From the NCBI RefSeq assembly GCF_003149375.1, contig NZ_QFWH01000007.1:62001-126000 (forward strand): a stretch of DNA of 64,000 bases, given 5' to 3'. Under the pieces are notes generated by a model, which was not told the DNA's origin, did not search any database, and saw nothing but the letters and a program-made list of their open reading frames with translations. The translations under genes and the position numbers were made by a program. The stretch comes from Vampirovibrio chlorellavorus (GTDB taxonomy: Bacteria; Cyanobacteriota; Vampirovibrionia; Vampirovibrionales; Vampirovibrionaceae). Below, piece after piece: positions 1-64,000 of this stretch (position 1 is the first letter of the stretch; each line of letters starts with the position of its first letter).

Positions 1-318
1 CTGCGGGAAACTGAACGGGGCACCGAGACGGTGAGCCTGCAACTGCCTGCCGTGGCCTGCATGATGAAGTGCGATTACGAGTTGCGCAGCTCCAACATTA
101 AAGGGGTCATGAAGGCCAACAAAACCGACATCCCCATTAAAACACTGGCGGATTTGGGGCTGGCGCCAGCCCTGGCAGGGGCTTCCGGAGCCGCCACCCA
201 GGTGCTTAAAACATGGCAGCGTCCGGCCAAAGCGGGCGGAAAAGTGGTGGACGGCAGCGATCCGGCTGTGGCCGTCAACCAGTTGCTGGATTACCTGAAA
301 GAGGCCAAGGTGCTGTAA
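1..318 (+). CDS. etfB: Electron transfer flavoprotein beta subunit, C-terminal part
   Basis: This is the last 105 codons of an ETF beta subunit; the start lies before the window. Seen directly: an open frame from base 1 to a TAA at 316-318, with the family's C-terminal pattern (PAVACMMKCDYELR, SNIKGVMKA, then TLADLGLAP). In the ETF heterodimer the beta subunit binds AMP and receives electrons from acyl-CoA dehydrogenases or other flavoenzymes. The alpha subunit gene follows after 66 bp on the same strand, so the two are almost certainly one operon. Confidence 0.9.
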   Translation: MRETERGTETVSLQLPAVACMMKCDYELRSSNIKGVMKANKTDIPIKTLADLGLAPALAGASGAATQVLKTWQRPAKAGGKVVDGSDPAVAVNQLLDYLKEAKVL

Positions 319-384
319 GTCTCGATCTTCTTCCGTTCAGGAACCGTTTTAAGCCTGTATTTCAGTGAGACAGAGGATAGTGAA

Positions 385-1401
385 ATGAGTGAATTCCAGG
401 GCGTTTGGGTCATTGCCGAATTGACCGCCGATGGCCAGTTGACCGAGGCCAGTCAGGAGCTTTTGACCCCGGCTCGACGTCTGGGCGACAAGTTGGGTCA
501 GCCGGTCACCGGGATTTTGATTTGCGGTGGCCAGAGTTGTCAAAGTGCCCAGCAAGCCTTGGGGCAGTTGGGCGCCAACCGGGTCATTTGCCTCAATCAT
601 GAGCGTTTGAGCGAGTACAATGTGGACGCTTACACAGCGGCTTTATCCAGCCTGATTGCTGAGCGAAAACCCAATGTGGTTCTGGCTGGCGCGTCCTCCG
701 GGGTGGCGGATTATATGCCCCGGGTGGCCGTTCGTTCCGGCGGCAGCCTGATTACCCAGGCCAGCGATCTGGATTTGAACGCGCAGGGCAAGGTGGAAGT
801 CACCCGGGCTTGCTACGCGGAGGGCTTATTGTCCAGTGTGACGGCCAAGGCCTTTCCGCAACTGATCACGGTGAAGAAAAAGGCGTTCCCCAAGCCGGTG
901 CCGAATGAAACCGTTCAGCCCGAAGTGGAGAACGTCACGCCCGACCTGAGCGGCGTACCGGAGCGGGTCAAACTGATTGCTGTTGAGCAGTCGGAAGCCA
1001 AAGGGGCTAAAAAACTGGAAGAGGCGGAAATTATCGTTTCCGGGGGACGGGGCCTGAAAGAATCCAGTAATTTTCAGGTGGTGGAAGCGCTGGCTGAAGC
1101 CTTGGGGGCGGCAGTGGGCGCTTCCCGGGCCGTGGTGGACGCTGGCTGGCGTCCGCACTCCGAGCAGGTGGGGCAAACCGGCAAAACGGTCAGTCCCAAA
1201 GTGTACTTTGCCCTGGGCATTTCGGGGGCCATTCAGCATCTGGTTGGCATGAACACCAGTCAACTGATTATTGCCATCAACCGGGATGAAAACGCACCCA
1301 TTTTCAAGACGGCGGACTTTGGCATCGTGGGCGATGCCCTAACCATTGTGCCTGAACTGACCCGGGTGATCCGGCAGCAAAACCTGAGCCTGCACGGGTA
1401 A
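385..1401 (+). CDS. etfA: Electron transfer flavoprotein alpha subunit
   Basis: 338 residues, the normal family length. The N-terminal half (about 1-190) is the ETF alpha/beta fold. The C-terminal FAD-binding domain starts near residue 215, with [12 protein letters not shown] (219-230), [13 protein letters not shown] (277-289) and a late [11 protein letters not shown] segment, all family signatures. An AGAGGAT ribosome-binding site lies just before ATG 385. It pairs with the truncated etfB upstream to carry electrons from flavin dehydrogenases, normally to a membrane quinone reductase; no such reductase is visible here. Confidence 0.95.
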
Positions 1402-1581
1402 CTCCCCACACGACACACACAGGCCTCCAGCCCTTTTTCATCCAATGGAAAAGGGCTTTGGCTTGTTCGGAACGATTCCCAACTGACACAAAATTCCGGA
1501 CAGCCGTTACAATGAATGCAGATGAGTTTTTCAAGATCGGCCACGTCCGCTGATGTTGAGTAGGGCAAGGTAAACGCTGAG

Positions 1582-1986
1582 ATGACCATTAAACAGTTTG
1601 CTCCCGGAGAAGTCATTATTGCCGAAGGAACCTGCGGGGCCCAGACCTTTCTCATCCAGCAAGGTCAGGTACTCATCTGCAAGGAAACCGGCGGCATTAA
1701 CCGCATCCCCATCACCGTTTTGAAATCGGGTGATGTGTTCGGGGAAATGTACCTGTTTGATGATACCGGTTTCCGCACGGCCACCGTGGTCGCCCAGTCG
1801 GCTGTCACCCTGGAGGTGATCCCCCGGGAGAAAATGGAGGCTTATCTGGCCCAGACCCCACCCATCGTACAATCGATGATCAAAACGCTGAGTGTTCGTC
1901 TGGCTGAAACCTCCCAGGAAAATTCCATTTTGAAATACCGGATGAATCACCCCCTGAAGCGCTTTTTAAAACTTTTTACAAGCTGA
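1582..1986 (+). CDS. Cyclic-nucleotide-binding domain protein
   Basis: 134 residues consisting essentially of one CAP_ED/cNMP-binding beta-roll. The phosphate-binding cassette is readable at about 53-69 (FGEMYLFDDTGFRTATV), with the Arg that normally contacts the cyclic phosphate followed by TATV. A helix follows the roll (about 83-110), but there is no helix-turn-helix domain, so it is probably a sensor or partner protein rather than a CRP-type transcription factor. The C-terminus (about 120-134) is basic. It lies 180 bp after etfA and is probably transcribed separately. The ligand cannot be told from sequence. Confidence 0.82.
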   Translation: MTIKQFAPGEVIIAEGTCGAQTFLIQQGQVLICKETGGINRIPITVLKSGDVFGEMYLFDDTGFRTATVVAQSAVTLEVIPREKMEAYLAQTPPIVQSMIKTLSVRLAETSQENSILKYRMNHPLKRFLKLFTS

Positions 1987-2147
1987 TTGCTTCACGCTTC
2001 AAGCTGTCAAGAAAGGCCGTATTCTGAGCGTTGCGTTAGCGGTCAGAGAAAATTTCGTCAGGGCCATTTGGTACTGGCTTCCCGGTTCTGCGGGAATTGT
2101 TCTGCGAGAATAACGGACTGAATCATCCTAAAAAAATGAGACAGCAT

Positions 2148-2184
2148 AAAAAAACGGGCCAGCGCTGGCTGACCCGTTTTTGCT
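2148..2184. terminator. Bidirectional rho-independent terminator
   Basis: AAAACGGG (2151-2158) pairs with CCCGTTTT (2173-2180), with an inner AGC/GCT pair. A-rich sequence lies to the left and T-rich to the right, so it can stop both the + strand cNMP-binding gene and the convergent SLH gene. Confidence 0.75.
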
Positions 2185-2195
2185 TTTGTCCAGAA

Positions 2196-3479
2196 TTACT
2201 GGGGCTGATTGATCTGCACGGTAATCGGTTGATCCAGCTTGATTTCCAGCTTGTCGCCGGAACCAATGGAAACTTCCTTTCCTTTCTTGGCTGCGGCGGC
2301 GATGGCCCCGGCACCCGCACCGACGGCGGTACCGTAGATGGCCCCTTTACCCACTTTTCCACCGGAAAGGGGGCCCATGGCTGTTCCCAGGGCGGCGCCC
2401 AAACCGGCACCCAGCGCGGTGGTTCCTACGGATTTCAGAATGCGGCCCTTGGTGGTATCACCCCGCAGCGTTCCGTCTTCCGTGGCCACAGAGCCCTGAA
2501 TGACGTAGCGTTGTCCATCCGGGGTCACGATCTCATTGAAGGCGATATCCAGGGTGCCCGGCTTGCCAGTACGACCGGCAGACTCCACCTGGTTGACCTT
2601 ACCGACAATCTGGCTACCACTGGGGATAATGACCTGATTGTCGGAGCTGAGCAGGGGTTGATCCACATTCAGCCGAATTTCATCGCCCACTTTGTTCAGT
2701 TCGGAACTGAGCAAGCCGGTGTTCAGGGTGCCCGTGAATTTGGTGTTGGCGGGAACAGTGGCCACACGACCTTGCAGCAAGGTATTGCCCCCCTGAGTGG
2801 TCATGCCGGTGGTGCTGCCCATCATGGTGCCGCCTTGTCCACCGGCCAGGTTCAGACGCGCCCGCAGGTTTTCCACCATGGCCGCTACCTCGGCCCGGGT
2901 GGTGGGGGCCAGGGGTTCAATCTGGTTGCCAGCGGCGGGATCGTTGGCGTAAATACCGGACATAATGGCCGCAGCCACACCGGGACGCGCCCAGGTCGGA
3001 ATACTGGCGGAATCCCGGTAAGCGCTCAGGGTCTGGTTAATGGCCGCGTCGCTGGGCATGGGAATGCGGGCGGCGTTGCTTAAAATAGCCATCGATTCGG
3101 CCCGGCTGATGCTTTTGGCGGGCATAAACTGGCCATTGGGGTAGCCACTGACCAACCCGGTGGCCCGGACCGTCTCAATGGAGGGGTAAGCCCAGTGGCC
3201 GGGGGGCACGTCGTTGAAGGTCTGACTGCCGGAGGCGTTCAGGGTCAGGCTCAGCGCCTTGACCATCATGGCCGAGAACTCGGCACGGGTGATGAGACCT
3301 TCCGGGCGGAAAGTGCCGTCTGGGTAGCCGGTTAAAATCCCCTGATTGGACAGGCTTTGAATGGCGTTTTGAGCCCAGTGGGACTGGCTATCGGCGAAAA
3401 AAGCCGCCATGGCCGAAAGGGGCATGGCCGCCATTTGCAGGGTCAGGGCCAGGGTTAAAATTCTGGTTTGCGTTTTCAT
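2196..3479 (-). CDS. S-layer homology (SLH) domain envelope protein
   Basis: 427 residues from ATG 3479, which has an AGGAG site ten bases upstream; a longer frame to 3500 lacks one. A signal peptide (about 1-26, ending AMAAFF) is followed by three SLH repeats (about 27-215), each with the H-W-A ... G-Y-P-[DN]-G-x-F-x-P ... RAE pattern. A beta-rich domain (about 240-365, IPSGSQIVGKV) recalls TrbI/VirB10-type proteins. A glycine-zipper stretch (about 375-410) precedes a final beta segment. SLH proteins of cyanobacteria anchor the outer membrane to peptidoglycan-linked polymer, and I infer that role here. The glycine zipper resembles the one in the neighbouring protein at 4154. Confidence 0.85.
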   Translation of the reverse strand: MKTQTRILTLALTLQMAAMPLSAMAAFFADSQSHWAQNAIQSLSNQGILTGYPDGTFRPEGLITRAEFSAMMVKALSLTLNASGSQTFNDVPPGHWAYPSIETVRATGLVSGYPNGQFMPAKSISRAESMAILSNAARIPMPSDAAINQTLSAYRDSASIPTWARPGVAAAIMSGIYANDPAAGNQIEPLAPTTRAEVAAMVENLRARLNLAGGQGGTMMGSTTGMTTQGGNTLLQGRVATVPANTKFTGTLNTGLLSSELNKVGDEIRLNVDQPLLSSDNQVIIPSGSQIVGKVNQVESAGRTGKPGTLDIAFNEIVTPDGQRYVIQGSVATEDGTLRGDTTKGRILKSVGTTALGAGLGAALGTAMGPLSGGKVGKGAIYGTAVGAGAGAIAAAAKKGKEVSIGSGDKLEIKLDQPITVQINQPQ

Positions 3480-4153
3480 GGGGAAAATCTCCTCGATCAT
3501 TCAATAACAACAAACAGTAACGGATTCTGTAATACCAGCCGCTGGTCTGAAAAGGATTGGTCTTACGAACGAGGCGAAAGTGGTTCTCCCGGATATCCCG
3601 CTTTGCAGGGGTTGTGAATGGGGATGCTTGCCCTTTGCCACTGTTTTGCCAAATCAGTACCGCGTTCTGTCACTGACCTGATCTGCAAACTGTTTCCGCA
3701 TCCCTTTTTAAAAGGTTGGGTCGAAGGTCTGTAGATGGGTCACTCTCAATACCAGGGGTGGGCTGGAGTGCGCGTCTCTGTGGATGCGCTGACCTGGTAC
3801 GCTTAACTTATACGTTCAACCAGTACGTTCAAAAAACTAAAAAGTTTCACTCGATCACTACTACAGGCTGATTTTACCACAGTACGTATGCCGGGATGAG
3901 TGGTTATAAAGAAGCTTGTTCTTCTGTAGCATTGATTTTGGGGGCCTTGGTTTGGGGAATGAGTCCGTTAAACAACCAGCCATGCTGATTTACCGTGGGC
4001 AATCCTGCGATTAAAATAGAAGCAAGCGGAACCGTAGGCCGTTTTTATCGTCCTGTTTTGTGTAGAAAAATATTTCATCGTGGATGCGTTGATGCAAGTT
4101 TTGTTGATGCAATTTTGAAGAAAGATGCAATTTTAGAGAAGGAGGGATTTCCA
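3480..4153. other. Divergent promoter region, no gene seen
   Basis: 674 bp between two divergent envelope genes. The only structure I noticed is a near-tandem TACGTTCAA motif around 3811-3832 in AT-rich DNA. An open frame from 3995 runs into the downstream gene but has no ribosome-binding site and its N-terminal part has no protein-like character. Confidence 0.5.
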
Positions 4154-4570
4154 ATGAAATGGATTGCTTTATACACCCCCAAAAAAACGGTTACCGCCTT
4201 GACCATTCTGGGCGGGCTGCTGGCAAGCACCATGACGACCAGCGCTCTGGCTGAGGACCTATGGAAAAAACCGGTGGTCAAACAGGGCGTGGTAGGCGCC
4301 GCCGCCGGGGCCGCCGTGGGCGCCCTGTCTGATCGCAGTTCCGTCGGGAAAGGTGCGGTGACCGGGGCCGCCGTGGGCGTGGGTACTGGCCTGATGACCC
4401 AGTCCAGATTTCTGCGAGACAAGCCCTTGTTACGCAACGCTGCTCAGGGTGCTGTCATTGGGACAGGGGCCAGTTACGTAACCGGTAAAAGCAAGGTGAA
4501 AGGCGCAGCCATTGGCGCAGGCGGCGGGGCTGGGTACCACTACGTCAAGCAATACCTGGACAAACGCTAG
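4154..4570 (+). CDS. Exported glycine-zipper protein
   Basis: 138 residues starting at ATG 4154 behind a strong GGAGGGA site. Residues 1-34 form a signal peptide (basic start, hydrophobic TALTILGGLLAS, cut near ALAED). The rest is an almost continuous series of GxxxG/AxxxG repeats, such as GAAAGAAVGAL and GKGAVTGAAVGVG, as in glycine-zipper outer-membrane or membrane-inserting proteins. The basic tail ends YLDKR. The molecular function is unknown. The nearby SLH protein (2196-3479) carries a related GKGA-x-GTAVGAG stretch, so the two may act together in the envelope. Confidence 0.75.
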   Translation: MKWIALYTPKKTVTALTILGGLLASTMTTSALAEDLWKKPVVKQGVVGAAAGAAVGALSDRSSVGKGAVTGAAVGVGTGLMTQSRFLRDKPLLRNAAQGAVIGTGASYVTGKSKVKGAAIGAGGGAGYHYVKQYLDKR

Positions 4571-4596
4571 TCGCGCCTTCCTTCAGGCACTCTTGG

Positions 4597-4630
4597 GCGG
4601 ACAGGTTTTGGGCCTGTCCGCTCTGCTTTT
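4597..4630 (+). terminator. Rho-independent terminator
   Basis: A perfect 9-bp stem, GCGGACAGG (4597-4605) with CCTGTCCGC (4613-4621), is followed by TCTGCTTTT. It ends the glycine-zipper gene. Confidence 0.8.
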
Positions 4631-4715
4631 ACCGGGCTCGTGTGTTCAGTCCGGATTTTCAGTATAGTAACCACTGGTGTTTTGTTTTGAGTCCTGTTGA
4701 CACGCTTCGGTATGA

Positions 4716-5519
4716 ATGATGCCACGCACACCGCAATTTTCTGAAGAATCTTCTGAACTGGCTTCTGGGCAAGCCCCGGGTATACTGCCCCATACGGATA
4801 TCGCAACGCTGATGTCGGAGGTGACCCGCTGTCACCAGTGCCCCCGGCTGGTGGCCTGGCGGGAGCTGGTGGCGGAAAGCAAGGTCAAGCGCTATGCCGA
4901 TCAGCTCTACTGGGGACGCCCTGTGCCCAGTCTGGGCGATCCGAATGCCCGCTTGCTGCTGGTGGGCCTGGCCCCAGCCGCCCATGGGGGGAATCGCACC
5001 GGGCGCATGTTCACCGGCGATCGCAGTGGGGACTGGTTGTATCGGGCCTTGCACAAAGCGGGTTTCGCCAACCAGCCGGAATCCATTAACCTGTCTGACG
5101 GGCTACACCTCAAGGATTGCTACATCACGGCGGTGGCCCACTGCGCCCCGCCCGACAACAAGCTGCTGCCCGCGGAAATGGCCCGGTGTCGTCCTTATCT
5201 TTCTACCGAACTGGCCCTGCTGAGCAATGTCAAAGTCATTATTGCACTGGGGAAAGTGGCCTGGGATGCCATTTTAAAGGAACCGACCCTGTTCGGTCCC
5301 CAAGCACAGGCCCCAACAGGGAAAGTAATAAAAGCGAACGCCCAAAAACGGGAAGCCAAACCAGCCTTTGGCCACGGTCTGGTCTATGAGTTAAGCAATG
5401 GCCTGACCCTGATTGGGTCCTACCACCCCAGTCAGCAAAACACCTTCACCGGTCGATTGACAGAACCCATGTTTGATCACGTCTTTGCGCTGGCCCGGCG
5501 GCAACTGGACAAGGCTTGA
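4716..5519 (+). CDS. udgB: Family 5 uracil-DNA glycosylase (UDGb type)
   Basis: 267 residues. It removes uracil (and, in studied family members, other deaminated bases) from DNA in base-excision repair. The iron-sulfur cysteines are visible as C39-x2-C42 and C143-x14-C158. The family 5 active-site motif is GLAPAAHGGNRTGRM (84-98), and the C-terminal DNA-intercalating motif is GSYHPSQQNTFTGR. The motif-1 wording (GLAPAAHGG, no catalytic Asp) separates it from family 4. ATG 4716 has a weak ribosome-binding site; a start at the Met of MSEVTRC (residue 33) is possible. Confidence 0.88.
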   Translation: MMPRTPQFSEESSELASGQAPGILPHTDIATLMSEVTRCHQCPRLVAWRELVAESKVKRYADQLYWGRPVPSLGDPNARLLLVGLAPAAHGGNRTGRMFTGDRSGDWLYRALHKAGFANQPESINLSDGLHLKDCYITAVAHCAPPDNKLLPAEMARCRPYLSTELALLSNVKVIIALGKVAWDAILKEPTLFGPQAQAPTGKVIKANAQKREAKPAFGHGLVYELSNGLTLIGSYHPSQQNTFTGRLTEPMFDHVFALARRQLDKA

Positions 5520-5552
5520 ACGGGTCATCAGGGAGAGAACGACCGATCCTGC

Positions 5553-5927
5553 TCAGGGGTCGCAGTATTTGCAGGCAAAGTCCCGACCATCCTCAAACGC
5601 GCCGGGTACAATAATTTTTCCGGGTAAACCCACGCCCACCAGGCTCTTGTAAATCATTTTGCGCCAGACCGGATGACGATCCATGCCCAAGACCTCCCCG
5701 GGATGCACCACAATCCGATCCCCGTTCCGGTTGGTCAGGCGAATGCTTTGGTTGTCCACCGCTTCCCAGCGGCAGGCTTTGCACACCCGGTTTTCCGTAA
5801 GGTAGATGTCTTTATATTCCTTGCCATATTCTCCGGCCCGGGCCGCCGGGTTGCCCAGAGCCAGGCCCAGCAGCAGCAGTCCCAAGTAAGACACCGGTGG
5901 CAAATTGTGAAGACGGACGTTGAACAT
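5553..5927 (-). CDS. Small secreted protein with two CxxC pairs
   Basis: 124 residues; I do not recognise the family. A hydrophobic segment (about 14-30, YLGLLLLGLALGNPAARA) looks like a cleaved signal peptide. The mature part contains CKAC near residue 50 and CKYC near the C-terminus, which could bind a metal or form disulfides. The central stretch is beta-rich and alternating (SIRLTNRNGDRIVVHPGEVLGM). It is convergent with the glycosylase gene and probably monocistronic. Confidence 0.6.
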   Translation of the reverse strand: MFNVRLHNLPPVSYLGLLLLGLALGNPAARAGEYGKEYKDIYLTENRVCKACRWEAVDNQSIRLTNRNGDRIVVHPGEVLGMDRHPVWRKMIYKSLVGVGLPGKIIVPGAFEDGRDFACKYCDP

Positions 5928-6202
5928 GGCACTGTTATCGACCGGATTTCCGGGAACTTGAATGGCCGATGGCAGGCAGGGGAAAAAACGCGCCTTGAAT
6001 CCCTTCTTAACATTGGTCCGTCCTCAAATCCCGGCCTGACGGGCACAGGGGGTTGAAATTAAAGTTTTTGGAGGAGTGAGCGATATACAAATCATCCCTT
6101 CAAGGTAGGTGAATGAACCCTTGTTGAGAAGGCAGGCAGCAGCCAGGTGTTGGGAACTGCGCCCCACTCACCCGGCTTTAATGGTAAGAAGGAGTTCGCT
6201 CT

Positions 6203-6643
6203 ATGGCATACACAACCCGGTCCATCCATCCCGAAGTACGGATTATTGATGGCGAAGTGGTGACCAATACGCACAATATGGCCTGGGTGTTCAAGCTGGA
6301 TCATGAACAATTATTACGAGACATCGAGCAGCTCTGGTGCAGCAAAGCGTTTAAAGAGGAGAATTTCTCCAAGGTCAGTTACACCGACCCGGATGGCGTT
6401 TTACAGGAAATGTACCGGGTCAAACGGGATGGTTTTGTGTTGCTGGCCCGAGGCATTCAGGGGGAAAAGCAGGAAGCCCAGAAACAAGTCTACATGGACT
6501 GCTTTCAACATCAGGAAGAAGTCCTGAGCAGTGATGACCCCAAGCACAAGAACCCCTTCCTGCAATGGAGCCAACTGGATCTGATGAAAATGCAGGCTTC
6601 CATTGAAGCGGAACGACGCATTATGAACCGCGCCCATTTGTGA
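6203..6643 (+). CDS. Rha-family (phage regulatory) protein
   Basis: 146 residues behind a strong AAGGAG site. The Rha pattern (Pfam Phage_pRha) can be followed: DGEVVTNTHNMAWVFKLDHEQLLRDI near residues 16-42, a middle NF-x-K-V-S-Y-x-D segment, and KRDGFVLLARG near 74-84. Rha domains are best known from lambdoid and other temperate phages and often regulate phage genes. No other phage gene is nearby; it ends 44 bp before the 3' end of tRNA-Val, a usual insertion target, so it may be a remnant or a domesticated regulator. Confidence 0.72.
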   Translation: MAYTTRSIHPEVRIIDGEVVTNTHNMAWVFKLDHEQLLRDIEQLWCSKAFKEENFSKVSYTDPDGVLQEMYRVKRDGFVLLARGIQGEKQEAQKQVYMDCFQHQEEVLSSDDPKHKNPFLQWSQLDLMKMQASIEAERRIMNRAHL

Positions 6644-6686
6644 AACCAAAAAAGCCCCAACCAGGTTAGAGCTTTCTTAAAAAATA

Positions 6687-6762
6687 TGGTGGGCGCTGAC
6701 GGACTCGAACCGCCGACCCTCTCGGTGTAAACGAGACGCTCTACCAACTGAGCTAAGCGCCC
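6687..6762 (-). tRNA. trnV: tRNA-Val (UAC anticodon)
   Basis: A 76-nt cloverleaf on the minus strand. The acceptor GGGCGCT pairs with AGCGCCC, the anticodon stem TCTCG/CGAGA encloses loop TTTACAC (anticodon TAC), and the T arm GGCGG-TTCGAGT-CCGTC is normal. The CCA end is encoded (6687-6689). Confidence 0.97.
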
Positions 6763-6780
6763 GTCTGCTGACGGACTTTA

Positions 6781-6809
6781 TTTATACCCAAAGCAACTCA
6801 GCCGGTCAA
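6781..6809 (-). promoter_or_regulatory. Sigma-70-type promoter for tRNA-Val
   Basis: On the minus strand TTGACC (6809-6804) is followed by a 17-bp spacer and TATAAA (6786-6781), 19 bp before the tRNA 5' end. Confidence 0.7.
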
Positions 6810-6834
6810 CAGAAAATATGTAAGCGGCAGGCAT

Positions 6835-7464
6835 TTACCCGCCGCTGTCGGGCTCTGCCGGTTGTGGGCCCGTGGCAAAGGTCTCCCGCTCGGTGATGAT
6901 CCACCGGGCCGGTTGATCCCAGGGATCCCGGGGCAAACATTCTCGCAGTAAATCCGCGGGGACGGCCCCCAGCAGCACACAGTGTTGTCCGGCCTGATTC
7001 ATTGCTGCCACAAACCGATCGAAATAGCCTTTCCCGTACCCCACCCGATACCCCTGGCGATCGAACAGCAAGCCCGGCAAAATCAGGCAATCATCGGGGC
7101 GCATATCGTGGGGGCGCACACAGCCAGTGGCATCTTCCTGCGCCAGGGGCTCCAGAATCCCGTAAGCCCCGGGCCTCAGTTGATCCAGACTGGGGCAGGC
7201 CACAAAGTGAATGGTCTGTTCCGGTTGAACCACGGGCAGGAACCACGTTTTTTCTGGGCACTGGTGGACCAAGGGGCGCAAATCCAGTTCGTGAGTCATG
7301 GGGTGGTAAAAAAAAATCCGTGTGGCCGAACCAAATCCTTCAAAATGCAGAATCCGCTGGCAGATGCGTTGGCTAATACTGGCCATGGGCAACTGTTCTC
7401 TCAGGCGCATCGCCTGTTTGCGCAGGACCGTTTTGGTGAGGGTGGTGGGGGGCAAATCGCTCAT
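6835..7464 (-). CDS. 5-formyltetrahydrofolate cyclo-ligase
   Basis: 209 residues. It converts 5-formyl-THF to 5,10-methenyl-THF with ATP in the cytoplasmic folate cycle. The N-terminal KTVLRKQAMRLREQL matches the family's conserved Lys/Arg helix. The C-terminal signature GLLFDRQGYRVGYGKGYFDR is complete in the range 130-150. Length is normal. It is divergent from the XRE regulator at 7556, so the 91 bp between them should hold both promoters. Confidence 0.92.
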   Translation of the reverse strand: MSDLPPTTLTKTVLRKQAMRLREQLPMASISQRICQRILHFEGFGSATRIFFYHPMTHELDLRPLVHQCPEKTWFLPVVQPEQTIHFVACPSLDQLRPGAYGILEPLAQEDATGCVRPHDMRPDDCLILPGLLFDRQGYRVGYGKGYFDRFVAAMNQAGQHCVLLGAVPADLLRECLPRDPWDQPARWIITERETFATGPQPAEPDSGG

Positions 7465-7555
7465 CTGTTCAGCTTTCAGGCGGAAAATTAAAGTTTTCCC
7501 GAAGGGGGCCGATAATCCTGATCAAGTGGAAAAGCCAGGAGGCTCCTCACACTCT

Positions 7556-7912
7556 ATGATAAACGATCGCAATCAATTCTGTTTCCGTCTCAAGCAGGCC
7601 CGACAGGAGGCCAAGCTCAAACAGGAAGTGGTGGCCCGTTACCTGCAAATTCCCACCTCGGCGGTGTCCTCTTTTGAATCGGGCAGTCGCAAACTGGACG
7701 CGCTGGAACTTTATATGCTGTCCAAGTTGTATAAAAAACCCATGGAGTGGTTTTTCAACGAGCGCCCTGATTACATGTTCATTGCCAATCGGGCCCACCC
7801 GGACGCTGATGACCCGTTAATCGCCGAATGCTTCAAACTGCTCAAAAGCGCTCCCAAGCATCTGCAAAAAAGCGCCGCCTACGGAGTCATCGGCTTTTTG
7901 AGTGAACGGTAA
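7556..7912 (+). CDS. XRE-family helix-turn-helix regulator
   Basis: 118 residues. The DNA-binding HTH covers about 9-62 (FRLKQARQEAKLKQEVVARYL, then SAVSSFESGSRKLDALEL), a Cro/C1-type domain. The remaining 55 residues are helical, with no recognised ligand domain. The start at ATG 7556 follows an AGGAGG 12 bases upstream; a longer frame reaching back to 7322 is antisense to the cyclo-ligase gene and is not credible. Its target is unknown. Confidence 0.82.
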   Translation: MINDRNQFCFRLKQARQEAKLKQEVVARYLQIPTSAVSSFESGSRKLDALELYMLSKLYKKPMEWFFNERPDYMFIANRAHPDADDPLIAECFKLLKSAPKHLQKSAAYGVIGFLSER

Positions 7913-8077
7913 CCGGGTCTATTGCAAACACGGTCTTTGTATCTGGCTTTCAAGTGGCAGTTTCTATACCCGATAGAGGAAATAAATCCTCATTCGCCCC
8001 CGTCCTCAACCCACACCCAGCAACCTATGCTATATTGATCTAATCTGGAAAGAGTGTTGGAGTGTGGCAGCGAATTC

Positions 8078-9667
8078 ATGACGGTGAGCCCCAGTAAGAA
8101 GAAACCGGTTTATGCGGCTTTGTCTATCACCCATCAAGCTGCTGAACTGGTTGTCTTTTCCCCAAAAAGTTTGTCGATTGAGCAGTCCGTCGTCGTGCCC
8201 CTGGCGGATGGGGTGATTGACCCGGATCTGGATCGGGTGGTGGACAGCGCTGCTTTAAAAGAAGCGCTCAGGCAGCTTTTCAGGAGCGCCCGCCCCAAGG
8301 TCTCTGAAGTGCATTTATCCGTGCCCGCCACCTTGTTGCGTCTGGTTGAAATGCCCAAAACACTGGATGCCGCCGGGCTGTATCTCTCCTTGTCCTGTGA
8401 GGCCGAACGCTACAAGGCCTTTGACAGTACCGAGGCCGTGGTTGACTTTTTTATAGTGAACAACCCCCAGTTGCCTTCCAATATGCAACAGTTGATGCTG
8501 GGCGCCATTCGCAGCGATGTACTGGCTACCTATCAGCAGTGCTTCCGCGAGGCCCGGGTCAAAATTCACAGTGTGGGGCTGGAGCCGCTGAATGTACTTC
8601 GGGGCATGGCCGGTACCGGGGTTCTGGACAGTCTGGTTCAGCAGGTGGGAACCGATGCCCATTGGGGCATGATTCTGGCCGACCCGACCCACGTCCGTTT
8701 TTCCCTGTGGCAGTGCGATCAGTTGCTGGAGTTCCGGGAATTGGCCATGGATACCCGCCACTTTGCCAGTGGGGCCAGCGATCCCATGCTGGTGGAGGAC
8801 TTGCTGGAAGAAATCCGTCGGACCACCAAGACCCTTCAACCCGTGTTGTGGATGACCCAGAATATCCCGGCCCAACTGTGCGAGGCCCTTGCCGGACATC
8901 TGGAATGCCCGGTGCGCAGCGCCCCTCTGGGCACCGCCATTAACATGACCCAGCCGGTCTCGCTGGCAGGGGTTGGGGCGGCCATGAGTTCTGTGGTTCC
9001 CTTTCCGTTTGATTTGAATATTCTGGCAGGGACCAAATCGCTGAATGGTCCAACCCCTGGAAACCCTAAAATGGCCGCCGTGGCCTCCGACTCGAACGGC
9101 GGCAGCCCGGGCTGGTTGATTCCGGCAGGGCTGGCCTCACTGGTGTTGGGTGGCTTGATCAGCGCGGCCCTGTGGTTGCTGGCCGTCAGCGTTTCCAGTC
9201 AGGTGCCCGGGGTGCAATCCAAAGCAGATGGCTTGAAGGTGGAAGTCTCCGGGCTGTCCAGTCGTCAGGCGGAATTAAAGCGCAAGGCGGAACTGGATCA
9301 GACCCTGATTGACATCCTGAAAACGGCCAAGGTCCGCAACTTTGTGTACGTGGCCCTGGCCGAGGATTTGAAGCGAAAAACGCCCGCCCAGATTTGGATT
9401 CAGTCTCTGGAGGTCAAAGACGGCTTGACCCTGAAGGGGAAGGCCCTGAATCACAAAGCGGTCATCCAGTTTGCCAAAAGTTTTGACGCGGCCCCCTACA
9501 CCAAGGCCGTCTTGATTGACTCTATCATGGAAGGCACCATGGGGCCCAATCTGGTGTATGACTTTAAAATCAGCGGCGGGGTCAACCTGGACAAGTCCAT
9601 GCTACCCCCAGCACAGCCCGCCCCGGCTTCCTCCCCGGAGGCCAAACCCAAGATGTCCGGAGCTTGA
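8078..9667 (+). CDS. PilM-PilN fusion, type IV pilus inner-membrane assembly protein
   Basis: 529 residues from ATG 8078; GTG 8054 is an alternative. Residues 1-300 are an actin-like PilM ATPase fold (DAHWGMILADPTHVRF is the second phosphate-loop region). A Pro/Ala-rich linker leads to one membrane span at about 345-373, then a coiled coil (about 375-405) and a PilN-like alpha/beta domain (LAEDLKRKTPAQIWIQSLEV). In most bacteria PilM is cytoplasmic and recruits the short N-terminus of the separate membrane protein PilN; here the two are covalently joined. The PilO gene follows after 6 bp. Confidence 0.82.
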   Translation: MTVSPSKKKPVYAALSITHQAAELVVFSPKSLSIEQSVVVPLADGVIDPDLDRVVDSAALKEALRQLFRSARPKVSEVHLSVPATLLRLVEMPKTLDAAGLYLSLSCEAERYKAFDSTEAVVDFFIVNNPQLPSNMQQLMLGAIRSDVLATYQQCFREARVKIHSVGLEPLNVLRGMAGTGVLDSLVQQVGTDAHWGMILADPTHVRFSLWQCDQLLEFRELAMDTRHFASGASDPMLVEDLLEEIRRTTKTLQPVLWMTQNIPAQLCEALAGHLECPVRSAPLGTAINMTQPVSLAGVGAAMSSVVPFPFDLNILAGTKSLNGPTPGNPKMAAVASDSNGGSPGWLIPAGLASLVLGGLISAALWLLAVSVSSQVPGVQSKADGLKVEVSGLSSRQAELKRKAELDQTLIDILKTAKVRNFVYVALAEDLKRKTPAQIWIQSLEVKDGLTLKGKALNHKAVIQFAKSFDAAPYTKAVLIDSIMEGTMGPNLVYDFKISGGVNLDKSMLPPAQPAPASSPEAKPKMSGA

Positions 9668-9673
9668 GACAAA

Positions 9674-10417
9674 ATGGCCTTGAAACAATCTGAGAAAACG
9701 TTGGTGGGGGTTGCCATGATTGCCGCCGGGGTTGCCCTGGTGGTGGCGGTGGGCTTGCCTCAGTACGATGCCTACAATGCCAGCAATACCGAATTGACGA
9801 CTTTAAAGGATGAAATCACCAGTCTGGAAGCCCAAAAAACCTCTTTGGCTGCCCAGATCAGGATTTTGGAGCAAAATACCGATATTCCCTCCGACATTAA
9901 AGTGAAAACCTTTACCGTGGATACCCGAGAGCAGGCGATTAAACAAATGCTGGATCAGGCCGTGGAACTGGCCTCAGAAACCGGCAACGTGTTTATCAGC
10001 CTCTCCCCGGTGGAAGTGGCCCCCTTTGCCGGAACGGCGGAGGCGGCAACCGGTGAAGGTCAGCAGGGCGACCCGTCCCAGGGGGCGAGCAAGGAGACCC
10101 CGCCCCCGGAGGCCAGCGCGGATGCTTCCGGTACCAATGGCGAAAGCAAGGAACCTCCCCCGCCGCCGCCCCCAACACTCAGCACTTTTGGATATGAGCT
10201 GGCCGTTCGGGGCACATACGATACCATCCAGAAATTCCTGCAAGCCATGACCCAACAGAAAGAATTGATGGAAGTGCTACAGGTGACTCTGGAGAACGAG
10301 GCAAACGCGGCCTCAGGCACCAGCGGCTCCAGCAGCAGCGCCCTCCTTGCCAGCAGCAAGGCCCCTATCAAGATGACGGCCACCCTGCGTTTGGCCATGC
10401 AGCAGGTGGAGCCCTGA
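9674..10417 (+). CDS. pilO: Type IV pilus assembly protein PilO
   Basis: 247 residues. One membrane span near 9-29, a coiled coil (about 35-70, LTTLKDEITSLEAQKTSL) and a periplasmic ferredoxin-like domain ending in GYELAVRGTYDTIQKFLQAM, typical of PilO. A low-complexity insert rich in Glu, Ala and Pro, including seven consecutive prolines, sits inside the periplasmic part (about 120-170), unlike the compact standard protein. It is translated just after the PilM-PilN fusion, and together they would form the pilus alignment subcomplex. PilP and PilQ are not in the window. Confidence 0.82.
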   Translation: MALKQSEKTLVGVAMIAAGVALVVAVGLPQYDAYNASNTELTTLKDEITSLEAQKTSLAAQIRILEQNTDIPSDIKVKTFTVDTREQAIKQMLDQAVELASETGNVFISLSPVEVAPFAGTAEAATGEGQQGDPSQGASKETPPPEASADASGTNGESKEPPPPPPPTLSTFGYELAVRGTYDTIQKFLQAMTQQKELMEVLQVTLENEANAASGTSGSSSSALLASSKAPIKMTATLRLAMQQVEP

Positions 10418-10785
10418 AAAACTTCCACAAAATAAAAACCTGTAACATTGCTGCTACAGGGTTGGACATAGGCTGGGTTGAAATCTGATTGATGGAGAAC
10501 ACGAAGCGTCGCTGTTCCGAATCAACCAAAGTTCTATGTGGAAAGGAGTGCCAGATGGGGTTGCTGCATCATTTGAGATTTTTGGAAGTGATGTAAGCCT
10601 CTCTTGATTTAATAAAAACAAAAAACATCCGGGGATTGCCGACCCATTTATAAACTTTAACAATTTTCATAGAAACTCTATATCTTCCTTATGACGTGCA
10701 TAGTCTGGGCAGATACATAAAAAAAACCACCAGAGGGTGACTCTAGCGGTACAAGGTGTGTCCAGTGGAAAAAGGTGTTAAAAAA
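10418..10785. other. Intergenic region, one hairpin
   Basis: 368 bp between convergent pilO and a TPR gene. CCTGTA (about 10440) and TACAGG (about 10456) can form a hairpin after pilO without a clear T-run. The remainder is AT-rich with no gene seen. Confidence 0.4.
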
Positions 10786-11373
10786 TCAATCCAGCGGCTG
10801 TGCCAGGGGAAGTAAGGCCATCTTCAACTGCCGGGCTTTGGTCCGTGCCTTTTGGCGTTGTTCCGACAGACGGGCCAGGATATGGCTATAGCAACTCAAC
10901 AGGTACTCATGCTCTTCCCGGGGAAGGCGATGCTCCCCACTGCGCAGCAGCAGCTGGGCTTGTCGGTATTTCTTGAGGCGAAGCAGCAGCACGATATTCT
11001 GGTCATAGAGGCTGGGCAGCAGGAAATACTGGTGGGGACGTATCTGTTCAAAAGCCCGCACGCAGCAACTGAGGGCTTCCCGGTACTTTCCCAGGGCATC
11101 CAGCACACCGGCCTGTGAAATCAGGGCTTCCACACTGTCCGGGTTAATGGACAGCGCCAGATTAAAGGTCTCCAGGGCTTCCTGATCCCGGTTGAGGCAG
11201 TACAAAATATCGCCCCGCAACACCAGCGCCCGCATGTCGTGAGGCTCCAGTTCCAGCGTTTTTTCAACCATGCCCAGGGCCGACTCGTAATCGCCCTCGT
11301 AAATAAACAAGTCCCCGGCTGTTTTTAAATACCGTTCCGCCGAAAAATTGAGAACCTTGCTCAAAAAATTCAT
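10786..11373 (-). CDS. TPR repeat protein
   Basis: 195 residues from ATG 11373 (GAGGG site upstream). At least three TPR units are readable between about 15 and 115, for example AGDLFIYEGDYESALGMVEK and GDILYCLNRDQEALETFNLA, ending in ELEPHD and SINPDS turns. The C-terminal third is basic and helical. No signal peptide or membrane segment, so probably a cytoplasmic adaptor. No partner can be named. Confidence 0.75.
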   Translation of the reverse strand: MNFLSKVLNFSAERYLKTAGDLFIYEGDYESALGMVEKTLELEPHDMRALVLRGDILYCLNRDQEALETFNLALSINPDSVEALISQAGVLDALGKYREALSCCVRAFEQIRPHQYFLLPSLYDQNIVLLLRLKKYRQAQLLLRSGEHRLPREEHEYLLSCYSHILARLSEQRQKARTKARQLKMALLPLAQPLD

Positions 11374-11451
11374 CCCGGCCACAACCCTCACTCTTCTTAT
11401 GAAATTGGTAATTCCAGTTTCAATCTGAATTTGCAGTACCCAGCTGATTTC

Positions 11452-11485
11452 CTGTGATCCATCTTAATTTCTGTAATCCATCTTA
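11452..11485. repeat. Two-copy tandem repeat, 19-bp period
   Basis: CTGTGATCCATCTTA (11452-11466) and CTGTAATCCATCTTA (11471-11485), in the 555-bp gap (11374-11928) before the TPR lipoprotein-like gene. Confidence 0.7.
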
Positions 11486-11671
11486 GCAAACCGTGCGCTT
11501 TTCACGTGACCGGCATTTATCAAATGCGGCCTAAAGCAGCGCTCTGCCGGGCCTCAATTATTCCTGAATTCCTGTAATCATTTATTTGTGTAAGCTACAA
11601 GGAAATTAGGGTAGAAAAGCCTTGACTGAGTAGCCAAGCTGGAAAGTAATAAATCGTAACAATAAAATCTA

Positions 11672-11704
11672 AAAACTGGAAAACCTGAAAAACTGGAAAA
11701 TCTG
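11672..11704. repeat. Two-copy tandem repeat, 17-bp period
   Basis: AAAACTGGAAAACCTG (11672-11687) and AAAACTGGAAAATCTG (11689-11704), in the same intergenic region as two other short repeats. Confidence 0.7.
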
Positions 11705-11803
11705 GGTGCGGAATCCGAGACCTGAGGCAGGCGCGGAACGCGGGGAGTGGCTTGCCATGCGACCGGGCGCAGGCAAACCCGATGCCGCAGCCTTTTAAAT
11801 TTG

Positions 11804-11843
11804 ATCTCAGGCAAATCTAATCTCAGGCAAATCTGATCTCAAG
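11804..11843. repeat. Tandem repeat, 16-bp period
   Basis: ATCTCAGGCAAATCTA (11804-11819), ATCTCAGGCAAATCTG (11820-11835) and a degenerate third copy beginning ATCTCAAG. It lies about 90 bp before the 11929 gene. Confidence 0.75.
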
Positions 11844-11928
11844 AATTTGGGGGAAGTGGCCGATAGGGAAATCACGCAAGATGAAATCAATGAATGCGCG
11901 TTAATTCCAATCGAACGGGTTCCATTAT

Positions 11929-13779
11929 ATGCCTATTGCCGGACACGAGACAGGAAGCCACAAGAATCGTCCTCTCTGGTGGGGGCTGACCAGTGCCTGC
12001 CTGCTGCTGTTTATACTGGGCCTGACCTTCAGTCCCGAGGCCGCCGCCCAGCGCACGACCCTGCGGGGAGGGGCCTCCTACACCCAGGATGACCTGGAAC
12101 TTCCGCTGCCCAATTACTACACACGCCCCTATTATCCACACAGCCCCGTAATTCAGCGGGCTGATCGCTATGCGGCCCAGTACAAGCTGAAGGCCGCCGA
12201 AAGTCTATATAACGAGATTCTGGATCAAAATCCCCGATCGGCGCCAGCCTGGAACGGGTTGGGGAAAGTGGCCTTTTACAAAACCACCTCTTCCAACCAG
12301 AACGTGCGGAATGAGCAGGAGCGGTTGCGGGCCGAGGCCCGGCAGGCTTTTATAACCGCCTTGCGTTACCAGCCCGGCTACGTGGAAGCCCAGGTCAATC
12401 TGGCGCGGGTCCTGATGGAAGAGGGCCGCATGAGTGAGGCCGGGGAGTGGCTGCAGAAAGCCCTGTGGTTTGGCCCCCGGGATTACAGAACCCTTGCCGG
12501 TCAGGGTGAGTGGCTGGTGCGGAAGGAGCGCTACGATGAGGCCGTTCCCTACCTTCGGCGATCCATTCAGCTCAATTCGGCGGGAGACACGGCCCATTAC
12601 TTTTTAGGCACCGCATACGCCGCCTTGAACCGTGAGGACGAGGCCCTGGATCAGCTGCAAACCACCATCTGGCTGAACCCCAACCACGCCCCCGCCCACT
12701 ACCAGATGGGGCGAATCTATGAAAAACAGGGCAACGGGGCTGCCGCGGTCGAGCATTATCAAACCGCCCTGCATCTGAAGCCGGAACTGTACCCGGCCCG
12801 TGAACAACTGGCCAAATACCTGGAGGACAAGGGAGACATCACCCAGGCCCTGTTCCACTGGAAACGGCTACAGGAATCCTATCCGGGCGATTGGGAGATG
12901 ACCCAGCGCATCGCCCGCCTCTCCATTAAAAATCAGCAGCCCGACGTGGCCATTGCCCAGTATCGGGACTGGATCAAGAACCATCCAAGCGACACGCAGC
13001 GGGCGGAAACCGGTATCTCTGTGGCCAAAACGGAGCTGGCCCGGCTGAAACTGCGGGATTCCGACTTGATCAGTCAGGGGGAAGCCAAGCGCTACGTGGC
13101 GCAGGCCCTGAATTATCAACCCAACAATTTTGAGGCCCGCATGCTCAACGCCAAGCTGGATCGGGACATGGGCGGGGCCAAATCCCCCATTGCGGGCAAG
13201 GAGCCGGGCATGGTGGACGTGGCTCTGCGTCAGCCCAGCCAGCAGCCCTATCAATCGTTTGAGCAGGGACGACTGTGGCTGGCCCGGTACCAGTTCAGTC
13301 AGGCTGAAACCGCTTTTCGGGAAGCCCGCCGGGTGGGAGAGGGCAACCGCAATGACATGGTTTTCGGTGAGTTGTTCCTGAATATGGGCATGCCGGAGCT
13401 GGCCCAGGAGTGCTTCCGAAAGGTGCTGATCAGCCAACCGGGCAACGCCTCGGCCCAGATGGGAACTTACAAGGCCAAGGAAGCCCAGATGAAATCCCGG
13501 GAGTTAATGGCTGAGGCGCTGGACCTTAGCAATCGGCAGAACTGGCCAGTGTCCATCGATAAGCTGGAGCGGGCCCTCACCCAGAACATCAAGAACGCCG
13601 AAGCCCATTACCGGTTGGGCCAATTGTACGAGAAAACCCGGCAGTACGCGCAGGCCGCCGACCATTACTACGCCTACATCAACCTGGCCCCGCAGGGGAA
13701 TTGGGTGGACACGGCCAAATCCCGCATTGGTAAACTGACCGAAAAAATGGCCCAAAACGCCTACGGCAACCCCACCTGA
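11929..13779 (+). CDS. Large exported TPR protein
   Basis: 616 residues. A basic N-terminus and hydrophobic span (about 16-38, WWGLTSACLLLFILGLTF) ending before an AAAQ sequence look like a signal peptide or anchor. Most of the rest is TPR helices: about ten units between 70 and 600, for example AGEWLQKALWFGPRDYRTLA and AHYQMGRIYEKQGNGAAAVE. This could be a periplasmic scaffold for assembly or secretion. No catalytic domain is visible. The ribosome-binding site is weak. Confidence 0.78.
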   Translation: MPIAGHETGSHKNRPLWWGLTSACLLLFILGLTFSPEAAAQRTTLRGGASYTQDDLELPLPNYYTRPYYPHSPVIQRADRYAAQYKLKAAESLYNEILDQNPRSAPAWNGLGKVAFYKTTSSNQNVRNEQERLRAEARQAFITALRYQPGYVEAQVNLARVLMEEGRMSEAGEWLQKALWFGPRDYRTLAGQGEWLVRKERYDEAVPYLRRSIQLNSAGDTAHYFLGTAYAALNREDEALDQLQTTIWLNPNHAPAHYQMGRIYEKQGNGAAAVEHYQTALHLKPELYPAREQLAKYLEDKGDITQALFHWKRLQESYPGDWEMTQRIARLSIKNQQPDVAIAQYRDWIKNHPSDTQRAETGISVAKTELARLKLRDSDLISQGEAKRYVAQALNYQPNNFEARMLNAKLDRDMGGAKSPIAGKEPGMVDVALRQPSQQPYQSFEQGRLWLARYQFSQAETAFREARRVGEGNRNDMVFGELFLNMGMPELAQECFRKVLISQPGNASAQMGTYKAKEAQMKSRELMAEALDLSNRQNWPVSIDKLERALTQNIKNAEAHYRLGQLYEKTRQYAQAADHYYAYINLAPQGNWVDTAKSRIGKLTEKMAQNAYGNPT

Positions 13780-13851
13780 ACCCGGCACGGGGACAAAAGG
13801 ATGGCCGGGGGGATATCGGGTGGCTGCGCTGCACCGGCTGCGCGTTATTCT

Positions 13852-13879
13852 TTCAAAGTTTTGGGATTTGGGCTATACT
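13852..13879 (+). promoter_or_regulatory. Possible promoter for radical SAM-RNase E/G operon
   Basis: TTCAAA (13852-13857), a 16-bp spacer and TATACT (13874-13879) about 110 bp before the radical SAM start. The -35 match is weak. Confidence 0.35.
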
Positions 13880-13989
13880 TTATTCTGTTTTGAAGGAGCG
13901 GATACCTTTATTGTCAGCGACCTGCTGCGTGCCCTTTGCGGTATCCGAGTCCCCAGTTACTCAGATTTTTGAAATGATCGGCTCGCTCA

Positions 13990-16881
<2,892 letters not shown>

Positions 16882-16970
16882 TCCGGCAAGTAATCAGAAA
16901 GCAGATCCAAAATTTTTCATAAAAGTTTCTAGACCTATTAAAAGTTTTTTAAATTTTAAGGATTTCAGTG

Positions 16971-19268
16971 ATGGCAAAACGCAAGATTATCATTTCGGAG
17001 AACGACAACATCGCCGCCTTAATGGAGGACGATCGGGCCGTGGAATTTATCATCCACCGGGGCGACATGCTGCTGGGGGATGTGTATCTGGCCACGGTGG
17101 AAAACATTTTGCCCAGTATTGACGCGGCCTTTGTAAACGTGGGCGGCGACAAGATGGGCTTTTTGCACTCCAGCGACGTACCGGGCAAAGGGGATTTGAA
17201 AAATCGCCTGGAGCCCAAGCAGCAACTGGTGGTGCAGATTATGAAAGAGCCCACCGGGCACAAGGGCCCCCGGGTCAGCACCAACATCAGCCTGCCGGGC
17301 CGTTTTCTGGTTATGATGCCGGAATCCAAGGGCATCAGCATCAGCCGTAAGATTGTGGAAACCGCCGAGCGTTCCCGCTTGAAGTCCGTGGTCAGCTTAA
17401 TCAAGCCGCCGGGCGTGGGGGTGATCATTCGCACGGAAGCCTCTAACCAGAAGGAATCCGACATCACCGAGGACTTTGAAACCCTGCTGGAGCGCTGGCA
17501 GAACATTGTCTCCATGGCCGACACGGCCAGCCCGCCCACTTTGTTGTACCGGGATCAGGATTTGCTGTACCGGGTCATCCGGGAAGCGGTGACCGAGGAC
17601 GTTACCGAGATTGTGGTGGACACCGCTTTCGGTCAGCAGCGGGCCCAACAGCTTTTGCAAAACTGGAACATGGACAAGGGCGTTAAAGTGACCCACTATC
17701 AGGGCAATCAGCCCATTTTGGTGGGCACCGGCGTGGACAAGGAAATCAAGCTGGCCCTGAACACCAAGGTTCCCCTGCCCAGTGGCGGTTACCTGTACAT
17801 TCAACCCACCGAGGCCTTGACCGTGGTGGATGTCAACTCCGGCAAGTTTACCAGCCTGCAATCGCAGGCGGAAACCATCAAGCTCACCAACCTGGAAGCC
17901 TGCAAGGAGATCGCCCGTCAGCTGCGCCTGCGCAACATCGGCGGGATGATCATCGTGGACTTTATCGATATGGAGTCCCGGGCCAATCAGTTGACCGTGC
18001 TGCAGAGCTTTGAGAACGAACTGGCCCCGGATAAATCCAAGCCGCAAATCGGCCAGCTTTCTGATTTGGGACTGGTGGAAATGACCCGCCACCGTCAGGG
18101 GCAATCCTTAAGCGAGATTTTCACTCGCCGTTGCCACTCCTGCGGGGGGACTGGCCACGCGCTGGAAGAATTCAGCTGGATGCACGGCGGCGAAGGAGAT
18201 GGCCGAGGTGGCCGTCATCAGCAAGGGCGCAGCAAATTGCCCACCCGTCAGCCCAACCGCTTGCAGCAGTTGCCCAAGCCGGCGGCCTCGCTCAGCAATA
18301 AAAAGGACAAGGCCCGGGTGGCCCTGGGCAATCTGGCGGAAGTGGCCATTCAGAAGAAGGGTGAGTCGCAAGGCCCGCAATCCACCATTACACCGGGCAC
18401 GGTGCTGCTGAACAATCTGGCCAACAAGAAAAATCCGCAGGTGGAGCAGGAAAGCTGGCTGGAGCATTTCACGGAAAAGCTGAACAAGCTGGCCGGGGTG
18501 CGTTTGTCCGCGGTGGCCAAGTTGTCCTTTATGCCCAACGGCATCAACAGCGTACTGACCCGCATTAACCCCAAGGCCAACGATATCGTGACCCTGGTGC
18601 ATTCCATCGAGAATTCCGCCCATATGCCCTTCCTGCAACGGCGGGATCTGGAAGAATCGGCTGATTTTGACGAGGAGGGCACCGATGACAGTGGCGATGA
18701 CGCCGCTGAAGAATCGGTGGATGAGGTTGAAGAGGCTAGCGATGAGCGCCTGAAGGCAGGGGCAGCCCAGGGCAGAAACCGCCGTGGTCGCTCCTTGCGA
18801 GACGAGATTGTCTCCGACTTGGCCGAAAGTCAGGTGGAGCCGGAAGAAGGCACCGATGAAGGCACAGAGGCGCCGGAGCCTGTAGACGCCTTGATTGACG
18901 CTGTGGACGATGAAGAGGCCGAGCTGGCCGTTGAAGTGGTTGAAAAGCCGCGTCGGGGGCGTGCCATCAAGCGTCCCAGCGAAATTAGCGCTGAAGTGGC
19001 TGACATCATCGAAGAGTTGCCCGTTTTACCGATGGACTCCGAACTGCTGGATGAGACGGACGGCGGTGACGAGGAGGCCATGCGCCCTTCCTTGTTGGAC
19101 GACACGGATGAGGTCGATGACTTTGAGGACGGCGACGATGAGTTTGACGGGGATGAAAGCGCCGGGGGCACCGCCGTGGCTGTGGCCCAGTCGGAAGCGG
19201 CCAAAAACCGTCGTCGGGGTGGCAGGCCCGCCAAGCGTAGCTTGAAAAAGCCGCCCACCAAGCGCTAG
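16971..19268 (+). CDS. rne: Ribonuclease E/G
   Basis: 765 residues from ATG 16971, nine bases after AAGGA. An S1 domain (about 35-120) is followed by the catalytic core. The magnesium ligands D287 (VVDVNSG) and D330 (IIVDFIDM) and the zinc-link C388-x2-C391 have the same spacing as D303, D346, C404 and C407 of E. coli RNase E, which I recall from the family. After about residue 560 the protein becomes very acidic and disordered, ending in a basic RRRGGRPAKRS tail. This is an RNase E-like architecture with a tail that could scaffold a degradosome. Confidence 0.92.
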   Translation: MAKRKIIISENDNIAALMEDDRAVEFIIHRGDMLLGDVYLATVENILPSIDAAFVNVGGDKMGFLHSSDVPGKGDLKNRLEPKQQLVVQIMKEPTGHKGPRVSTNISLPGRFLVMMPESKGISISRKIVETAERSRLKSVVSLIKPPGVGVIIRTEASNQKESDITEDFETLLERWQNIVSMADTASPPTLLYRDQDLLYRVIREAVTEDVTEIVVDTAFGQQRAQQLLQNWNMDKGVKVTHYQGNQPILVGTGVDKEIKLALNTKVPLPSGGYLYIQPTEALTVVDVNSGKFTSLQSQAETIKLTNLEACKEIARQLRLRNIGGMIIVDFIDMESRANQLTVLQSFENELAPDKSKPQIGQLSDLGLVEMTRHRQGQSLSEIFTRRCHSCGGTGHALEEFSWMHGGEGDGRGGRHQQGRSKLPTRQPNRLQQLPKPAASLSNKKDKARVALGNLAEVAIQKKGESQGPQSTITPGTVLLNNLANKKNPQVEQESWLEHFTEKLNKLAGVRLSAVAKLSFMPNGINSVLTRINPKANDIVTLVHSIENSAHMPFLQRRDLEESADFDEEGTDDSGDDAAEESVDEVEEASDERLKAGAAQGRNRRGRSLRDEIVSDLAESQVEPEEGTDEGTEAPEPVDALIDAVDDEEAELAVEVVEKPRRGRAIKRPSEISAEVADIIEELPVLPMDSELLDETDGGDEEAMRPSLLDDTDEVDDFEDGDDEFDGDESAGGTAVAVAQSEAAKNRRRGGRPAKRSLKKPPTKR

Positions 19269-19294
19269 GTTAATCAGCCTCTATCAAAAGCTAA

Positions 19295-19326
19295 AAAAAG
19301 CCTGAAGTGAGACTTCAGGCTTTTTG
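19295..19326 (+). terminator. Rho-independent terminator after RNase E/G
   Basis: AAAAAGCCTGAAGT (19295-19308), loop GAG, then ACTTCAGGCTTTTT (19312-19325). The 14-bp stem is perfect. Confidence 0.9.
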
Positions 19327-19439
19327 AATTCAGAGTATGAAAAACTTACATCAACCATAAAAAGGTCATAGTGGCCGTTTTTGCCTGGATTCCCGCTTCC
19401 TGGGGAATGACAAAGGGCACGGTAGGGGCAGAGTTCGTC

Positions 19440-19808
19440 TTAAAAATGCATGGCCAACAGGCGTTCCACGTGGTGGCCGCCGATAATGTGATGCTCCACA
19501 ATCTCTTCCACGTCATCCGGTTCCACGTTGTAATACCACACCCCAGCCGGATAAATCAGCACGGCAGGGCCAATGGCGCACAAGCCCACCGATCCGCAGG
19601 TGGTGACGATGACCGTGCCTTCCATGGAACCCCGTTTCCCGTAAAGTAACCCTTTTTCCGCCAGCACTTCCCAGAATTTGGCCAGGGTGGCCTCACTGTT
19701 GTTCTTGCTACAGGAGGTTCCCGTACACACAAACACGTGGGTATTGATATTGGCTTTGGTCACGGGGGCTTTCAGGGCCAGTTCTGTCGGGTCCAGTTGG
19801 GTTTTCAT
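19440..19808 (-). CDS. Thioredoxin-like [2Fe-2S] ferredoxin
   Basis: 122 residues. The thioredoxin-fold ferredoxin pattern has cluster cysteines C28-x4-C33 (VCTGTSCSK) and C71-x5-C77 (TTCGSVGLCAIGP). The spacing of the second pair is slightly longer than the usual x3. The C-terminus, with a GVWYYNVEPDDVEEIVEHH helix, is typical of NuoE/HoxE-like small ferredoxins. It is monocistronic as far as can be seen and divergent from the flavin reductase gene; no hydrogenase or complex I gene is adjacent. Confidence 0.85.
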   Translation of the reverse strand: MKTQLDPTELALKAPVTKANINTHVFVCTGTSCSKNNSEATLAKFWEVLAEKGLLYGKRGSMEGTVIVTTCGSVGLCAIGPAVLIYPAGVWYYNVEPDDVEEIVEHHIIGGHHVERLLAMHF

Positions 19809-19975
19809 GGCGAGCGCTTCCTCAGGTCCAAAAAATGATTCAGTTGTATCAGTTGAGATGTTGCCGTTGAGAATGAAATGTTGAAGGTCAATTATAGTTC
19901 AAGCCAGAGCGTTTTATTTCACCGGAATTTCAGCTAAAGTATAGGCTAAAGATGTTTTGAGGTGGAGATTTTCCC

Positions 19976-20455
19976 ATGAGCGAACAACTGATGAACAAAG
20001 AGGCCATTGGTCAGGCCATTGGGCGGATTCCCAGTGGCGTGTTTATTATTACCGCCCAGCGTGGGGAACAGAAAATCGGCATGATGGGTTCATGGGTGGC
20101 TCAGGCCGGGTTTGAACCGCCCGTGATTTCGGTGGCCATCCACCCGGAGCGTGAAATTTACAAGGTGATTGAGGAAACCGGTCGTTTCAGCGTCAACGTG
20201 CTGAGCAACGAGAATATGAACCTGATGAAGGCCTTTTCCCGATACTCTCCCGATCAATTTAACGACGTGGCCCACGAAATCAGTGAAAACGGCCTGGTGC
20301 TGACTGAGGCGGTGGCCGTCATGCATTGCCGCTTTGTGGGCAAGTGTACCCTGAGCGAGCATCACCTGTTTTTGGGTGAAGTGATTGACGGGGCCTACCT
20401 GAACCACGAGCAAGCCCCCATGGTGCATTTGCGCAAGTCCGGCTTCAACTACTAG
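19976..20455 (+). CDS. Flavin reductase-like domain protein
   Basis: 159 residues, the length of a single FMN-binding split barrel. The family pattern is visible: GRIPSGVFIITAQ near 17-29, an MGSWVAQAGFEPPVISVAI segment (about 43-61), and GRFSVNVLSNENM. Enzymes of this family reduce free flavin with NAD(P)H or hold FMN as electron carriers in flavorubredoxin-like proteins. The ribosome-binding site is AGGTGGAG. DUF167 follows after 20 bp, probably in one transcript. Confidence 0.88.
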   Translation: MSEQLMNKEAIGQAIGRIPSGVFIITAQRGEQKIGMMGSWVAQAGFEPPVISVAIHPEREIYKVIEETGRFSVNVLSNENMNLMKAFSRYSPDQFNDVAHEISENGLVLTEAVAVMHCRFVGKCTLSEHHLFLGEVIDGAYLNHEQAPMVHLRKSGFNY

Positions 20456-20475
20456 GCTAGCACCGTTGCTTTGGA

Positions 20476-20817
20476 ATGGCCATTCAGCTGCGGTTACAAG
20501 GAAACACCCTGATGGTACCGGTCAAGGTGACCCCCAAGGGGCGTCGCAATGAGATTCTGCCTTTCAGAGAGGGCGATGTCTGGCTGAAGCTGAAAGTAAC
20601 CGCCCCGCCGGAAGACGGGGCAGCCAATACGGCGGTGCTTTCCCTGCTGTCCAAACAGCTCCAGACGCCCATCAGCTGCTTGCGGCTCCTCAGCGGGCAT
20701 CAGGCCCGTCAGAAGCAGGTGTGCATTGCCGTATCCAATGCTGAGGAAAGCGCTTTGTTGCAAGCCCGATTGGCTCAGGTCTTGCAAAGTGATTCGGCCT
20801 TTTGTTTTGCCCAATAA
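20476..20817 (+). CDS. DUF167 (YggU) family protein
   Basis: 113 residues with the family core VKVTPKGRRNEI, LKLKVTAPPEDGAAN and LLSGHQARQKQV, in the usual order. The fold is known from structures of YggU-like proteins but the biochemical role is not established. It follows the flavin reductase closely and is convergent with the thioredoxin-like gene. Confidence 0.88.
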   Translation: MAIQLRLQGNTLMVPVKVTPKGRRNEILPFREGDVWLKLKVTAPPEDGAANTAVLSLLSKQLQTPISCLRLLSGHQARQKQVCIAVSNAEESALLQARLAQVLQSDSAFCFAQ

Positions 20818-20846
20818 GTCTTTTGCGTACAGAAGCTAACCGGATT

Positions 20847-21662
20847 TTAAACGCCGGATTGCCCAAACATGCGAATGACTTCCCACAGCAGGCGGGGTTG
20901 GGCAGGGCCGTTCAGCACAAATAATTCGCCTCGGCGGTTATTGGCCAAATTGGCCGGGGAAACCCGGGCGTTATCCAGTACAGCGTAGGCAGGGGCCCCT
21001 TTGATGTTTAGTTGGCTCATTATTTTTTGGGTGGCGGCGTTTTGGGTGTTCAGGTGAATGACGTTCAGGTTGGGCTTCCCGCTGATTTCAAACCCCGTCA
21101 GGTAGGGCTGCATTTCCTGACAGGGCTTACAGTGATCGCTTTCAAAGGATAATAGCAGCAACTGATTCAGGGGCCGCAGCTCCGTGTCCCCAAGGCGGGG
21201 GATATCCAGGTCGGTGGGCAATTCAATGGCTTTCAGCTGGTTGGTATGCCGCAGCAACTGTTTTTCCAGAATAATGGGGGTAATCAGCTCCTGCATTTTG
21301 TAGACCGCCTGACCGTCGGCGTTGTAAAGCACGTAAGTGGGGGTTCCCTTGAGCTGAAAGGCGTCCCAGTATTTGCGGTTGCTGTCATCGGCCACGTTGA
21401 TGTGATGAAAGACGATCTGGTTTCGTGTTTTTTTCTCCATGACCTTTAGCTTGGGGGCCATCATCTGGCAGGTGCCGCAGTAATCGGCGTAAAAGTCCAG
21501 CAGCACCCATTTCCCCTGGGCGTTCAGCTTGAAGTTGTCGGGCAAAGTGGGCGTTTCGGCCCAGGCAGATCCCGCCGACAACCCACCCAAGAAGCCCAGT
21601 ATGCCGCCCAATATCAGTAAGAGCAACCTGCGAACCTTGCGATGGGCTAAAACGGTTTTCAT
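20847..21662 (-). CDS. Exported protein with two thioredoxin domains
   Basis: 271 residues from ATG 21662; the frame stays open to 22223 but that extension is antisense to leuA. A signal peptide or anchor (about 10-35) is followed by a first thioredoxin domain with active site C62-G-T-C65 and cis-Pro in GTPTY (P108). A second domain has C178-K-P-C181 and a GAPAY cis-Pro segment. Both look redox-competent, so this is probably a periplasmic disulfide reductase or relay. It is divergent from leuA. Confidence 0.83.
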   Translation of the reverse strand: MKTVLAHRKVRRLLLLILGGILGFLGGLSAGSAWAETPTLPDNFKLNAQGKWVLLDFYADYCGTCQMMAPKLKVMEKKTRNQIVFHHINVADDSNRKYWDAFQLKGTPTYVLYNADGQAVYKMQELITPIILEKQLLRHTNQLKAIELPTDLDIPRLGDTELRPLNQLLLLSFESDHCKPCQEMQPYLTGFEISGKPNLNVIHLNTQNAATQKIMSQLNIKGAPAYAVLDNARVSPANLANNRRGELFVLNGPAQPRLLWEVIRMFGQSGV

Positions 21663-21869
21663 GGTGAGGTGGTGTGGGTAGCGGACTGCGTGTATCACGG
21701 GCAAATATCCCTTCAGTTTTTCGGATGGCCTTGCGGGTTGAACAGAGACTGGGGCGAGTTCGGGGCGGGATAGCCCGCCTGTTGGTGCCTGACCTTTTCT
21801 GTTATCATAACATTGAAGTCTGGCTTTATACGCGGGCATACTGTTTTTAAAAGAGGGATCTTCCAGACC

Positions 21870-23069
21870 ATGAGCGCTGAACGTCGAGTTTCCCAGTCCA
21901 AATCTCCGGACAACAAGGTTTATATTTTTGATACCACCCTGCGGGATGGCGAGCAGTGCCCGGGCGCCTCCCTTAAGAATCATGAGAAACTGCTGATTGC
22001 CCGTAAACTGGCCGATCTGAACGTGGACATCATTGAAGCGGGCTTTCCCTTCAGCAGCCCCGGCGATTTTGAGTCGGTCAAGCAAATCGCCACCGAAATT
22101 CAGGGCCCCACCATTTGCGGCCTGAGCCGGGCCACCCCTCAGGACATTGAAGCCACCTGGGACGCCGTGCGTCATGCCCAGAAACCCCGTATCCACACCT
22201 TTATTGGCACCAGTGATATTCATATTCAGGCCAAGTTCAAGAAAACCCGTGAGGAAATTCTGAACATCGCCCGGGACATGGTGGCGCTGGCCGCTGCCAA
22301 GTGCCCAGACGTGGAGTTTTCAGCGGAAGACGCCGGTCGGACCGATCCGTTTTACCTGTACAAGATCATCGAAGCGGTCATTGACGCCGGGGCCAGAACG
22401 GTCAACATTCCCGATACGGTGGGCTACACCATCCCGGATGAGTTTGGCCGCCTGATCAAGGGCATTATGACCAACGTGCCCAACATTGATAAAGCCATTA
22501 TCTCTGTGCATTGTCACAACGATCTGGGGTTGGCCACGGCCAACAGCATCGCCGGGATTCAGAACGGGGCCCGGCAGGTGGAATGCACCATTAACGGCAT
22601 TGGGGAACGGGCTGGTAACGCCGCCATGGAGGAAGTGGTCATGGCGCTGAAGGTTCGTCCGGAATATTTTGAAGGCGCTTACACCGATATTGAGTCGGTT
22701 CACTTTGCCGAGGCCAGCAAAATGGTGTCCGAGTTGACCAGTATGCCGGTGCAGTTCAACAAGGCCATTGTCGGACGCAACGCCTTTGCCCACGAATCCG
22801 GCATTCATCAGGACGGCTTTTTAAAGGGTCGCGCCACGTATGAGATTATGATGCCCGAGTGGATTGGGCTGAGCGAATCCTACCTGCCGCTGGGCCCCCG
22901 CTCCGGTCGGGCGGCGGTCAAGTCTCGACTGGAAAAGCTGGGATTGACGGTACAGGACGCCCAAATGCCCCAGTTCTTTGAGCGGTTCAAGCAACTGGCT
23001 GATGAGCAAAAACGGGTGGAAGATGACGATTTGAAGCGGTTGTATGACCAAATCCTGGCCAACGCATAG
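21870..23069 (+). CDS. leuA: 2-isopropylmalate synthase, short form
   Basis: 399 residues. It condenses acetyl-CoA with 2-oxoisovalerate, the first committed step of leucine synthesis. The catalytic DTTLRDGEQ (21-29), the [11 protein letters not shown] stretch and the metal-binding [13 protein letters not shown] are all present, as is the linker segment [15 protein letters not shown]. The protein stops about 110-140 residues earlier than standard LeuA, so the C-terminal allosteric (leucine feedback) domain is missing. The DGEQ is followed by C-P-G-A-S rather than the common S-P-G. Its last 26 bp overlap the next gene. Confidence 0.85.
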
Positions 23070-23688
23070 TCCCGATTCGTCATCTCCGGTGGATGCGCCG
23101 GTCATAGGCTCTGAGAATGGAAGCCTTGACGGGCCCGGTGCGGAGCGGGCTCCCACGGCCTTCACTCGTCTGGCTCAAAACTGGTACTTGATGGTGTTGC
23201 CGGGCTTGATGGGCCTGATGCTGTGGATGATTGCCTCGCTTTTATGGCCCCAGCCCCGGGCGGAAATTACATTGAAGCCCTTGCAGGCCAGCGCTTTTAC
23301 AGGCGTTTACGCCCAGCCTGTCGATGAGACCTCAGCCCCCGGGGCAGAAATAGGGGAAGAAGTTGAGACAGAAATGACGGCCCTTGGCGAGAATGAGGCG
23401 GAAGCTGGCGCGGCTTCTGACACGGTCAGCGCTGCCAAACCCGCCCGAAAAAAGCAGGCCCGGGCCAAGGCCTATCCAAAAAAATCAGACCATCCCCCGA
23501 TCACCAACCTGAACACAGCCAGTCTGGCCCAATTACAACGCTTGCCGGGCATTGGCCCCAAAATGGCCCTGCGCATCATCGAATACCGAAAAAGCCATGG
23601 CCCCTTTGCCACCCCGGAACAGGTGATGGACGTTAAAGGCATCGGACCCAAGAAGTTTGAAAAGCTCAAGGCCTTTTTAAAGGTGTGA
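23044..23688 (+). CDS. ComEA-like helix-hairpin-helix membrane protein
   Basis: 214 residues. One membrane span (about 47-67, [21 protein letters not shown]), an acidic then Lys/Ala-rich linker, and a C-terminal pair of helix-hairpin-helix motifs (about 150-214: [20 protein letters not shown], then [18 protein letters not shown]). This is the layout of the DNA-uptake receptor ComEA. With type IV pilus genes also in the window, natural transformation is possible. It overlaps leuA by 26 bp in another frame, so it is translationally coupled to it. Confidence 0.85.
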
Positions 23689-23790
23689 AGCCCTTCCAAT
23701 TATTAAGAAACGCTAACGTACCCTTTGCCTGCGTCCGTGTGAGGGGTAGCATGGGCGCACTTTGGTTCTGTCAATCATAAAGGACTCGTT

Positions 23791-24210
23791 ATGAGCATGA
23801 ATTTCCCCCCGGCCTTTCCGCCCAGTTTCCCGATGCCAGCGCCCGGACAGGGCTTTCCCCCCGCCGCGCCGCAATTTTCCCCGGCAGCGCCGCAACTTCA
23901 GATGACTCCGCAACCCGGCTTTCCAATGCCCTTTCAATCCCAGTCGGCTTTCCCGCCTGCCGCTTCCGACATGGCCAGTTTTGGCGCACCGGGCGCCATG
24001 CCTTCTCAGCCCATAATGGGTCAACCCCAGCCCGCACCGAGGCTGACTCCCGGCTTTAACCCGGCCATGCCCCCGCAAGCAATGTTGGGCCAACAGGCAC
24101 AGCCCCAGCCCGGCATGTCGTTCCCCGCGCCCCAGCCCGGCATGCCCTTCCCTCAGCCTGGCATGATGCCTCCGATGGGTAATGGCATGAGCCTGAATTT
24201 GCTGGCTTAA
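23791..24210 (+). CDS. Pro/Met/Gln/Phe-rich low-complexity protein
   Basis: 139 residues with no recognised domain. Composition is dominated by Pro, Met, Gln, Phe, Gly and Ala, with repeated FP-x-P, QPG-M and PGMPFPQPG blocks. No signal peptide, no charged residues to speak of. It has its own terminator. A comparable composition is found in the N-terminal half of the protein at 26240. The function is unknown; it could be a disordered or adhesive protein. Confidence 0.65.
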   Translation: MSMNFPPAFPPSFPMPAPGQGFPPAAPQFSPAAPQLQMTPQPGFPMPFQSQSAFPPAASDMASFGAPGAMPSQPIMGQPQPAPRLTPGFNPAMPPQAMLGQQAQPQPGMSFPAPQPGMPFPQPGMMPPMGNGMSLNLLA

Positions 24211-24225
24211 CTCATCGGTTTAATC

Positions 24226-24264
24226 AAAAAAGCGTCTGAGCTTCAGGGTTCAGGCGCTTTTTTT
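24226..24264 (+). terminator. Rho-independent terminator
   Basis: AAAAAAGCG (24226-24234) pairs with CGCTTTTTT (24255-24263), extended by a G-U pair and CTGA/TCAG. It ends the low-complexity gene. Confidence 0.85.
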
Positions 24265-24694
24265 GATCGAATTTTTATGAATGGGGCAATCCTGAATCAT
24301 TCCGTGTTTTTATTTAAATGAGGGTTGATAAAATCTCGGACTCATAACCGGGAACATCAACCGAATCCGGGAAGGGAAGCCTGAGGTGGAGGTCAAAGGC
24401 TTTAGTGACTGTGTGTTTGGAATCGGTCGACCTGAGTGTAAGCACTTTCAGGACGAAACCGTGTAAAGGCATGGGTAAACAGAGGCTGGTAATTCGATTT
24501 TAAAATGAATGGCTGGTGATAATCCCTTAAAAAAGACGGGATTGACCGCACCGGACAGGCATTTTGTCACTTGAATCACTGGAATGGGTATCACTCAAGG
24601 CTGCAACGCTTTGATGTTTGAAGGTAAAGAGTTCGAGGTACAGGCTCCCTCTTTTGGCCTTCTTCAGTGTAGAATGTTAATGTGGAGTAATATT
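24265..24694 (+). other. Leader of sigma-factor gene; candidate structured RNA
   Basis: 430 bp without a gene. Between 24377 and 24461 several pairings stack. AAGCC (24377-24381) pairs with GGCTT (24398-24402). A nested hairpin combines CGGT/ACCG (24424-24427 with 24458-24461), CCTGA/TCAGG (24431-24435 with 24448-24452) and GTG/CAC (24436-24438 with 24443-24445). I recognise no known riboswitch class; it could be a 5' leader or a small RNA. Confidence 0.3.
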
Positions 24695-25408
24695 ATGGCG
24701 GCTCGACAAGCGTTAATGGTGTCCAAGTCATCATCCGACTCACCTCAGAAACCCCGTAAGACAGTCAACGACTACGTTGACTTGATCGAAACCGTAGCCC
24801 GGGTAGAGTACAGCAGGCTTCCCAACCACCTGATTGATTTCAGTGAAGTGGTCAACATCGGGGCGATTGCCATTCACGTGCTGTTAACCTCCAATCCGGA
24901 TCGGGATTTTAACGTCACCTACCTCTCCACGGCCATTAAATGGGCCATCCGCAACGAATTGCGCTACCGCTACAAGTGGTACTCCCTGAAGCAGGTAAGC
25001 ATGGACTCCAGCCAGGACGCTTCCGGGGAGAGCGGCGAGGATGATGAAGTCAGCGCGGGCTTTGAAGCGGAAAAGGGCAAGGCCCGTGAAGCGGTCTACG
25101 GAGCCATTCTGTCCGTGGATAGCATGATGGAATCGGACAACCCGCACGAGATTAAAGACAACGCTTACACCCCGGAAGAGAATTCCGAGCTGAAGGAAAT
25201 GGCCAAAGTGGTTCGGGAAGCCATCTCCAAGCTGCCCGAACGGGAAAAGCAGATTATTGAAGCCCGCTTCTTCAAGAACATGAAAATGCGTGAAATCGGG
25301 GAAACCTACAACATCTCCCCCTCCCGCACCTCTCGTATTGTACAGGCTGGTTTAGACAAGATTAAACTGGAGTTGCAGCGTCGGGGCTATAACCCCAACT
25401 TCAGCTAG
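24695..25408 (+). CDS. RNA polymerase sigma factor, sigma-70 family
   Basis: 237 residues from ATG 24695 (GGAG site nine bases upstream). Region 2 is recognisable around 45-110 (LPNHLIDFSEVVNIGAIAIH, then a YLSTAIKWAIRNELR helix). An acidic linker follows, and region 4 is clear at about 172-225 (LPEREKQIIEARFFKNMKM, then EIGETYNISPSRTSRIVQAG). The domain plan resembles FliA/SigF-type group 3 factors. Which genes it controls is unknown; no flagellar or anti-sigma gene is adjacent. Confidence 0.85.
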   Translation: MAARQALMVSKSSSDSPQKPRKTVNDYVDLIETVARVEYSRLPNHLIDFSEVVNIGAIAIHVLLTSNPDRDFNVTYLSTAIKWAIRNELRYRYKWYSLKQVSMDSSQDASGESGEDDEVSAGFEAEKGKAREAVYGAILSVDSMMESDNPHEIKDNAYTPEENSELKEMAKVVREAISKLPEREKQIIEARFFKNMKMREIGETYNISPSRTSRIVQAGLDKIKLELQRRGYNPNFS

Positions 25409-25433
25409 GCAATTCTCGAATCACCCGTTTGAT

Positions 25434-25470
25434 AAAGACCACTGAATCATTCGAATCAGTGGTCTTTTTA
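25434..25470 (+). terminator. Rho-independent terminator after sigma factor
   Basis: AAAGACCACTGA (25434-25445) pairs perfectly with TCAGTGGTCTTT (25456-25467), followed by TT. Confidence 0.9.
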
Positions 25471-25532
25471 TTGGAAAAAGACGGCATGAAAAAGAGGGGA
25501 AGGGATTTTAGTATTTTTCTTGGACGGTGCAA

Positions 25533-26240
25533 CTACCGCACATCGTGCTGGGAAGAATACAGATCATCTCTGAAAAAGTCTCGCTGGGCATCGCCGTTCA
25601 CCGTGTCCGTAAAACGTTTCAGGAAGAAGGCGCCAATCAGGGCGACGCCGCTACCCACCGCAAAGTGTTGGGGAGATTTGAACATCAGTTTGACCGGGCT
25701 TTTGATGACCGTCCATAGTCCGCTACCCAGCGAGCCGCCCACCCCTTTCAGGGTTTTCCAGGCGGTACTGTCAAAGAAGTTGCTGCGGTTCCACCAGTCG
25801 GCAATGTTACGGCCATAGCCGCTCATCGTCTGGTGTCCGATGGTGCCGTACAGGCCCGCCAAACCAACGCCCAGCGGCAAGAGGTTGGGTCCCACCACAT
25901 TGCTAAAAAAGTTTCCCACCCTGATTTTAAAGCTCTGCCAATGCTCTTTCAGCCGCAGGGGGCCGTATATCAGCAAGCCCTGAAATTTATGATCCAGCCG
26001 ATCCATGCCCGGATTGCCCGAGTATTGCCCCCAGACATGCGATCCATAATCATAATCGTTGGTGGTTTTGAGGCCGGAGATCTTCTGGTCCACTTCCTGC
26101 TTGCTGCCCACAAAGGCATCCTGCATGCGCCATGCGGCAAAACCGAGAGCCCCCAGGGTGAACAGACCCAGCGGGGTTTTACCGAGGCCATTGCTGGCAA
26201 TGGCGTTTACTGAATTACTGACTCCATTTGTAGTCGGCAT
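25533..26240 (-). CDS. Membrane protein of unknown function
   Basis: 235 residues; family not recognised. Hydrophobic segments are seen near 21-40 (TPLGLFTLGALGFAAW), 117-137 (NLLPLGVGLAGLYGTIG) and 195-213 (FAVGSGVALIGAFFL). Between them lie Trp/Tyr-rich polar stretches. Its ATG overlaps the stop codon of the upstream Pro-rich gene (TAATG at 26240), so they are translationally coupled and probably act together. Confidence 0.65.
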   Translation of the reverse strand: MPTTNGVSNSVNAIASNGLGKTPLGLFTLGALGFAAWRMQDAFVGSKQEVDQKISGLKTTNDYDYGSHVWGQYSGNPGMDRLDHKFQGLLIYGPLRLKEHWQSFKIRVGNFFSNVVGPNLLPLGVGLAGLYGTIGHQTMSGYGRNIADWWNRSNFFDSTAWKTLKGVGGSLGSGLWTVIKSPVKLMFKSPQHFAVGSGVALIGAFFLKRFTDTVNGDAQRDFFRDDLYSSQHDVR

Positions 26241-27568
26241 TAGGGATACCCCTCCTGTAGGTTCAAACGTTGTCCAAGTGCCGGGTTCTGCCCCATTGGA
26301 CCCATGAACGATGGGCTGGGGCTGACATAATTCAATTGCTGGCCGTTGCCGGTGAGCGGGGGCCCATACCCCATTCCGGGAGCCTGTTGAACAGGCGCTT
26401 GCGGCATGGGGGCTGATGCGGGCCCGGGCGCTTGCGGAGCCATCCCGTCAGTAGGCGCAGCGGGGGGCTGCGTGGGAGTCGAACGGGCCCGGGTGACCGG
26501 ATCAATGGTCATGGCCCCGGGGGTCTTATCAAAGCCTTGCCCCAGGGTCTGGTTGCGAATGGACCCCAGCAGGGAGGAGATAATCCCCGACTCTCCGCTG
26601 AGCCCGGTGGGACGGTTGCTTAACTCGTTGAGTAGGGACATCACCCCTTCCGACGGTTGTTGAACCCGCCCGGTCTGCAAGGCCAGCTCTCCAGCGGATC
26701 GCACCACGGCGCTGGGATCTTTCAGGATTTTTTCCATAAAGGCGTTCACGTAGCGGCTGTAAGGCTCCCGATGCGAGAGGCTGGGGTCCTGATCCAGGAT
26801 TTTGAAGAGTTCCATGGCCGCGTCCGCCCGGGTGTCCTCGGTTTCACTGTTCAGCCGTTCGTTCAGGGAGCGAATCTGGTGATCGCTCAGGGCGCTCTCA
26901 TCCAGCGGTGTGCTGGGGCCCTTGTTTTCGGCAGCCGGTGGGGTTTGCGGCGGCGGTTGCTGAGGTGGCATGGCAGGGGGTTGCTGCGGCTGCATGGGCT
27001 GTGGCATCATGCTGGCCGGTGCCGCTGGCTGAACCGCACTGGGGTGCAGGCCATACAGCCAGGGCGCTAGTAAATAGGGCGGTGGTACGGGCGCCGAAGG
27101 GTCCAGTGAATTGACAGGAAAACTGCTGGCCGTTTGATAGGCTTGCCGGGTCGGGGCGCACACGGAAGGGGCCGCCTGACAAGGTGCTGGCAAGGCAGGC
27201 TCTGCCGGGCCCGGGCCGAAAACGTTGGGAATCACATAAGTGGTCGTCCGCATGGGCACAGGGCCACGCAGTAATTGATCCGGGCTGGGCAAGTCATCCA
27301 TGACGGGCGTTGCCCCGGAGGCTATTCCGGAAGCTGTCATGGGAGCCGTGTTCTGCAAGTACGGTGGACGCGGCATACCGGGGAGCTGGGTCATGCCCAT
27401 GGCCGGTTGCCCCTGACCGTACAGGGCAGCGTTAGGCCCGGCATTGGGCCAGGCTGTCGGTCGTCCACTGGTGTAGACGGGTGCCTGCGGATTCATTACA
27501 ACGGGTTGCATGCCCATAATGCGTGATTGTCCCCAAATGTCCCAAGTGTGGTGTGAACTTGTTTGCAT
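26240..27568 (-). CDS. Proline-rich protein with HEAT-like helical region
   Basis: Up to 442 residues. The first ~215 residues are low-complexity (Pro, Met, Gln, Ala), including long MPPQQPPP-type runs. Residues about 220-320 are ordered helices resembling a HEAT-like pair (ADAAMELFKILDQDP, then DPSAVVRSAGELALQTG). A second Pro/Gly/Gln-rich tail follows. No signal peptide. The start is uncertain: Met 1 (27568) and Met 18-20 are both possible. Coupled by TAATG to the membrane protein downstream. Confidence 0.62.
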   Translation of the reverse strand: MQTSSHHTWDIWGQSRIMGMQPVVMNPQAPVYTSGRPTAWPNAGPNAALYGQGQPAMGMTQLPGMPRPPYLQNTAPMTASGIASGATPVMDDLPSPDQLLRGPVPMRTTTYVIPNVFGPGPAEPALPAPCQAAPSVCAPTRQAYQTASSFPVNSLDPSAPVPPPYLLAPWLYGLHPSAVQPAAPASMMPQPMQPQQPPAMPPQQPPPQTPPAAENKGPSTPLDESALSDHQIRSLNERLNSETEDTRADAAMELFKILDQDPSLSHREPYSRYVNAFMEKILKDPSAVVRSAGELALQTGRVQQPSEGVMSLLNELSNRPTGLSGESGIISSLLGSIRNQTLGQGFDKTPGAMTIDPVTRARSTPTQPPAAPTDGMAPQAPGPASAPMPQAPVQQAPGMGYGPPLTGNGQQLNYVSPSPSFMGPMGQNPALGQRLNLQEGYP

Positions 27569-27971
27569 GAAACCTGTTGACCGGATTTTTTTGCTAGACC
27601 TTAAATAAACAACCCAACGAGGCTCTGGGAGAAAACTTTAAAAAAAGAAAGGCGCTAAGGACGAAAGCTCCTGGAAAGCAAGTAGTTTGAGGAGAGCAAG
27701 CATTTTGAATCAATGTTGTGCCTGTTTCGCTTTATGTTATGGCTGTTTACAAGAATATTGGCGTTGCCGTCTGGTAAAACAGGTAGGCAAGCGGAGCTTG
27801 AGGCTCGTTTTCCCGGATTTGGGCTTCTTTTGGTACAATGGTCGGGTATATGCCGCCCCAAGCTCAGGGGTCGCATCCTGTGATCCGTCGGGGTGGCCTG
27901 TTTGCAGCCAACCACCGACTCTGGTTCACAAAATAAACTCACAAACACAAACTGTTGCGGAGATGCTGGCC
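27569..27971 (+). promoter_or_regulatory. Divergent region with extended -10 promoter for the two-component genes
   Basis: 403 bp between divergent genes. TGGTACAAT (27831-27839) is a good extended -10 element pointing toward the response regulator; the -35 region is weak. An upstream frame open from 27687 into the regulator has no ribosome-binding site and is not protein-like. Confidence 0.4.
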
Positions 27972-28700
27972 ATGGTGAATATTCTGGTAGTGGATGACGA
28001 CCCGGAAATTATTGATCTGCTGCGCCTGGATCTGGAGCTGATGGGCTTTCACGTGGATTCCGCCAGTGACGGGCTCACCGCCCTGAAAAAAGCGGAAGCC
28101 AAGACCTATGACCTGATTGTGCTGGATGTCATGATGCCCAAGCTGGATGGGTTTGAAGTGTGCAAACGCATCCGGGCCACCCGGAGTTCGGCCAGTGTCC
28201 CCATTGTGTTACTAACGGCCAAAGGGACCATTGAGGATAAAATCCGGGGCTTTAACGCCGGGGCCGATGATTATCTGGTGAAGCCCTTTGAGTTTCAGGA
28301 GTTGATGGTGCGTATGCGGGCCCTGTTTCGGCGTACCGGCACCCTGAACAAAGAAGTGAATACCCCTAAGAAGGATGAAGTCCTGTCAGCGGGAGAAATG
28401 CGCCTGATTCCCTCTTCGCTGGAGGTGGTGCTGAAGGGGCAGATCATCAAGCTGACCCCCACCGAGTTTGAAATCCTGTACTGCCTGATGCAGCACGTGG
28501 GCGAAGCCGTGTCTCTCGCCACCCTGCTGCAGGAAGTTTGGGGCTATGAGGCCGATGAGGACGTGCGTATGCTGCGGGTTCATGTCGGTGGGCTCCGCCA
28601 GAAAATCGAACGGGATCACAAGCATCCGGTTTACCTGCAGACCGTGACCAATGTGGGCTACCGGTTAAACCCCTTTGTGGAAGCGGCCACCACCCCATAG
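27972..28700 (+). CDS. OmpR-family response regulator
   Basis: 242 residues from ATG 27972 (GGAG nine bases upstream). The receiver domain (1-120) has acidic DDD near residue 9-11, the phospho-acceptor D52 in LDVMMPKLDG, the Thr of LLTAKG and the Lys of VKPFEF. The C-terminal winged-helix domain (about 140-235) shows LTPTEFEILYCLM and DVRMLRVHVGGLRQKIE. The histidine kinase gene follows after 43 bp, clearly its partner. Confidence 0.93.
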   Translation: MVNILVVDDDPEIIDLLRLDLELMGFHVDSASDGLTALKKAEAKTYDLIVLDVMMPKLDGFEVCKRIRATRSSASVPIVLLTAKGTIEDKIRGFNAGADDYLVKPFEFQELMVRMRALFRRTGTLNKEVNTPKKDEVLSAGEMRLIPSSLEVVLKGQIIKLTPTEFEILYCLMQHVGEAVSLATLLQEVWGYEADEDVRMLRVHVGGLRQKIERDHKHPVYLQTVTNVGYRLNPFVEAATTP

Positions 28701-28743
28701 GCCACTCCGCCTCCCCTCCCCAACCCTTTGAAAGCCGCTTTCC

Positions 28744-30690
28744 ATGATTCGCTTCAATATGCCCAAACTCAGAATTTATCAGCAAATTCTGATTTGCTTT
28801 GGCTTGATCGTTAGCGTCCCTCTGCTGGGGGCCACGCTGCTGATCAACAACATCAATCAAAAAGCGCTGCGCAAGGAAATGGGCCGCTTTACGGAACATA
28901 CCGCCCGGGCCTTGTATCAGGATTTTGACACGGAAATGAGCTGGCAAAAGCAACAAACGGTCATGCTGGCCCGTCTGGTGTCGCAGGCTCTGTCCGTGGA
29001 CCAGCCTTTTACCCGTTCGGCCCAGCAAGTGATGGATCTGGACGCCAATATTTATGCCGTGGGTCTGTATAACGCACAGGGGCAGCAACAACAGGCCGCC
29101 TACCGGGACTTTCAGTCCATCAGCCCGGAATTGCGCTTGCCGTCACAACTGAACCCGGGCAGTGGGCAGGCCCTGCTCCCCTCCGCCCAGGGCCCCACAC
29201 CCCTACACTTCCAGCCGTTTGAGGTGATCTACTTTGAAACCGGCAACCCGCAGGACAGCCCCTATTTCCTGCGGGCGGTCATGCCACTGCCCAAACCAGG
29301 GGGCTACTATGTGCATCAAAAAAACTTTCCCTATCTGGAAAAGCTGGTTCGCTCCAACAACTCCCTGTATGGTGCCTTTTACATCATTGATAGCAACGGG
29401 GTGATCATCGCCGGGCCCACCGGGGCCGATCATCAGGAGCGCATTCAGGGCAAGGATTATGAGCAGTTTGCCAAAATCAGTCCGGGGGTCACCCACGAAT
29501 TCTCCTCCCAGCCGCAGGCCGTCCGGCAAAAGGACGGAGAGGAGGGCGATGAAGCCCCGCAGAAACTGGCCAAGGTCATCGTCAAGATGCCTGAAATCAA
29601 CTGGGGGGTGATTATCGAATCGCCCTATAACGTAAAACTGAAGTACATCAACCGGGCTTCCACCCAAACCCTGTTGCTGGCGCTGGCCTGTCTGGCGGTG
29701 ATGTTGCTGCTGGTACTGCCTTACATTCTGGGCATCAGCCGCAATTTCCGGCAACTAATCAAAGGGGTGAAGGCCATGGGCGATGGCAATTACTTCCGCC
29801 GGATTCGCCTGCTAAGCAACTTTTTTACCCCCTACGAGATTGTGTACCTGACCCTGGAATTTAACCGCATGGCTCGTAAAACGGCCGATTCCTGGCAGAC
29901 CATTCAGGAGGCCAACCAGAAGCTGGCCCAGATGGACGAGTTCAAGTCCACCTTGATTGACACGGTCAGCCACGAGTTCCGAACGCCCCTGACCATCATC
30001 AAGGGCAATGTGTCCCGGCTGAGTCGTTATGACGCCACGCTGGACGTTGAAACCCGTCAGAAGCATATCAAGGCCATTCGCCAGCAAGCGGATCGCCTCA
30101 GTCGGCTGGTGGAAGATCTACTGGTCATCCCCGATCTGGAAACCGCCAACTTGCGGGTTTACCCCGATCGGGTGGATTTGGCCCTGCTGCTGGATAACTG
30201 TGTGCAGTTCATTCAGGCCAAGGAGCAACGGGAAATTGTCGTCCAGTTCGCCGAGGAGGCACAGGCTCCTTCGGTGCTGGCGGACCCCGATCGGCTGGAG
30301 CAAATCCTGCTGAACCTGATGGATAACGCCGTCAAATACTCGCTGCCGGAAACCCCGATTCGGGTATCGGTGGAAGCGGAACCGGGCGAGACCGGCGCGC
30401 CCCCTGCCGCACCCAGTTTGCGAATTCGGGTGGTGAACCAGTGCGATCCGGTGCCCATGGAGAATCTGGACGAGTTAAACAGCCTGTTTGAAAAGTTCAA
30501 GCGGCTGGATGACAGTCTGGTACGCACGACCCGGGGCAGCGGGCTGGGCCTGTTCATTACCCGGGGACTGGTGGAGGCCATGGCTGGCAGTATCGCACTG
30601 ACCTATCAGGAAGGGGCTTTTGAAGTGTCCTTTACCATTCCGCTCTATCAAGACAATCTGGATTGGGCCACTATGGAGCAACCCGCCTGA
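28744..30690 (+). CDS. Membrane sensor histidine kinase
   Basis: 648 residues. Two membrane spans (about 13-35 and 305-328) enclose a large extracytoplasmic sensor region of about 270 residues, probably a double-Cache fold (FYIIDSNGVIIAGP). A HAMP-like linker leads to HisKA with the phospho-acceptor H410 (DTVSHEFRTPLT) and an HATPase domain with N-box NLMDNAVKYS and G-box GSGLGLFITRG. The partner is the OmpR regulator just upstream. The signal sensed is unknown. Confidence 0.92.
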   Translation: MIRFNMPKLRIYQQILICFGLIVSVPLLGATLLINNINQKALRKEMGRFTEHTARALYQDFDTEMSWQKQQTVMLARLVSQALSVDQPFTRSAQQVMDLDANIYAVGLYNAQGQQQQAAYRDFQSISPELRLPSQLNPGSGQALLPSAQGPTPLHFQPFEVIYFETGNPQDSPYFLRAVMPLPKPGGYYVHQKNFPYLEKLVRSNNSLYGAFYIIDSNGVIIAGPTGADHQERIQGKDYEQFAKISPGVTHEFSSQPQAVRQKDGEEGDEAPQKLAKVIVKMPEINWGVIIESPYNVKLKYINRASTQTLLLALACLAVMLLLVLPYILGISRNFRQLIKGVKAMGDGNYFRRIRLLSNFFTPYEIVYLTLEFNRMARKTADSWQTIQEANQKLAQMDEFKSTLIDTVSHEFRTPLTIIKGNVSRLSRYDATLDVETRQKHIKAIRQQADRLSRLVEDLLVIPDLETANLRVYPDRVDLALLLDNCVQFIQAKEQREIVVQFAEEAQAPSVLADPDRLEQILLNLMDNAVKYSLPETPIRVSVEAEPGETGAPPAAPSLRIRVVNQCDPVPMENLDELNSLFEKFKRLDDSLVRTTRGSGLGLFITRGLVEAMAGSIALTYQEGAFEVSFTIPLYQDNLDWATMEQPA

Positions 30691-30920
30691 AATGAGACCA
30701 TCCAGAGTGGTCAACAAAACGGTCAGTTGCGGTTTAATCACTACAGCCAACCAGCACCGCTCGCTCAAAGTGATTACTATCCCGGAAGGTCGTTGCTGGC
30801 CCAAATCCCTTGTGTTATACCCTTTTAAGTCAGGATGTCCATTTGACCCCGGCAACCGGTTAAGCCCGACGGCTTAAACCAGGGAACTTGCCAAATGGAC
30901 TTGCAAAATGGACCTGCAAC

Positions 30921-32048
30921 ATGACTGTTCTGCCCATCCCGCCCAAGAACGATGCCCTGGAGCCACGCGTTGGAACTGCCCCGGCCCGGCCCGGGATTTT
31001 CAGACACAGTCAGCCGCAGCCATTGAAAAAGACGATGGGTTCCGCGCCGCCCCATGCATCCGGGCATGGAAATGAGGATCGCTCCATCTGGCGGGACACC
31101 AGCCTGCGCTATCTGGGTTACGCCGATGAGGTGGGCGAATTTATGGGCCCTTACCTGGGCGGTCTGGGCAAGATGCTGGGCTATGGGGTTTCATCGCTCT
31201 ATGTGTTGGCCGACATGGGCACCACGCTGCCCAAGAAATACCATGACGCCTCACCCGAGTTGAGTCGATGGCAAAAGACGAAAAAAACAGGGGCCGAGGC
31301 GCTGGATTTGGGGGTATTTCACACGGTGGCCACCTTGCTGGTGCCCCCCATGTTGATTGGGAAAGGCGCGCACTGGGTGGACCAATACATGACCGCCGAC
31401 AAGACCTGGTACGGTCGAAAAGTGCAGCAAAGCCCCTTTTTGAAAGAGTTTGCCAGAAAGCGCCTGCCCTGGGCCAATCAACAGCTGCAACCCTTTTTGT
31501 CCAAACGGGGGCAAGGCATTGCCCGACTAATGGGCCCGGTTGAGCGATGGGTGTTGAAGAAAAATCCGGATAAACTGAAGCGCATCCCCATTTTTGGGCA
31601 GTTGCTGGCGGAGTTGCCCCAGGATCTGGACGCCATGCGGGGCTTGAAAGATTTTCAGTTTGATGAGCAGAAAATGATTCGGCTGCTGGCCCAAAAGCCC
31701 ATTCCCGTGGGCATTGGCATCGGGCTGGTACCGTTGATCGCCCACCCTTTTGACAAGCTGATGCTGAAAATTCAGGACTGGACCATTCGCCCGCTGTTGG
31801 GCAAAAACAAGCTGGAGCGAGACGCGCAGGGACGATTGAAATCCGTCAAAAATGAGGGTTTCTGGGGGCATCGCCCCTCCAAGAAGCCTGTGAGTCAGCC
31901 CACCAGCCACCCCCTGCAGACATGTGCCCACTTCCCCTCCTCCCTGAAAAATCGCCCGTCGCTCTACCTGCCCCAACAAACCCGGTTCGGGGTTTACCCC
32001 CCGCCCGCTGGACGTTGGGGGTATCCCGCACGCCCCAGCGCTTTTTAG
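30921..32048 (+). CDS. MTFP1/MTP18-like membrane protein
   Basis: 375 residues from ATG 30921. Residues 57-115 read RDTSLRYLGYADEVGE, then YGVSSLYVLADM, then SPELSR and AEALDLGVFHTVATLLVPP. Human MTFP1, as I remember it, has RDTWVRYLGYANEVGE, YGVASSYVLADA, SPEAGR and AVVDTFVWQALASVAIP in the same order. A later segment, GLVPLIAHPFDKL (about 268-280), matches GLLTIPIIIHPIDRS. MTFP1 is an inner-mitochondrial-membrane protein linked to fission. Between the halves there is an extra ~120-residue segment, and a ~60-residue low-complexity tail. No ribosome-binding site is obvious, so the start is uncertain. The bacterial role is unknown. Confidence 0.68.
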   Translation: MTVLPIPPKNDALEPRVGTAPARPGIFRHSQPQPLKKTMGSAPPHASGHGNEDRSIWRDTSLRYLGYADEVGEFMGPYLGGLGKMLGYGVSSLYVLADMGTTLPKKYHDASPELSRWQKTKKTGAEALDLGVFHTVATLLVPPMLIGKGAHWVDQYMTADKTWYGRKVQQSPFLKEFARKRLPWANQQLQPFLSKRGQGIARLMGPVERWVLKKNPDKLKRIPIFGQLLAELPQDLDAMRGLKDFQFDEQKMIRLLAQKPIPVGIGIGLVPLIAHPFDKLMLKIQDWTIRPLLGKNKLERDAQGRLKSVKNEGFWGHRPSKKPVSQPTSHPLQTCAHFPSSLKNRPSLYLPQQTRFGVYPPPAGRWGYPARPSAF

Positions 32049-32493
32049 TTCCAGCGTCGCCAGCAGGCCTGACCCGGGGCTATGGCTTTCTGACAGCGCT
32101 GAAGGGTCGCAAGCGTGCTAAATGGGTCTCAATCGTGCTAAGTGGGATTTAGCTAAGCTGAAAATCTCCACTTTCAAGAAAGAGGCATGACCGCTTGCTT
32201 CAGTTCGGGGCTATAATCTCCGTGATTGCACGCTTAAAAACTGACTGGTGCAAGGAGGCTGTTTTTAAGTTTTTCAGGCATTTTTTGAGTAATCCAGTTT
32301 TTTTGACGTTTTAATTAAGTCGTTCGACACTAAAAAATAAGTTATGCTTATTGTTTAGTTATGCTAGTTTGTACTTAACATTTAAAAATGACACAACAAA
32401 ACTTAAAACATACAGCACAAAAACCAGTTACTCTTGTAGTAGTTGAGTGCAAGCAGTAACACCCCCGATCAGGTTCAAGAGATGCGCATTGTC
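32049..32493. other. Intergenic region with a short direct repeat
   Basis: 445 bp between convergent genes. CGTGCTAAATGGG (32114-32126) and CGTGCTAAGTGGG (32134-32146) form a 20-bp-period repeat. The part from 32280 on is AT-rich. No gene or strong terminator seen. Confidence 0.45.
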
Positions 32494-33201
32494 TTAGCGG
32501 TCAGAATGACCATATCCCGGTTTCAGTTTCAAGGCCGAAGCGCCACTGGGCCGACTGGATTGCTGCTGCTCCTGCAGGCGAGTGGCCAGAATCTGATCCC
32601 GACTGTGTGATAGCCCTTTATCACGGTAGGGAATACCTGCCCGGCTTTGCAAATACAGTTGCTCCCAAGGCTCAGGGCTGATGGCGTGGACCAAAAATGG
32701 CTGCGCATCCAGATTGGCGCAGAGGGCCAGGGTGGCCCCGGCCTTTTGACCCAATCCTCTGGTTTTTAGTACCTGAAAACCGGCTTCCTGCAGACCGCCT
32801 TGCACGGCAGCCGCAGTGCTGTAGGTCAGTACCAATCCCTGCCGGTGCCGCAACAGGGTCTGATAGTGCCGGAACAGATCCACCGTCCATAGTTCGGGCA
32901 TTTTTTGCGGGGAAAACGGATCGTGAAACACTGCATCAAAATCACCCTGAATTTCCGGGAGGCATTTCCGAAGATCTTGCACCCGAAATTCGAATTGAAT
33001 GGCGCAATTATCTACTACAGGCAGAGCAATACTGGTAGAGCCCCCCTTCGTGTCGAGCTGGTTCATCAACGTCCGATAATATATATCATGCTCGAATTTG
33101 TGCATATAAAAACAGGAGCCAGACTCCTGGCAACTGCCTGCAATTTTCGAGCATTGATCCCATACTAGCCGGACAGATTCATAATATTCGGCAATAAGCA
33201 T
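32494..33201 (-). pseudogene. MnmC-like tRNA methyltransferase, C-terminal part fused to prophage start
   Basis: Host codons occupy 33086-32494 and carry the catalytic-domain signature DAVFHDPFSPQKMPELWT and the KAGATLALC end typical of MnmC-like SAM methyltransferases. The N-terminal part of the enzyme is at 43247-43640, 10 kb away. The first 38 codons (33201-33087) come from the prophage, with an ATG behind GGAAG, and fuse in frame to the host part. The fusion lacks the SAM-binding motif, so it should be inactive. Joining the two host parts gives 987 bp, exactly 329 codons including stop. Confidence 0.85.
33051..33095. repeat. Prophage attachment site, left copy
   Basis: Imperfect direct repeat of 43211-43255. 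The perfect core is 28 bp (33059-33086), starting TGGTTCATCAACGTCC and ending ATAATATATAT. Over the last 28 positions of the site (33069-33096) it resembles a dif site with a weakened right arm (TCATGCTCG). Confidence 0.9.
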
Positions 33202-33305
33202 AAGATTTCTTCCGCAAAATTAACAATTTCGGGAAGCATGTTTAACTCATCTCTCTAAACCTCCGTATTCAAATACCAAATTGAAAATATAAATTTACGG
33301 TATCT

Positions 33306-33334
33306 TTGCCGAAAAACTACGGCAATCTGATACT
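33306..33334 (+). promoter_or_regulatory. Prophage late-operon promoter with inverted repeat
   Basis: TTGCCG (33306-33311), a 17-bp spacer and GATACT (33329-33334), 40 bp before the first structural gene. The -35 is one arm of an inverted repeat, TTGCCG-N8-CGGCAA (33306-33325), a possible operator. Confidence 0.45.
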
Positions 33335-33373
33335 ATAAAACTCTAGGCATATTGTAGGTGACAAAGTGTAGTT

Positions 33374-34171
33374 ATGGCAAACGAAAAGATCGCGGCTGAT
33401 GAAGCCGTCCAAGCGGTTGTGGAAAGTGTGCCTCCAGAGGTTCAGAATACCCCTGAAATTCAGGAAATGACCCCGGAAGCATTGGGGGTTTTATTTTCAT
33501 CAAAAAAACCGGCCACACAGGACTATATATCTGCGCAAAAAGAGCCTGAGCCAAAACAGCCCGCCTATGCGGTCGATGAAAAATACTCCCATTTACAAGA
33601 CAGATATCGCAGAAAATTCAATCCGGAATTGCACGAAACTACGGCATCTGGTGAGCCTGTGACAACGCGCAACGGAAATTTGAAATGTCGTCCTGGACGG
33701 CCTCGACTCAGTGCCGTACAGTTAAAAAGCCCTCAGGAAGTTGTGGACGAAAAACAGGCAGTGGTAGCCGCACAGAGTGAAGCACAGATTAAAATGTGTT
33801 CTACCATTCTGGTTTCTTGCTTCCTGACTATTGGCGTTTCCACTTTTGGGGATGAATGGCGGCCCAGGGCAGAGAAAGAAGCGGGTCACAATGAAGTGCA
33901 AATGCTCCAGGAAGCGACCGAGGAATATTTCAGGGCGACGGGGACAGTAAATTTACCCCCTTGGGCTGGCCTGATGTGCGCCTATGGTTTGTACGCGCTT
34001 CCCCGGTTTCAGCAGCCTAAAACCCTGTCTAAGCTTGAAAAATTAAAGATGTGGATTAGCTATCAATGGCAAAACTTCCGAAACAAAAGAGCGGGAAAAC
34101 CGCCGATTCCAACCCCGACGGCTCAAGCCCCGAAAAGCAGACAGGAAGCGGAAGCCAGTACAGCGGCCTAA
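33374..34171 (+). CDS. Prophage membrane protein upstream of packaging ATPase
   Basis: 265 residues. An acidic, disordered N-terminus (1-60), a basic KCRPGRPR motif near 96-103, and two hydrophobic segments (about 142-158, STILVSCFLTIGVS; about 196-212, PPWAGLMCAYGLYAL) ending in a Lys/Arg-rich tail. In other double-jelly-roll phages a protein of this type, with an RGRPRK-like motif, often precedes the ATPase, which fits a virion or packaging role. This is inference from layout. It overlaps the ATPase frame by 106 bp if the latter starts at 34066. Confidence 0.7.
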   Translation: MANEKIAADEAVQAVVESVPPEVQNTPEIQEMTPEALGVLFSSKKPATQDYISAQKEPEPKQPAYAVDEKYSHLQDRYRRKFNPELHETTASGEPVTTRNGNLKCRPGRPRLSAVQLKSPQEVVDEKQAVVAAQSEAQIKMCSTILVSCFLTIGVSTFGDEWRPRAEKEAGHNEVQMLQEATEEYFRATGTVNLPPWAGLMCAYGLYALPRFQQPKTLSKLEKLKMWISYQWQNFRNKRAGKPPIPTPTAQAPKSRQEAEASTAA

Positions 34172-34686
34172 CGTTGATTGGTCATTCTTTGGTGTTGGGT
34201 AAAACATTATCCGGCAAAACGTCGCTTGTGAAGCGGATGACCATTGCCGCCAGCACGGAGGATGATACCCCGGTTTTTGTGCTGACCCCGCACGTGCAGG
34301 ATGCAGGCTGGAAGCACTGCGACCACGTTACCAAGGATGATGCCGAATTTTTAAAACTGGCTTTCAATTCTACCGATGCCCAACTGGTCATCGATGAGGC
34401 GGGCCGGTACTGTAAAAAATCCGATGAAGGCATGTGGCGTATAGCTTCGGAAAGCAGGCACCACGGGCACCAAGCGTTTTTCATTGCCCAGCGGCAACAG
34501 ATGATCGACAAAACGATTCGGGAACAATGTACGAATCTGTTTCTTTTCCAGCAAGGCCCGGATGATGCGCAAATTTTGTACGGCCAATTTGTTGACCGGC
34601 TGATTTTAGAGGCTCCTAGCTTGCCCCCGGGGGTGTGCATTGTGAAAATTGGTGATTCCCCAGCTTTTAAAATGAAAGTGTTTTAA
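34066..34686 (+). CDS. Genome-packaging ATPase, FtsK/HerA superfamily
   Basis: 206 residues. Walker A is GKTLSGKTS (45-53), Walker B is QLVIDEAGR (106-114, with D110 and E111), followed by SESRHHGHQAFFIAQRQQM and a conserved Arg-containing helix (TIREQCTNLFLFQQ). This is the A32/P9-like arrangement used by membrane-containing icosahedral viruses to pump DNA into the capsid, distinct from terminases and from Zot-type ATPases. The start is uncertain: ATG 34066 has no ribosome-binding site and overlaps the previous gene; TTG 34174 is an alternative that keeps all motifs. Confidence 0.85.
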   Translation: MAKLPKQKSGKTADSNPDGSSPEKQTGSGSQYSGLTLIGHSLVLGKTLSGKTSLVKRMTIAASTEDDTPVFVLTPHVQDAGWKHCDHVTKDDAEFLKLAFNSTDAQLVIDEAGRYCKKSDEGMWRIASESRHHGHQAFFIAQRQQMIDKTIREQCTNLFLFQQGPDDAQILYGQFVDRLILEAPSLPPGVCIVKIGDSPAFKMKVF

Positions 34687-34767
34687 TTTTAAAAAAATAT
34701 GATAAGCTGAACCCTAACGAGTGTAGTAGTAGATTTTTTCTTGTTCGTACCAAAAAAGGGGAATGAT

Positions 34768-34848
34768 ATGCTGAAAACCATTATGGTTGGTGCTTTGGGC
34801 ACCGTAGCCGGTTTGTACCTGGCTAAAGCGCTTCGCATTACCGCTTAA
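34768..34848 (+). CDS. Prophage mini membrane protein, 26 residues
   Basis: MLKTIMVGALGTVAGLYLAK and a short tail, behind a clear AGGGGA ribosome-binding site. One hydrophobic helix fills the protein. Membrane-containing phages encode several such small virion membrane proteins; I infer that role. Confidence 0.65.
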   Translation: MLKTIMVGALGTVAGLYLAKALRITA

Positions 34849-34865
34849 TTTTAGGGGGATAAACC

Positions 34866-35006
34866 TTGAAAACAGCGGCAATTGTGTTTGCGACAATTCT
34901 GGGCACTGGGGCATTTTTGCACGCGGCGGGAACTGGCCGCTTCGGCTCTCAACTGCAACAGATGGCCAACTATGTAACTGTGGGCTATGGCGTGGGGACG
35001 CTTTAG
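34866..35006 (+). CDS. Prophage small membrane protein, 46 residues
   Basis: Starts with TTG 34866, eight bases after AGGGGG. A hydrophobic N-terminal segment (about 3-20, TAAIVFATILGTGAFLHA) is followed by a polar Gly/Gln/Tyr-rich end. Placed between the ATPase and capsid genes in the rightward operon, so a virion membrane protein is likely. Confidence 0.62.
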   Translation: MKTAAIVFATILGTGAFLHAAGTGRFGSQLQQMANYVTVGYGVGTL

Positions 35007-35042
35007 ACCTTTTTTGTTTTGAGATAGAGGAGAAAAAGCCTT

Positions 35043-35963
35043 ATGGCTGCGAACCCGGCACAAGGAATTTACAGGGCGCAAGGTGAAGCCGCGATCCCGC
35101 TTCAATATGAGTCGTTTTTAGGGAACGCCTCAGGCCTCGCTAGTAACGGAACCGGTCTTTTTGCCATCCCGACGGCTGGCACCTATTACGGTTTTCGATT
35201 TCGTTTTTTGACAGCCGGTGGCGTGGAAGTCACCCAGGCCCAAGCGGAAGCGGAAGTTACCGATATCCGAATTCGGGTTAATGGCGACCTAGTGATAGAT
35301 GCCAAAACCTCGGAATTGAACATGCTGCAAGGCTTTTACGGGGATTCAAAAGGCGCGGCCATCGTGCCAGGTATCACCGTGATCGACCTGGTGCGTTCCA
35401 ATGCTCTCACCCTGCCAGGTGAAAAGACCCAATATGCTTGGGGCACCAAGGGCGTTGACTCCATTCAGTGCCAATTTGTCTGCGGCACTCTGACCAACGT
35501 AGCCAGCATTGAGGTTTACGCGGTACAAACAGACGAAGATCGCCCGATGGCTACCCATTTGCGCATTCTGCCCACCACGGCAAACTTCGCAAGCACCGGC
35601 GATTATACCCTGTCTGACTTACCCAGAGATCCCGGCACTGCCTACTTGGCGGCGCATATCGGTTTAGGGGCTGGCACCCTGAAGAACACCACCCTGACCA
35701 TCGACAACGTGCTGATCTACAACCAAATCCCGCCCAAAGTAGAGCAACAGCGTTTAGAATGGCACGGACGGAACCCGCAAACTGGCTATTTCCACCTTGA
35801 TTTTGCCCTTCAAAACGAGATTTTGGGCTATCTACCGATGGTTCGGAACAATGGGCGCAAGGTGCAAGACATCCGACTTAAAACCAACTGGACGGTTGCC
35901 CCAGGCAATCACCGGGTTGTCACTGAGCGGATTTTCGGCTTACCGGCCATCGTAGCCGCTTAG
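35043..35963 (+). CDS. Major capsid protein, P2-like double jelly roll
   Basis: 306 residues with the strongest ribosome-binding site of the operon (AGAGGAGAAAAAG). The P2_N-type coat pattern can be followed: YYGFRFRFLTAGGVEVTQAQ (about 57-76), IRIRVNGDLVIDAKTSELN, AWGTKGVDSIQCQFVCGTL, a THLRILPTTANFASTGDY stretch, and near the end RNPQTGYFHLDFALQNE. The protein is almost wholly beta-strand, and two successive jelly rolls fit the length; PM2 P2 is 269 residues as I recall. It would form the icosahedral shell around an inner membrane. A hairpin follows at once, which may raise its expression relative to later genes. Confidence 0.8.
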   Translation: MAANPAQGIYRAQGEAAIPLQYESFLGNASGLASNGTGLFAIPTAGTYYGFRFRFLTAGGVEVTQAQAEAEVTDIRIRVNGDLVIDAKTSELNMLQGFYGDSKGAAIVPGITVIDLVRSNALTLPGEKTQYAWGTKGVDSIQCQFVCGTLTNVASIEVYAVQTDEDRPMATHLRILPTTANFASTGDYTLSDLPRDPGTAYLAAHIGLGAGTLKNTTLTIDNVLIYNQIPPKVEQQRLEWHGRNPQTGYFHLDFALQNEILGYLPMVRNNGRKVQDIRLKTNWTVAPGNHRVVTERIFGLPAIVAA

Positions 35964-35993
35964 AATACCCTTTCGCTTGCTTGATTGATGATG

Positions 35994-36030
35994 AAACAGT
36001 GCCCGCCTGCTTTGGGTGGGCACTGTTTGG
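35994..36030 (+). terminator. Attenuator hairpin after the capsid gene
   Basis: AAACAGTGCCCGCC (35994-36007) pairs with GGTGGGCACTGTTT (36015-36028), 14 pairs including one G-U, loop TGCTTTG. The T-run is short, so partial termination is likely. Confidence 0.65.
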
Positions 36031-36044
36031 AAATGAGGGCTATC

Positions 36045-36305
36045 GTGTTTTTGGACACAGTTGAAGACACTCTTGTTAACCTGACTTCCGGCTTTGCTCA
36101 GGGCTGGAATCAGTCTTTGGGCTATCAAAGCATGAACGGGTATCAGTATGATCCCTATTCGGGGCAGTATTACACCATTCCGGCCCAACGTTCCCCGATC
36201 TATCAGCCCATACCATACTACCCACCTGCCTATAACCAGGGTGCGGATTGGCTTCCTCTGTTATTGATTGGCGGCGTTCTACTTTTCGCTTTAATGAAGG
36301 ACTGA
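36045..36305 (+). CDS. Prophage membrane protein, Tyr/Gln-rich with C-terminal anchor
   Basis: 86 residues if started at GTG 36045 (GAGGG five bases upstream); ATG 36033 in the same frame is possible but has a poorer site. The middle is rich in Tyr, Gln and Pro (YDPYSGQYYTIPAQ), and a single hydrophobic helix lies at the C-terminus (WLPLLLIGGVLLFALM). The next three proteins but one share this plan: polar body, C-terminal anchor. Confidence 0.62.
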   Translation: MFLDTVEDTLVNLTSGFAQGWNQSLGYQSMNGYQYDPYSGQYYTIPAQRSPIYQPIPYYPPAYNQGADWLPLLLIGGVLLFALMKD

Positions 36306-36309
36306 TTTT

Positions 36310-36660
36310 ATGATTTTGACTGGATACGCACAGCAAACAGGAGTTGCCCCATACGATCCGCAACTAGATTACGGCTTTCAAAGCATCTTACCCGTGATTC
36401 CACGCGTTAACAGTCCTCAAAGCTTGCCTATGACCTGGCCCCCGCCTGGATTCTTCCAAAGTAACCCCAGAAATCAGCCACAATTCCAGCCTGCTTTTCC
36501 GGCCATTTCGCCTAGGGGCCTGAAAGATGATGCGCAACTGGATCAGGAACGCTTTGAAATTCAAAACGCCCAAAATCCAGCGCCCGGAATGGGCTCTTTA
36601 TTGTGGATTGCTGCCATTGGTGCGGCGGCTTATTACTTTTACAAAAAAGGGAAAAGCTAA
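36310..36660 (+). CDS. Prophage C-terminally anchored protein
   Basis: 116 residues. Pro/Gln/Phe-rich body and one C-terminal membrane helix (LLWIAAIGAAAYYFY) followed by KKGKS. Family not recognised. Its stop overlaps the next start (TAATG at 36660). Confidence 0.65.
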   Translation: MILTGYAQQTGVAPYDPQLDYGFQSILPVIPRVNSPQSLPMTWPPPGFFQSNPRNQPQFQPAFPAISPRGLKDDAQLDQERFEIQNAQNPAPGMGSLLWIAAIGAAAYYFYKKGKS

Positions 36661-37019
36661 TGGGCGTTGATCCAATGACATTGGCGGCTATTGGCTCTAG
36701 CGCCCAGGGGTTAGGGCAAGGGTTAGGTGCAGCGTTCGCTCCAGCCCCTTCCTACAGTGCGGCGCAGTCTGATAGCTATCAGGGTGGCGTATCATTTCAG
36801 CCGTCATACACGTGGGCAAGTGATTTTAATGTGGTGGGTGGGGGCGCAAATGGCGGTTCACTTGGCAAAAGTGCGAGCGGTGGGCTTTCATTGGCTGGCA
36901 ATTCTTCCGGTGCTACGGCTACCGGTGCATCTGGTTCAACCACACTAGGACAGCTTTTACCCATTTTCGTGATTGGAGGTGTAGCGTGGCTATTGCTCCG
37001 CAAGAAGAAAACGGGATAA
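36660..37019 (+). CDS. Prophage Gly/Ser-rich C-terminally anchored protein
   Basis: 119 residues from ATG 36660, coupled to the previous stop. Gly/Ser/Ala-rich body (GGGANGGSLGKSASGG), then a membrane helix (LLPIFVIGGVAWLLL) and RKKKTG. The next gene starts 34 bp before this one ends, in another frame. Confidence 0.65.
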   Translation: MGVDPMTLAAIGSSAQGLGQGLGAAFAPAPSYSAAQSDSYQGGVSFQPSYTWASDFNVVGGGANGGSLGKSASGGLSLAGNSSGATATGASGSTTLGQLLPIFVIGGVAWLLLRKKKTG

Positions 37020-37420
37020 TTCATATCCAGAAATCCAGTTGGAGCGCCAAAAATGCCCAACACTTGGAAGGATACTTAACTTCTTCCGAACTGGATCATC
37101 TTTGGTTTGAAATAAATTCTGGAAATGTTCAATTGTGGAATGTTTACAGGCTTAATAGCGCTGGAAATGAACACGTAGCAACTGTATGTACCCGGATTGA
37201 AGAGATGTACGATCGCACTAAACATTTAGTGGTGATCCACGGCGGCGGACAATTTGTGGAAAGCCTTCCCTCTATTCACGATTATCTATATCAAGAGGCG
37301 AAGAATAAGGATTGTAAGGTATTTCGGGCCATTGTTGCACGAAAAGGCGTGGCTGAAATCTTAAAACGGCAATACGGTTGCCGGGATTGGGAATACCTGG
37401 TTATGAAAGAGGTTTTTTAA
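36986..37420 (+). CDS. Prophage cytoplasmic protein, possibly GNAT-like fold
   Basis: 144 residues starting at GTG 36986, five bases after GGAGGT; the start lies inside the preceding gene. No membrane segment. The order of elements (LDHLWFEI, then KHLVVIHGGGQFVESL, then ILKRQYGCRDWEYLVMKEV) recalls small GNAT-fold proteins seen in many phages, where an Arg-x-x-Trp segment precedes the last strand. This is a weak structural resemblance, not a family match. It is the only soluble-looking mixed alpha/beta protein among the structural genes. Confidence 0.6.
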   Translation: MAIAPQEENGIIHIQKSSWSAKNAQHLEGYLTSSELDHLWFEINSGNVQLWNVYRLNSAGNEHVATVCTRIEEMYDRTKHLVVIHGGGQFVESLPSIHDYLYQEAKNKDCKVFRAIVARKGVAEILKRQYGCRDWEYLVMKEVF

Positions 37421-37779
37421 TGTCAGGCGGCGGATCAAAAAGCTCTAGCAAGTCGAATACTACGACAAGCACGTCCAGCACCACCCAACAACAGGATCAA
37501 CGGGTGGCGGCTACTGATGCCGGGATTGCTATTGGGCCAAACACCACAGGTACTATAAACATTTCCCAATTGCCGCCTGAAGCTGGCACGATTTTACAGG
37601 GGTTTTTAGACCTCACGCAAATGGCCCTGGAAACGGCTGCCGGTGCCGGACAGGTTGCAGTGGATACCCAGGCCCAATTGAACGAGACGCAGGCCTCAAC
37701 CGCTCAAAACAATCAGCGGCTTATCTGGGTGAGTTTAGCCGTATTGGCGGCTGTATATGTCTTTAAGGGGGAATTCTAA
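37420..37779 (+). CDS. Prophage Ser/Thr-rich C-terminally anchored protein
   Basis: 119 residues from ATG 37420 (TAATG coupling). A Ser/Thr/Gln-rich N-terminus (1-25), a helical middle, and one membrane helix near the end (LIWVSLAVLAAVYVF). The stop overlaps the next start at 37779. Confidence 0.65.
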   Translation: MSGGGSKSSSKSNTTTSTSSTTQQQDQRVAATDAGIAIGPNTTGTINISQLPPEAGTILQGFLDLTQMALETAAGAGQVAVDTQAQLNETQASTAQNNQRLIWVSLAVLAAVYVFKGEF

Positions 37780-38339
37780 TGGGTATCGCATATTTAGAGT
37801 ACACCGGCACGTTGACGGCCAATCAAATTCAGAAAGTGCCTTTGGCCGGAAAGTCCCTGGCGATTTTGTCCCTGAGCGGCTCCCTAAAATTACAGGTGGA
37901 TTCCAACGAAACCACGAATATTCGCGCAGGGATGACTTTCAAGTTGCCCGATGGGTTTGAAGAACTGTTTTTTCAGGAGACGGCCGGGGCCGCTGCCAGT
38001 TTTACCATTGCCGTTTCAGAGGGCGATATTTTTGACAACCGTTTAACCGTCAGTTCTACCCTGAATACAAAATCGGGCGATACCCTGAATAACCCGGCTG
38101 CCGTGTCCGTGGGGACAGGGGCGACCGCTATTGTGGCCCTGGACGCAACCCGAAATTCTGTTGAGATTTTCAATAACGATACCGTAAAAACTTTGTACAT
38201 TGGTGGAGCTGCTGTAACAACGGCCACTGGACGGCCTGTGTTGCCGCAAACGTCCATCGCACTGGATTCAGGGGCGGCTATTTACGGTATTTCGCCATCT
38301 GGCACAATTGATACCAGAGTGTTGGAGCTGAAAAACTAA
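37779..38339 (+). CDS. Prophage beta-rich protein, probable vertex or spike component
   Basis: 186 residues, almost all predicted beta-strand, with no membrane helix. The N-terminal half ends SEGDIFDNRLTVSS, a phrase resembling receptor-binding or vertex proteins of other phages (pattern G-x-x-x-D-N-R-L). The C-terminal half (about 95-186) looks like a separate small beta domain. By position it would suit a capsid vertex or spike role. Inference only. Confidence 0.62.
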   Translation: MGIAYLEYTGTLTANQIQKVPLAGKSLAILSLSGSLKLQVDSNETTNIRAGMTFKLPDGFEELFFQETAGAAASFTIAVSEGDIFDNRLTVSSTLNTKSGDTLNNPAAVSVGTGATAIVALDATRNSVEIFNNDTVKTLYIGGAAVTTATGRPVLPQTSIALDSGAAIYGISPSGTIDTRVLELKN

Positions 38340-38707
38340 TGGGAATTAGAGGATCAGGCGCAAGAGCTGTATTTTCAAAAACTTACACAAGCCCGGAGCA
38401 AATCATTACGTCCGGCGGCGCTTTAACGCTGGCTCACGGCCTGGGAGAGCGGCCAAAATCATTAAGATTCACTCTGGTTTGCAATGCGGCAAATATCAAT
38501 TATTCAATTGGGGATGAAGTGGATCTTGATTCTGTTAGGCGCGAAAATAGTATCAATGGCGGGCTTTCAGTCGTTGTTGATGCAACGAATATTTATATCC
38601 GTTATGGCTCAAATGCCACTGTTTTTTTGTTACTGAATAAAAGCACCGGTGTAGGTACGGATATCACCAATAGCAATTGGCGATTGGTAGTGAGGGCTTT
38701 CGCATGA
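38339..38707 (+). CDS. Prophage beta-rich virion protein, possible host-binding domain
   Basis: 122 residues, coupled by TAATG to the previous gene. The segment GGALTLAHGLGERPKSLRF and the regularly spaced strands resemble small beta-sandwich domains found in phage fibres and lectin-like proteins. No catalytic residues. The reading frame overlaps the next gene by 4 bp. Confidence 0.6.
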   Translation: MGIRGSGARAVFSKTYTSPEQIITSGGALTLAHGLGERPKSLRFTLVCNAANINYSIGDEVDLDSVRRENSINGGLSVVVDATNIYIRYGSNATVFLLLNKSTGVGTDITNSNWRLVVRAFA

Positions 38708-38886
38708 CCACGAAGTTTTTTGTTGATGAGAGTGGAAAGTACCTGGGCGGTTGGGATACGCCCGAATCAGAGTATCCACCTGGCGCTATTGAAATTCCTG
38801 CACCGCCTGAACACGGGGCGGATGTTCTGCTGAAAAATGGAACCTGGGATACTTCGGGAAGGCCGGTGGACAATGAGCCTGCTTGA
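38704..38886 (+). CDS. Prophage small acidic protein
   Basis: 60 residues. Acidic and Pro-rich (GGWDTPESEYPPGAIEIPAPPEHGADV), close in style to the C-terminal pieces of phage fibre-assembly chaperones. It sits between the putative host-binding protein and the peptidase gene, overlapping both. Confidence 0.62.
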   Translation: MTTKFFVDESGKYLGGWDTPESEYPPGAIEIPAPPEHGADVLLKNGTWDTSGRPVDNEPA

Positions 38887-39985
38887 TGAACCGATCGACT
38901 TACCAAGCACAGAGGAATTGCTCTCTGTTCCCGTATTGGCGGGGGCCGGGTTCGGTCTTTTTGCCGCTTATTCTGTGTTCAAAACCCCTTCGCTTGCTCA
39001 GATGCTGGGCCTCTCTATGTTGGGTGGCCTGGGTGGGTTTTACCTTAACCCTGTTTTGGTCTCTGGCCCGCCTGCCCCTAGAACACCCAACCCCGCCCCT
39101 TCCCCGGTGCCTGCCGTGCCAGAGATCCGGGTACCAAGCTTGCCCACCCTGGATTTTGGCGGGTTTTTCCAAGGCGCCTTGGATACCGTCCAGGACGCCA
39201 TTGAAAACGTTTTACCGCCCACCACTGCCGATACAGGAGGAAAGCCTGTGACCATTGCCCCTGGCTCCATTATGAACCCCGAAACGGCCTACGCTTTAAT
39301 CCAGCAAGGCAAATATGCCACACACGTTCGCTATGCCAAGATGAGCCGGTATTATCAGTGGAAAGACTGTATTGAGCCACTTCTAGCGCCTGTTGGTGCC
39401 TCCAGAGCAAAGCAAGTAGCCTTAGAAACCCTGAAAAATTCGGCAAAACTGGCTAGCTATTTGGATATTGTTTGCGATCGTTCCACTAAAAGCAAAATTA
39501 CCGCTAACTCCTGGATCCGTATTCAACAGAAAAGTAGTTTCCATACTTCTGGAAAAGCTGCTGACCTAGGCGGAAGTCTTACTTTTGAATATATTACAGG
39601 ACCCTTATTGAGAGCTGCTAGAAGCGTACAGGGTATCAATATTGGGATTCCTACAGTTAGAAATCATCGTTCGCTCCATATTGATATTGGTTTTAGAGCT
39701 GGATCGCCAGCTGGGAAGCCTCAATTTACTTTCATTGATAATGGAAGTTACGGGGGCGGCGACAAATGGAATGAGATTCTTCCTCCGCCAGGTGGGTCTC
39801 AAAAACCTGTTGTTAAAACCACTGCAAAAGCGTCTATTTTACCCAAGGCGGGCTCCATTGCGGTGCCAACGGCACCCAAGCCTAGGCCTTTGCCCTTTAT
39901 CCCTATTCCCGTTTTTGCACCGGCTCCCGCGCCGCCTGCTTATGGCCCTGGGGATGTTTCCGGTTCCATTATTCGATACAACTGA
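38873..39985 (+). CDS. Prophage membrane-anchored M15-like peptidoglycan peptidase
   Basis: 370 residues. Two hydrophobic segments (about 20-36 and 43-60) precede a Pro-rich linker. The catalytic domain shows the M15 zinc signature: H224-x6-D231 in SFHTSGKAADL, and H269-x-D271 in SLHIDIGF. Such enzymes cut peptide bonds in peptidoglycan stems. The membrane anchor and late-operon position suggest a virion enzyme that opens the wall at entry, or an exit lysin. A second Pro-rich stretch forms the tail. Confidence 0.75.
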   Translation: MSLLDEPIDLPSTEELLSVPVLAGAGFGLFAAYSVFKTPSLAQMLGLSMLGGLGGFYLNPVLVSGPPAPRTPNPAPSPVPAVPEIRVPSLPTLDFGGFFQGALDTVQDAIENVLPPTTADTGGKPVTIAPGSIMNPETAYALIQQGKYATHVRYAKMSRYYQWKDCIEPLLAPVGASRAKQVALETLKNSAKLASYLDIVCDRSTKSKITANSWIRIQQKSSFHTSGKAADLGGSLTFEYITGPLLRAARSVQGINIGIPTVRNHRSLHIDIGFRAGSPAGKPQFTFIDNGSYGGGDKWNEILPPPGGSQKPVVKTTAKASILPKAGSIAVPTAPKPRPLPFIPIPVFAPAPAPPAYGPGDVSGSIIRYN

Positions 39986-39996
39986 GGAGAAAAACA

Positions 39997-40221
39997 ATGG
40001 CTGCTTTAGTCCCTTTTATCGTGCCCGGCCTTGCGGCCATTGGCGGCTTTTCCATCCTGCAAACCGGCTCTCAGGCGGTGGGCGGGATGACCAACCCCGG
40101 CGGTGGTACCCAGGCCAGCCAAAACGGCGGCTTTTTTGATCGCCTGGATACCCTGACAACCCTTTTACTCATTGGTGGCGTGTTATTTCTGGTTGTAGAA
40201 GGAAAGAAGGCTCTCAAATGA
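39997..40221 (+). CDS. Prophage two-segment membrane protein
   Basis: 74 residues behind GAGGAG. Hydrophobic segments at about 2-20 (AALVPFIVPGLAAIGGFSIL) and 52-67 (LTTLLLIGGVLFLVVEG), joined by a Gly-rich loop. Could be a virion membrane protein or a holin. Confidence 0.65.
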   Translation: MAALVPFIVPGLAAIGGFSILQTGSQAVGGMTNPGGGTQASQNGGFFDRLDTLTTLLLIGGVLFLVVEGKKALK

Positions 40222-40337
40222 ACGACAAATATCTGACTTACGCGGCAATCTTCGCCTTGGGCTTTTTAACCCACAATTTTGTAGTGCAACAGCAAACACT
40301 GGGGACCATTTCCGGCTGGTTCAACTGGAACCGGTAA
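40218..40337 (+). CDS. Prophage mini membrane protein, 39 residues
   Basis: Starts at ATG 40218 inside the previous stop (ATGA). One hydrophobic stretch (YLTYAAIFALGFLTHNFVV) and a Trp-containing tail. Stop overlaps the next start. Confidence 0.6.
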   Translation: MNDKYLTYAAIFALGFLTHNFVVQQQTLGTISGWFNWNR

Positions 40338-40492
40338 TGCTGGTTTGGTGGCAAAACGTTCTGATTGGCTTGAGTGCTGGCCTATCCTGTGGACTAGCTA
40401 CTGTTGTAGTACTTAAGAACGATCTGAAATGGCTGGCTTGGCGCCTGGATCGTGTGGAAAAACGAGTTGAGGAACTGGAAAGGAAACTATGA
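40337..40492 (+). CDS. Prophage membrane protein with C-terminal coiled coil, 51 residues
   Basis: TAATG coupling at 40337. Membrane helix at 5-26 (WQNVLIGLSAGLSCGLATVVVL), then a charged heptad-like helix (WRLDRVEKRVEELERKL). The layout resembles small phage proteins that accompany lysis genes. Function unknown. Confidence 0.6.
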   Translation: MLVWWQNVLIGLSAGLSCGLATVVVLKNDLKWLAWRLDRVEKRVEELERKL

Positions 40493-40677
40493 GTATTAAT
40501 TTTTTTTCGTTCGAGCCTGCGGTTATCAATATCATTACAAGCGTTGTTGCTACCGCTTCCGCTGTGGCTGCGTTCACACCAAACAAGCACGACGATGCTG
40601 CAATGATATTTGTGAGGAAAGTTGTGGATTTTCTGGCTTTCAACTGGGGCAATGCCGCCAATGCGAAACGTCGATAA
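40489..40677 (+). CDS. Prophage small membrane protein, holin-neighbour type
   Basis: 62 residues. A hydrophobic segment (about 10-30, AVINIITSVVATASAVAAF) and a tail reading TPNKHDDAAMIFVRKVVDFLAFNWGNA. A similar TP-K-DD ... R-K-x-x-D-x-x-A-x-N-x-G-N-A tail occurs in small proteins of many tailed phages near lysis genes, as far as I recall. The role is not established. Confidence 0.62.
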   Translation: MSINFFSFEPAVINIITSVVATASAVAAFTPNKHDDAAMIFVRKVVDFLAFNWGNAANAKRR

Positions 40678-40855
40678 ACAATGGCTTGGGGTCGGCCTGA
40701 TTATTGCCGCCCTGGTGCTAATGGGGCGGCGTGGCCAAACCAATACCACACCGCTTCGGCCTGAAGCCATTGGGTGGGGGTACATCCGCACCCCCGATAA
40801 TAATAGTGGATCCGGTGGGCTGATAAAAACCGGAATTAGTTATACTCAGTATTAA
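40661..40855 (+). CDS. Prophage small membrane protein
   Basis: 64 residues from ATG 40661, which lies within the end of the previous gene. Hydrophobic segment at about 8-20 (WLGVGLIIAALVLMG), then RRG and a polar tail. Start could also be 40652. Confidence 0.58.
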   Translation: MRNVDKQWLGVGLIIAALVLMGRRGQTNTTPLRPEAIGWGYIRTPDNNSGSGGLIKTGISYTQY

Positions 40856-40869
40856 GGAGGTGATGCGGT

Positions 40870-41043
40870 ATGCCACGAGACCCCAAAACAGGGCAATTTG
40901 TAAAAAAAAACGACCAAAGCAACGCAGGCGCGGATGATGCCGTGACGGAGGCTGCTAATCCGCCCAAAAAACGGATTGGCTTTTACAATGTGCGGCACGA
41001 TGAATTTGTACAGCAAGGAATCCGGCTTCCGTTCGACTCCTAA
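40870..41043 (+). CDS. Prophage small basic/acidic soluble protein
   Basis: 57 residues, preceded by a full-length AAGGAGGTGAT ribosome-binding site, the best in the window. Polar throughout (MPRDPKTGQFVKK at the start), no membrane segment. It is the last gene of the rightward operon. Function unknown. Confidence 0.62.
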   Translation: MPRDPKTGQFVKKNDQSNAGADDAVTEAANPPKKRIGFYNVRHDEFVQQGIRLPFDS

Positions 41044-41065
41044 CCTACCCTGGCAATGTAACGAT

Positions 41066-41094
41066 ACCGGCCTCCACAGGCCGGTTTTTCTTTT
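41066..41094 (+). terminator. Terminator of the prophage rightward operon
   Basis: Perfect 8-bp stem ACCGGCCT (41066-41073) with AGGCCGGT (41078-41085), followed by TTTTCTTTT. Confidence 0.88.
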
Positions 41095-41146
41095 ATGTTA
41101 TGATTTACAGTACTTTTAAAACCTTTAATTTAAATACCAAATATTT

Positions 41147-41181
41147 TGCCCGCCCCGTTTACCGGATGCGGGCATTTTTTT
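41147..41181. terminator. Second terminator between convergent prophage operons
   Basis: TGCCCGC (41147-41153) pairs with GCGGGCA (41168-41174), followed by seven T. It lies between the two convergent operons and is best for rightward transcription. Confidence 0.75.
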
Positions 41182-41212
41182 GTTTCAGGTATCGTAAGCC
41201 CTGAAAACAATT

Positions 41213-41437
41213 TCAGGGGCCTTCTTGGGCCTGTGATTTTTGCCGTAAACCGATTGGCCGGTCATTTCCCTGCATAGTCTGCACCTGGGAATTGAGTGAT
41301 ATTGTCCAGTTTAAAAAAGCACCTATGATTATTCCTATAACCAGAGCAACTCCTGCCAACTGGTAAGAGCTTTGCTGAACATTGCCGATAGTTTCGTAAC
41401 AGGAGCTTTCCGTAACAAGTCCCAATATTCCAAGCAT
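41213..41437 (-). CDS. Prophage small membrane protein, leftward operon
   Basis: 74 residues, start behind AGGGA. One central membrane helix (about 28-46, LAGVALVIGIIIGAFLNW). Last gene of the leftward operon, directly after a signal-peptide protein. A holin or immunity role is possible but unsupported. Confidence 0.6.
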   Translation of the reverse strand: MLGILGLVTESSCYETIGNVQQSSYQLAGVALVIGIIIGAFLNWTISLNSQVQTMQGNDRPIGLRQKSQAQEGP

Positions 41438-41450
41438 CTTATATCCCTAT

Positions 41451-41720
41451 TCAATCGCTACAGGTAGGAACCAAAATGTGTTCCAGTTTTTCAAAGGCTG
41501 AACGACACTTGGAATTGCTTTTCCCGTATTTATCTTCACATTCATGAATTTCTCGAAGCTGGTTTTGTGCTTGCTCAATAGTTGTTTGAAAGCCTGCAAT
41601 CTCTTGACGTAAAACCATATTTTCATTTTTTAGGCTGGTTTCCGCCCAAGCGAAACCGGACAGCATGACCACAACCAGGGCGGCAACAATGCGGGAAACC
41701 ATATTACTTTTAAACTCCAT
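41451..41720 (-). CDS. Prophage exported coiled-coil protein
   Basis: 89 residues from ATG 41720 (AGGTGG nine bases upstream; TTG 41726 is less likely). Signal peptide or anchor at about 7-26 (VSRIVAALVVVMLSGFAWAE), then a coiled coil (LKNENMVLRQEIAGFQTTIE) and three Cys in the C-terminal third. The plan, N-terminal anchor plus periplasmic coiled coil, resembles an inner-membrane spanin. That is inference. Confidence 0.62.
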   Translation of the reverse strand: MEFKSNMVSRIVAALVVVMLSGFAWAETSLKNENMVLRQEIAGFQTTIEQAQNQLREIHECEDKYGKSNSKCRSAFEKLEHILVPTCSD

Positions 41721-41805
41721 AATCAAATACCACCTGCATTATGGATCAGTTTAAAAAAAAGAAAAGGGGGGACTTTTTATATCCCCCCGCAGAAGTGTAT
41801 TGTGA

Positions 41806-42027
41806 TTACGGAAACCGTTGTTTTTCCCTGTGGATGCGGGCGTTTCGGCTTACTTCGGCAGGGTCAAAGTCTCTCAATTTCTGGATTGTGCCATCGTTCG
41901 GTTTGCCGTGTCGGAAAAGGGTTAGCTGATTCCCTCCGGAATATCCGCATACCGGGCACCGAAATGCGGCAAGGCTTTTGGCGAACACCTCCGTATGACA
42001 TTCAGGGCATCGGTAAATATCAGTCAC
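41806..42027 (-). CDS. Prophage zinc-ribbon protein
   Basis: 73 residues from GTG 42027, six bases after AGGAGG. A zinc ribbon is formed by CPEC (about 7-10) and CPVC (about 23-26) in YRCPECHTEVFAKSL and FRCPVCGYSGG. The rest is basic. Candidate nucleic-acid-binding or regulatory protein. The start overlaps the end of the previous gene by 8 bp. Confidence 0.65.
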   Translation of the reverse strand: MTDIYRCPECHTEVFAKSLAAFRCPVCGYSGGNQLTLFRHGKPNDGTIQKLRDFDPAEVSRNARIHREKQRFP

Positions 42028-42175
42028 TCGGCACCTCCTGAACATCAAAGAAGAACTCATCTTCCGGTAATACCGTTTTTGCAGCCCTAATCCAAGCCTC
42101 GGCCTGCTCCTTAGTGCCAAAACTCCCGGTCGATTGTACGGATTTTACCATTGCACTGATGACCACCTGGAACAT
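42020..42175 (-). CDS. Prophage small protein, leftward operon
   Basis: 51 residues (MFQVVISAMVKSVQSTGSFG at the start, then an acidic end DEFFFDVQEVPSD). Coupled by TAATG to the gene before it. It shares the MF-x-V start and EVP end with its neighbour at 42175-42348, so they may be paralogues. No domain recognised. Confidence 0.6.
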   Translation of the reverse strand: MFQVVISAMVKSVQSTGSFGTKEQAEAWIRAAKTVLPEDEFFFDVQEVPSD

Positions 42176-42348
42176 TACGGCACCTCCCGGACTTCAAAAC
42201 GGATGCCCAACATTGCGTTATAGCCCCGGTAATTATTGTTTGCACCGTTTACCCAGCCTTCAGCAATGTATTTGTTCTCAAATTCCCGGATGGGAAACCA
42301 TTGCTCGCTGATTCCGGGCTGTCGGATGTTCATATAAACGGCAAACAT
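42175..42348 (-). CDS. Prophage small protein, leftward operon
   Basis: 57 residues (MFAVYMNIRQPGISEQWFPI at the start; ends RFEVREVP). Starts directly after the stop of the 141-residue gene. The GGGAGGTG inside its last codons serves as ribosome-binding site for the next gene. No domain recognised. Confidence 0.6.
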   Translation of the reverse strand: MFAVYMNIRQPGISEQWFPIREFENKYIAEGWVNGANNNYRGYNAMLGIRFEVREVP

Positions 42349-42774
42349 TTACTGAGCCTCCCGGATGCCGATTTCACCCCGGATTCTGTCCACTTCCCGC
42401 AACCGGTTTTCGTGGTTGCGGAAGTAGGAAGCGCCCGCGTATTTTTCCAGTATCGGGCGGCGGGGATCACGAGCCATTGAGATTAGCATATTCACGGCCC
42501 GTTTCTTGCAGGCGGCTTCATCGTCGGTATATTGGCCCGTTTGGCTGGTACGGAAATACCAGGGACTGCTTTCCCATATCGACACAATAAAGTCGCAAAC
42601 CCGCTTGATATGCGGTATCCGGTCAACACCTCCCGCGCTTTGGATGAGGCGGAAAGCGCCTTGTGGCCCGAAATCGAGAACCAACGTGGCAGCCTTAAAA
42701 GACCTGTCACGGTTGACTAAATCGATTATGTACCGTGCTGGAACCAGTGTATCATTTGCTCTTCGGCTTGTCAT
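42349..42774 (-). CDS. Prophage protein of unknown function, first gene of leftward operon
   Basis: 141 residues from ATG 42774 (AAAGGA upstream). Mostly helical, with many Arg and aromatic residues (VPARYIIDLVNRDRSF, SIWESSPWYFRTSQTG, RNHENRLREVDRIRGE). No helix-turn-helix, HUH, or recombinase active-site pattern is visible. As the first and largest gene of the early-type operon, it is the best candidate for a replication or control protein, but this is position-based guesswork. Confidence 0.6.
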   Translation of the reverse strand: MTSRRANDTLVPARYIIDLVNRDRSFKAATLVLDFGPQGAFRLIQSAGGVDRIPHIKRVCDFIVSIWESSPWYFRTSQTGQYTDDEAACKKRAVNMLISMARDPRRPILEKYAGASYFRNHENRLREVDRIRGEIGIREAQ

Positions 42775-43100
42775 TGACGAAAATCCTTTTAAAATCACAA
42801 TACTGACTGAATCTCTAGAAGCGGCTTCTAGCTAGTGGGTAGCCGATCAGCCATCTATACCTTCTAAATAACCCCTGCAAAGGGTCTAGATGGTCTAGAA
42901 AGTATATAGACCGGCGCGGCGCTTATTTTTTGGAAAATTGCGCAGCAAAAAGCTTCCGGGGCTTTTGCGGCAATCTCCGGGTGCGTTAAATTCGGGCGGC
43001 AAAAATTCAGGCCTGAAAATCAAGCCGCCTATATTCTGCGGATTCAAATCTTACGGTAAATCTGATAGCATGCAGTCCGCCGCTACGGTAGACCAAAAAT
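42775..43100. promoter_or_regulatory. Prophage control region rich in CTAG operators
   Basis: Upstream of the leftward operon. A 17-bp near-palindrome CTAGAAGC-G-GCTTCTAG (42815-42831) and two GGTCTAGA boxes (42883-42890 and 42892-42899) are seen. The second box forms an inverted repeat with TAGACC (42907-42912). Five CTAG tetranucleotides occur in 85 bp. TACGG motifs at 43052, 43084 and 43102 echo those at the left end. No gene seen. Confidence 0.55.
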
Positions 43101-43640
43101 CTACGGGGATGGCGAACGAGACATAAGTTCTAGCAGATCTACCTCATAACGTTTATTGCCGTCCAAATCGTACTCCTCTACAACCATTGGTTCGGTAGGC
43201 CGACCCTTAGTGTCGAGTTGGTTCATCAACGTCCGATAATATATATTATGTTCCGACGGGGTTAAATTTTGGTTCAGGGCATCGAAGCAAGGAAGTGCTA
43301 AAACCTGAGGCAAAAATCGCATGATCTCAATGGACTGTTCCACCGCTACTATAGAGAGTGTTACAGGGGAAAGGGCCACAGGGCCCATGGGTGTTTCTAC
43401 CCCTGCCCGGTGACGCAACAATTCGTTGATGAGGGCCCAGGAATTGTAGCCCATGCCGTAGCAAGCATCCAGAATGCGGATTTCCCCGGTCTTTTGGGCC
43501 TTATCCAACAGCCCGGAGGGCATTACGTAGTTGTTGACTGCCTCCGTGTAAGCGCCGGCCCGGTTGTGGCACAACTGCCCCACCGCCACATCCAGGCAGG
43601 AAAGCGAACCATCGGCTGTCTGAATCAGTTCATAAGTCAT
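43101..43640 (-). pseudogene. MnmC-like tRNA methyltransferase, N-terminal part fused to prophage end
   Basis: Host codons run from ATG 43640 to 43247 and include the SAM-binding motif I, ILDACYGMGYNSWALI. The frame then passes through the attachment core and ends in 33 prophage-encoded codons (from RPTEPMVV). The methyltransferase signature of the C-terminal part is left behind at 32494-33086. MnmC-like enzymes methylate the wobble uridine modification of some tRNAs. The interrupted gene should be inactive while the phage is integrated. Confidence 0.85.
43211..43255. repeat. Prophage attachment site, right copy, dif-like
   Basis: Imperfect direct repeat of 33051-33095, perfect core 43219-43246. 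Positions 43229-43256 resemble a dif site: ACGTCCGATAA, a TATATA centre and TTATGTT. The 14-mer AATATATATTATGT is identical to the B. subtilis dif as I remember it. Confidence 0.88.
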
Positions 43641-43819
43641 AGCAAACTATCGTTTCTCGTCAAAAACTGGGGAGGCTTTTCAGGGTACCCATAGAATTGT
43701 CCCGGCTTCCCCCCACTGTAAGCGGGATGGTTTTATTATCCTGCAAACGCAGGAGGGGTGTTCAAGTTTTGCGGCGCCGCCCCGATACCCCCTACAAGTA
43801 GCAACCTCTTGAGCGCCTT

Positions 43820-45058
43820 ATGATTCCTGTGAAATCATCATCGAAACGTCCGGGTTTGGGTCCATGGATACTGGTGGCCATATCCGCCCTGATGCTTTTT
43901 GGGGGTATGGCCAGCTGCACTTTCTTTGCCCTCTTTGTGTACTTTCCCCAGCACTATGCCGAAGCGCAATGGAAAGAGCCCTGGGTCAGTGGCAATGTTA
44001 ACTTGATGGATTTTAAGAGCGCCGCGCAATTCACTCAGGCCCAACAGGCCCTCAAAACGGCCATCCATAATCAGCAGGAAGCCGGTAACCCGATTCCCCG
44101 CCTACTGCTGGCCGATTTGTTTGACATGATGGGTAAAACCTTGGCAGCCCAATTTTTCTATGAAGACACCGTGCGCATCATTGAAAGCGACTGGTTGTCG
44201 CAGAAAGTCATGGCCTCGCTATCCAGTCATGCCTACGCTCAATTGGCCCTCATTTACTACAAACAGAATAAGCCCAAGGCGAGTTTGCAAGCGCTGCAAA
44301 AAGTGGAAGATGAACATCAAACCACCGAAAATCCAACGCTGCTAGAAGCCTTGCAGGACACGCTGGAGCATCCGGAACGGCCGGAATTTCATTTGGCGCT
44401 GGCCCGGGAATTTAAACATGCGCTGATGCTGGATTTGGCCCAGCGGGAGCTTGAGCGGGCCACAAAACTGGGAGGAAGCCCGGCTTTGGCCTTGGAAACC
44501 GCGCTGTTTCAAAATCTGGAAATGCCGAAGTATCCCGGAAATTTGACGCCACTGGCCCGCTATTACCTGCAAGCGGGAAATATACTGTCTCACACGGACA
44601 ACCATCAGGAGGCCAAACACTTTTATCTCAAGGCCCTGCAAGAGTGTCCCCGTTTTGAATGGACCTATAATGCACTGGCTAGCACCCATCACGCCCTGGG
44701 AGAACTGGCCACCGCCCGCCAATACGCCCAGACCGCCTTACGTATCAATCCGGCCTTCTACTACCCGCATCTGCTGTTGGGGGATATCGCACTGGAGCAG
44801 GAGCGTTACCAGGAGGCGGTGCGGCATTTTACGCAGGGGCGGCAAATCATGTCACAGTTGCCGGAGGACATCCGGCTTCGGCAATGGATTAATGTTGAAA
44901 ATCAGCTGGCCTTTGCCTATGAGCAATTAATGCAAGCCCACAAGGCTAACAACCATTATCTAGCCGCGCTGAATGCCGCCCAGCAAAGCGAACAGGATTT
45001 TGAGAGCGAGTATCTTTACGCCCAGGCCGGTTTGAAACGTCTAAAAGTTCAACTGTAA
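43820..45058 (+). CDS. Membrane-anchored TPR protein
   Basis: 412 residues. An N-terminal membrane span (about 15-40, WILVAISALMLFGGMASCTF) followed by TPR-type helices along the whole protein. The clearest are near 140-160 (AQLALIYYKQNKPKASLQAL) and 285-345 (ASTHHALGELATARQYAQTA, LLGDIALEQERYQEAVRHFT). Probably a periplasmic scaffold, of the same general kind as the 11929 protein. It is the first intact host gene right of the prophage. Confidence 0.75.
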   Translation: MIPVKSSSKRPGLGPWILVAISALMLFGGMASCTFFALFVYFPQHYAEAQWKEPWVSGNVNLMDFKSAAQFTQAQQALKTAIHNQQEAGNPIPRLLLADLFDMMGKTLAAQFFYEDTVRIIESDWLSQKVMASLSSHAYAQLALIYYKQNKPKASLQALQKVEDEHQTTENPTLLEALQDTLEHPERPEFHLALAREFKHALMLDLAQRELERATKLGGSPALALETALFQNLEMPKYPGNLTPLARYYLQAGNILSHTDNHQEAKHFYLKALQECPRFEWTYNALASTHHALGELATARQYAQTALRINPAFYYPHLLLGDIALEQERYQEAVRHFTQGRQIMSQLPEDIRLRQWINVENQLAFAYEQLMQAHKANNHYLAALNAAQQSEQDFESEYLYAQAGLKRLKVQL

Positions 45059-45138
45059 TTCAGGGCAACTTCCTACTACAAGCATAGCTTTTTTTGTATT
45101 TGTCACTCTTGAAAGCATTGAAAGAACTTGATAATTTG

Positions 45139-45204
45139 TGACGTCAAAATAAAGTCCAATCATTGTACTTTAGTAAAATTTTTGCCTTGCCGCAGATGAC
45201 GTCA
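45139..45204. promoter_or_regulatory. Pair of TGACGTCA palindromes
   Basis: Two perfect 8-bp palindromes TGACGTCA at 45139-45146 and 45197-45204, 58 bp apart, just before the coiled-coil gene at 45250. A possible operator pair. Confidence 0.4.
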
Positions 45205-45249
45205 TAACTTACAATAGACTGGTTAAGACTAGAGGCGGACTTATTTCTG

Positions 45250-45969
45250 ATGTCGATGACCACCAAGACGACAAAATCTTCCAAAAACAAGTCAAAAGTA
45301 TCCAGCCACAACCGACTGGAAAGCCTGTTGGAGGAAACGGAACAGGAGCTGGAGCGGTTGGGCCCACAAATTGAAAAGCTGGAAAAGCAGGTGGAAAAAC
45401 TGCGTCAGTTGCGTTTGGAAAAACAAAAACTGATTACCCTGAAGTTAAGTTTGCAGTCAATTCTGGAAAACTATAGTGATTCTAAAGTCTCACCAGAAAA
45501 CGACACAATACTGGATAATTACGTGAGTTACGGGGCAGCCACGCCCAAGGCCCTGCCCTCTCCTTTTACCGGCTGGCAGCGCACCCCGGCCTACCACTTG
45601 CCACAGGGACGTCAGCAGGCCGGAACCTTTATTCCGGATATGGCCTTTCAGCAAGTCAATCAGGTATTACGGAAACGGAACTCCCTGAATTACGAGCTGT
45701 TTCGAGCCATTGTGTTCAACGGCGGGCAGGCCTCCACCGAACAGATTAAGCAGTACCTCGTGGATCATCAGATTACGCAACCGGCCAGCGGTCATGGCTT
45801 TGAAGCGGTTGAACTCACCGATATTTCCTCCCGGGTGAATTATCTGGTGCGCAAGGGGCTGGTCAATCCGGACGGGCGGGGCAACTTTGTTTCCTGTTTG
45901 GGATGGTTGGTGGATGGGTTGTCCACACCCTCCAGCGCATCGAGTACAGAAACGCCGCAGGAATCGTAG
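45250..45969 (+). CDS. Coiled-coil protein with winged-helix-like C-terminus
   Basis: 239 residues. Lys/Ser-rich start, a strong coiled coil (about 22-72, with heptads such as LGPQIEKLEKQVEKLRQLRL), a linker, and a C-terminal region (about 135-220) with helix-turn-helix-like spacing (NYELFRAIVFNGGQASTEQI, then SSRVNYLVRKGLVNPDGRG). The last part reads like a winged helix, so DNA binding is possible. No family recognised. Confidence 0.65.
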   Translation: MSMTTKTTKSSKNKSKVSSHNRLESLLEETEQELERLGPQIEKLEKQVEKLRQLRLEKQKLITLKLSLQSILENYSDSKVSPENDTILDNYVSYGAATPKALPSPFTGWQRTPAYHLPQGRQQAGTFIPDMAFQQVNQVLRKRNSLNYELFRAIVFNGGQASTEQIKQYLVDHQITQPASGHGFEAVELTDISSRVNYLVRKGLVNPDGRGNFVSCLGWLVDGLSTPSSASSTETPQES

Positions 45970-46050
45970 CTCCTCAGCGGCAGTCATTCCGTGGATTTGT
46001 GGGGAAAGGCTGCCGATCGGGAAGGCGACAAGGCCGGAGCAACGGGCGAT

Positions 46051-47808
46051 TCAATCCGCCTGCTGGCTGGTGATTGTTTCCAGATGGGCCTGCATGGCTT
46101 TCAGTGGCATCAAATCGCCCTTGGCCGCCGCCACTTCAATGCCCTGCTCTAAAATCTCTCTGGCCTTCTCAGTCTGGCCAGTGGCAGCCAGACATTTGCC
46201 CAGCGATGCGTAAGCCACCGAATGCTTGGGCTGGGCCTTCAGTGTCCTCTGGAAAGGCTCAATGGCCTGAGCGTACTGCTGCAGCTCCAGGTAAGCGGAG
46301 CCCAGACCGAAGTTGCCCAACGGGTCTTCCGGGTTGAACTTGAGGGCCTCCTCAAACATGGCGATGCGTTCCTGAAGGGCCTGTTCCTTTTTCAGCCGCT
46401 CCGCTTCCGGATCAACCGTCAGGGCAGCGTTGGGGGACTTCTGACGCAGCGCGGCCCGAAATGCGGCCGTGGTGGCTTTGGCCTTCTCATCTTCGGCCTT
46501 GTCCTTGTCACCCAGCTTCATATAGAAAATGGATAAATTGGTGTGGGCCAGCACATGATCGGGATCCAGCGCCAAGAGTTGATTCATCAGCGCAATGGCC
46601 TCCTCGTACTCCTCATGGCGAGACAGGATGACGCCCAGAGCCTCGTAAGCGGCCAGTAAATCCGGTTGTACGGTCAACGCCTGACGCAACTTGGCGATGG
46701 CCGCCTCGTCCTGCCCTTCCGAGAACAGTGATAAGCCCTGTGTCAAAAGCGCCTGACCGTCTGGTTGGCTGTGTGGGGCGTGATAAAACGGCAGCAAGCA
46801 TACTTCCACCGTATAAGATTGCCCGTCAATCTCCAGTAACAGGCGTTTCCCCGGAATGCGTTCCTTTTTACCGAGGTAAGCCATGGCGATGACTCGCTTG
46901 AAAGTAGGCGCGTAAACCACACTGGCCAGAGTGCCCACCCCGTTATCATCAATGCGACAAGCGGCGCCCGATGGCGGTGCGGTGGTCAAATCCGGCGAAA
47001 ACAACAGGCCGACCAAGGCCTGTTGCAGCATGCCATAGGTTTTCACCCGGGCAATGGTCTCCTGCCCCAGGTAACAGCCCTTGCTGTAGCTGACCGCCTC
47101 TCGCTCCAGTCCGGTTTCGGGAAGCAGGGTATTAAACTGGTAGTCCTGACCGAAACGGGGCTGTCCGGCCTCAATGCGCAAGGCCTCCCAGCAGGCTTCA
47201 GAGATCAAGGTGCCCCCGGCCTGCCCAGTGGCCGCCATTAAATCCTGTTGAAAGGCCTCCGACTGCTCCCGGGGCACCCGGCACAGAAAACCGTCATCCC
47301 CCAGAAACGCCCGCCGTACAAGCAAAACGGACGCCCCCAGCAGTTCGACTGGCAGACTGTCAAAAGGATTCAGGGGCAGACGTGAATCAGATGGAAGCAG
47401 GGTTTCCAGAAAAGCGGCGCTCCCCGGCCCCTGAATGGCCCACAAGGCATATGAATCCGTTTGCTCAGCGCATTGAAAATTTTCCAGAATGTGAAATTTT
47501 TCAATCTGCGCAATGGCATTGTCGGCTTCGGCCTTGTCCACCATCAGCCAGAGAGCATTTTCCATCCGGTACAGATCCAGAATACCCTGAATTTTGCCTT
47601 GACGATCCAGCACGGCGTTGCGCTGCCCCTGCCCGGGCTGTAGGGCCGACACGTCGTTGCTGAGCCGGTTATTCAGAAACCGGATCGCATCGGGCCCGGT
47701 AAACTGAAACAGGGCATACTGCGACAACGGGGCAATTCCAAACCGGCCGCGGGTCACCTCGGCTTCGGTCTGCACTGCCGGGGTGCAAGTGGTGGACAGC
47801 ACGCTCAT
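46051..47808 (-). CDS. YgfZ/GcvT-like folate-binding protein fused to TPR domain
   Basis: 585 residues. Residues 1-320 are a YgfZ-type domain with the diagnostic KGCYLGQE motif (about 243-250) followed by a GLLFS strand. YgfZ proteins help assemble or repair certain iron-sulfur enzymes with a folate. Residues about 345-570 are TPR repeats (AYEALGVILSRHEEYEEAIA, GNFGLGSAYLELQQYAQAIE). I know YgfZ as a stand-alone protein of about 325 residues, so the TPR addition is unusual. The monothiol glutaredoxin upstream is another Fe-S trafficking protein, separated by 12 bp. Confidence 0.88.
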   Translation of the reverse strand: MSVLSTTCTPAVQTEAEVTRGRFGIAPLSQYALFQFTGPDAIRFLNNRLSNDVSALQPGQGQRNAVLDRQGKIQGILDLYRMENALWLMVDKAEADNAIAQIEKFHILENFQCAEQTDSYALWAIQGPGSAAFLETLLPSDSRLPLNPFDSLPVELLGASVLLVRRAFLGDDGFLCRVPREQSEAFQQDLMAATGQAGGTLISEACWEALRIEAGQPRFGQDYQFNTLLPETGLEREAVSYSKGCYLGQETIARVKTYGMLQQALVGLLFSPDLTTAPPSGAACRIDDNGVGTLASVVYAPTFKRVIAMAYLGKKERIPGKRLLLEIDGQSYTVEVCLLPFYHAPHSQPDGQALLTQGLSLFSEGQDEAAIAKLRQALTVQPDLLAAYEALGVILSRHEEYEEAIALMNQLLALDPDHVLAHTNLSIFYMKLGDKDKAEDEKAKATTAAFRAALRQKSPNAALTVDPEAERLKKEQALQERIAMFEEALKFNPEDPLGNFGLGSAYLELQQYAQAIEPFQRTLKAQPKHSVAYASLGKCLAATGQTEKAREILEQGIEVAAAKGDLMPLKAMQAHLETITSQQAD

Positions 47809-47820
47809 GTCAAAACCGGC

Positions 47821-48177
47821 TTAAGCGGCAGGTCCTTCCGGGAAGGCTTCTTTTAAAATGGCCTGCAATTCGCCATTTTCAGCCATGGGCCCCAAAATAT
47901 CGGTATCGCCGTAGAACTTGCCGTTGATGAACACCTTGGGCAAAGTGGGCCAGTTGGTCATCTCGCTCAGCACAGCCCGCTTTTCCATATCGTGCAGCAC
48001 GTTAATCACTTCAAACGGGTAGCCGTACTGGCTCAGGAACTGGATGGTTTCCACGGTGAAGCCGCACATGGGCATATCTTTGGTGCCCTTGCCGTAAAAA
48101 ATAATCTTGTTTTCGCTGATCTCTTTTTCAATTTCGCTTTTCAGGCGATCTTTGGTGCTTTGTTCCAGCTCTTGCAT
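47821..48177 (-). CDS. grxD: Monothiol glutaredoxin (Grx4 type)
   Basis: 118 residues from ATG 48177 (AAGGA eight bases upstream). The fold signatures are KGTKDMPMCGFT, WPTLPKVFINGKFYGDTDI (TVP-like cis-Pro loop) and the C-terminal GELQAIL. Monothiol glutaredoxins bind and hand over [2Fe-2S] clusters using a CGFS loop. Here it reads C-G-F-T, a conservative change. It stands directly before the YgfZ-TPR gene on the same strand, supporting a joint role in Fe-S biogenesis. Confidence 0.9.
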   Translation of the reverse strand: MQELEQSTKDRLKSEIEKEISENKIIFYGKGTKDMPMCGFTVETIQFLSQYGYPFEVINVLHDMEKRAVLSEMTNWPTLPKVFINGKFYGDTDILGPMAENGELQAILKEAFPEGPAA

Positions 48178-48297
48178 GGGGAAAGTCCTTTTACGAATTG
48201 CGGGGGATACGATGGCTTTAGCATAGCTGAAACCGGCCTGATTCTCAATCCATTCCGCATCAGGCCTGATCAAACCCGTTGCTGTGCCCCGCCATCC

Positions 48298-49566
48298 TCA
48301 AGTCAGCTGAACCACCCACTGAAACATCCAGCGGCTAAGCAGTTTTCGGAAGTAGCCGGGCCTTTGGAGTTCCCCATTGACCAAACCGTAATAATAGCGT
48401 TCCATCCGCATCATCTGCTCCTGGAAAATCCCGTACTGGTGTAGAATCACCTGGGACTCTTCCACCAGTCGGCTGGCCAGCGCCGGGTTCTTATGAATTT
48501 TGATGATAGAACGGGCCAGAACCTGACTGTTGCGAATGGGCACCCTTAAGCCGGTTTGCCCATGAATAATGACCTCGTTGTAAGACGATAAATCCCCCAC
48601 GATAACCGGCTTTTGACAGGCCATGGCCTCAAACAGGGTTACCGGCATGCCGTCGGTGCTGGGCACGGACACCACCACGTCGCACAGGGCATAATACTGG
48701 GGCAGTTCGGTAAAAGGCACCTCTTCCACCCAGCGAATGGCCTGACTGACGCCCAACGTATCGGCCAATGTTTTTAAGGACTGCACATAGGCCTGACGTT
48801 CCGGGGTGTTGCAGAAGGTGTCCTTCATAATGAAAAGGGCAGTGGGCACCTCTTCCAGCACTCTGGGAATGCTCTCAATGATGGTGGTCTGGTTGTAATG
48901 CGGGGTCATCTGCCGGGGACTCAGCACCACAAAGGCCTCTTCCGGGATGGCCAGCTTTTCCCGCAAGGCGGTGGTTTCCACATCCGGACGAAACGTGTTC
49001 ACATCCGTACCAATGGGGATCAATTCCACCGGGGTCAGGCCCAGCAGCATGCGCTGAGCGGTTTGGTGCAAATCGTAGGAGACCGCCGTGACCAGATCGC
49101 TTTGCCGCATGGCCAGGGCGTTGACCAGATGATCGCGCCACAGTTGGGGCAGATGCCTGTAATTGCGCTGCGGCAGGTAAATATCGGAGCCCAACAGGGT
49201 GATGACGATCGGATGAAAGCCCGCCAGTGCCGCAGACCAGCCCCGATGGTAGAGAAAAATGGCATGCAGCACATCCGGTTGGATATCCTTGAGGTGTTCC
49301 CTGATTTTACGGGCTCTGGCCTTGATAACCGCCGTTTTGGAGACCTTGCCTCTGCCTGCCTCAATCAGGCTGTCCCGGTTGGGCAAGGCATGAACGGTCA
49401 CCCCGTCAATGGCGCCTCCTTTATCGCTGAGGCAGTAGACCCGGTGCCCGTGAGCCACAAAATAACCCAACCACCGTTGCACATGGATATTGGTGGCATC
49501 CGCGATAAAACAAAGCGTTAATAACTTTGGCACGAATCTGGTATCTTTACTCGACAGAGGCATCAT
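48298..49566 (-). CDS. Glycosyltransferase, GT4-like
   Basis: 422 residues. A two-Rossmann GT-B enzyme. The N-terminal half shows ADATNIHVQRWLGYFVAHGH (acceptor side). The C-terminal half has PSTDGMPVTLFEAMACQKPV, the usual E-x7-E-like donor-binding region of GT4 enzymes, followed by a VPIRNS loop. Likely acts on cell-surface glycans or lipids at the cytoplasmic face. No sugar cluster is adjacent, so substrate is unknown. Met 1 or Met 2 are both possible starts. Confidence 0.85.
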   Translation of the reverse strand: MMPLSSKDTRFVPKLLTLCFIADATNIHVQRWLGYFVAHGHRVYCLSDKGGAIDGVTVHALPNRDSLIEAGRGKVSKTAVIKARARKIREHLKDIQPDVLHAIFLYHRGWSAALAGFHPIVITLLGSDIYLPQRNYRHLPQLWRDHLVNALAMRQSDLVTAVSYDLHQTAQRMLLGLTPVELIPIGTDVNTFRPDVETTALREKLAIPEEAFVVLSPRQMTPHYNQTTIIESIPRVLEEVPTALFIMKDTFCNTPERQAYVQSLKTLADTLGVSQAIRWVEEVPFTELPQYYALCDVVVSVPSTDGMPVTLFEAMACQKPVIVGDLSSYNEVIIHGQTGLRVPIRNSQVLARSIIKIHKNPALASRLVEESQVILHQYGIFQEQMMRMERYYYGLVNGELQRPGYFRKLLSRWMFQWVVQLT

Positions 49567-49669
49567 ACCACGGCTGACCCACTTCGCATCGCCGATTTTG
49601 CCCCTGAAATGCCGGTGGGCTTTGTGTTAAAAATTCAAAATACAGTTTTTAAAAAGGGGAGACAAACCA

Positions 49670-50095
49670 ATGGGCTACTGGCTGATGAAAACCGAACCGG
49701 GCGAGTTTTCTTTTGAAGATCTGGTGCGGGACGGCCGTACGGTCTGGGATGGGGTGCGTAATTTTCAGGCCCGCAACAATATGAAAGCCATGAAACAGGG
49801 GGATCAGGTGCTGATTTACCACAGCGTGACCGAAAAGGCGCTGGCCGGAATCGCCCGAGTCAGCCGGGAGTTTTACCCGGACCCCACGGACAATCCCAAG
49901 GGGGATTGGGTGGTAGTGGATCTGGAGCCGGTCAAGGCATTGCAACGCAAAATCTCGCTGGCCGAAATCAAAGCCAATCCGGCTTTGGCGGAGATGCCAC
50001 TCATCAGGCAATCCCGGCTATCGGTCATGCCGCTGGACAAAATAACGTTCGACTACCTCATTGATTTATCCGGCCAGAAGCCGCACACACCCTAA
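49670..50095 (+). CDS. EVE-domain protein
   Basis: 141 residues made of a single EVE domain (PUA-like fold). Signatures: GYWLMKTEPGEFSF at the start, WDGVRNFQARNNM (about 27-39), GDQVLIYHS and GIARVSREFYPDP. EVE domains are known or proposed to bind modified bases in DNA or RNA. It stands alone, divergent from the glycosyltransferase. Ribosome-binding site AGGGGAG. Confidence 0.92.
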   Translation: MGYWLMKTEPGEFSFEDLVRDGRTVWDGVRNFQARNNMKAMKQGDQVLIYHSVTEKALAGIARVSREFYPDPTDNPKGDWVVVDLEPVKALQRKISLAEIKANPALAEMPLIRQSRLSVMPLDKITFDYLIDLSGQKPHTP

Positions 50096-50137
50096 GGCTT
50101 ACCTCAATGCAGTTTCCCCAACCTTTACGAGAAAAGC

Positions 50138-53100
50138 TCAGGACTCCACAGCCGCTTCCGGGTTTGCAACCAGTGGCACCGCCGCCTCGTTCAGCAGCGC
50201 TTCCCGGTTGTCAGGCAGCACAGACCAGGCCAGACCAGCCCGCTTGGGTAGTAGAATGGTGAATGTGGAGCCTTTTTCCAGTTCTGAACGCACCGCCACA
50301 TCCCCACCATGGAGTTCAACCAGTTTCTTGATAAAGGCCAGACCCAGTCCGGTTCCTTCCACCGTGCTGTGGGTATGGGTTCCCACCCGGAAATACTCAT
50401 TGAAAAGCAGAGGAATTTGCTCCGCTGAAATGCCTTTCCCGGTATCCTGAACCGAGATGGCCACAAATCGGGCATCTCCGCACTCTTTTGCCCGCAGATA
50501 AACATGCCCGTTGGGTTGGTTGTATTTGATGGCGTTGCTGACCAGATTCAGGATTATCTGTCTTAAAAACCGGGTGTCCGCCTCCACGTCCACAATGTCG
50601 GGCTGAATTTCGTAATGAATCCGCACGTCCTTATGCATTGCCAGTGAGGCCACCAAAGGCTTCATATTCTCAATAAACGTCGACAGGTTAATCACCTCCA
50701 GAGAGAGGCTGAGCCGACCCTCTTCCAGACGCGCCTTATCCAGAATTTCCGACACCATGTTCTGTAACTGGGTGACCCCGTCTCCGATATACCCAATGAT
50801 CTCCTGCTGCTGGACACTCAAGTGTCCGGTATTTTCCCGCAGAATCTGGATAAAACGCCCCATGGCCGCCAATGGGTTCTTGAAGTCATGAGAGACAAAG
50901 GCCATGACCTTGGTTTTCAGGCGATTCGCCTCTTCCGCCACCTGCGAGGCCGCTTCCAATTGCCGGGTTCTCTCCCGCACCCGTTGCTCCAGCTCCAGAT
51001 TCAAGGTCTGGAGCAAGGTCTCCGTCTGCTTACGTTCTACCGCAATCCCGATGACGTTGGCCACCGCCTGTAAAAACATGACGTCGTCGGCTGTGTAGGA
51101 GCGAATCTCTGTGGAATGAACACCGAGTACCCCAAAAGGTTTGTCCGGATTTTCTCCCTGAATGATAACGCTCATCCCGCTCAGCACCTGATGGCTTTTG
51201 AGTAAGGCAGGCTGGGTAAAGCGGTCTTCGGTGCGGAAATTTTCCACCACCACGGGCTCCTCCACCAACAGGGTGTATCCCGCCTGAGATTCCGGTCCCG
51301 CCGGAACCCTGGCAGTCCCCACCACATCCTCATTCCAGCCATAGCCCGCCTGCATCAGGAACTGGTTTTCCGCGGCATTAAAAACCAGCACCTTGGTCAA
51401 GGGCAGCTTCAAGGTCTTGGCCAATAGAATACAGGATTGATCCAGCAGTTTATCAATGGCCACACCGGATAAGGCCTGCTGGCTTAGCGAGGTCAGGATT
51501 TTTTGCTTGTTAAAATTGCCCCGCAGCCTTTCCTGGGCCGTTTTCAGCGGGGTAATATCATGGTGAATGGAAATATACTGGATCGGTTGCTTGTCCACCG
51601 TCATAAAAGGGTAAATGGTGGTGTCCACCCAGTAATGCTGCCCCGTTTTGGACTGATTGCAGATTTCTCCCTTCCACACCTTGCCAGACTGAATGGTTCG
51701 CCAGAGTTCCTCAAAAAAGGCAGGGGCGTGAAAACTGGTGTTGATCAGGGGATGGGGATGACCGATCAATTCCACCTGCGTGTATTTGGAAATCTCGCAG
51801 AACGCCTGATTGACATAGGTCAACACCCCGTTCGGATCGGTGATGGCCAGAATGGAGGCCGAGTCCAAGGCCTGACGAATGTTGGTCAACTCAAATACGG
51901 ATTGCCTTAACGAGGCTTCCATTTCTTTCTGTACGGTGAGATCCCGAACCACATTGGAAAATCCCAGCAGGTTATTTTCGGCATCCAACGTGCTGGTCAG
52001 GGTACACTGCGCCCAGAAATCCGAACCATCCTTACGAATAAGCCGACTTTCAATATCAAGACGGCCCGCCTTTTGCGCCCTTCGCAGTTTTTCCTGGGGG
52101 CCCCCTGCTGCCTGTTCACTCTCCGGGTAAAACACGGCAAAATTCTGACCCAGAATTTCGCTTCTGGTATACCCCTGAATCCGCTCCGCACCCTCGTTCC
52201 AACTAATCACGTTTCCCTGTGGGTCCAGCATATAAATGGCGTAATCCTTAACGCCGGAAACGAACAGGCGAAAGCGCTCCTCACTGGTTCTGGCCTCTTC
52301 CTCGGATTGCAGGCTGGATTGGTAATAAAACAGAACGCGCAGGGACAAGGTCATCACCAATATGGAAATGGCGATAGTCGAAATTTCAAAGGTAACGATC
52401 AGTTTCTCCGCCTCCAGCGCCTCCGCAGCTTTGCCCAGCAAAAATTCAAAGATCTGGATAATGACCACCCCGGCCACCAGAATCAGAAAACCCAAGGCAA
52501 TGCCCAAACCGGAAAGATAACGAATTCGCTTGACCGGAGATAACAGGGGGGCCAAAAAGCCCGGCGGGGTCAGCGCCTGACTTAAAAGCAGAATGGCGCA
52601 CAAGGCCGCCCCTACAATCGTGGGAACCGCCTGGTAAAAGCTCATAAGCACGGGAATTTTTGCGAAAACCCCGACCAGGGCAAACAATGCCGTTTCCAGC
52701 ACCAGAATACCGATCAGCCCAATGGGATTGCGACTGCCGGGTACTTGGGGCAGAAAACGCCACAGGCTGACGCCAATGGTGATTAACAGCAACTGAACAG
52801 CGGTAAGAAAAGCCACGGGAACAGTCGGGTAAATCGTCACCAGCGGCAGGAGGACGTTAAATTTCGCAAGGATCAGGTAATGGACAACGTAGAAGAGGGC
52901 AATGCCCGCTGGAATGAGGGCCAAGTTGCCTAGTATCGGTGCCCGGTATTTTTCAGGCAGGGATATGGGGCAAGTCAGGATGGCAAGCACCAGTCCCAGA
53001 CAGAAAAATGAAATCGCCGTGAACAAGGCGATTTCCGAACCCGCACCCAGCCACGAAAAGGTGGTTAAAAGCCTGTAATTAAAGGATTTGCCAATAATTC

Positions 53101-53167
53101 CCAGGAGGCCGATTAAAGTAATGATGACACTGAGGAGAAACGAAACATTCGGAATTTTACAGCGCAT
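50138..53167 (-). CDS. Multi-span membrane PAS-PAS-GAF sensor histidine kinase
   Basis: 1009 residues. The first ~285 contain eight or nine hydrophobic segments (MASE-like sensor). Then follow two PAS domains (about 290-410 and 420-545, RIQGYTRSEILGQNF and the DPNGVLTYVNQAFCE stretch), and a GAF domain (about 555-715). A coiled coil leads to HisKA with the phospho-acceptor in FVSHDFKNPLAAM and an HATPase with NLVSNAIKYN and GTGLGLAFIKKL. No response regulator is adjacent, so it is an orphan kinase. It senses perhaps a membrane and a small-molecule signal. Confidence 0.9.
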   Translation of the reverse strand: MRCKIPNVSFLLSVIITLIGLLGIIGKSFNYRLLTTFSWLGAGSEIALFTAISFFCLGLVLAILTCPISLPEKYRAPILGNLALIPAGIALFYVVHYLILAKFNVLLPLVTIYPTVPVAFLTAVQLLLITIGVSLWRFLPQVPGSRNPIGLIGILVLETALFALVGVFAKIPVLMSFYQAVPTIVGAALCAILLLSQALTPPGFLAPLLSPVKRIRYLSGLGIALGFLILVAGVVIIQIFEFLLGKAAEALEAEKLIVTFEISTIAISILVMTLSLRVLFYYQSSLQSEEEARTSEERFRLFVSGVKDYAIYMLDPQGNVISWNEGAERIQGYTRSEILGQNFAVFYPESEQAAGGPQEKLRRAQKAGRLDIESRLIRKDGSDFWAQCTLTSTLDAENNLLGFSNVVRDLTVQKEMEASLRQSVFELTNIRQALDSASILAITDPNGVLTYVNQAFCEISKYTQVELIGHPHPLINTSFHAPAFFEELWRTIQSGKVWKGEICNQSKTGQHYWVDTTIYPFMTVDKQPIQYISIHHDITPLKTAQERLRGNFNKQKILTSLSQQALSGVAIDKLLDQSCILLAKTLKLPLTKVLVFNAAENQFLMQAGYGWNEDVVGTARVPAGPESQAGYTLLVEEPVVVENFRTEDRFTQPALLKSHQVLSGMSVIIQGENPDKPFGVLGVHSTEIRSYTADDVMFLQAVANVIGIAVERKQTETLLQTLNLELEQRVRERTRQLEAASQVAEEANRLKTKVMAFVSHDFKNPLAAMGRFIQILRENTGHLSVQQQEIIGYIGDGVTQLQNMVSEILDKARLEEGRLSLSLEVINLSTFIENMKPLVASLAMHKDVRIHYEIQPDIVDVEADTRFLRQIILNLVSNAIKYNQPNGHVYLRAKECGDARFVAISVQDTGKGISAEQIPLLFNEYFRVGTHTHSTVEGTGLGLAFIKKLVELHGGDVAVRSELEKGSTFTILLPKRAGLAWSVLPDNREALLNEAAVPLVANPEAAVES

Positions 53168-53517
53168 TGTACAGCCTAGTGACCTTGATGGTCTTTATAA
53201 TACATTTTTTAAGCAACGGTGGATATAACGTTTCATTATTCTGAAGAGCCACACACATCATCCCGGGTTTTCTCCTGAAAACCAGTGTCTTTTCCGGAAA
53301 TAGTGGGCTGCTGGACTGAACCTGTTGAAACACCCGTTTCTGATGCCTGACGTGTTTATGATCCCATTAAGTACAGTTGCTCGCAAGGTACTTTACCTTG
53401 GGACCTGACACCCCATCGGAGCCAATTTTACCGGTCGGTGCTGTGTCCCGTCCGAGATTCTGTTACCCATACGGTTTGGCCACCCTGGCATTTCATCGTT
53501 CCCCTTAATCGTTCCCT
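53168..53517. other. Intergenic region, nothing recognised
   Basis: 350 bp between two leftward genes. It should contain the promoter of the sensor kinase. A rightward open frame from 53438 is antisense to the CBS gene and not protein-like. Confidence 0.4.
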
Positions 53518-53988
53518 TCAATATTTTCCCAGGCGGGGATTAAAACTGGCCGGTTTGCTGCCGGGATTCTCCCGACTGACCGGTTGCTTGGCGGCGGTTC
53601 CCACAATGCGCTCCACCCCCTGCCCCAGCAGATCCAGTAAATCAGTGGTGGTCACCACACCCACCAGTTCATCGTTTTCCACCACGGGGAGACAGCCAAT
53701 GCGATTGCCCCGCAACTTGTTGGCAACTTCCCGGATGGTGGAATCCGGCGCCACACAATAGGCAGGCTCGCTCATGACGTCTTCCACCAAAAGCCCCTTC
53801 ATGGTGGTGTAAGGCTTTACCTTCTCACTGCCCGTATCGGAATCGGAGATAACCCCCACAACCTGCCGGCGCTCCACCACCACCAGATGATGAACCCGGT
53901 TCTGGCGCATTTTTTCAAAGGCGCTTTCCACCGATTCAGACTTCTCAATGGTAATCACCGGGGTGGTCATACATTCATGGACGCGCAT
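53518..53988 (-). CDS. Tandem CBS-domain protein
   Basis: 156 residues from ATG 53988 (GGAGGAG six bases upstream). Two CBS domains (about 3-60 and 66-122), with the typical VHECMTTPVITIEKSESVES and NKLRGNRIGCLPVVENDELVG patterns and the GVVTTTDLLDLL end. CBS pairs usually bind adenosine nucleotides and regulate partner proteins. The Lys/Arg/Pro tail is short. No partner is evident next to it. Confidence 0.88.
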   Translation of the reverse strand: MRVHECMTTPVITIEKSESVESAFEKMRQNRVHHLVVVERRQVVGVISDSDTGSEKVKPYTTMKGLLVEDVMSEPAYCVAPDSTIREVANKLRGNRIGCLPVVENDELVGVVTTTDLLDLLGQGVERIVGTAAKQPVSRENPGSKPASFNPRLGKY

Positions 53989-54225
53989 GGCAAACTCCTC
54001 CATAACAAGGGCTGGAAAGGTAATTTATTATGTACGGCATTTCGACAAACCCGCATTACTACTCTGGGTATATCGCCTCTGTCTGGATGGCTATTGGTCA
54101 AGCTGATAATTTACACAACGCTGTTTCTGGGCAACAGTACAGCAGGGTGAACAGCCGCGGAATCACTGGTGATTCATCCGCAGAATCCGGTTAATAACAA
54201 GTTGAGAGAGAGGAGAAAAATACCG

Positions 54226-54669
54226 ATGGCCTTGATGAGACCGTTTACCGAAGTGCGTGATCAGATGGAGCGCCTGTTCCACGAGCTGGAAGAGTTTCAG
54301 TTTCCCACCTTCCCTGAAGCCCGGGAGCGGGTGCCAAGAACCTGGCTGCCCGCCGTTGATCTGTTCGAGAAAGACGGGAATTACCACCTGAAAATGGAAG
54401 TGCCGGGCATTAAACCCGAGAATATTGACATCCAGATTCTTGAAGACGCGGTGGTCATTCGAGGACAGAGTCGAGAGGAAAAAGCGGAAGAGAAGAAAGA
54501 TGTCTATCGCCGGGAATGCCACTATGGGGCGATTTACCGACGGGTTCCCCTTCCGGGCTCGGTCAAGTCGGAAGGAGCTAAAGCGGAACTCAAGCACGGC
54601 ATTCTGGAACTGTCTCTGCCCAAAGCGGAAGGCAATCTGGGAAAACGCATTCAGGTGCAAGCCAGATAG
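54226..54669 (+). CDS. Small heat-shock protein Hsp20
   Basis: 147 residues from ATG 54226 (AGGAG ten bases upstream). The alpha-crystallin domain covers about 40-140, from WLPAVDLFEKDGNYHLKMEV and PGIKPENIDIQI to the ELKHGILELSLPK end. The C-terminal I-x-V anchor (IQVQAR) is present. It works as an ATP-independent holdase in the cytoplasm. The alpha/beta-hydrolase gene follows 98 bp downstream, with a hairpin between. Confidence 0.93.
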   Translation: MALMRPFTEVRDQMERLFHELEEFQFPTFPEARERVPRTWLPAVDLFEKDGNYHLKMEVPGIKPENIDIQILEDAVVIRGQSREEKAEEKKDVYRRECHYGAIYRRVPLPGSVKSEGAKAELKHGILELSLPKAEGNLGKRIQVQAR

Positions 54670-54688
54670 CCAAAACCGATTTTGTAGT

Positions 54689-54729
54689 GCCTGGCACTGG
54701 CTGTATTCCGTATACAACGGGTGCCAGGC
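54689..54729 (+). terminator. Hairpin after hsp20
   Basis: GCCTGGCAC (54689-54697) pairs with GTGCCAGGC (54721-54729), long loop, weak T-run (CGCTTT). It may be a weak terminator or an RNA-stability element. Confidence 0.45.
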
Positions 54730-54766
54730 GCTTTCACCGGATATTTCGCAACAGGGGAGAGTCTGA

Positions 54767-55468
54767 ATGCGTGAAATCATTCGCTACAGTCACCGGGAAC
54801 ACCCTGTGGACATTACCGCTGGCTTTCAGACGCTGTCGGGCAACCTGACGCTGCCAGAGCGCGCCCGGGGGCTTGTTCTGTTTGCCCATGGTAGTGGCAG
54901 CAGCCGTTTCAGTCCCAGAAATCGCTATGTGGCAGAGGTTTTGAATCAGGCCGGACTAGGTACGCTGTTGTTTGATCTGCTGACCCCTGATGAGGAGTCC
55001 GAAGATGCCCTGAGCGGGGAATATCGCTTTAACATTGGCCTGCTGGCGGATCGTCTGGCCGGTGCCACCGATTGGGTCATCGCCCAACCGGAAACCAAGG
55101 GGTTGAACATTGGCTATTTCGGGGCCAGCACCGGGGCTGCCGCCGCACTGATGGCAGCCGGACAGCGCCGCACACAGGTGGATGCCATCGTCTCCCGAGG
55201 GGGGCGGCCTGATTTGGCCGGGCCCTTTTTAAAAAACGTAACCGCGCCCACCCTGCTGATTGTGGGCAGTGAGGATTATGAGGTCCTGAAGCTGAACCGA
55301 CTTGCGTTTCAGCAGTTACAATGCAAGAAGGAAATGATGCTGGTTTCCGGGGCGACCCACCTGTTTGAGGAACCCGGCACACTGGGCGATGTGGCGCAGG
55401 CCGCCAGCCAGTGGTTTACCCAATACCTGAACAAACCGGGTCATGTCCATCCAGTGGCCGAGCGCTGA
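54767..55468 (+). CDS. Dienelactone hydrolase-like alpha/beta hydrolase
   Basis: 233 residues. The nucleophile is S121 in YFGASTGAAAA, the acid D170 in IVGSEDYEVL and the base H198 in GATHLFEE, all in the expected order. The oxyanion region is FAHGSGSSR near 39-47. Such hydrolases, often annotated as phosphoribosyltransferase-hydrolase partner domains, have unclear substrates. The ribosome-binding site is GGGGAG. It follows hsp20 and may be stress-related. Confidence 0.85.
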   Translation: MREIIRYSHREHPVDITAGFQTLSGNLTLPERARGLVLFAHGSGSSRFSPRNRYVAEVLNQAGLGTLLFDLLTPDEESEDALSGEYRFNIGLLADRLAGATDWVIAQPETKGLNIGYFGASTGAAAALMAAGQRRTQVDAIVSRGGRPDLAGPFLKNVTAPTLLIVGSEDYEVLKLNRLAFQQLQCKKEMMLVSGATHLFEEPGTLGDVAQAASQWFTQYLNKPGHVHPVAER

Positions 55469-55472
55469 GGGT

Positions 55473-56216
55473 TCACACCCGGCGTTTGACCCGGCAGCCG
55501 GGGTGGGCCACCACATCCAGCGAAGGACAGTAACTGGCCAAGGCTGTAATGGGAGACAAAGACTCTGAAAAGCCATGGGCGATCAGTAATTCATTGGTAA
55601 AAATCTCATAGTCGGCGGCTTGCCACTGCCAGGGGAGATGCGCAATGCGGGCGGTAAACAGGCCGCCTCGACCATCGGTGGTATAAAGTCGGTAGCGTTC
55701 CGTCAACCAGTGTTGCAAACTGGCCTTTTCCTCCCCCAGAGGTGGTGCGGGTTGGGGCTTGTATTGGCACTTAAAGCGGGCGGGCTTGGCCCGATGATCG
55801 GTGCGGGTGCTTTGAAATTGGATCAGGGCCGCTTCCGACGTTGCCGACGGGGACTGGCACATCTGCATGCGGGCGTGTTGGTAATTCAGGTGGTAACTGA
55901 GTCGGGCGGCCTCCACCGAGAGGAAATCATTGGCGTCCAGACAAAAAAAGTAGACACCGCTGGCCATTTCCGCAAAAGCAGAGGCCGGTTTGACGTAGGT
56001 GCGCAAATTCAACTCCAGAAACCGGAACGGAATGGGCAGGCCCGGAAGCCAGTAGGTCAGGGCAAAGGGCACCACACTCAGCCAGGCTTGGCCATCAATG
56101 GTATCCGGCACCAGTTCCTGGGGCAAGCGACTTTGTAAAACTTCTGGAGCCACCGGGTAATGCAGGAACAGCAAGTGTTCCCAGCGCTGTCGAAAGGAAA
56201 AAGGCAAGCGAATCAT
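55473..56216 (-). CDS. DUF2071 (YqjF-like) protein
   Basis: 247 residues, with the family start RWEHLLFLHYPVAPEVLQSRLP and LNLRTYVKP near 70, and the PHRP-like end. DUF2071 proteins resemble acetoacetate decarboxylase folds; the function is unknown. It is the last gene of the photorepair operon and overlaps the photolyase stop by 4 bp (ATGA). Confidence 0.88.
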   Translation of the reverse strand: MIRLPFSFRQRWEHLLFLHYPVAPEVLQSRLPQELVPDTIDGQAWLSVVPFALTYWLPGLPIPFRFLELNLRTYVKPASAFAEMASGVYFFCLDANDFLSVEAARLSYHLNYQHARMQMCQSPSATSEAALIQFQSTRTDHRAKPARFKCQYKPQPAPPLGEEKASLQHWLTERYRLYTTDGRGGLFTARIAHLPWQWQAADYEIFTNELLIAHGFSESLSPITALASYCPSLDVVAHPGCRVKRRV

Positions 56217-57742
56217 GAGCGCGGGCTTTCTGATCGCTTCGCGGACAGTGGACGGGTGGGCCGCTGACGACTGCCATGTTTTTCATAAACCGTCTGAGCC
56301 ATTTGACGCACCTCGGGCCGTCGCTTCCATTCAAAAATACGCTCCTTGGCCTGCCGGTAAGCTGTGGCATGATCCACCACCGGCAGCGGGTAATGCACCC
56401 CCGGCTGGAATCCATAACTCAGGGCCAAAAGCGGAGGCAAAGTGTGCGGCTCGTGAATGAACTCGTTGGGCAAATCGGCCAGCTCCGGCACGAATTGCCG
56501 AATAAAAGCTCCGGTGGGATCTTGCTCCTTGGCCTGCTTGATGGGGGAGTAAATGCGAATGGTATTAATACCAGTCACCCCGGATTGCATCTGGAATTGG
56601 GAGTAATGAATGCCCGGCTCAAAATCGAGGAAGTGCCGGGCCAGCTGAACAGCCGGTTCTCGCCAGTGCAGCCACAAATGATAGGCCGAAAAAGAGGCCA
56701 GCATGGCCCGCATGCGAAAATTAATCCACCCTTGCTGGTGCAAGGCTCGCATACAGGCATCCACCAGCGGATACCCGGTTTGCCCCTGTATCCAGGCTGC
56801 CAGCAAGTCCTTGTCAGGTTCGGGATCCCGCAGTCCGTCAAAGGCGCGGTTCATATTCTCAAAATCGATGCCCGGTTCGTCTTCCAGTTTTTGCATAAAA
56901 TGGCAGTGCCAGTGCAAACGCTTGTTGAATGAACGCAAGGAGCGCAACCACTGAAGGCTTTCCGGGCCCTTGGGGCCTGCGCTCACAGTCTGAATCTGAT
57001 GGAGGGTGGCCTGATACACTTGCCGCACACTCACGTTGCCCCAGGTGAGATAGGGGCTGAGGCGACTGCACTCTTCCCCGGCAGTCACCGGACTGGACAT
57101 ACCCTTTTGATAATTCTGCCCACGCTGGGTTAAAAAACTGCGCAACGTATCCTGAGCGGCCAGCTCGCCGCCCGATTGCATGGCAGGCTTTGAATGGGGG
57201 GGCAAGCCCAGATCAGCCAAGGTGGGTATGGTTGAGGACGCTTGCAATCCGGGAACCGGAACCAAGCGATTCGGCGGCGGGATCACGTCATGGCTCATGC
57301 GTTTTTCCCAGTGGGCAGCCCAGCGATCCCGAGATTTGAGGCGCCGCACCACACCAGTTTGGGGCAACTCCGTCCAGCGGAGCCCCTTTTGTTTCACCCA
57401 GTCCGCCACCCGCAAGTCTCGGGCATAACTGAGATCGTTGCCGGTTTCCTCATGACTCCACAGGGCTTCAAACCCGTAACGCTGATGCAGGGCATCCAGC
57501 ACCTCCGGCATGCGTCCCGTTTGAATAAGTAACACGCCACCTCGATTTTCCAGGGCCTGTTTCAGATCAAATAATGATTGCCGTATAAACTCGGCGTGGC
57601 TGCTATCGAAGTCCGGGGCAAAAATAAGCTCCGGCTCAAAGACGTATAAACACAGACAAGGCCCCGCTTGGGCCGCTAAAGACAGCGGGGCGTGATCGGT
57701 TACCCGCAAGTCTTTTTTGAACCACACCAGTTGATTGCCCAT
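56213..57742 (-). CDS. DNA photolyase / cryptochrome family protein
   Basis: 509 residues. N-terminal antenna/Rossmann domain (LVWFKKDLRVTDHAPL) and C-terminal FAD-binding helical domain with GYPLVDACMRALHQQGWINF and RMRAMLASF. The expected Trp/His-rich stretch is modified (HYSQFQMQSGVTG where many photolyases read NWQWVAGTG), so it may be a photolyase-like subclass rather than a classical class I CPD enzyme. It repairs UV-made pyrimidine dimers with blue light if active. It starts 3 bp after the iron-sulfur photolyase stop. Confidence 0.88.
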   Translation of the reverse strand: MGNQLVWFKKDLRVTDHAPLSLAAQAGPCLCLYVFEPELIFAPDFDSSHAEFIRQSLFDLKQALENRGGVLLIQTGRMPEVLDALHQRYGFEALWSHEETGNDLSYARDLRVADWVKQKGLRWTELPQTGVVRRLKSRDRWAAHWEKRMSHDVIPPPNRLVPVPGLQASSTIPTLADLGLPPHSKPAMQSGGELAAQDTLRSFLTQRGQNYQKGMSSPVTAGEECSRLSPYLTWGNVSVRQVYQATLHQIQTVSAGPKGPESLQWLRSLRSFNKRLHWHCHFMQKLEDEPGIDFENMNRAFDGLRDPEPDKDLLAAWIQGQTGYPLVDACMRALHQQGWINFRMRAMLASFSAYHLWLHWREPAVQLARHFLDFEPGIHYSQFQMQSGVTGINTIRIYSPIKQAKEQDPTGAFIRQFVPELADLPNEFIHEPHTLPPLLALSYGFQPGVHYPLPVVDHATAYRQAKERIFEWKRRPEVRQMAQTVYEKHGSRQRPTRPLSAKRSESPRS

Positions 57743-57745
57743 GGC

Positions 57746-59314
57746 TTAAACCTCTTGAGGCCGTTTTGGTTGCAGTTTTTGCCGCAAGCCATCCGCCTGC
57801 GCCTGAATGGCCAGACTTTCAGCGCTATCCAGTCGATCCACGTTTTTTAGCTGCAAGCCCATACGGGGATTTTTACTGAGCAACGGCCGATGCCGAATCA
57901 GGAAGTCCCAGTATAACGTTGTGAATGGACAAGCGGTGGGCCCCACTCGCTCTGCCGGGTTGTAGGGACAGTGCTGGCAGTAGTTGCTCATGCGCTGAAT
58001 GTACTTGCCAGTGGCCGCATACGGCTTGGAGGCCATAATGCCCCCATCGCCAAACTGGGACATGCCCAGCGTGTTGGGCAATTCCACCCATTCCACGGCA
58101 TCGACATACACGGCCAAATACCATTCGTGCAGCGTTTTGGGATGGACGCCGAGCATTAAGGCGAACAATCCGGTCACCATCAAGCGTTGAATGTGATGGG
58201 CGTATCCATACCGCAAGGTCTGGCCAATGGCCGCATTGAGGCATCGCATTTCCGTCTGACCCGTCCAGTAAAAATCAGGCAGTGGCTGATTGGCCTGCAG
58301 GGCGTTGAGTTCCCGGTAGTCGGGCATGTGAAGCCAGTAGATGCCTCGCACGTATTCCCGCCAGCCCAGCACTTGCCGAATAAAACCTTCCACCGCTTCC
58401 AGCGAGGCCTTTCCCTGATGGTAGGCCGATTCGGCGGCGGCAATCACCCGGCGCGGATCGAGCAGCTTCAGGTTCATGGCCGCCGATAAACGGGAGTGAT
58501 ACAGATAGGGCTGATCCTGCTTGGGGCCATACCACATGGCGTCCTGATACTGTCCAAACTGGGGCAGGCGATATTCGATAAAATCCTGCAAGGCCTGCTC
58601 AGCCTGCTCAGGGGTAACCGGCCAGTCGAAGGTCTGCACACTCCCCGGATGCTCGGGGAAGCGCCTTTCCACCAGTGCGATCACGGCTTGCGTAATGTCA
58701 TCCGGTTGAAAGGGAATCGGCTCCGGCACGGCACCGGGCCCGGATTTCTCGAAACTGCCCCGGTTCTCCTGATCGTAATTCCAGCGCCCGCCCTCCGGTT
58801 CCGCGCCGTGCATCAACACATTATATTTTTGGCGCATCCAGCGATAGAAAAACTCCATGCGCAACTGCTTTTTGCCCTTGGCGTGCTGGGCAAATTCCGC
58901 TTTGGAACAGAAAAAATGACTGTCCTCCAACACCTCAAAGGGAAGTTGAGCGGCCTGTACAACCCCCTGTAGAGCCTGCGCCACGTCCCACTCGCCCGCT
59001 TCGGTCATGCAAACCGATTGAGGGTTTAAGCGGGTTAAATCGTGCTGAAGTTGAGCGGCCAGACTCCCCTGATTCTCCGCATCATCCAGTGAGACGTAAT
59101 GCACCCGATAGCCCTTGCTGTCCAGCAATTGCCTGAAATGGCGCATGACGCTCAGAAATAGCACGATGCGAGCCTTGTGCGTCCACACTTTGGTGGATTC
59201 CTCAGCCACTTCCGCCATCCACACGCAATCCTGATTCGGGTCAAAGTCTCTCAGGGCCGGATTGTCCAGGGTCAACTGATCACCCAGTATGATCACCAAC
59301 CGACGGATGTTCAT
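57746..59314 (-). CDS. phrB: Iron-sulfur bacterial cryptochrome/photolyase (FeS-BCP, PhrB type)
   Basis: 522 residues. The four cluster cysteines are C358, C446, C449 and C462; the 88-3-13 spacing equals that of C350, C438, C441 and C454 of Agrobacterium PhrB as I remember it. N-terminal LVIILGDQLTLDNPAL is the family start. These enzymes repair (6-4) photoproducts with FAD, a lumazine-type antenna and a [4Fe-4S] cluster. It sits in a tight operon with a second photolyase, so both main UV lesions could be covered. Confidence 0.92.
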   Translation of the reverse strand: MNIRRLVIILGDQLTLDNPALRDFDPNQDCVWMAEVAEESTKVWTHKARIVLFLSVMRHFRQLLDSKGYRVHYVSLDDAENQGSLAAQLQHDLTRLNPQSVCMTEAGEWDVAQALQGVVQAAQLPFEVLEDSHFFCSKAEFAQHAKGKKQLRMEFFYRWMRQKYNVLMHGAEPEGGRWNYDQENRGSFEKSGPGAVPEPIPFQPDDITQAVIALVERRFPEHPGSVQTFDWPVTPEQAEQALQDFIEYRLPQFGQYQDAMWYGPKQDQPYLYHSRLSAAMNLKLLDPRRVIAAAESAYHQGKASLEAVEGFIRQVLGWREYVRGIYWLHMPDYRELNALQANQPLPDFYWTGQTEMRCLNAAIGQTLRYGYAHHIQRLMVTGLFALMLGVHPKTLHEWYLAVYVDAVEWVELPNTLGMSQFGDGGIMASKPYAATGKYIQRMSNYCQHCPYNPAERVGPTACPFTTLYWDFLIRHRPLLSKNPRMGLQLKNVDRLDSAESLAIQAQADGLRQKLQPKRPQEV

Positions 59315-59346
59315 CAGACCAGATCCTTTCCAAATTCACAAAAAAT

Positions 59347-59778
59347 TTACCGATTAAATAGGTAGTGCGTGACTAACAGCGATTTTGCGGTCCAGCAAAC
59401 GGTGCGGGGCCAATTGGACCGTACCAGCCAACAGTAGGCCTGCTCGGAAAAGCCTTTTTCCAATGTGCGATGCAGGGGCATTTGCACAAAAAAGGTCAAG
59501 CCGTAAATGACCCCTTGTAAGCCCAGAACAGCTATCAAAACCGGGCTTTTCAGGATGTCGCCGGTATAGCCCGCAAACAGGATAGCCCCGCTCAGGGCTT
59601 CCAGTCCCAGCGGCAGCAACAAGACCTGAAAGGTACGCCGGGTATGGGTTTGTTCGTAATGGGCAAAGCCCTCCCGACCCACCCGGTCAAACAGGGGGTA
59701 ATGCACCCACTGCACGAACCAGATGATACCGGTCATCATCCAGGAGGTTGCCAAGGCCAGTATCAACCACGCTTGCAT
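59347..59778 (-). CDS. Four-span membrane protein of the photorepair operon
   Basis: 143 residues with hydrophobic segments at about 4-25, 50-70, 77-97 and a last weak one. Signatures such as IIWFVQWVHYPLFDRVG and H-T-R-R recall small membrane proteins (DUF1772-like or similar) found near photolyase genes. The function is unknown. Its start shares one base with the stop of the FAD gene (59778). Confidence 0.7.
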   Translation of the reverse strand: MQAWLILALATSWMMTGIIWFVQWVHYPLFDRVGREGFAHYEQTHTRRTFQVLLLPLGLEALSGAILFAGYTGDILKSPVLIAVLGLQGVIYGLTFFVQMPLHRTLEKGFSEQAYCWLVRSNWPRTVCWTAKSLLVTHYLFNR

Positions 59779-60803
59779 CAGAGGGTTCCACTTCCAACGG
59801 CGGGTTGATTATTTAAGTGCTTCAGTAACTGTTCGGCGGCCACCAAGCCAGATAACACAGCCCCTTCCACCCGAGGCCCGGCAAAAGCGTCGCCTGCTAA
59901 AATCAGCGGCGGGGTTTGCTGAAACCATTGGTAATACTGGGTTCCGGCATTTTTGACCAAAGCGTAGCGCCAGCGCTTGACTTGCCAGTCCAGAATTTGG
60001 GCCTCCCCCAGATACGGTTGCACGGCCTGACGCATGCACTCATAACAGGCCTCATCACTTTGATCAAACCATTCTGTGCTACTGCGGGGGGACATTTGAA
60101 TGGTTAAGCCAAACCCGTTGGGGGAAATGCCCTTTTGATGATTCTCCGCCACCCAGCCAATGAGAGATCCCTTCTCCGGTTGCCAGTAACCGGCCTTGTC
60201 CGGCAGGTCCACCGGGCCATCCAGGCACATCAGCAGGGCCACGCAGGGATCATATGTCACCGCTTTTAAGGCGTCCCATTGCTCGGTGGGAAGATCCAAC
60301 GCACTGGCCGTTAAAATGTCCACGGCTTGGGGCGTGGGCGCAGTCATAATAATAGCACTGGCCTGAAGGCACCCGCCCGATTCCAGAAAAACCTGCCAGC
60401 CCGGTTCGGCCATGGCGAGACGGGTCACTTTGGCCGCTTTACGCACCGTGATCCCCTGGGCCAGATGCTTGGCAATGCGGGTCATCCCCTCTGCGCCGAT
60501 AAAAGTGGGGTAGCTGTGCCCGTTTTCCGTGGACTTATCAAACCAGACCCGGGCCACCCCCTGGGCAATCCAGTCCTCAACTAGCTGTTGAAAGCGGGCA
60601 TCTTTGGCCGTGAAGTATTGGGCCCCATGATCAAAGACGGTGGTAAACCCTGCCGATTGCAGACGTCGGGTGGCCAGCCGACCGCCCAGCGCCCGGCTTT
60701 TTTCCAGCACCAGCACGTCCTGACCGGCTGCCTGTAGTTTGGACGCCGCTATTAAACCGGCCATTCCGGCACCGATGATGACAATGAGGTGGTTGTTGCT
60801 CAT
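59778..60803 (-). CDS. FAD-dependent amine-oxidase/renalase-like oxidoreductase
   Basis: 341 residues. The dinucleotide-binding motif is IIGAGMAGLIAASKL (9-23), then LEKSRALGGRLATRR and a C-terminal FAD site LILAGDAFAGPRVEGAVLSG. This is the renalase-like group of flavoproteins that often stand next to photolyases in bacteria. The substrate is unknown, with NAD(P)H isomers a possibility from renalase. The 4-bp overlap with the gene upstream marks translational coupling. Confidence 0.88.
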   Translation of the reverse strand: MSNNHLIVIIGAGMAGLIAASKLQAAGQDVLVLEKSRALGGRLATRRLQSAGFTTVFDHGAQYFTAKDARFQQLVEDWIAQGVARVWFDKSTENGHSYPTFIGAEGMTRIAKHLAQGITVRKAAKVTRLAMAEPGWQVFLESGGCLQASAIIMTAPTPQAVDILTASALDLPTEQWDALKAVTYDPCVALLMCLDGPVDLPDKAGYWQPEKGSLIGWVAENHQKGISPNGFGLTIQMSPRSSTEWFDQSDEACYECMRQAVQPYLGEAQILDWQVKRWRYALVKNAGTQYYQWFQQTPPLILAGDAFAGPRVEGAVLSGLVAAEQLLKHLNNQPAVGSGTL

Positions 60804-61780
60804 GCGGCACCTGCTTTTCCGTCTGCTTTATATTGTGTAGTCTTGCTCAGAAAACGCTCCCAATCGATGGGATCAGCGGCGCTGGTTTGTGGTTGGGACA
60901 CAATCACCTGACCGGCTTGAATCAAAAAGGCGCCGCCCAACTGAAAACCATCGCCATCCAGGGGGCCAATGCCATGCCCGCCTTGGGTCCAGGCCTGAAA
61001 GCCCCGTACCCACACCGACCCGCCAAAAACCTGCTGAAAATTGGCACGACTCAGCCCAAAGGCCTTGTAAAACCGGCGATCCGGATCAGTAATGGGGAAG
61101 ATCTCCTGCAGGCCGTAACGCTGCCAAAGCGTTTCCATGGCCTCCGGCGCCGACATCATGACCACCGCAGCCCGCAGTCCAGCCGTCTTCAGGGCGTCCT
61201 GCTGCCGGGCCAGTTGAGTCAGGGTTTCCATGCAAAAGGTACAACCGGAATGCCGCAAGAAAATCAGCAGGAGCGGATCATCCTGGGACAGGGTGCGCAA
61301 GGATGCGTCCAAGGCCGGAATCGGCTCATCTAGCGCCGCAGGCAATGAGGCAAACGCATTGGGGGTCCGATCCGCTCGCCACAGGGTGTAAACCGATTTC
61401 AGGATCAGGAAAAAGGGCACCCACCAGATGAGATCGTTGGTAACGATGTTCAAGCCAAAAAGCAGGGGAAAGCGTTGCTGCACGAGGGCCAGGGCAAAGC
61501 CCATGGGACCGAAAATTTTACCCAACAGCCCCACCAGCACAATGGGCCAATGACGGCGGGGATCCGTGGCCGCAATCAGGTAACCCAGCCCGTACACGCC
61601 CACGATCATGCCGATGCACTGCCACAGCTCAGGGTAGTTGGGCAACACCGCCCCACTGAGCTGGAATACGGCATTGGGAAATAGCACCATGAACCCACCC
61701 CAGAGGATGTTATAAATCCCGGCCACAGCCAGAACGGCAAAACTCCACTGGGGCATTTGGGCGGAAAGCTGCCGAGCCAT
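60800..61780 (-). CDS. Membrane domain fused to AhpC-TSA-like peroxiredoxin domain
   Basis: 326 residues from ATG 61780 (TGATG coupling to the SRPBCC stop); the frame is open to 61876 without a start signal. Residues 12-135 hold four or five membrane spans. Residues 150-320 form a thioredoxin-fold domain with C180-x2-C183 (RHSGCTFCMETL), like the AhpC/TSA-like SelL group. Probably removes peroxides, or repairs thiols, at the membrane. The combination is unusual but each part is clear. Confidence 0.82.
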   Translation of the reverse strand: MARQLSAQMPQWSFAVLAVAGIYNILWGGFMVLFPNAVFQLSGAVLPNYPELWQCIGMIVGVYGLGYLIAATDPRRHWPIVLVGLLGKIFGPMGFALALVQQRFPLLFGLNIVTNDLIWWVPFFLILKSVYTLWRADRTPNAFASLPAALDEPIPALDASLRTLSQDDPLLLIFLRHSGCTFCMETLTQLARQQDALKTAGLRAAVVMMSAPEAMETLWQRYGLQEIFPITDPDRRFYKAFGLSRANFQQVFGGSVWVRGFQAWTQGGHGIGPLDGDGFQLGGAFLIQAGQVIVSQPQTSAADPIDWERFLSKTTQYKADGKAGAA

Positions 61781-62253
61781 CAGCGTTTTACCCCGGAAAA
61801 CGCTTTCACCACCTGTGCGTGTCGGTAATCGAACATGCGCTGTAATTTTTGCCGAACCATCCACCCGGCCACCCAATGAGACAGGGGGGCCAGCGGCAAG
61901 GCGTAGTCAATGTCATCTTCCAGCAGGCAATGGGCCTCATCAATGGGAATGACCCGATGGGTATGCGTCCAGCGGGCGAAGGGACCGCTGATTTGGGTGT
62001 CCTGAAACTGGCGACCGGCTTGATAATTATGATGCTCGGAAACCCAGTCCACCGTGATAGGGCCCAGCATATTGATTCTCAGGGTGACCCGACTGCCCGA
62101 CTGGGAAATCGGCCCGGTTTGATTGACCACTCGAACATTTTCCCACGGGGGAATGAGGGAGGGCAGGGCTTCGGGCAATTCGTGCCAGGCAAACACCACT
62201 TCAGCCGGTGCTTCGATCCGGGTTTGCTTGATAAATCGTGTCATTCTTTTCAC
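61780..62253 (-). CDS. SRPBCC-family (START-like) protein
   Basis: 157 residues with the START-like pattern: IKQTRIEAPAEVVFAWHELP near 8-27, PPWENV and a C-terminal RMFDYRHAQVVKAF helix. Such proteins bind hydrophobic ligands; similar ones are often next to an epimerase/dehydrogenase and photolyase. The start overlaps the SDR stop (ATGA). Confidence 0.87.
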   Translation of the reverse strand: MKRMTRFIKQTRIEAPAEVVFAWHELPEALPSLIPPWENVRVVNQTGPISQSGSRVTLRINMLGPITVDWVSEHHNYQAGRQFQDTQISGPFARWTHTHRVIPIDEAHCLLEDDIDYALPLAPLSHWVAGWMVRQKLQRMFDYRHAQVVKAFSGVKR

Positions 62254-62987
62254 CTCGGGGCGATTGTCGCTAAACCACCATCCACGCCAATAATCTGCCC
62301 GGTGACCCAGTCCTGCTCGGGACTCAGGAGCCAGGCCAGAGCGGAAGCCACTTGCTCAGGGGTGCCCAGCCGATTCAGGGCGTGTTTCTTCACCGATTCC
62401 TGTCGGGCCAGGTCACTATTCAAGAGTTTTTCGGTTAAGGGAGAGTCCACCAGCCCGGGGGCCACCACGTTCACCCGAATATTTTTGGGGGCATAGGTGG
62501 CCGCAGCGGATAACGCCAGCCCATGAAGCCCGGCCTTGGCCGCCGCAATGGCTTCGTGATTGGCAATGCCCAACCGGGCCGCCGCAGAGGAGACGAAGGT
62601 CACGCTGCCCCCGCCGGATTTCTCCATCAGCCGAACTGAGGCCCGCAGCCAATAGAAGGCGCTGCTTAAGTTAATATTCAGCGTTTGCAGCCATTCATCG
62701 GGCTTGGTCAGATGGGCAGGCTTCAGGATGAGGGAGCCCACACAATGGGCCAGCCCATCCAATCGTCCCGACTGGCTTTGCACCGTTTGCAGGGCTTGAT
62801 CGACAGCCCCGGCATCAGTAGAATCCAAAAGCAAGGGGGTGGCATTCAGTGCTTGGGCCAGAGGCAGCAACTTGGCCTCATCTCGGGCGGACAAATACAA
62901 GGTAGCCCCGGATTGATGCAGTCGTCTTGCCAGGGCTTGACCGACTCCGCCGGTGGCTCCGGTAACGAGATAGACCCGATCGTTCAT
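62250..62987 (-). CDS. Short-chain dehydrogenase-like protein, catalytic Tyr missing
   Basis: 245 residues from ATG 62987 (GGAG seven bases upstream). The Rossmann TGATGGVGQALA motif (9-20) and the SSA strand are normal. In the YxxxK position the sequence is NHEAIAAAKAG, with I replacing Tyr. Therefore it may not be a standard oxidoreductase. First gene of the eight-gene photorepair operon. Confidence 0.85.
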   Translation of the reverse strand: MNDRVYLVTGATGGVGQALARRLHQSGATLYLSARDEAKLLPLAQALNATPLLLDSTDAGAVDQALQTVQSQSGRLDGLAHCVGSLILKPAHLTKPDEWLQTLNINLSSAFYWLRASVRLMEKSGGGSVTFVSSAAARLGIANHEAIAAAKAGLHGLALSAAATYAPKNIRVNVVAPGLVDSPLTEKLLNSDLARQESVKKHALNRLGTPEQVASALAWLLSPEQDWVTGQIIGVDGGLATIAPR

Positions 62988-63339
62988 GCGCAAGCTCCAG
63001 AAAAGGTAATCGTAAATTTACGAATCAATGATACGGAGAGGCTGATTTGGGTGAATGGATTTTGAAAAAACGATAAAGATGGATCCGGTAAAAGGTTGCA
63101 ACACTGCTTCAGACTGCGTTTCAAACTGCATTTGAGATTGATGTGATAATAGGAGTAGGGAATCTGTGCCCATGCTTCACAGTTTAGCACGGCTTTGGTG
63201 CGGTTTGTGTGAGTTCTATCAGTCAGGCCTGCTGCAGGCGGGCTATCAAGGCCGGACGCTTAAGGCATCCTGAAAAGACCGCACGAGAGGGGCACCACCC
63301 CGGCCGTTCGAAGCGGAGGGGTTCAAACGCACCAGTTTG
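62988..63339. other. Divergent promoter region of photorepair operon and tRNA-Ile
   Basis: 352 bp. It should contain the promoter of the leftward operon, but I do not see a clear site for a MerR/LitR-type regulator. No gene seen. Confidence 0.4.
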
Positions 63340-63368
63340 TTGACATCTTTTTTTGTGGCTGCTAATCT
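63340..63368 (+). promoter_or_regulatory. Sigma-70 promoter for tRNA-Ile
   Basis: TTGACA (63340-63345), a 17-bp spacer and TAATCT (63363-63368), 41 bp before the tRNA. Confidence 0.8.
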
Positions 63369-63409
63369 ACATACATTCAAAGCACAACACACCAGCCAGT
63401 GCTTTGTAT

Positions 63410-63486
63410 GGGCCATTAGCTCAGTTGGCTAGAGCGCACCCCTGATAAGGGTGAGGTCCGGTGTTCAAGTCACCGATGGCCCACCA
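63410..63486 (+). tRNA. trnI: tRNA-Ile (GAU anticodon)
   Basis: A 77-nt cloverleaf. Acceptor GGGCCAT pairs with ATGGCCC; anticodon stem CACCC/GGGTG encloses CTGATAA (anticodon GAT). CCA is encoded at 63484-63486. It is not next to rRNA in this window. Confidence 0.97.
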
Positions 63487-63511
63487 TTCCCTATATCCAG
63501 TCATAGCAAGG

Positions 63512-63540
63512 AAATCGGCCTCTGGGCTGATTTTTTATTT
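63512..63540 (+). terminator. Terminator after tRNA-Ile
   Basis: AAATCGGCC (63512-63520) pairs with GGCTGATTT (63525-63533), one G-U pair, followed by a T-rich run. Confidence 0.75.
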
Positions 63541-64000
63541 TTAGATTTTGGGGCCTCACCCTTGGGAGATCTGCGGCCCTCTTTTTGTGCTGGCCTCATT
63601 TCTGGAAACCAGGGCGAAGAATTTTCCAGCTATGATTGGATTTCGCCTCTTAAAAGCTCACCCGACGGGGGGATGAGGCCCAAATGTCTGAAACCCTTGC
63701 CAGGTTAGCCGTTGAAGGATCGAGAGCACACACCCGGAAGGGTTGTGACGGGTCACTATCCCCGGAGGAATGTTGCCCAGGCACCCACTCTTCCAAAAAT
63801 TTGCAAGACTGGTAAGGGTTTCAGCCGATAAGGGATTTGCTCACAATCCCCGGCGGGTTGATCCCTGTCTAACAATTGTTGCCAAAATGACTTGCCCCAT
63901 AAGCTTTTTAGCCTAACAAACGGCCTGTAAGAAGGAGTTTTACCCTGAGTCACCAGCCTCGCGCAGGTCATTTCGCGCATCGCGGACAATCGACCAGGAA
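63541..64000. other. Region without recognised gene; long inverted repeat
   Basis: 460 bp to the window end. Inverted-repeat arms lie at 63688-63709 (starting CTGAAACCCTT) and 63803-63824 (ending AAGGGTTTCAG), with 18 of 22 positions complementary. A 77-codon leftward frame (63756-63989) has no ribosome-binding site or recognisable domain. It could be a tRNA-adjacent element remnant or structured RNA. Confidence 0.4.

Follow-up and report, generated by a model that had tools for sequence, protein, structure and literature searches.

The attachment sites of TLCphi of Vibrio cholerae and of the gonococcal genomic island (GGI) of Neisseria match the chromosomal dif site in the XerC arm and the central region, while the XerD arm diverges (PMC5357621, PMC4246890), and elements of this type are reported to begin recombination with XerD (PMC5357621, PMC4246890). 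Tailless phages located at dif are known from Vibrio, among them the NO16-like phages (PMC9966536) and the prophages described in PMC11630473, which regularly bear integrases and for which the mechanism was left open. The filamentous phage XacF1 has its attP inside one of its own ORFs, which integration splits; its host dif was not described in a conserved host gene (PMC5666396). The known and predicted dif sites are non-coding to 96.3% (PMC2731167) and 93.9% (PMC3025954), and a dif prediction found none in Cyanobacteria (PMC3025954).

The window investigated here is a stretch of 64,000 nucleotides from the genome of Vampirovibrio chlorellavorus. It contains a site resembling the usual chromosomal dif (PMC2731167, PMC3025954) in its 28 bp with 11-6-11 layout, its low G+C content, its conserved XerD arm and its position near the terminus, but unlike the usual non-coding sites it is located inside a gene conserved across orders. 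A prophage adjoins the site (Table 1). As in TLCphi and difGGI, attP combines a dif-like XerC arm and centre with a divergent XerD arm, no integrase is recognised, and a complete dif is found on one side of the element. In contrast to these two, the prophages are tailless and PM2-like, their hosts are non-photosynthetic Cyanobacteriota and dif lies inside a gene. They share with the NO16-like phages (PMC9966536) and the tailless Vibrio prophages (PMC11630473) the double jelly-roll type and the location at dif-like sites, and differ from the latter in their coding site and in the lack of a recognised integrase. The split phage ORF is found as in XacF1 (PMC5666396), whereas here attP and attB are both situated in open frames. 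The open-access literature searched yielded no previous description of a dif in mnmD, nor of prophages at the dif of Vampirovibrio. It is highly probable that the site is the chromosomal dif, kept within mnmD by selection on the DNA, and that PM2-like phages with no recognisable integrase enter it via the host XerCD.

Table 1. Features of the dif locus and the adjoining prophage (positions in the window).
Feature	Position	Strand	Remarks
C-terminal half of split mnmD	32494..33201	-	Methyltransf_30 (PF05430, 5.4e-25); phage-supplied start and first ~40 codons
PM2/corticovirus-like prophage	33069..43228		10,160 bp
attL	33069..33096	+	ACGTCCGATAATATATATCATGCTCGAA; XerC arm and central region as in dif, degenerate phage XerD arm TCATGCTCGAA; identical in G004
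Uncharacterised first gene	33374..34171	+	Position conserved in all four prophages
Packaging ATPase, Zot/FtsK-like P-loop	34066..34686	+	Profile matches; just upstream of the capsid gene
PM2-type double jelly-roll capsid protein	35043..35963	+	P2_C 7.1e-16, P2_N 1.9e-5, phrog_8536
Probable endolysin	38837..39985	+	M15-like His/Asp pattern by eye; no Pfam/PHROG match
Uncharacterised early-region gene	42349..42798	-	No family; non-integrase by Pfam/PHROG
N-terminal half of split mnmD	43101..43640	-	~137 host residues, phage-coded tail at end
Complete dif site (attR)	43229..43256	+	XerC arm ACGTCCGATAA, central region TATATA, XerD arm TTATGTTCCGA

The 11-6-11 layout described in the initial annotation is present at the right junction of the prophage, where the full 28-bp site reads ACGTCCGATAATATATATTATGTTCCGA, consisting of two 11-bp arms and a 6-bp centre with the conserved right arm TTATGT. 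With up to three mismatches allowed, ACGTCCGATAA-TATATA-TTATGTTCCGA occurs once in the window and was not obtained in any of 100 shuffles. The pattern search over the whole 2.79-Mb genome returned this site as the sole near-perfect match, followed by the left junction and then by a chance site on contig C6, so that the genome-wide look for other dif-like sites yielded no better candidate. When 400 kb of contigs C6 and C7 were scanned with a matrix made from the sites of relatives, from which this genome was omitted together with its two sister species that bear prophages, dif scored 42.7 versus 5.9 for the best unrelated site. The position C6:69356 (GTTTCAATAAATATATATTATGTTTTTT), which harbors the only other TATATATTATGT of the genome, was rejected as the true dif, as it has a matrix score of 4.0 compared to 42.7 and lies upstream of a homoserine-kinase-like gene, away from the skew maxima. 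As judged from these searches, the right junction holds the strongest dif candidate of this Vampirovibrio genome.

The dif site is expected at the maximum of the cumulative GC skew, not at the minimum. On contig C7, the cumulative G-C curve calculated with the prophage removed peaks approximately 4 kb from dif, and two other genomes have their skew change points at distances of 8 kb (G252) and 30 kb (G020). On the complete 2.21-Mb chromosome of G005, the skew changes its sign about 40–60 kb from dif; for G009, the sign is constant within 100 kb of the site and merely the slope halves. dif marks the maximum of the skew, where the initial annotation had named the minimum. No clear signal was obtained for a polarity of KOPS-like octamers around dif. 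Two of the eight Phage_integrase matches in the genome are Xer homologues, one XerD-like (L004, 289 bits) and one XerC-like (L005, 285 bits), both of which score under the equivalog cut-offs of TIGR02224/TIGR02225. An FtsK gamma domain (PF09397) was not matched in this 95%-complete genome, nor in a control cyanobacterium. Xer binding and dimer resolution at the dif-like site are predicted from the sequences.

An order-wide search detected dif within three mismatches of the order consensus, (A/G)NGTC(T/C)GATAA-TATATA-TTATGTTC, in 16 of 18 genomes, with variation mostly in the central region and the outer arms. Each genome has a single strong dif, which is conserved in relatives; extra copies are the attL sites of prophages, besides a possible second site in G012. 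In the latter genome (L129, L043), the site in mnmD is diverged, with GATGCA as its centre, and a different contig bears a second dif-like site, which is intergenic. Families f1 and f2 carry dif inside MnmD proteins with 34–54% identity to that of the window. After a class-wide search of 289 genomes, MnmD loci were retrieved, and exact or near-exact dif was found in frame in mnmD at all 41 loci of the Gastranaerophilales (f6), a sample biased toward the best-scoring loci, and at two out of two loci each in f11 and f12. None of the 17 loci of the Obscuribacterales (f4) and none of those from oxygenic cyanobacteria contains the motif. The genomes of f3 and f9 and genome G008 possess the same dif sequence with no mnmD gene spanning it, which indicates that the DNA is independent of the protein. 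An ABC-transporter ATPase gene of the same kind is located to the right of the intergenic dif in both G008 (L062) and G005 (L235). This common neighbour suggests a shared location after dif had left mnmD or mnmD had been lost. The identification of the site as a chromosomal dif, as originally proposed, is upheld by its conservation across the order, its uniqueness in the genome, its position at the GC-skew switch, its occurrence outside mnmD in relatives and the presence of two encoded Xer recombinases.

With the 10,160-bp element removed from the sequence, the flanks form a single open minus-strand frame of 328 amino acids, a relative of the tRNA methyltransferase MnmD/MnmC2; the site therefore lies within mnmD, a gene which is split by the element. 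The best solved relative of this protein is the Aquifex MnmC2. A modelled relative aligns to this structure (3vyw) over 258 residues (Z 28.4, rmsd 2.2), as expected for the MnmC2 fold, and a relative matches NF033855 with 2.9e-26, which is under the cut-off. On the minus strand, the dif site reads in frame as E-H-N-I-Y-Y-R-T, so that the dif-like palindrome is indeed formed by the codons for H-N-I-Y-Y-R within a gene, as had been noted from the window, and this gene is mnmD.

Since the peptide H-N-I-Y-Y is near-invariant in these MnmD proteins, the palindrome might be a mere conserved protein motif resembling dif, the real dif being located elsewhere. The codon usage argues against this explanation, which is regarded as very unlikely. 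Among 73 aligned mnmD genes, counted for the sequences with the common residue at each position, the codons CAT, AAT, ATA, TAT and TAT are used in 73/73, 71/71, 69/71, 71/71 and 73/73 cases, while synonyms are freely used for other invariant residues of MnmD (His, CAT 44 and CAC 28; Tyr, TAT 47 and TAC 25; Asn, AAC 49 and AAT 23). In the six mnmD genes whose GC3 reaches 0.45 or more, multiplying the probabilities derived from their own codon usage gives approximately 10^-13, which is not a formal p-value because the six genes are related. Furthermore, changes in the central region alter the residue (Ile to Thr or Ala, Asn to Lys), whereas the arms persist unchanged on the DNA level. The dif-coded peptide falls into the region modelled with the lowest confidence, a loop comprising residues 134–161, which is shorter in cyanobacterial MnmD. 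Identical DNA at dif loci devoid of mnmD and the MnmD proteins of Obscuribacterales and oxygenic cyanobacteria devoid of the motif also speak against a purely protein-borne motif. Sequence comparison and modelling together show the pattern of a recombination site that is accommodated by a tolerant loop of MnmD. The MnmD proteins of the Gastranaerophilales (L087-L128) have a long variable insertion directly before the dif-coded peptide.

A P2-type capsid protein, an ATPase encoded upstream of it and a size of approximately 10 kb characterize the element as PM2-like (Vinavirales). The capsid protein was detected in five of the 289 genomes, all belonging to f1, and that of the window shows 99% identity to the capsid protein of G004 and 43% to that of G008. 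V. chlorellavorus NCIMB 11383 (G004) harbors a near-identical prophage at dif within mnmD, and in G002, where one junction was seen, the capsid gene is accompanied by a matching right junction. Related prophages of 11,325 bp and 10,331 bp are inserted at an intergenic dif in G008 and between ACTACTGATAATGGTTATCATGATCAAA and ACTACTGATAATGGTTATTATGTTCGAA in G005, respectively. As dif is located outside mnmD in these two genomes, the phages follow dif and not the gene, which is a further argument against a mere MnmD motif. The centre in G005 is TGGTTA, on which the divergent host dif and both att sites agree. No free relatives were found among viral contigs, neither by a search with the capsid protein nor by a search with the attP/dif pattern. 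The G005 prophage (L235 7237-17595) is placed in opposite orientation relative to att, with the capsid gene on the minus strand; its attP was therefore probably acquired or swapped independently.

Pfam and PHROG profiles revealed no tyrosine or serine recombinase among 18 ORFs of the element in the window, which bears out the earlier remark that an integrase is not recognisable, and none was recognised by profile search among ten early ORFs from the elements in G008 and G005. Several small genes of the element have no family assignment and tailless Vibrio prophages at dif regularly bear integrases (PMC11630473), so that the phage could encode a recombinase of its own which escaped recognition and targets dif. 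This is judged unlikely, considering the negative profile searches in these main ORFs, the location of all eight Phage_integrase matches of the genome outside the element and the fact that attP imitates dif itself.

All four prophages with both junctions (those of the window, G004, G008 and G005) have a degenerate XerD arm of phage origin and retain a complete dif at attR. The attL of the window lies 10,160 bp to the left of the complete dif and displays the degenerate, phage-derived right arm that had been reported for the left junction. In each case, attP and attB match one another over the XerC arm and the central region. In the window, the repeat extends beyond dif to 60 bp with 87% identity (33034-33093 versus 43194-43253), which might point to entry by homologous recombination across the repeat. 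G004, G008 and G005 lack a repeat of such length; their identity amounts to just about 13–19 bp and always comprises the XerC arm and the central region, which makes homologous recombination extremely unlikely. Over these 60 bp, the phage flank, with its 87% identity, is closer to mnmD of the present host than to the G004 gene, as though part of a host mnmD had been picked up by the phage. On the circular phage genome, an ORF of 86 amino acids extends across attP in the mnmD frame, and both halves of the split mnmD consequently stay open. The att sites of G008 exhibit one mismatch in the central region. This was rejected as a proof of XerC-first exchange, because a heteroduplex can segregate either way and the mismatch is uninformative on the strand order.

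Integration by the host Xer system, as suggested in the initial annotation, is favoured by the related prophages with no recognisable integrase at the dif of other genomes, two of them outside mnmD, and by the centre common to host dif and att in G005. According to the proposed mechanism, host XerC and XerD would act on the 28-bp dif at the terminus and resolve dimeric chromosomes there. The site resides in a variable loop of mnmD (E/L-H-N-I-Y-Y) in the Vampirovibrionales, the Gastranaerophilales and no fewer than two further families, and selection on the DNA would keep it in place. A small dsDNA tailless phage would provide on its circular genome an attP composed of the XerC arm of the host, a matching centre and a degenerate XerD arm, and host XerCD would recombine this attP with dif in a manner closest to that of TLCphi or the GGI; by analogy with these elements, the order of strand exchange may be the same. 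Integration would leave a complete dif at attR, formed by the phage XerC arm and the host XerD arm, so that dimer resolution could continue, while the degenerate attL would favour stability. The price of integration would be the split mnmD, the product of which probably loses its activity. Alternatively, dif might have been retained in mnmD because the coupling is useful, the prophage serving as a reversible, Xer-driven mnmD switch that is off (or leaves two in-frame pieces) in lysogens and on after excision; this appears rather doubtful.

For the reading preferred here, a chromosomal dif kept within mnmD and entered via host XerCD by phages with no recognisable integrase, the Vampirovibrio prophages extend a known strategy to a new group of hosts, and the fixation of dif within a conserved gene across orders is the new part. 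Because dif lies in the gene of a conserved enzyme across orders, a single stretch of DNA is under selection as codons and, at the same time, as a recombination site. A dif is hereby supplied for the non-photosynthetic Cyanobacteriota, including the gut Gastranaerophilales, in a phylum for which an earlier survey had none, and Xer biology becomes testable in these mostly uncultured lineages. The occurrence of tailless phages without a recognisable integrase at dif bears on the question left open for Vibrio, and lysogeny in these hosts predictably splits the tRNA-modification gene mnmD.
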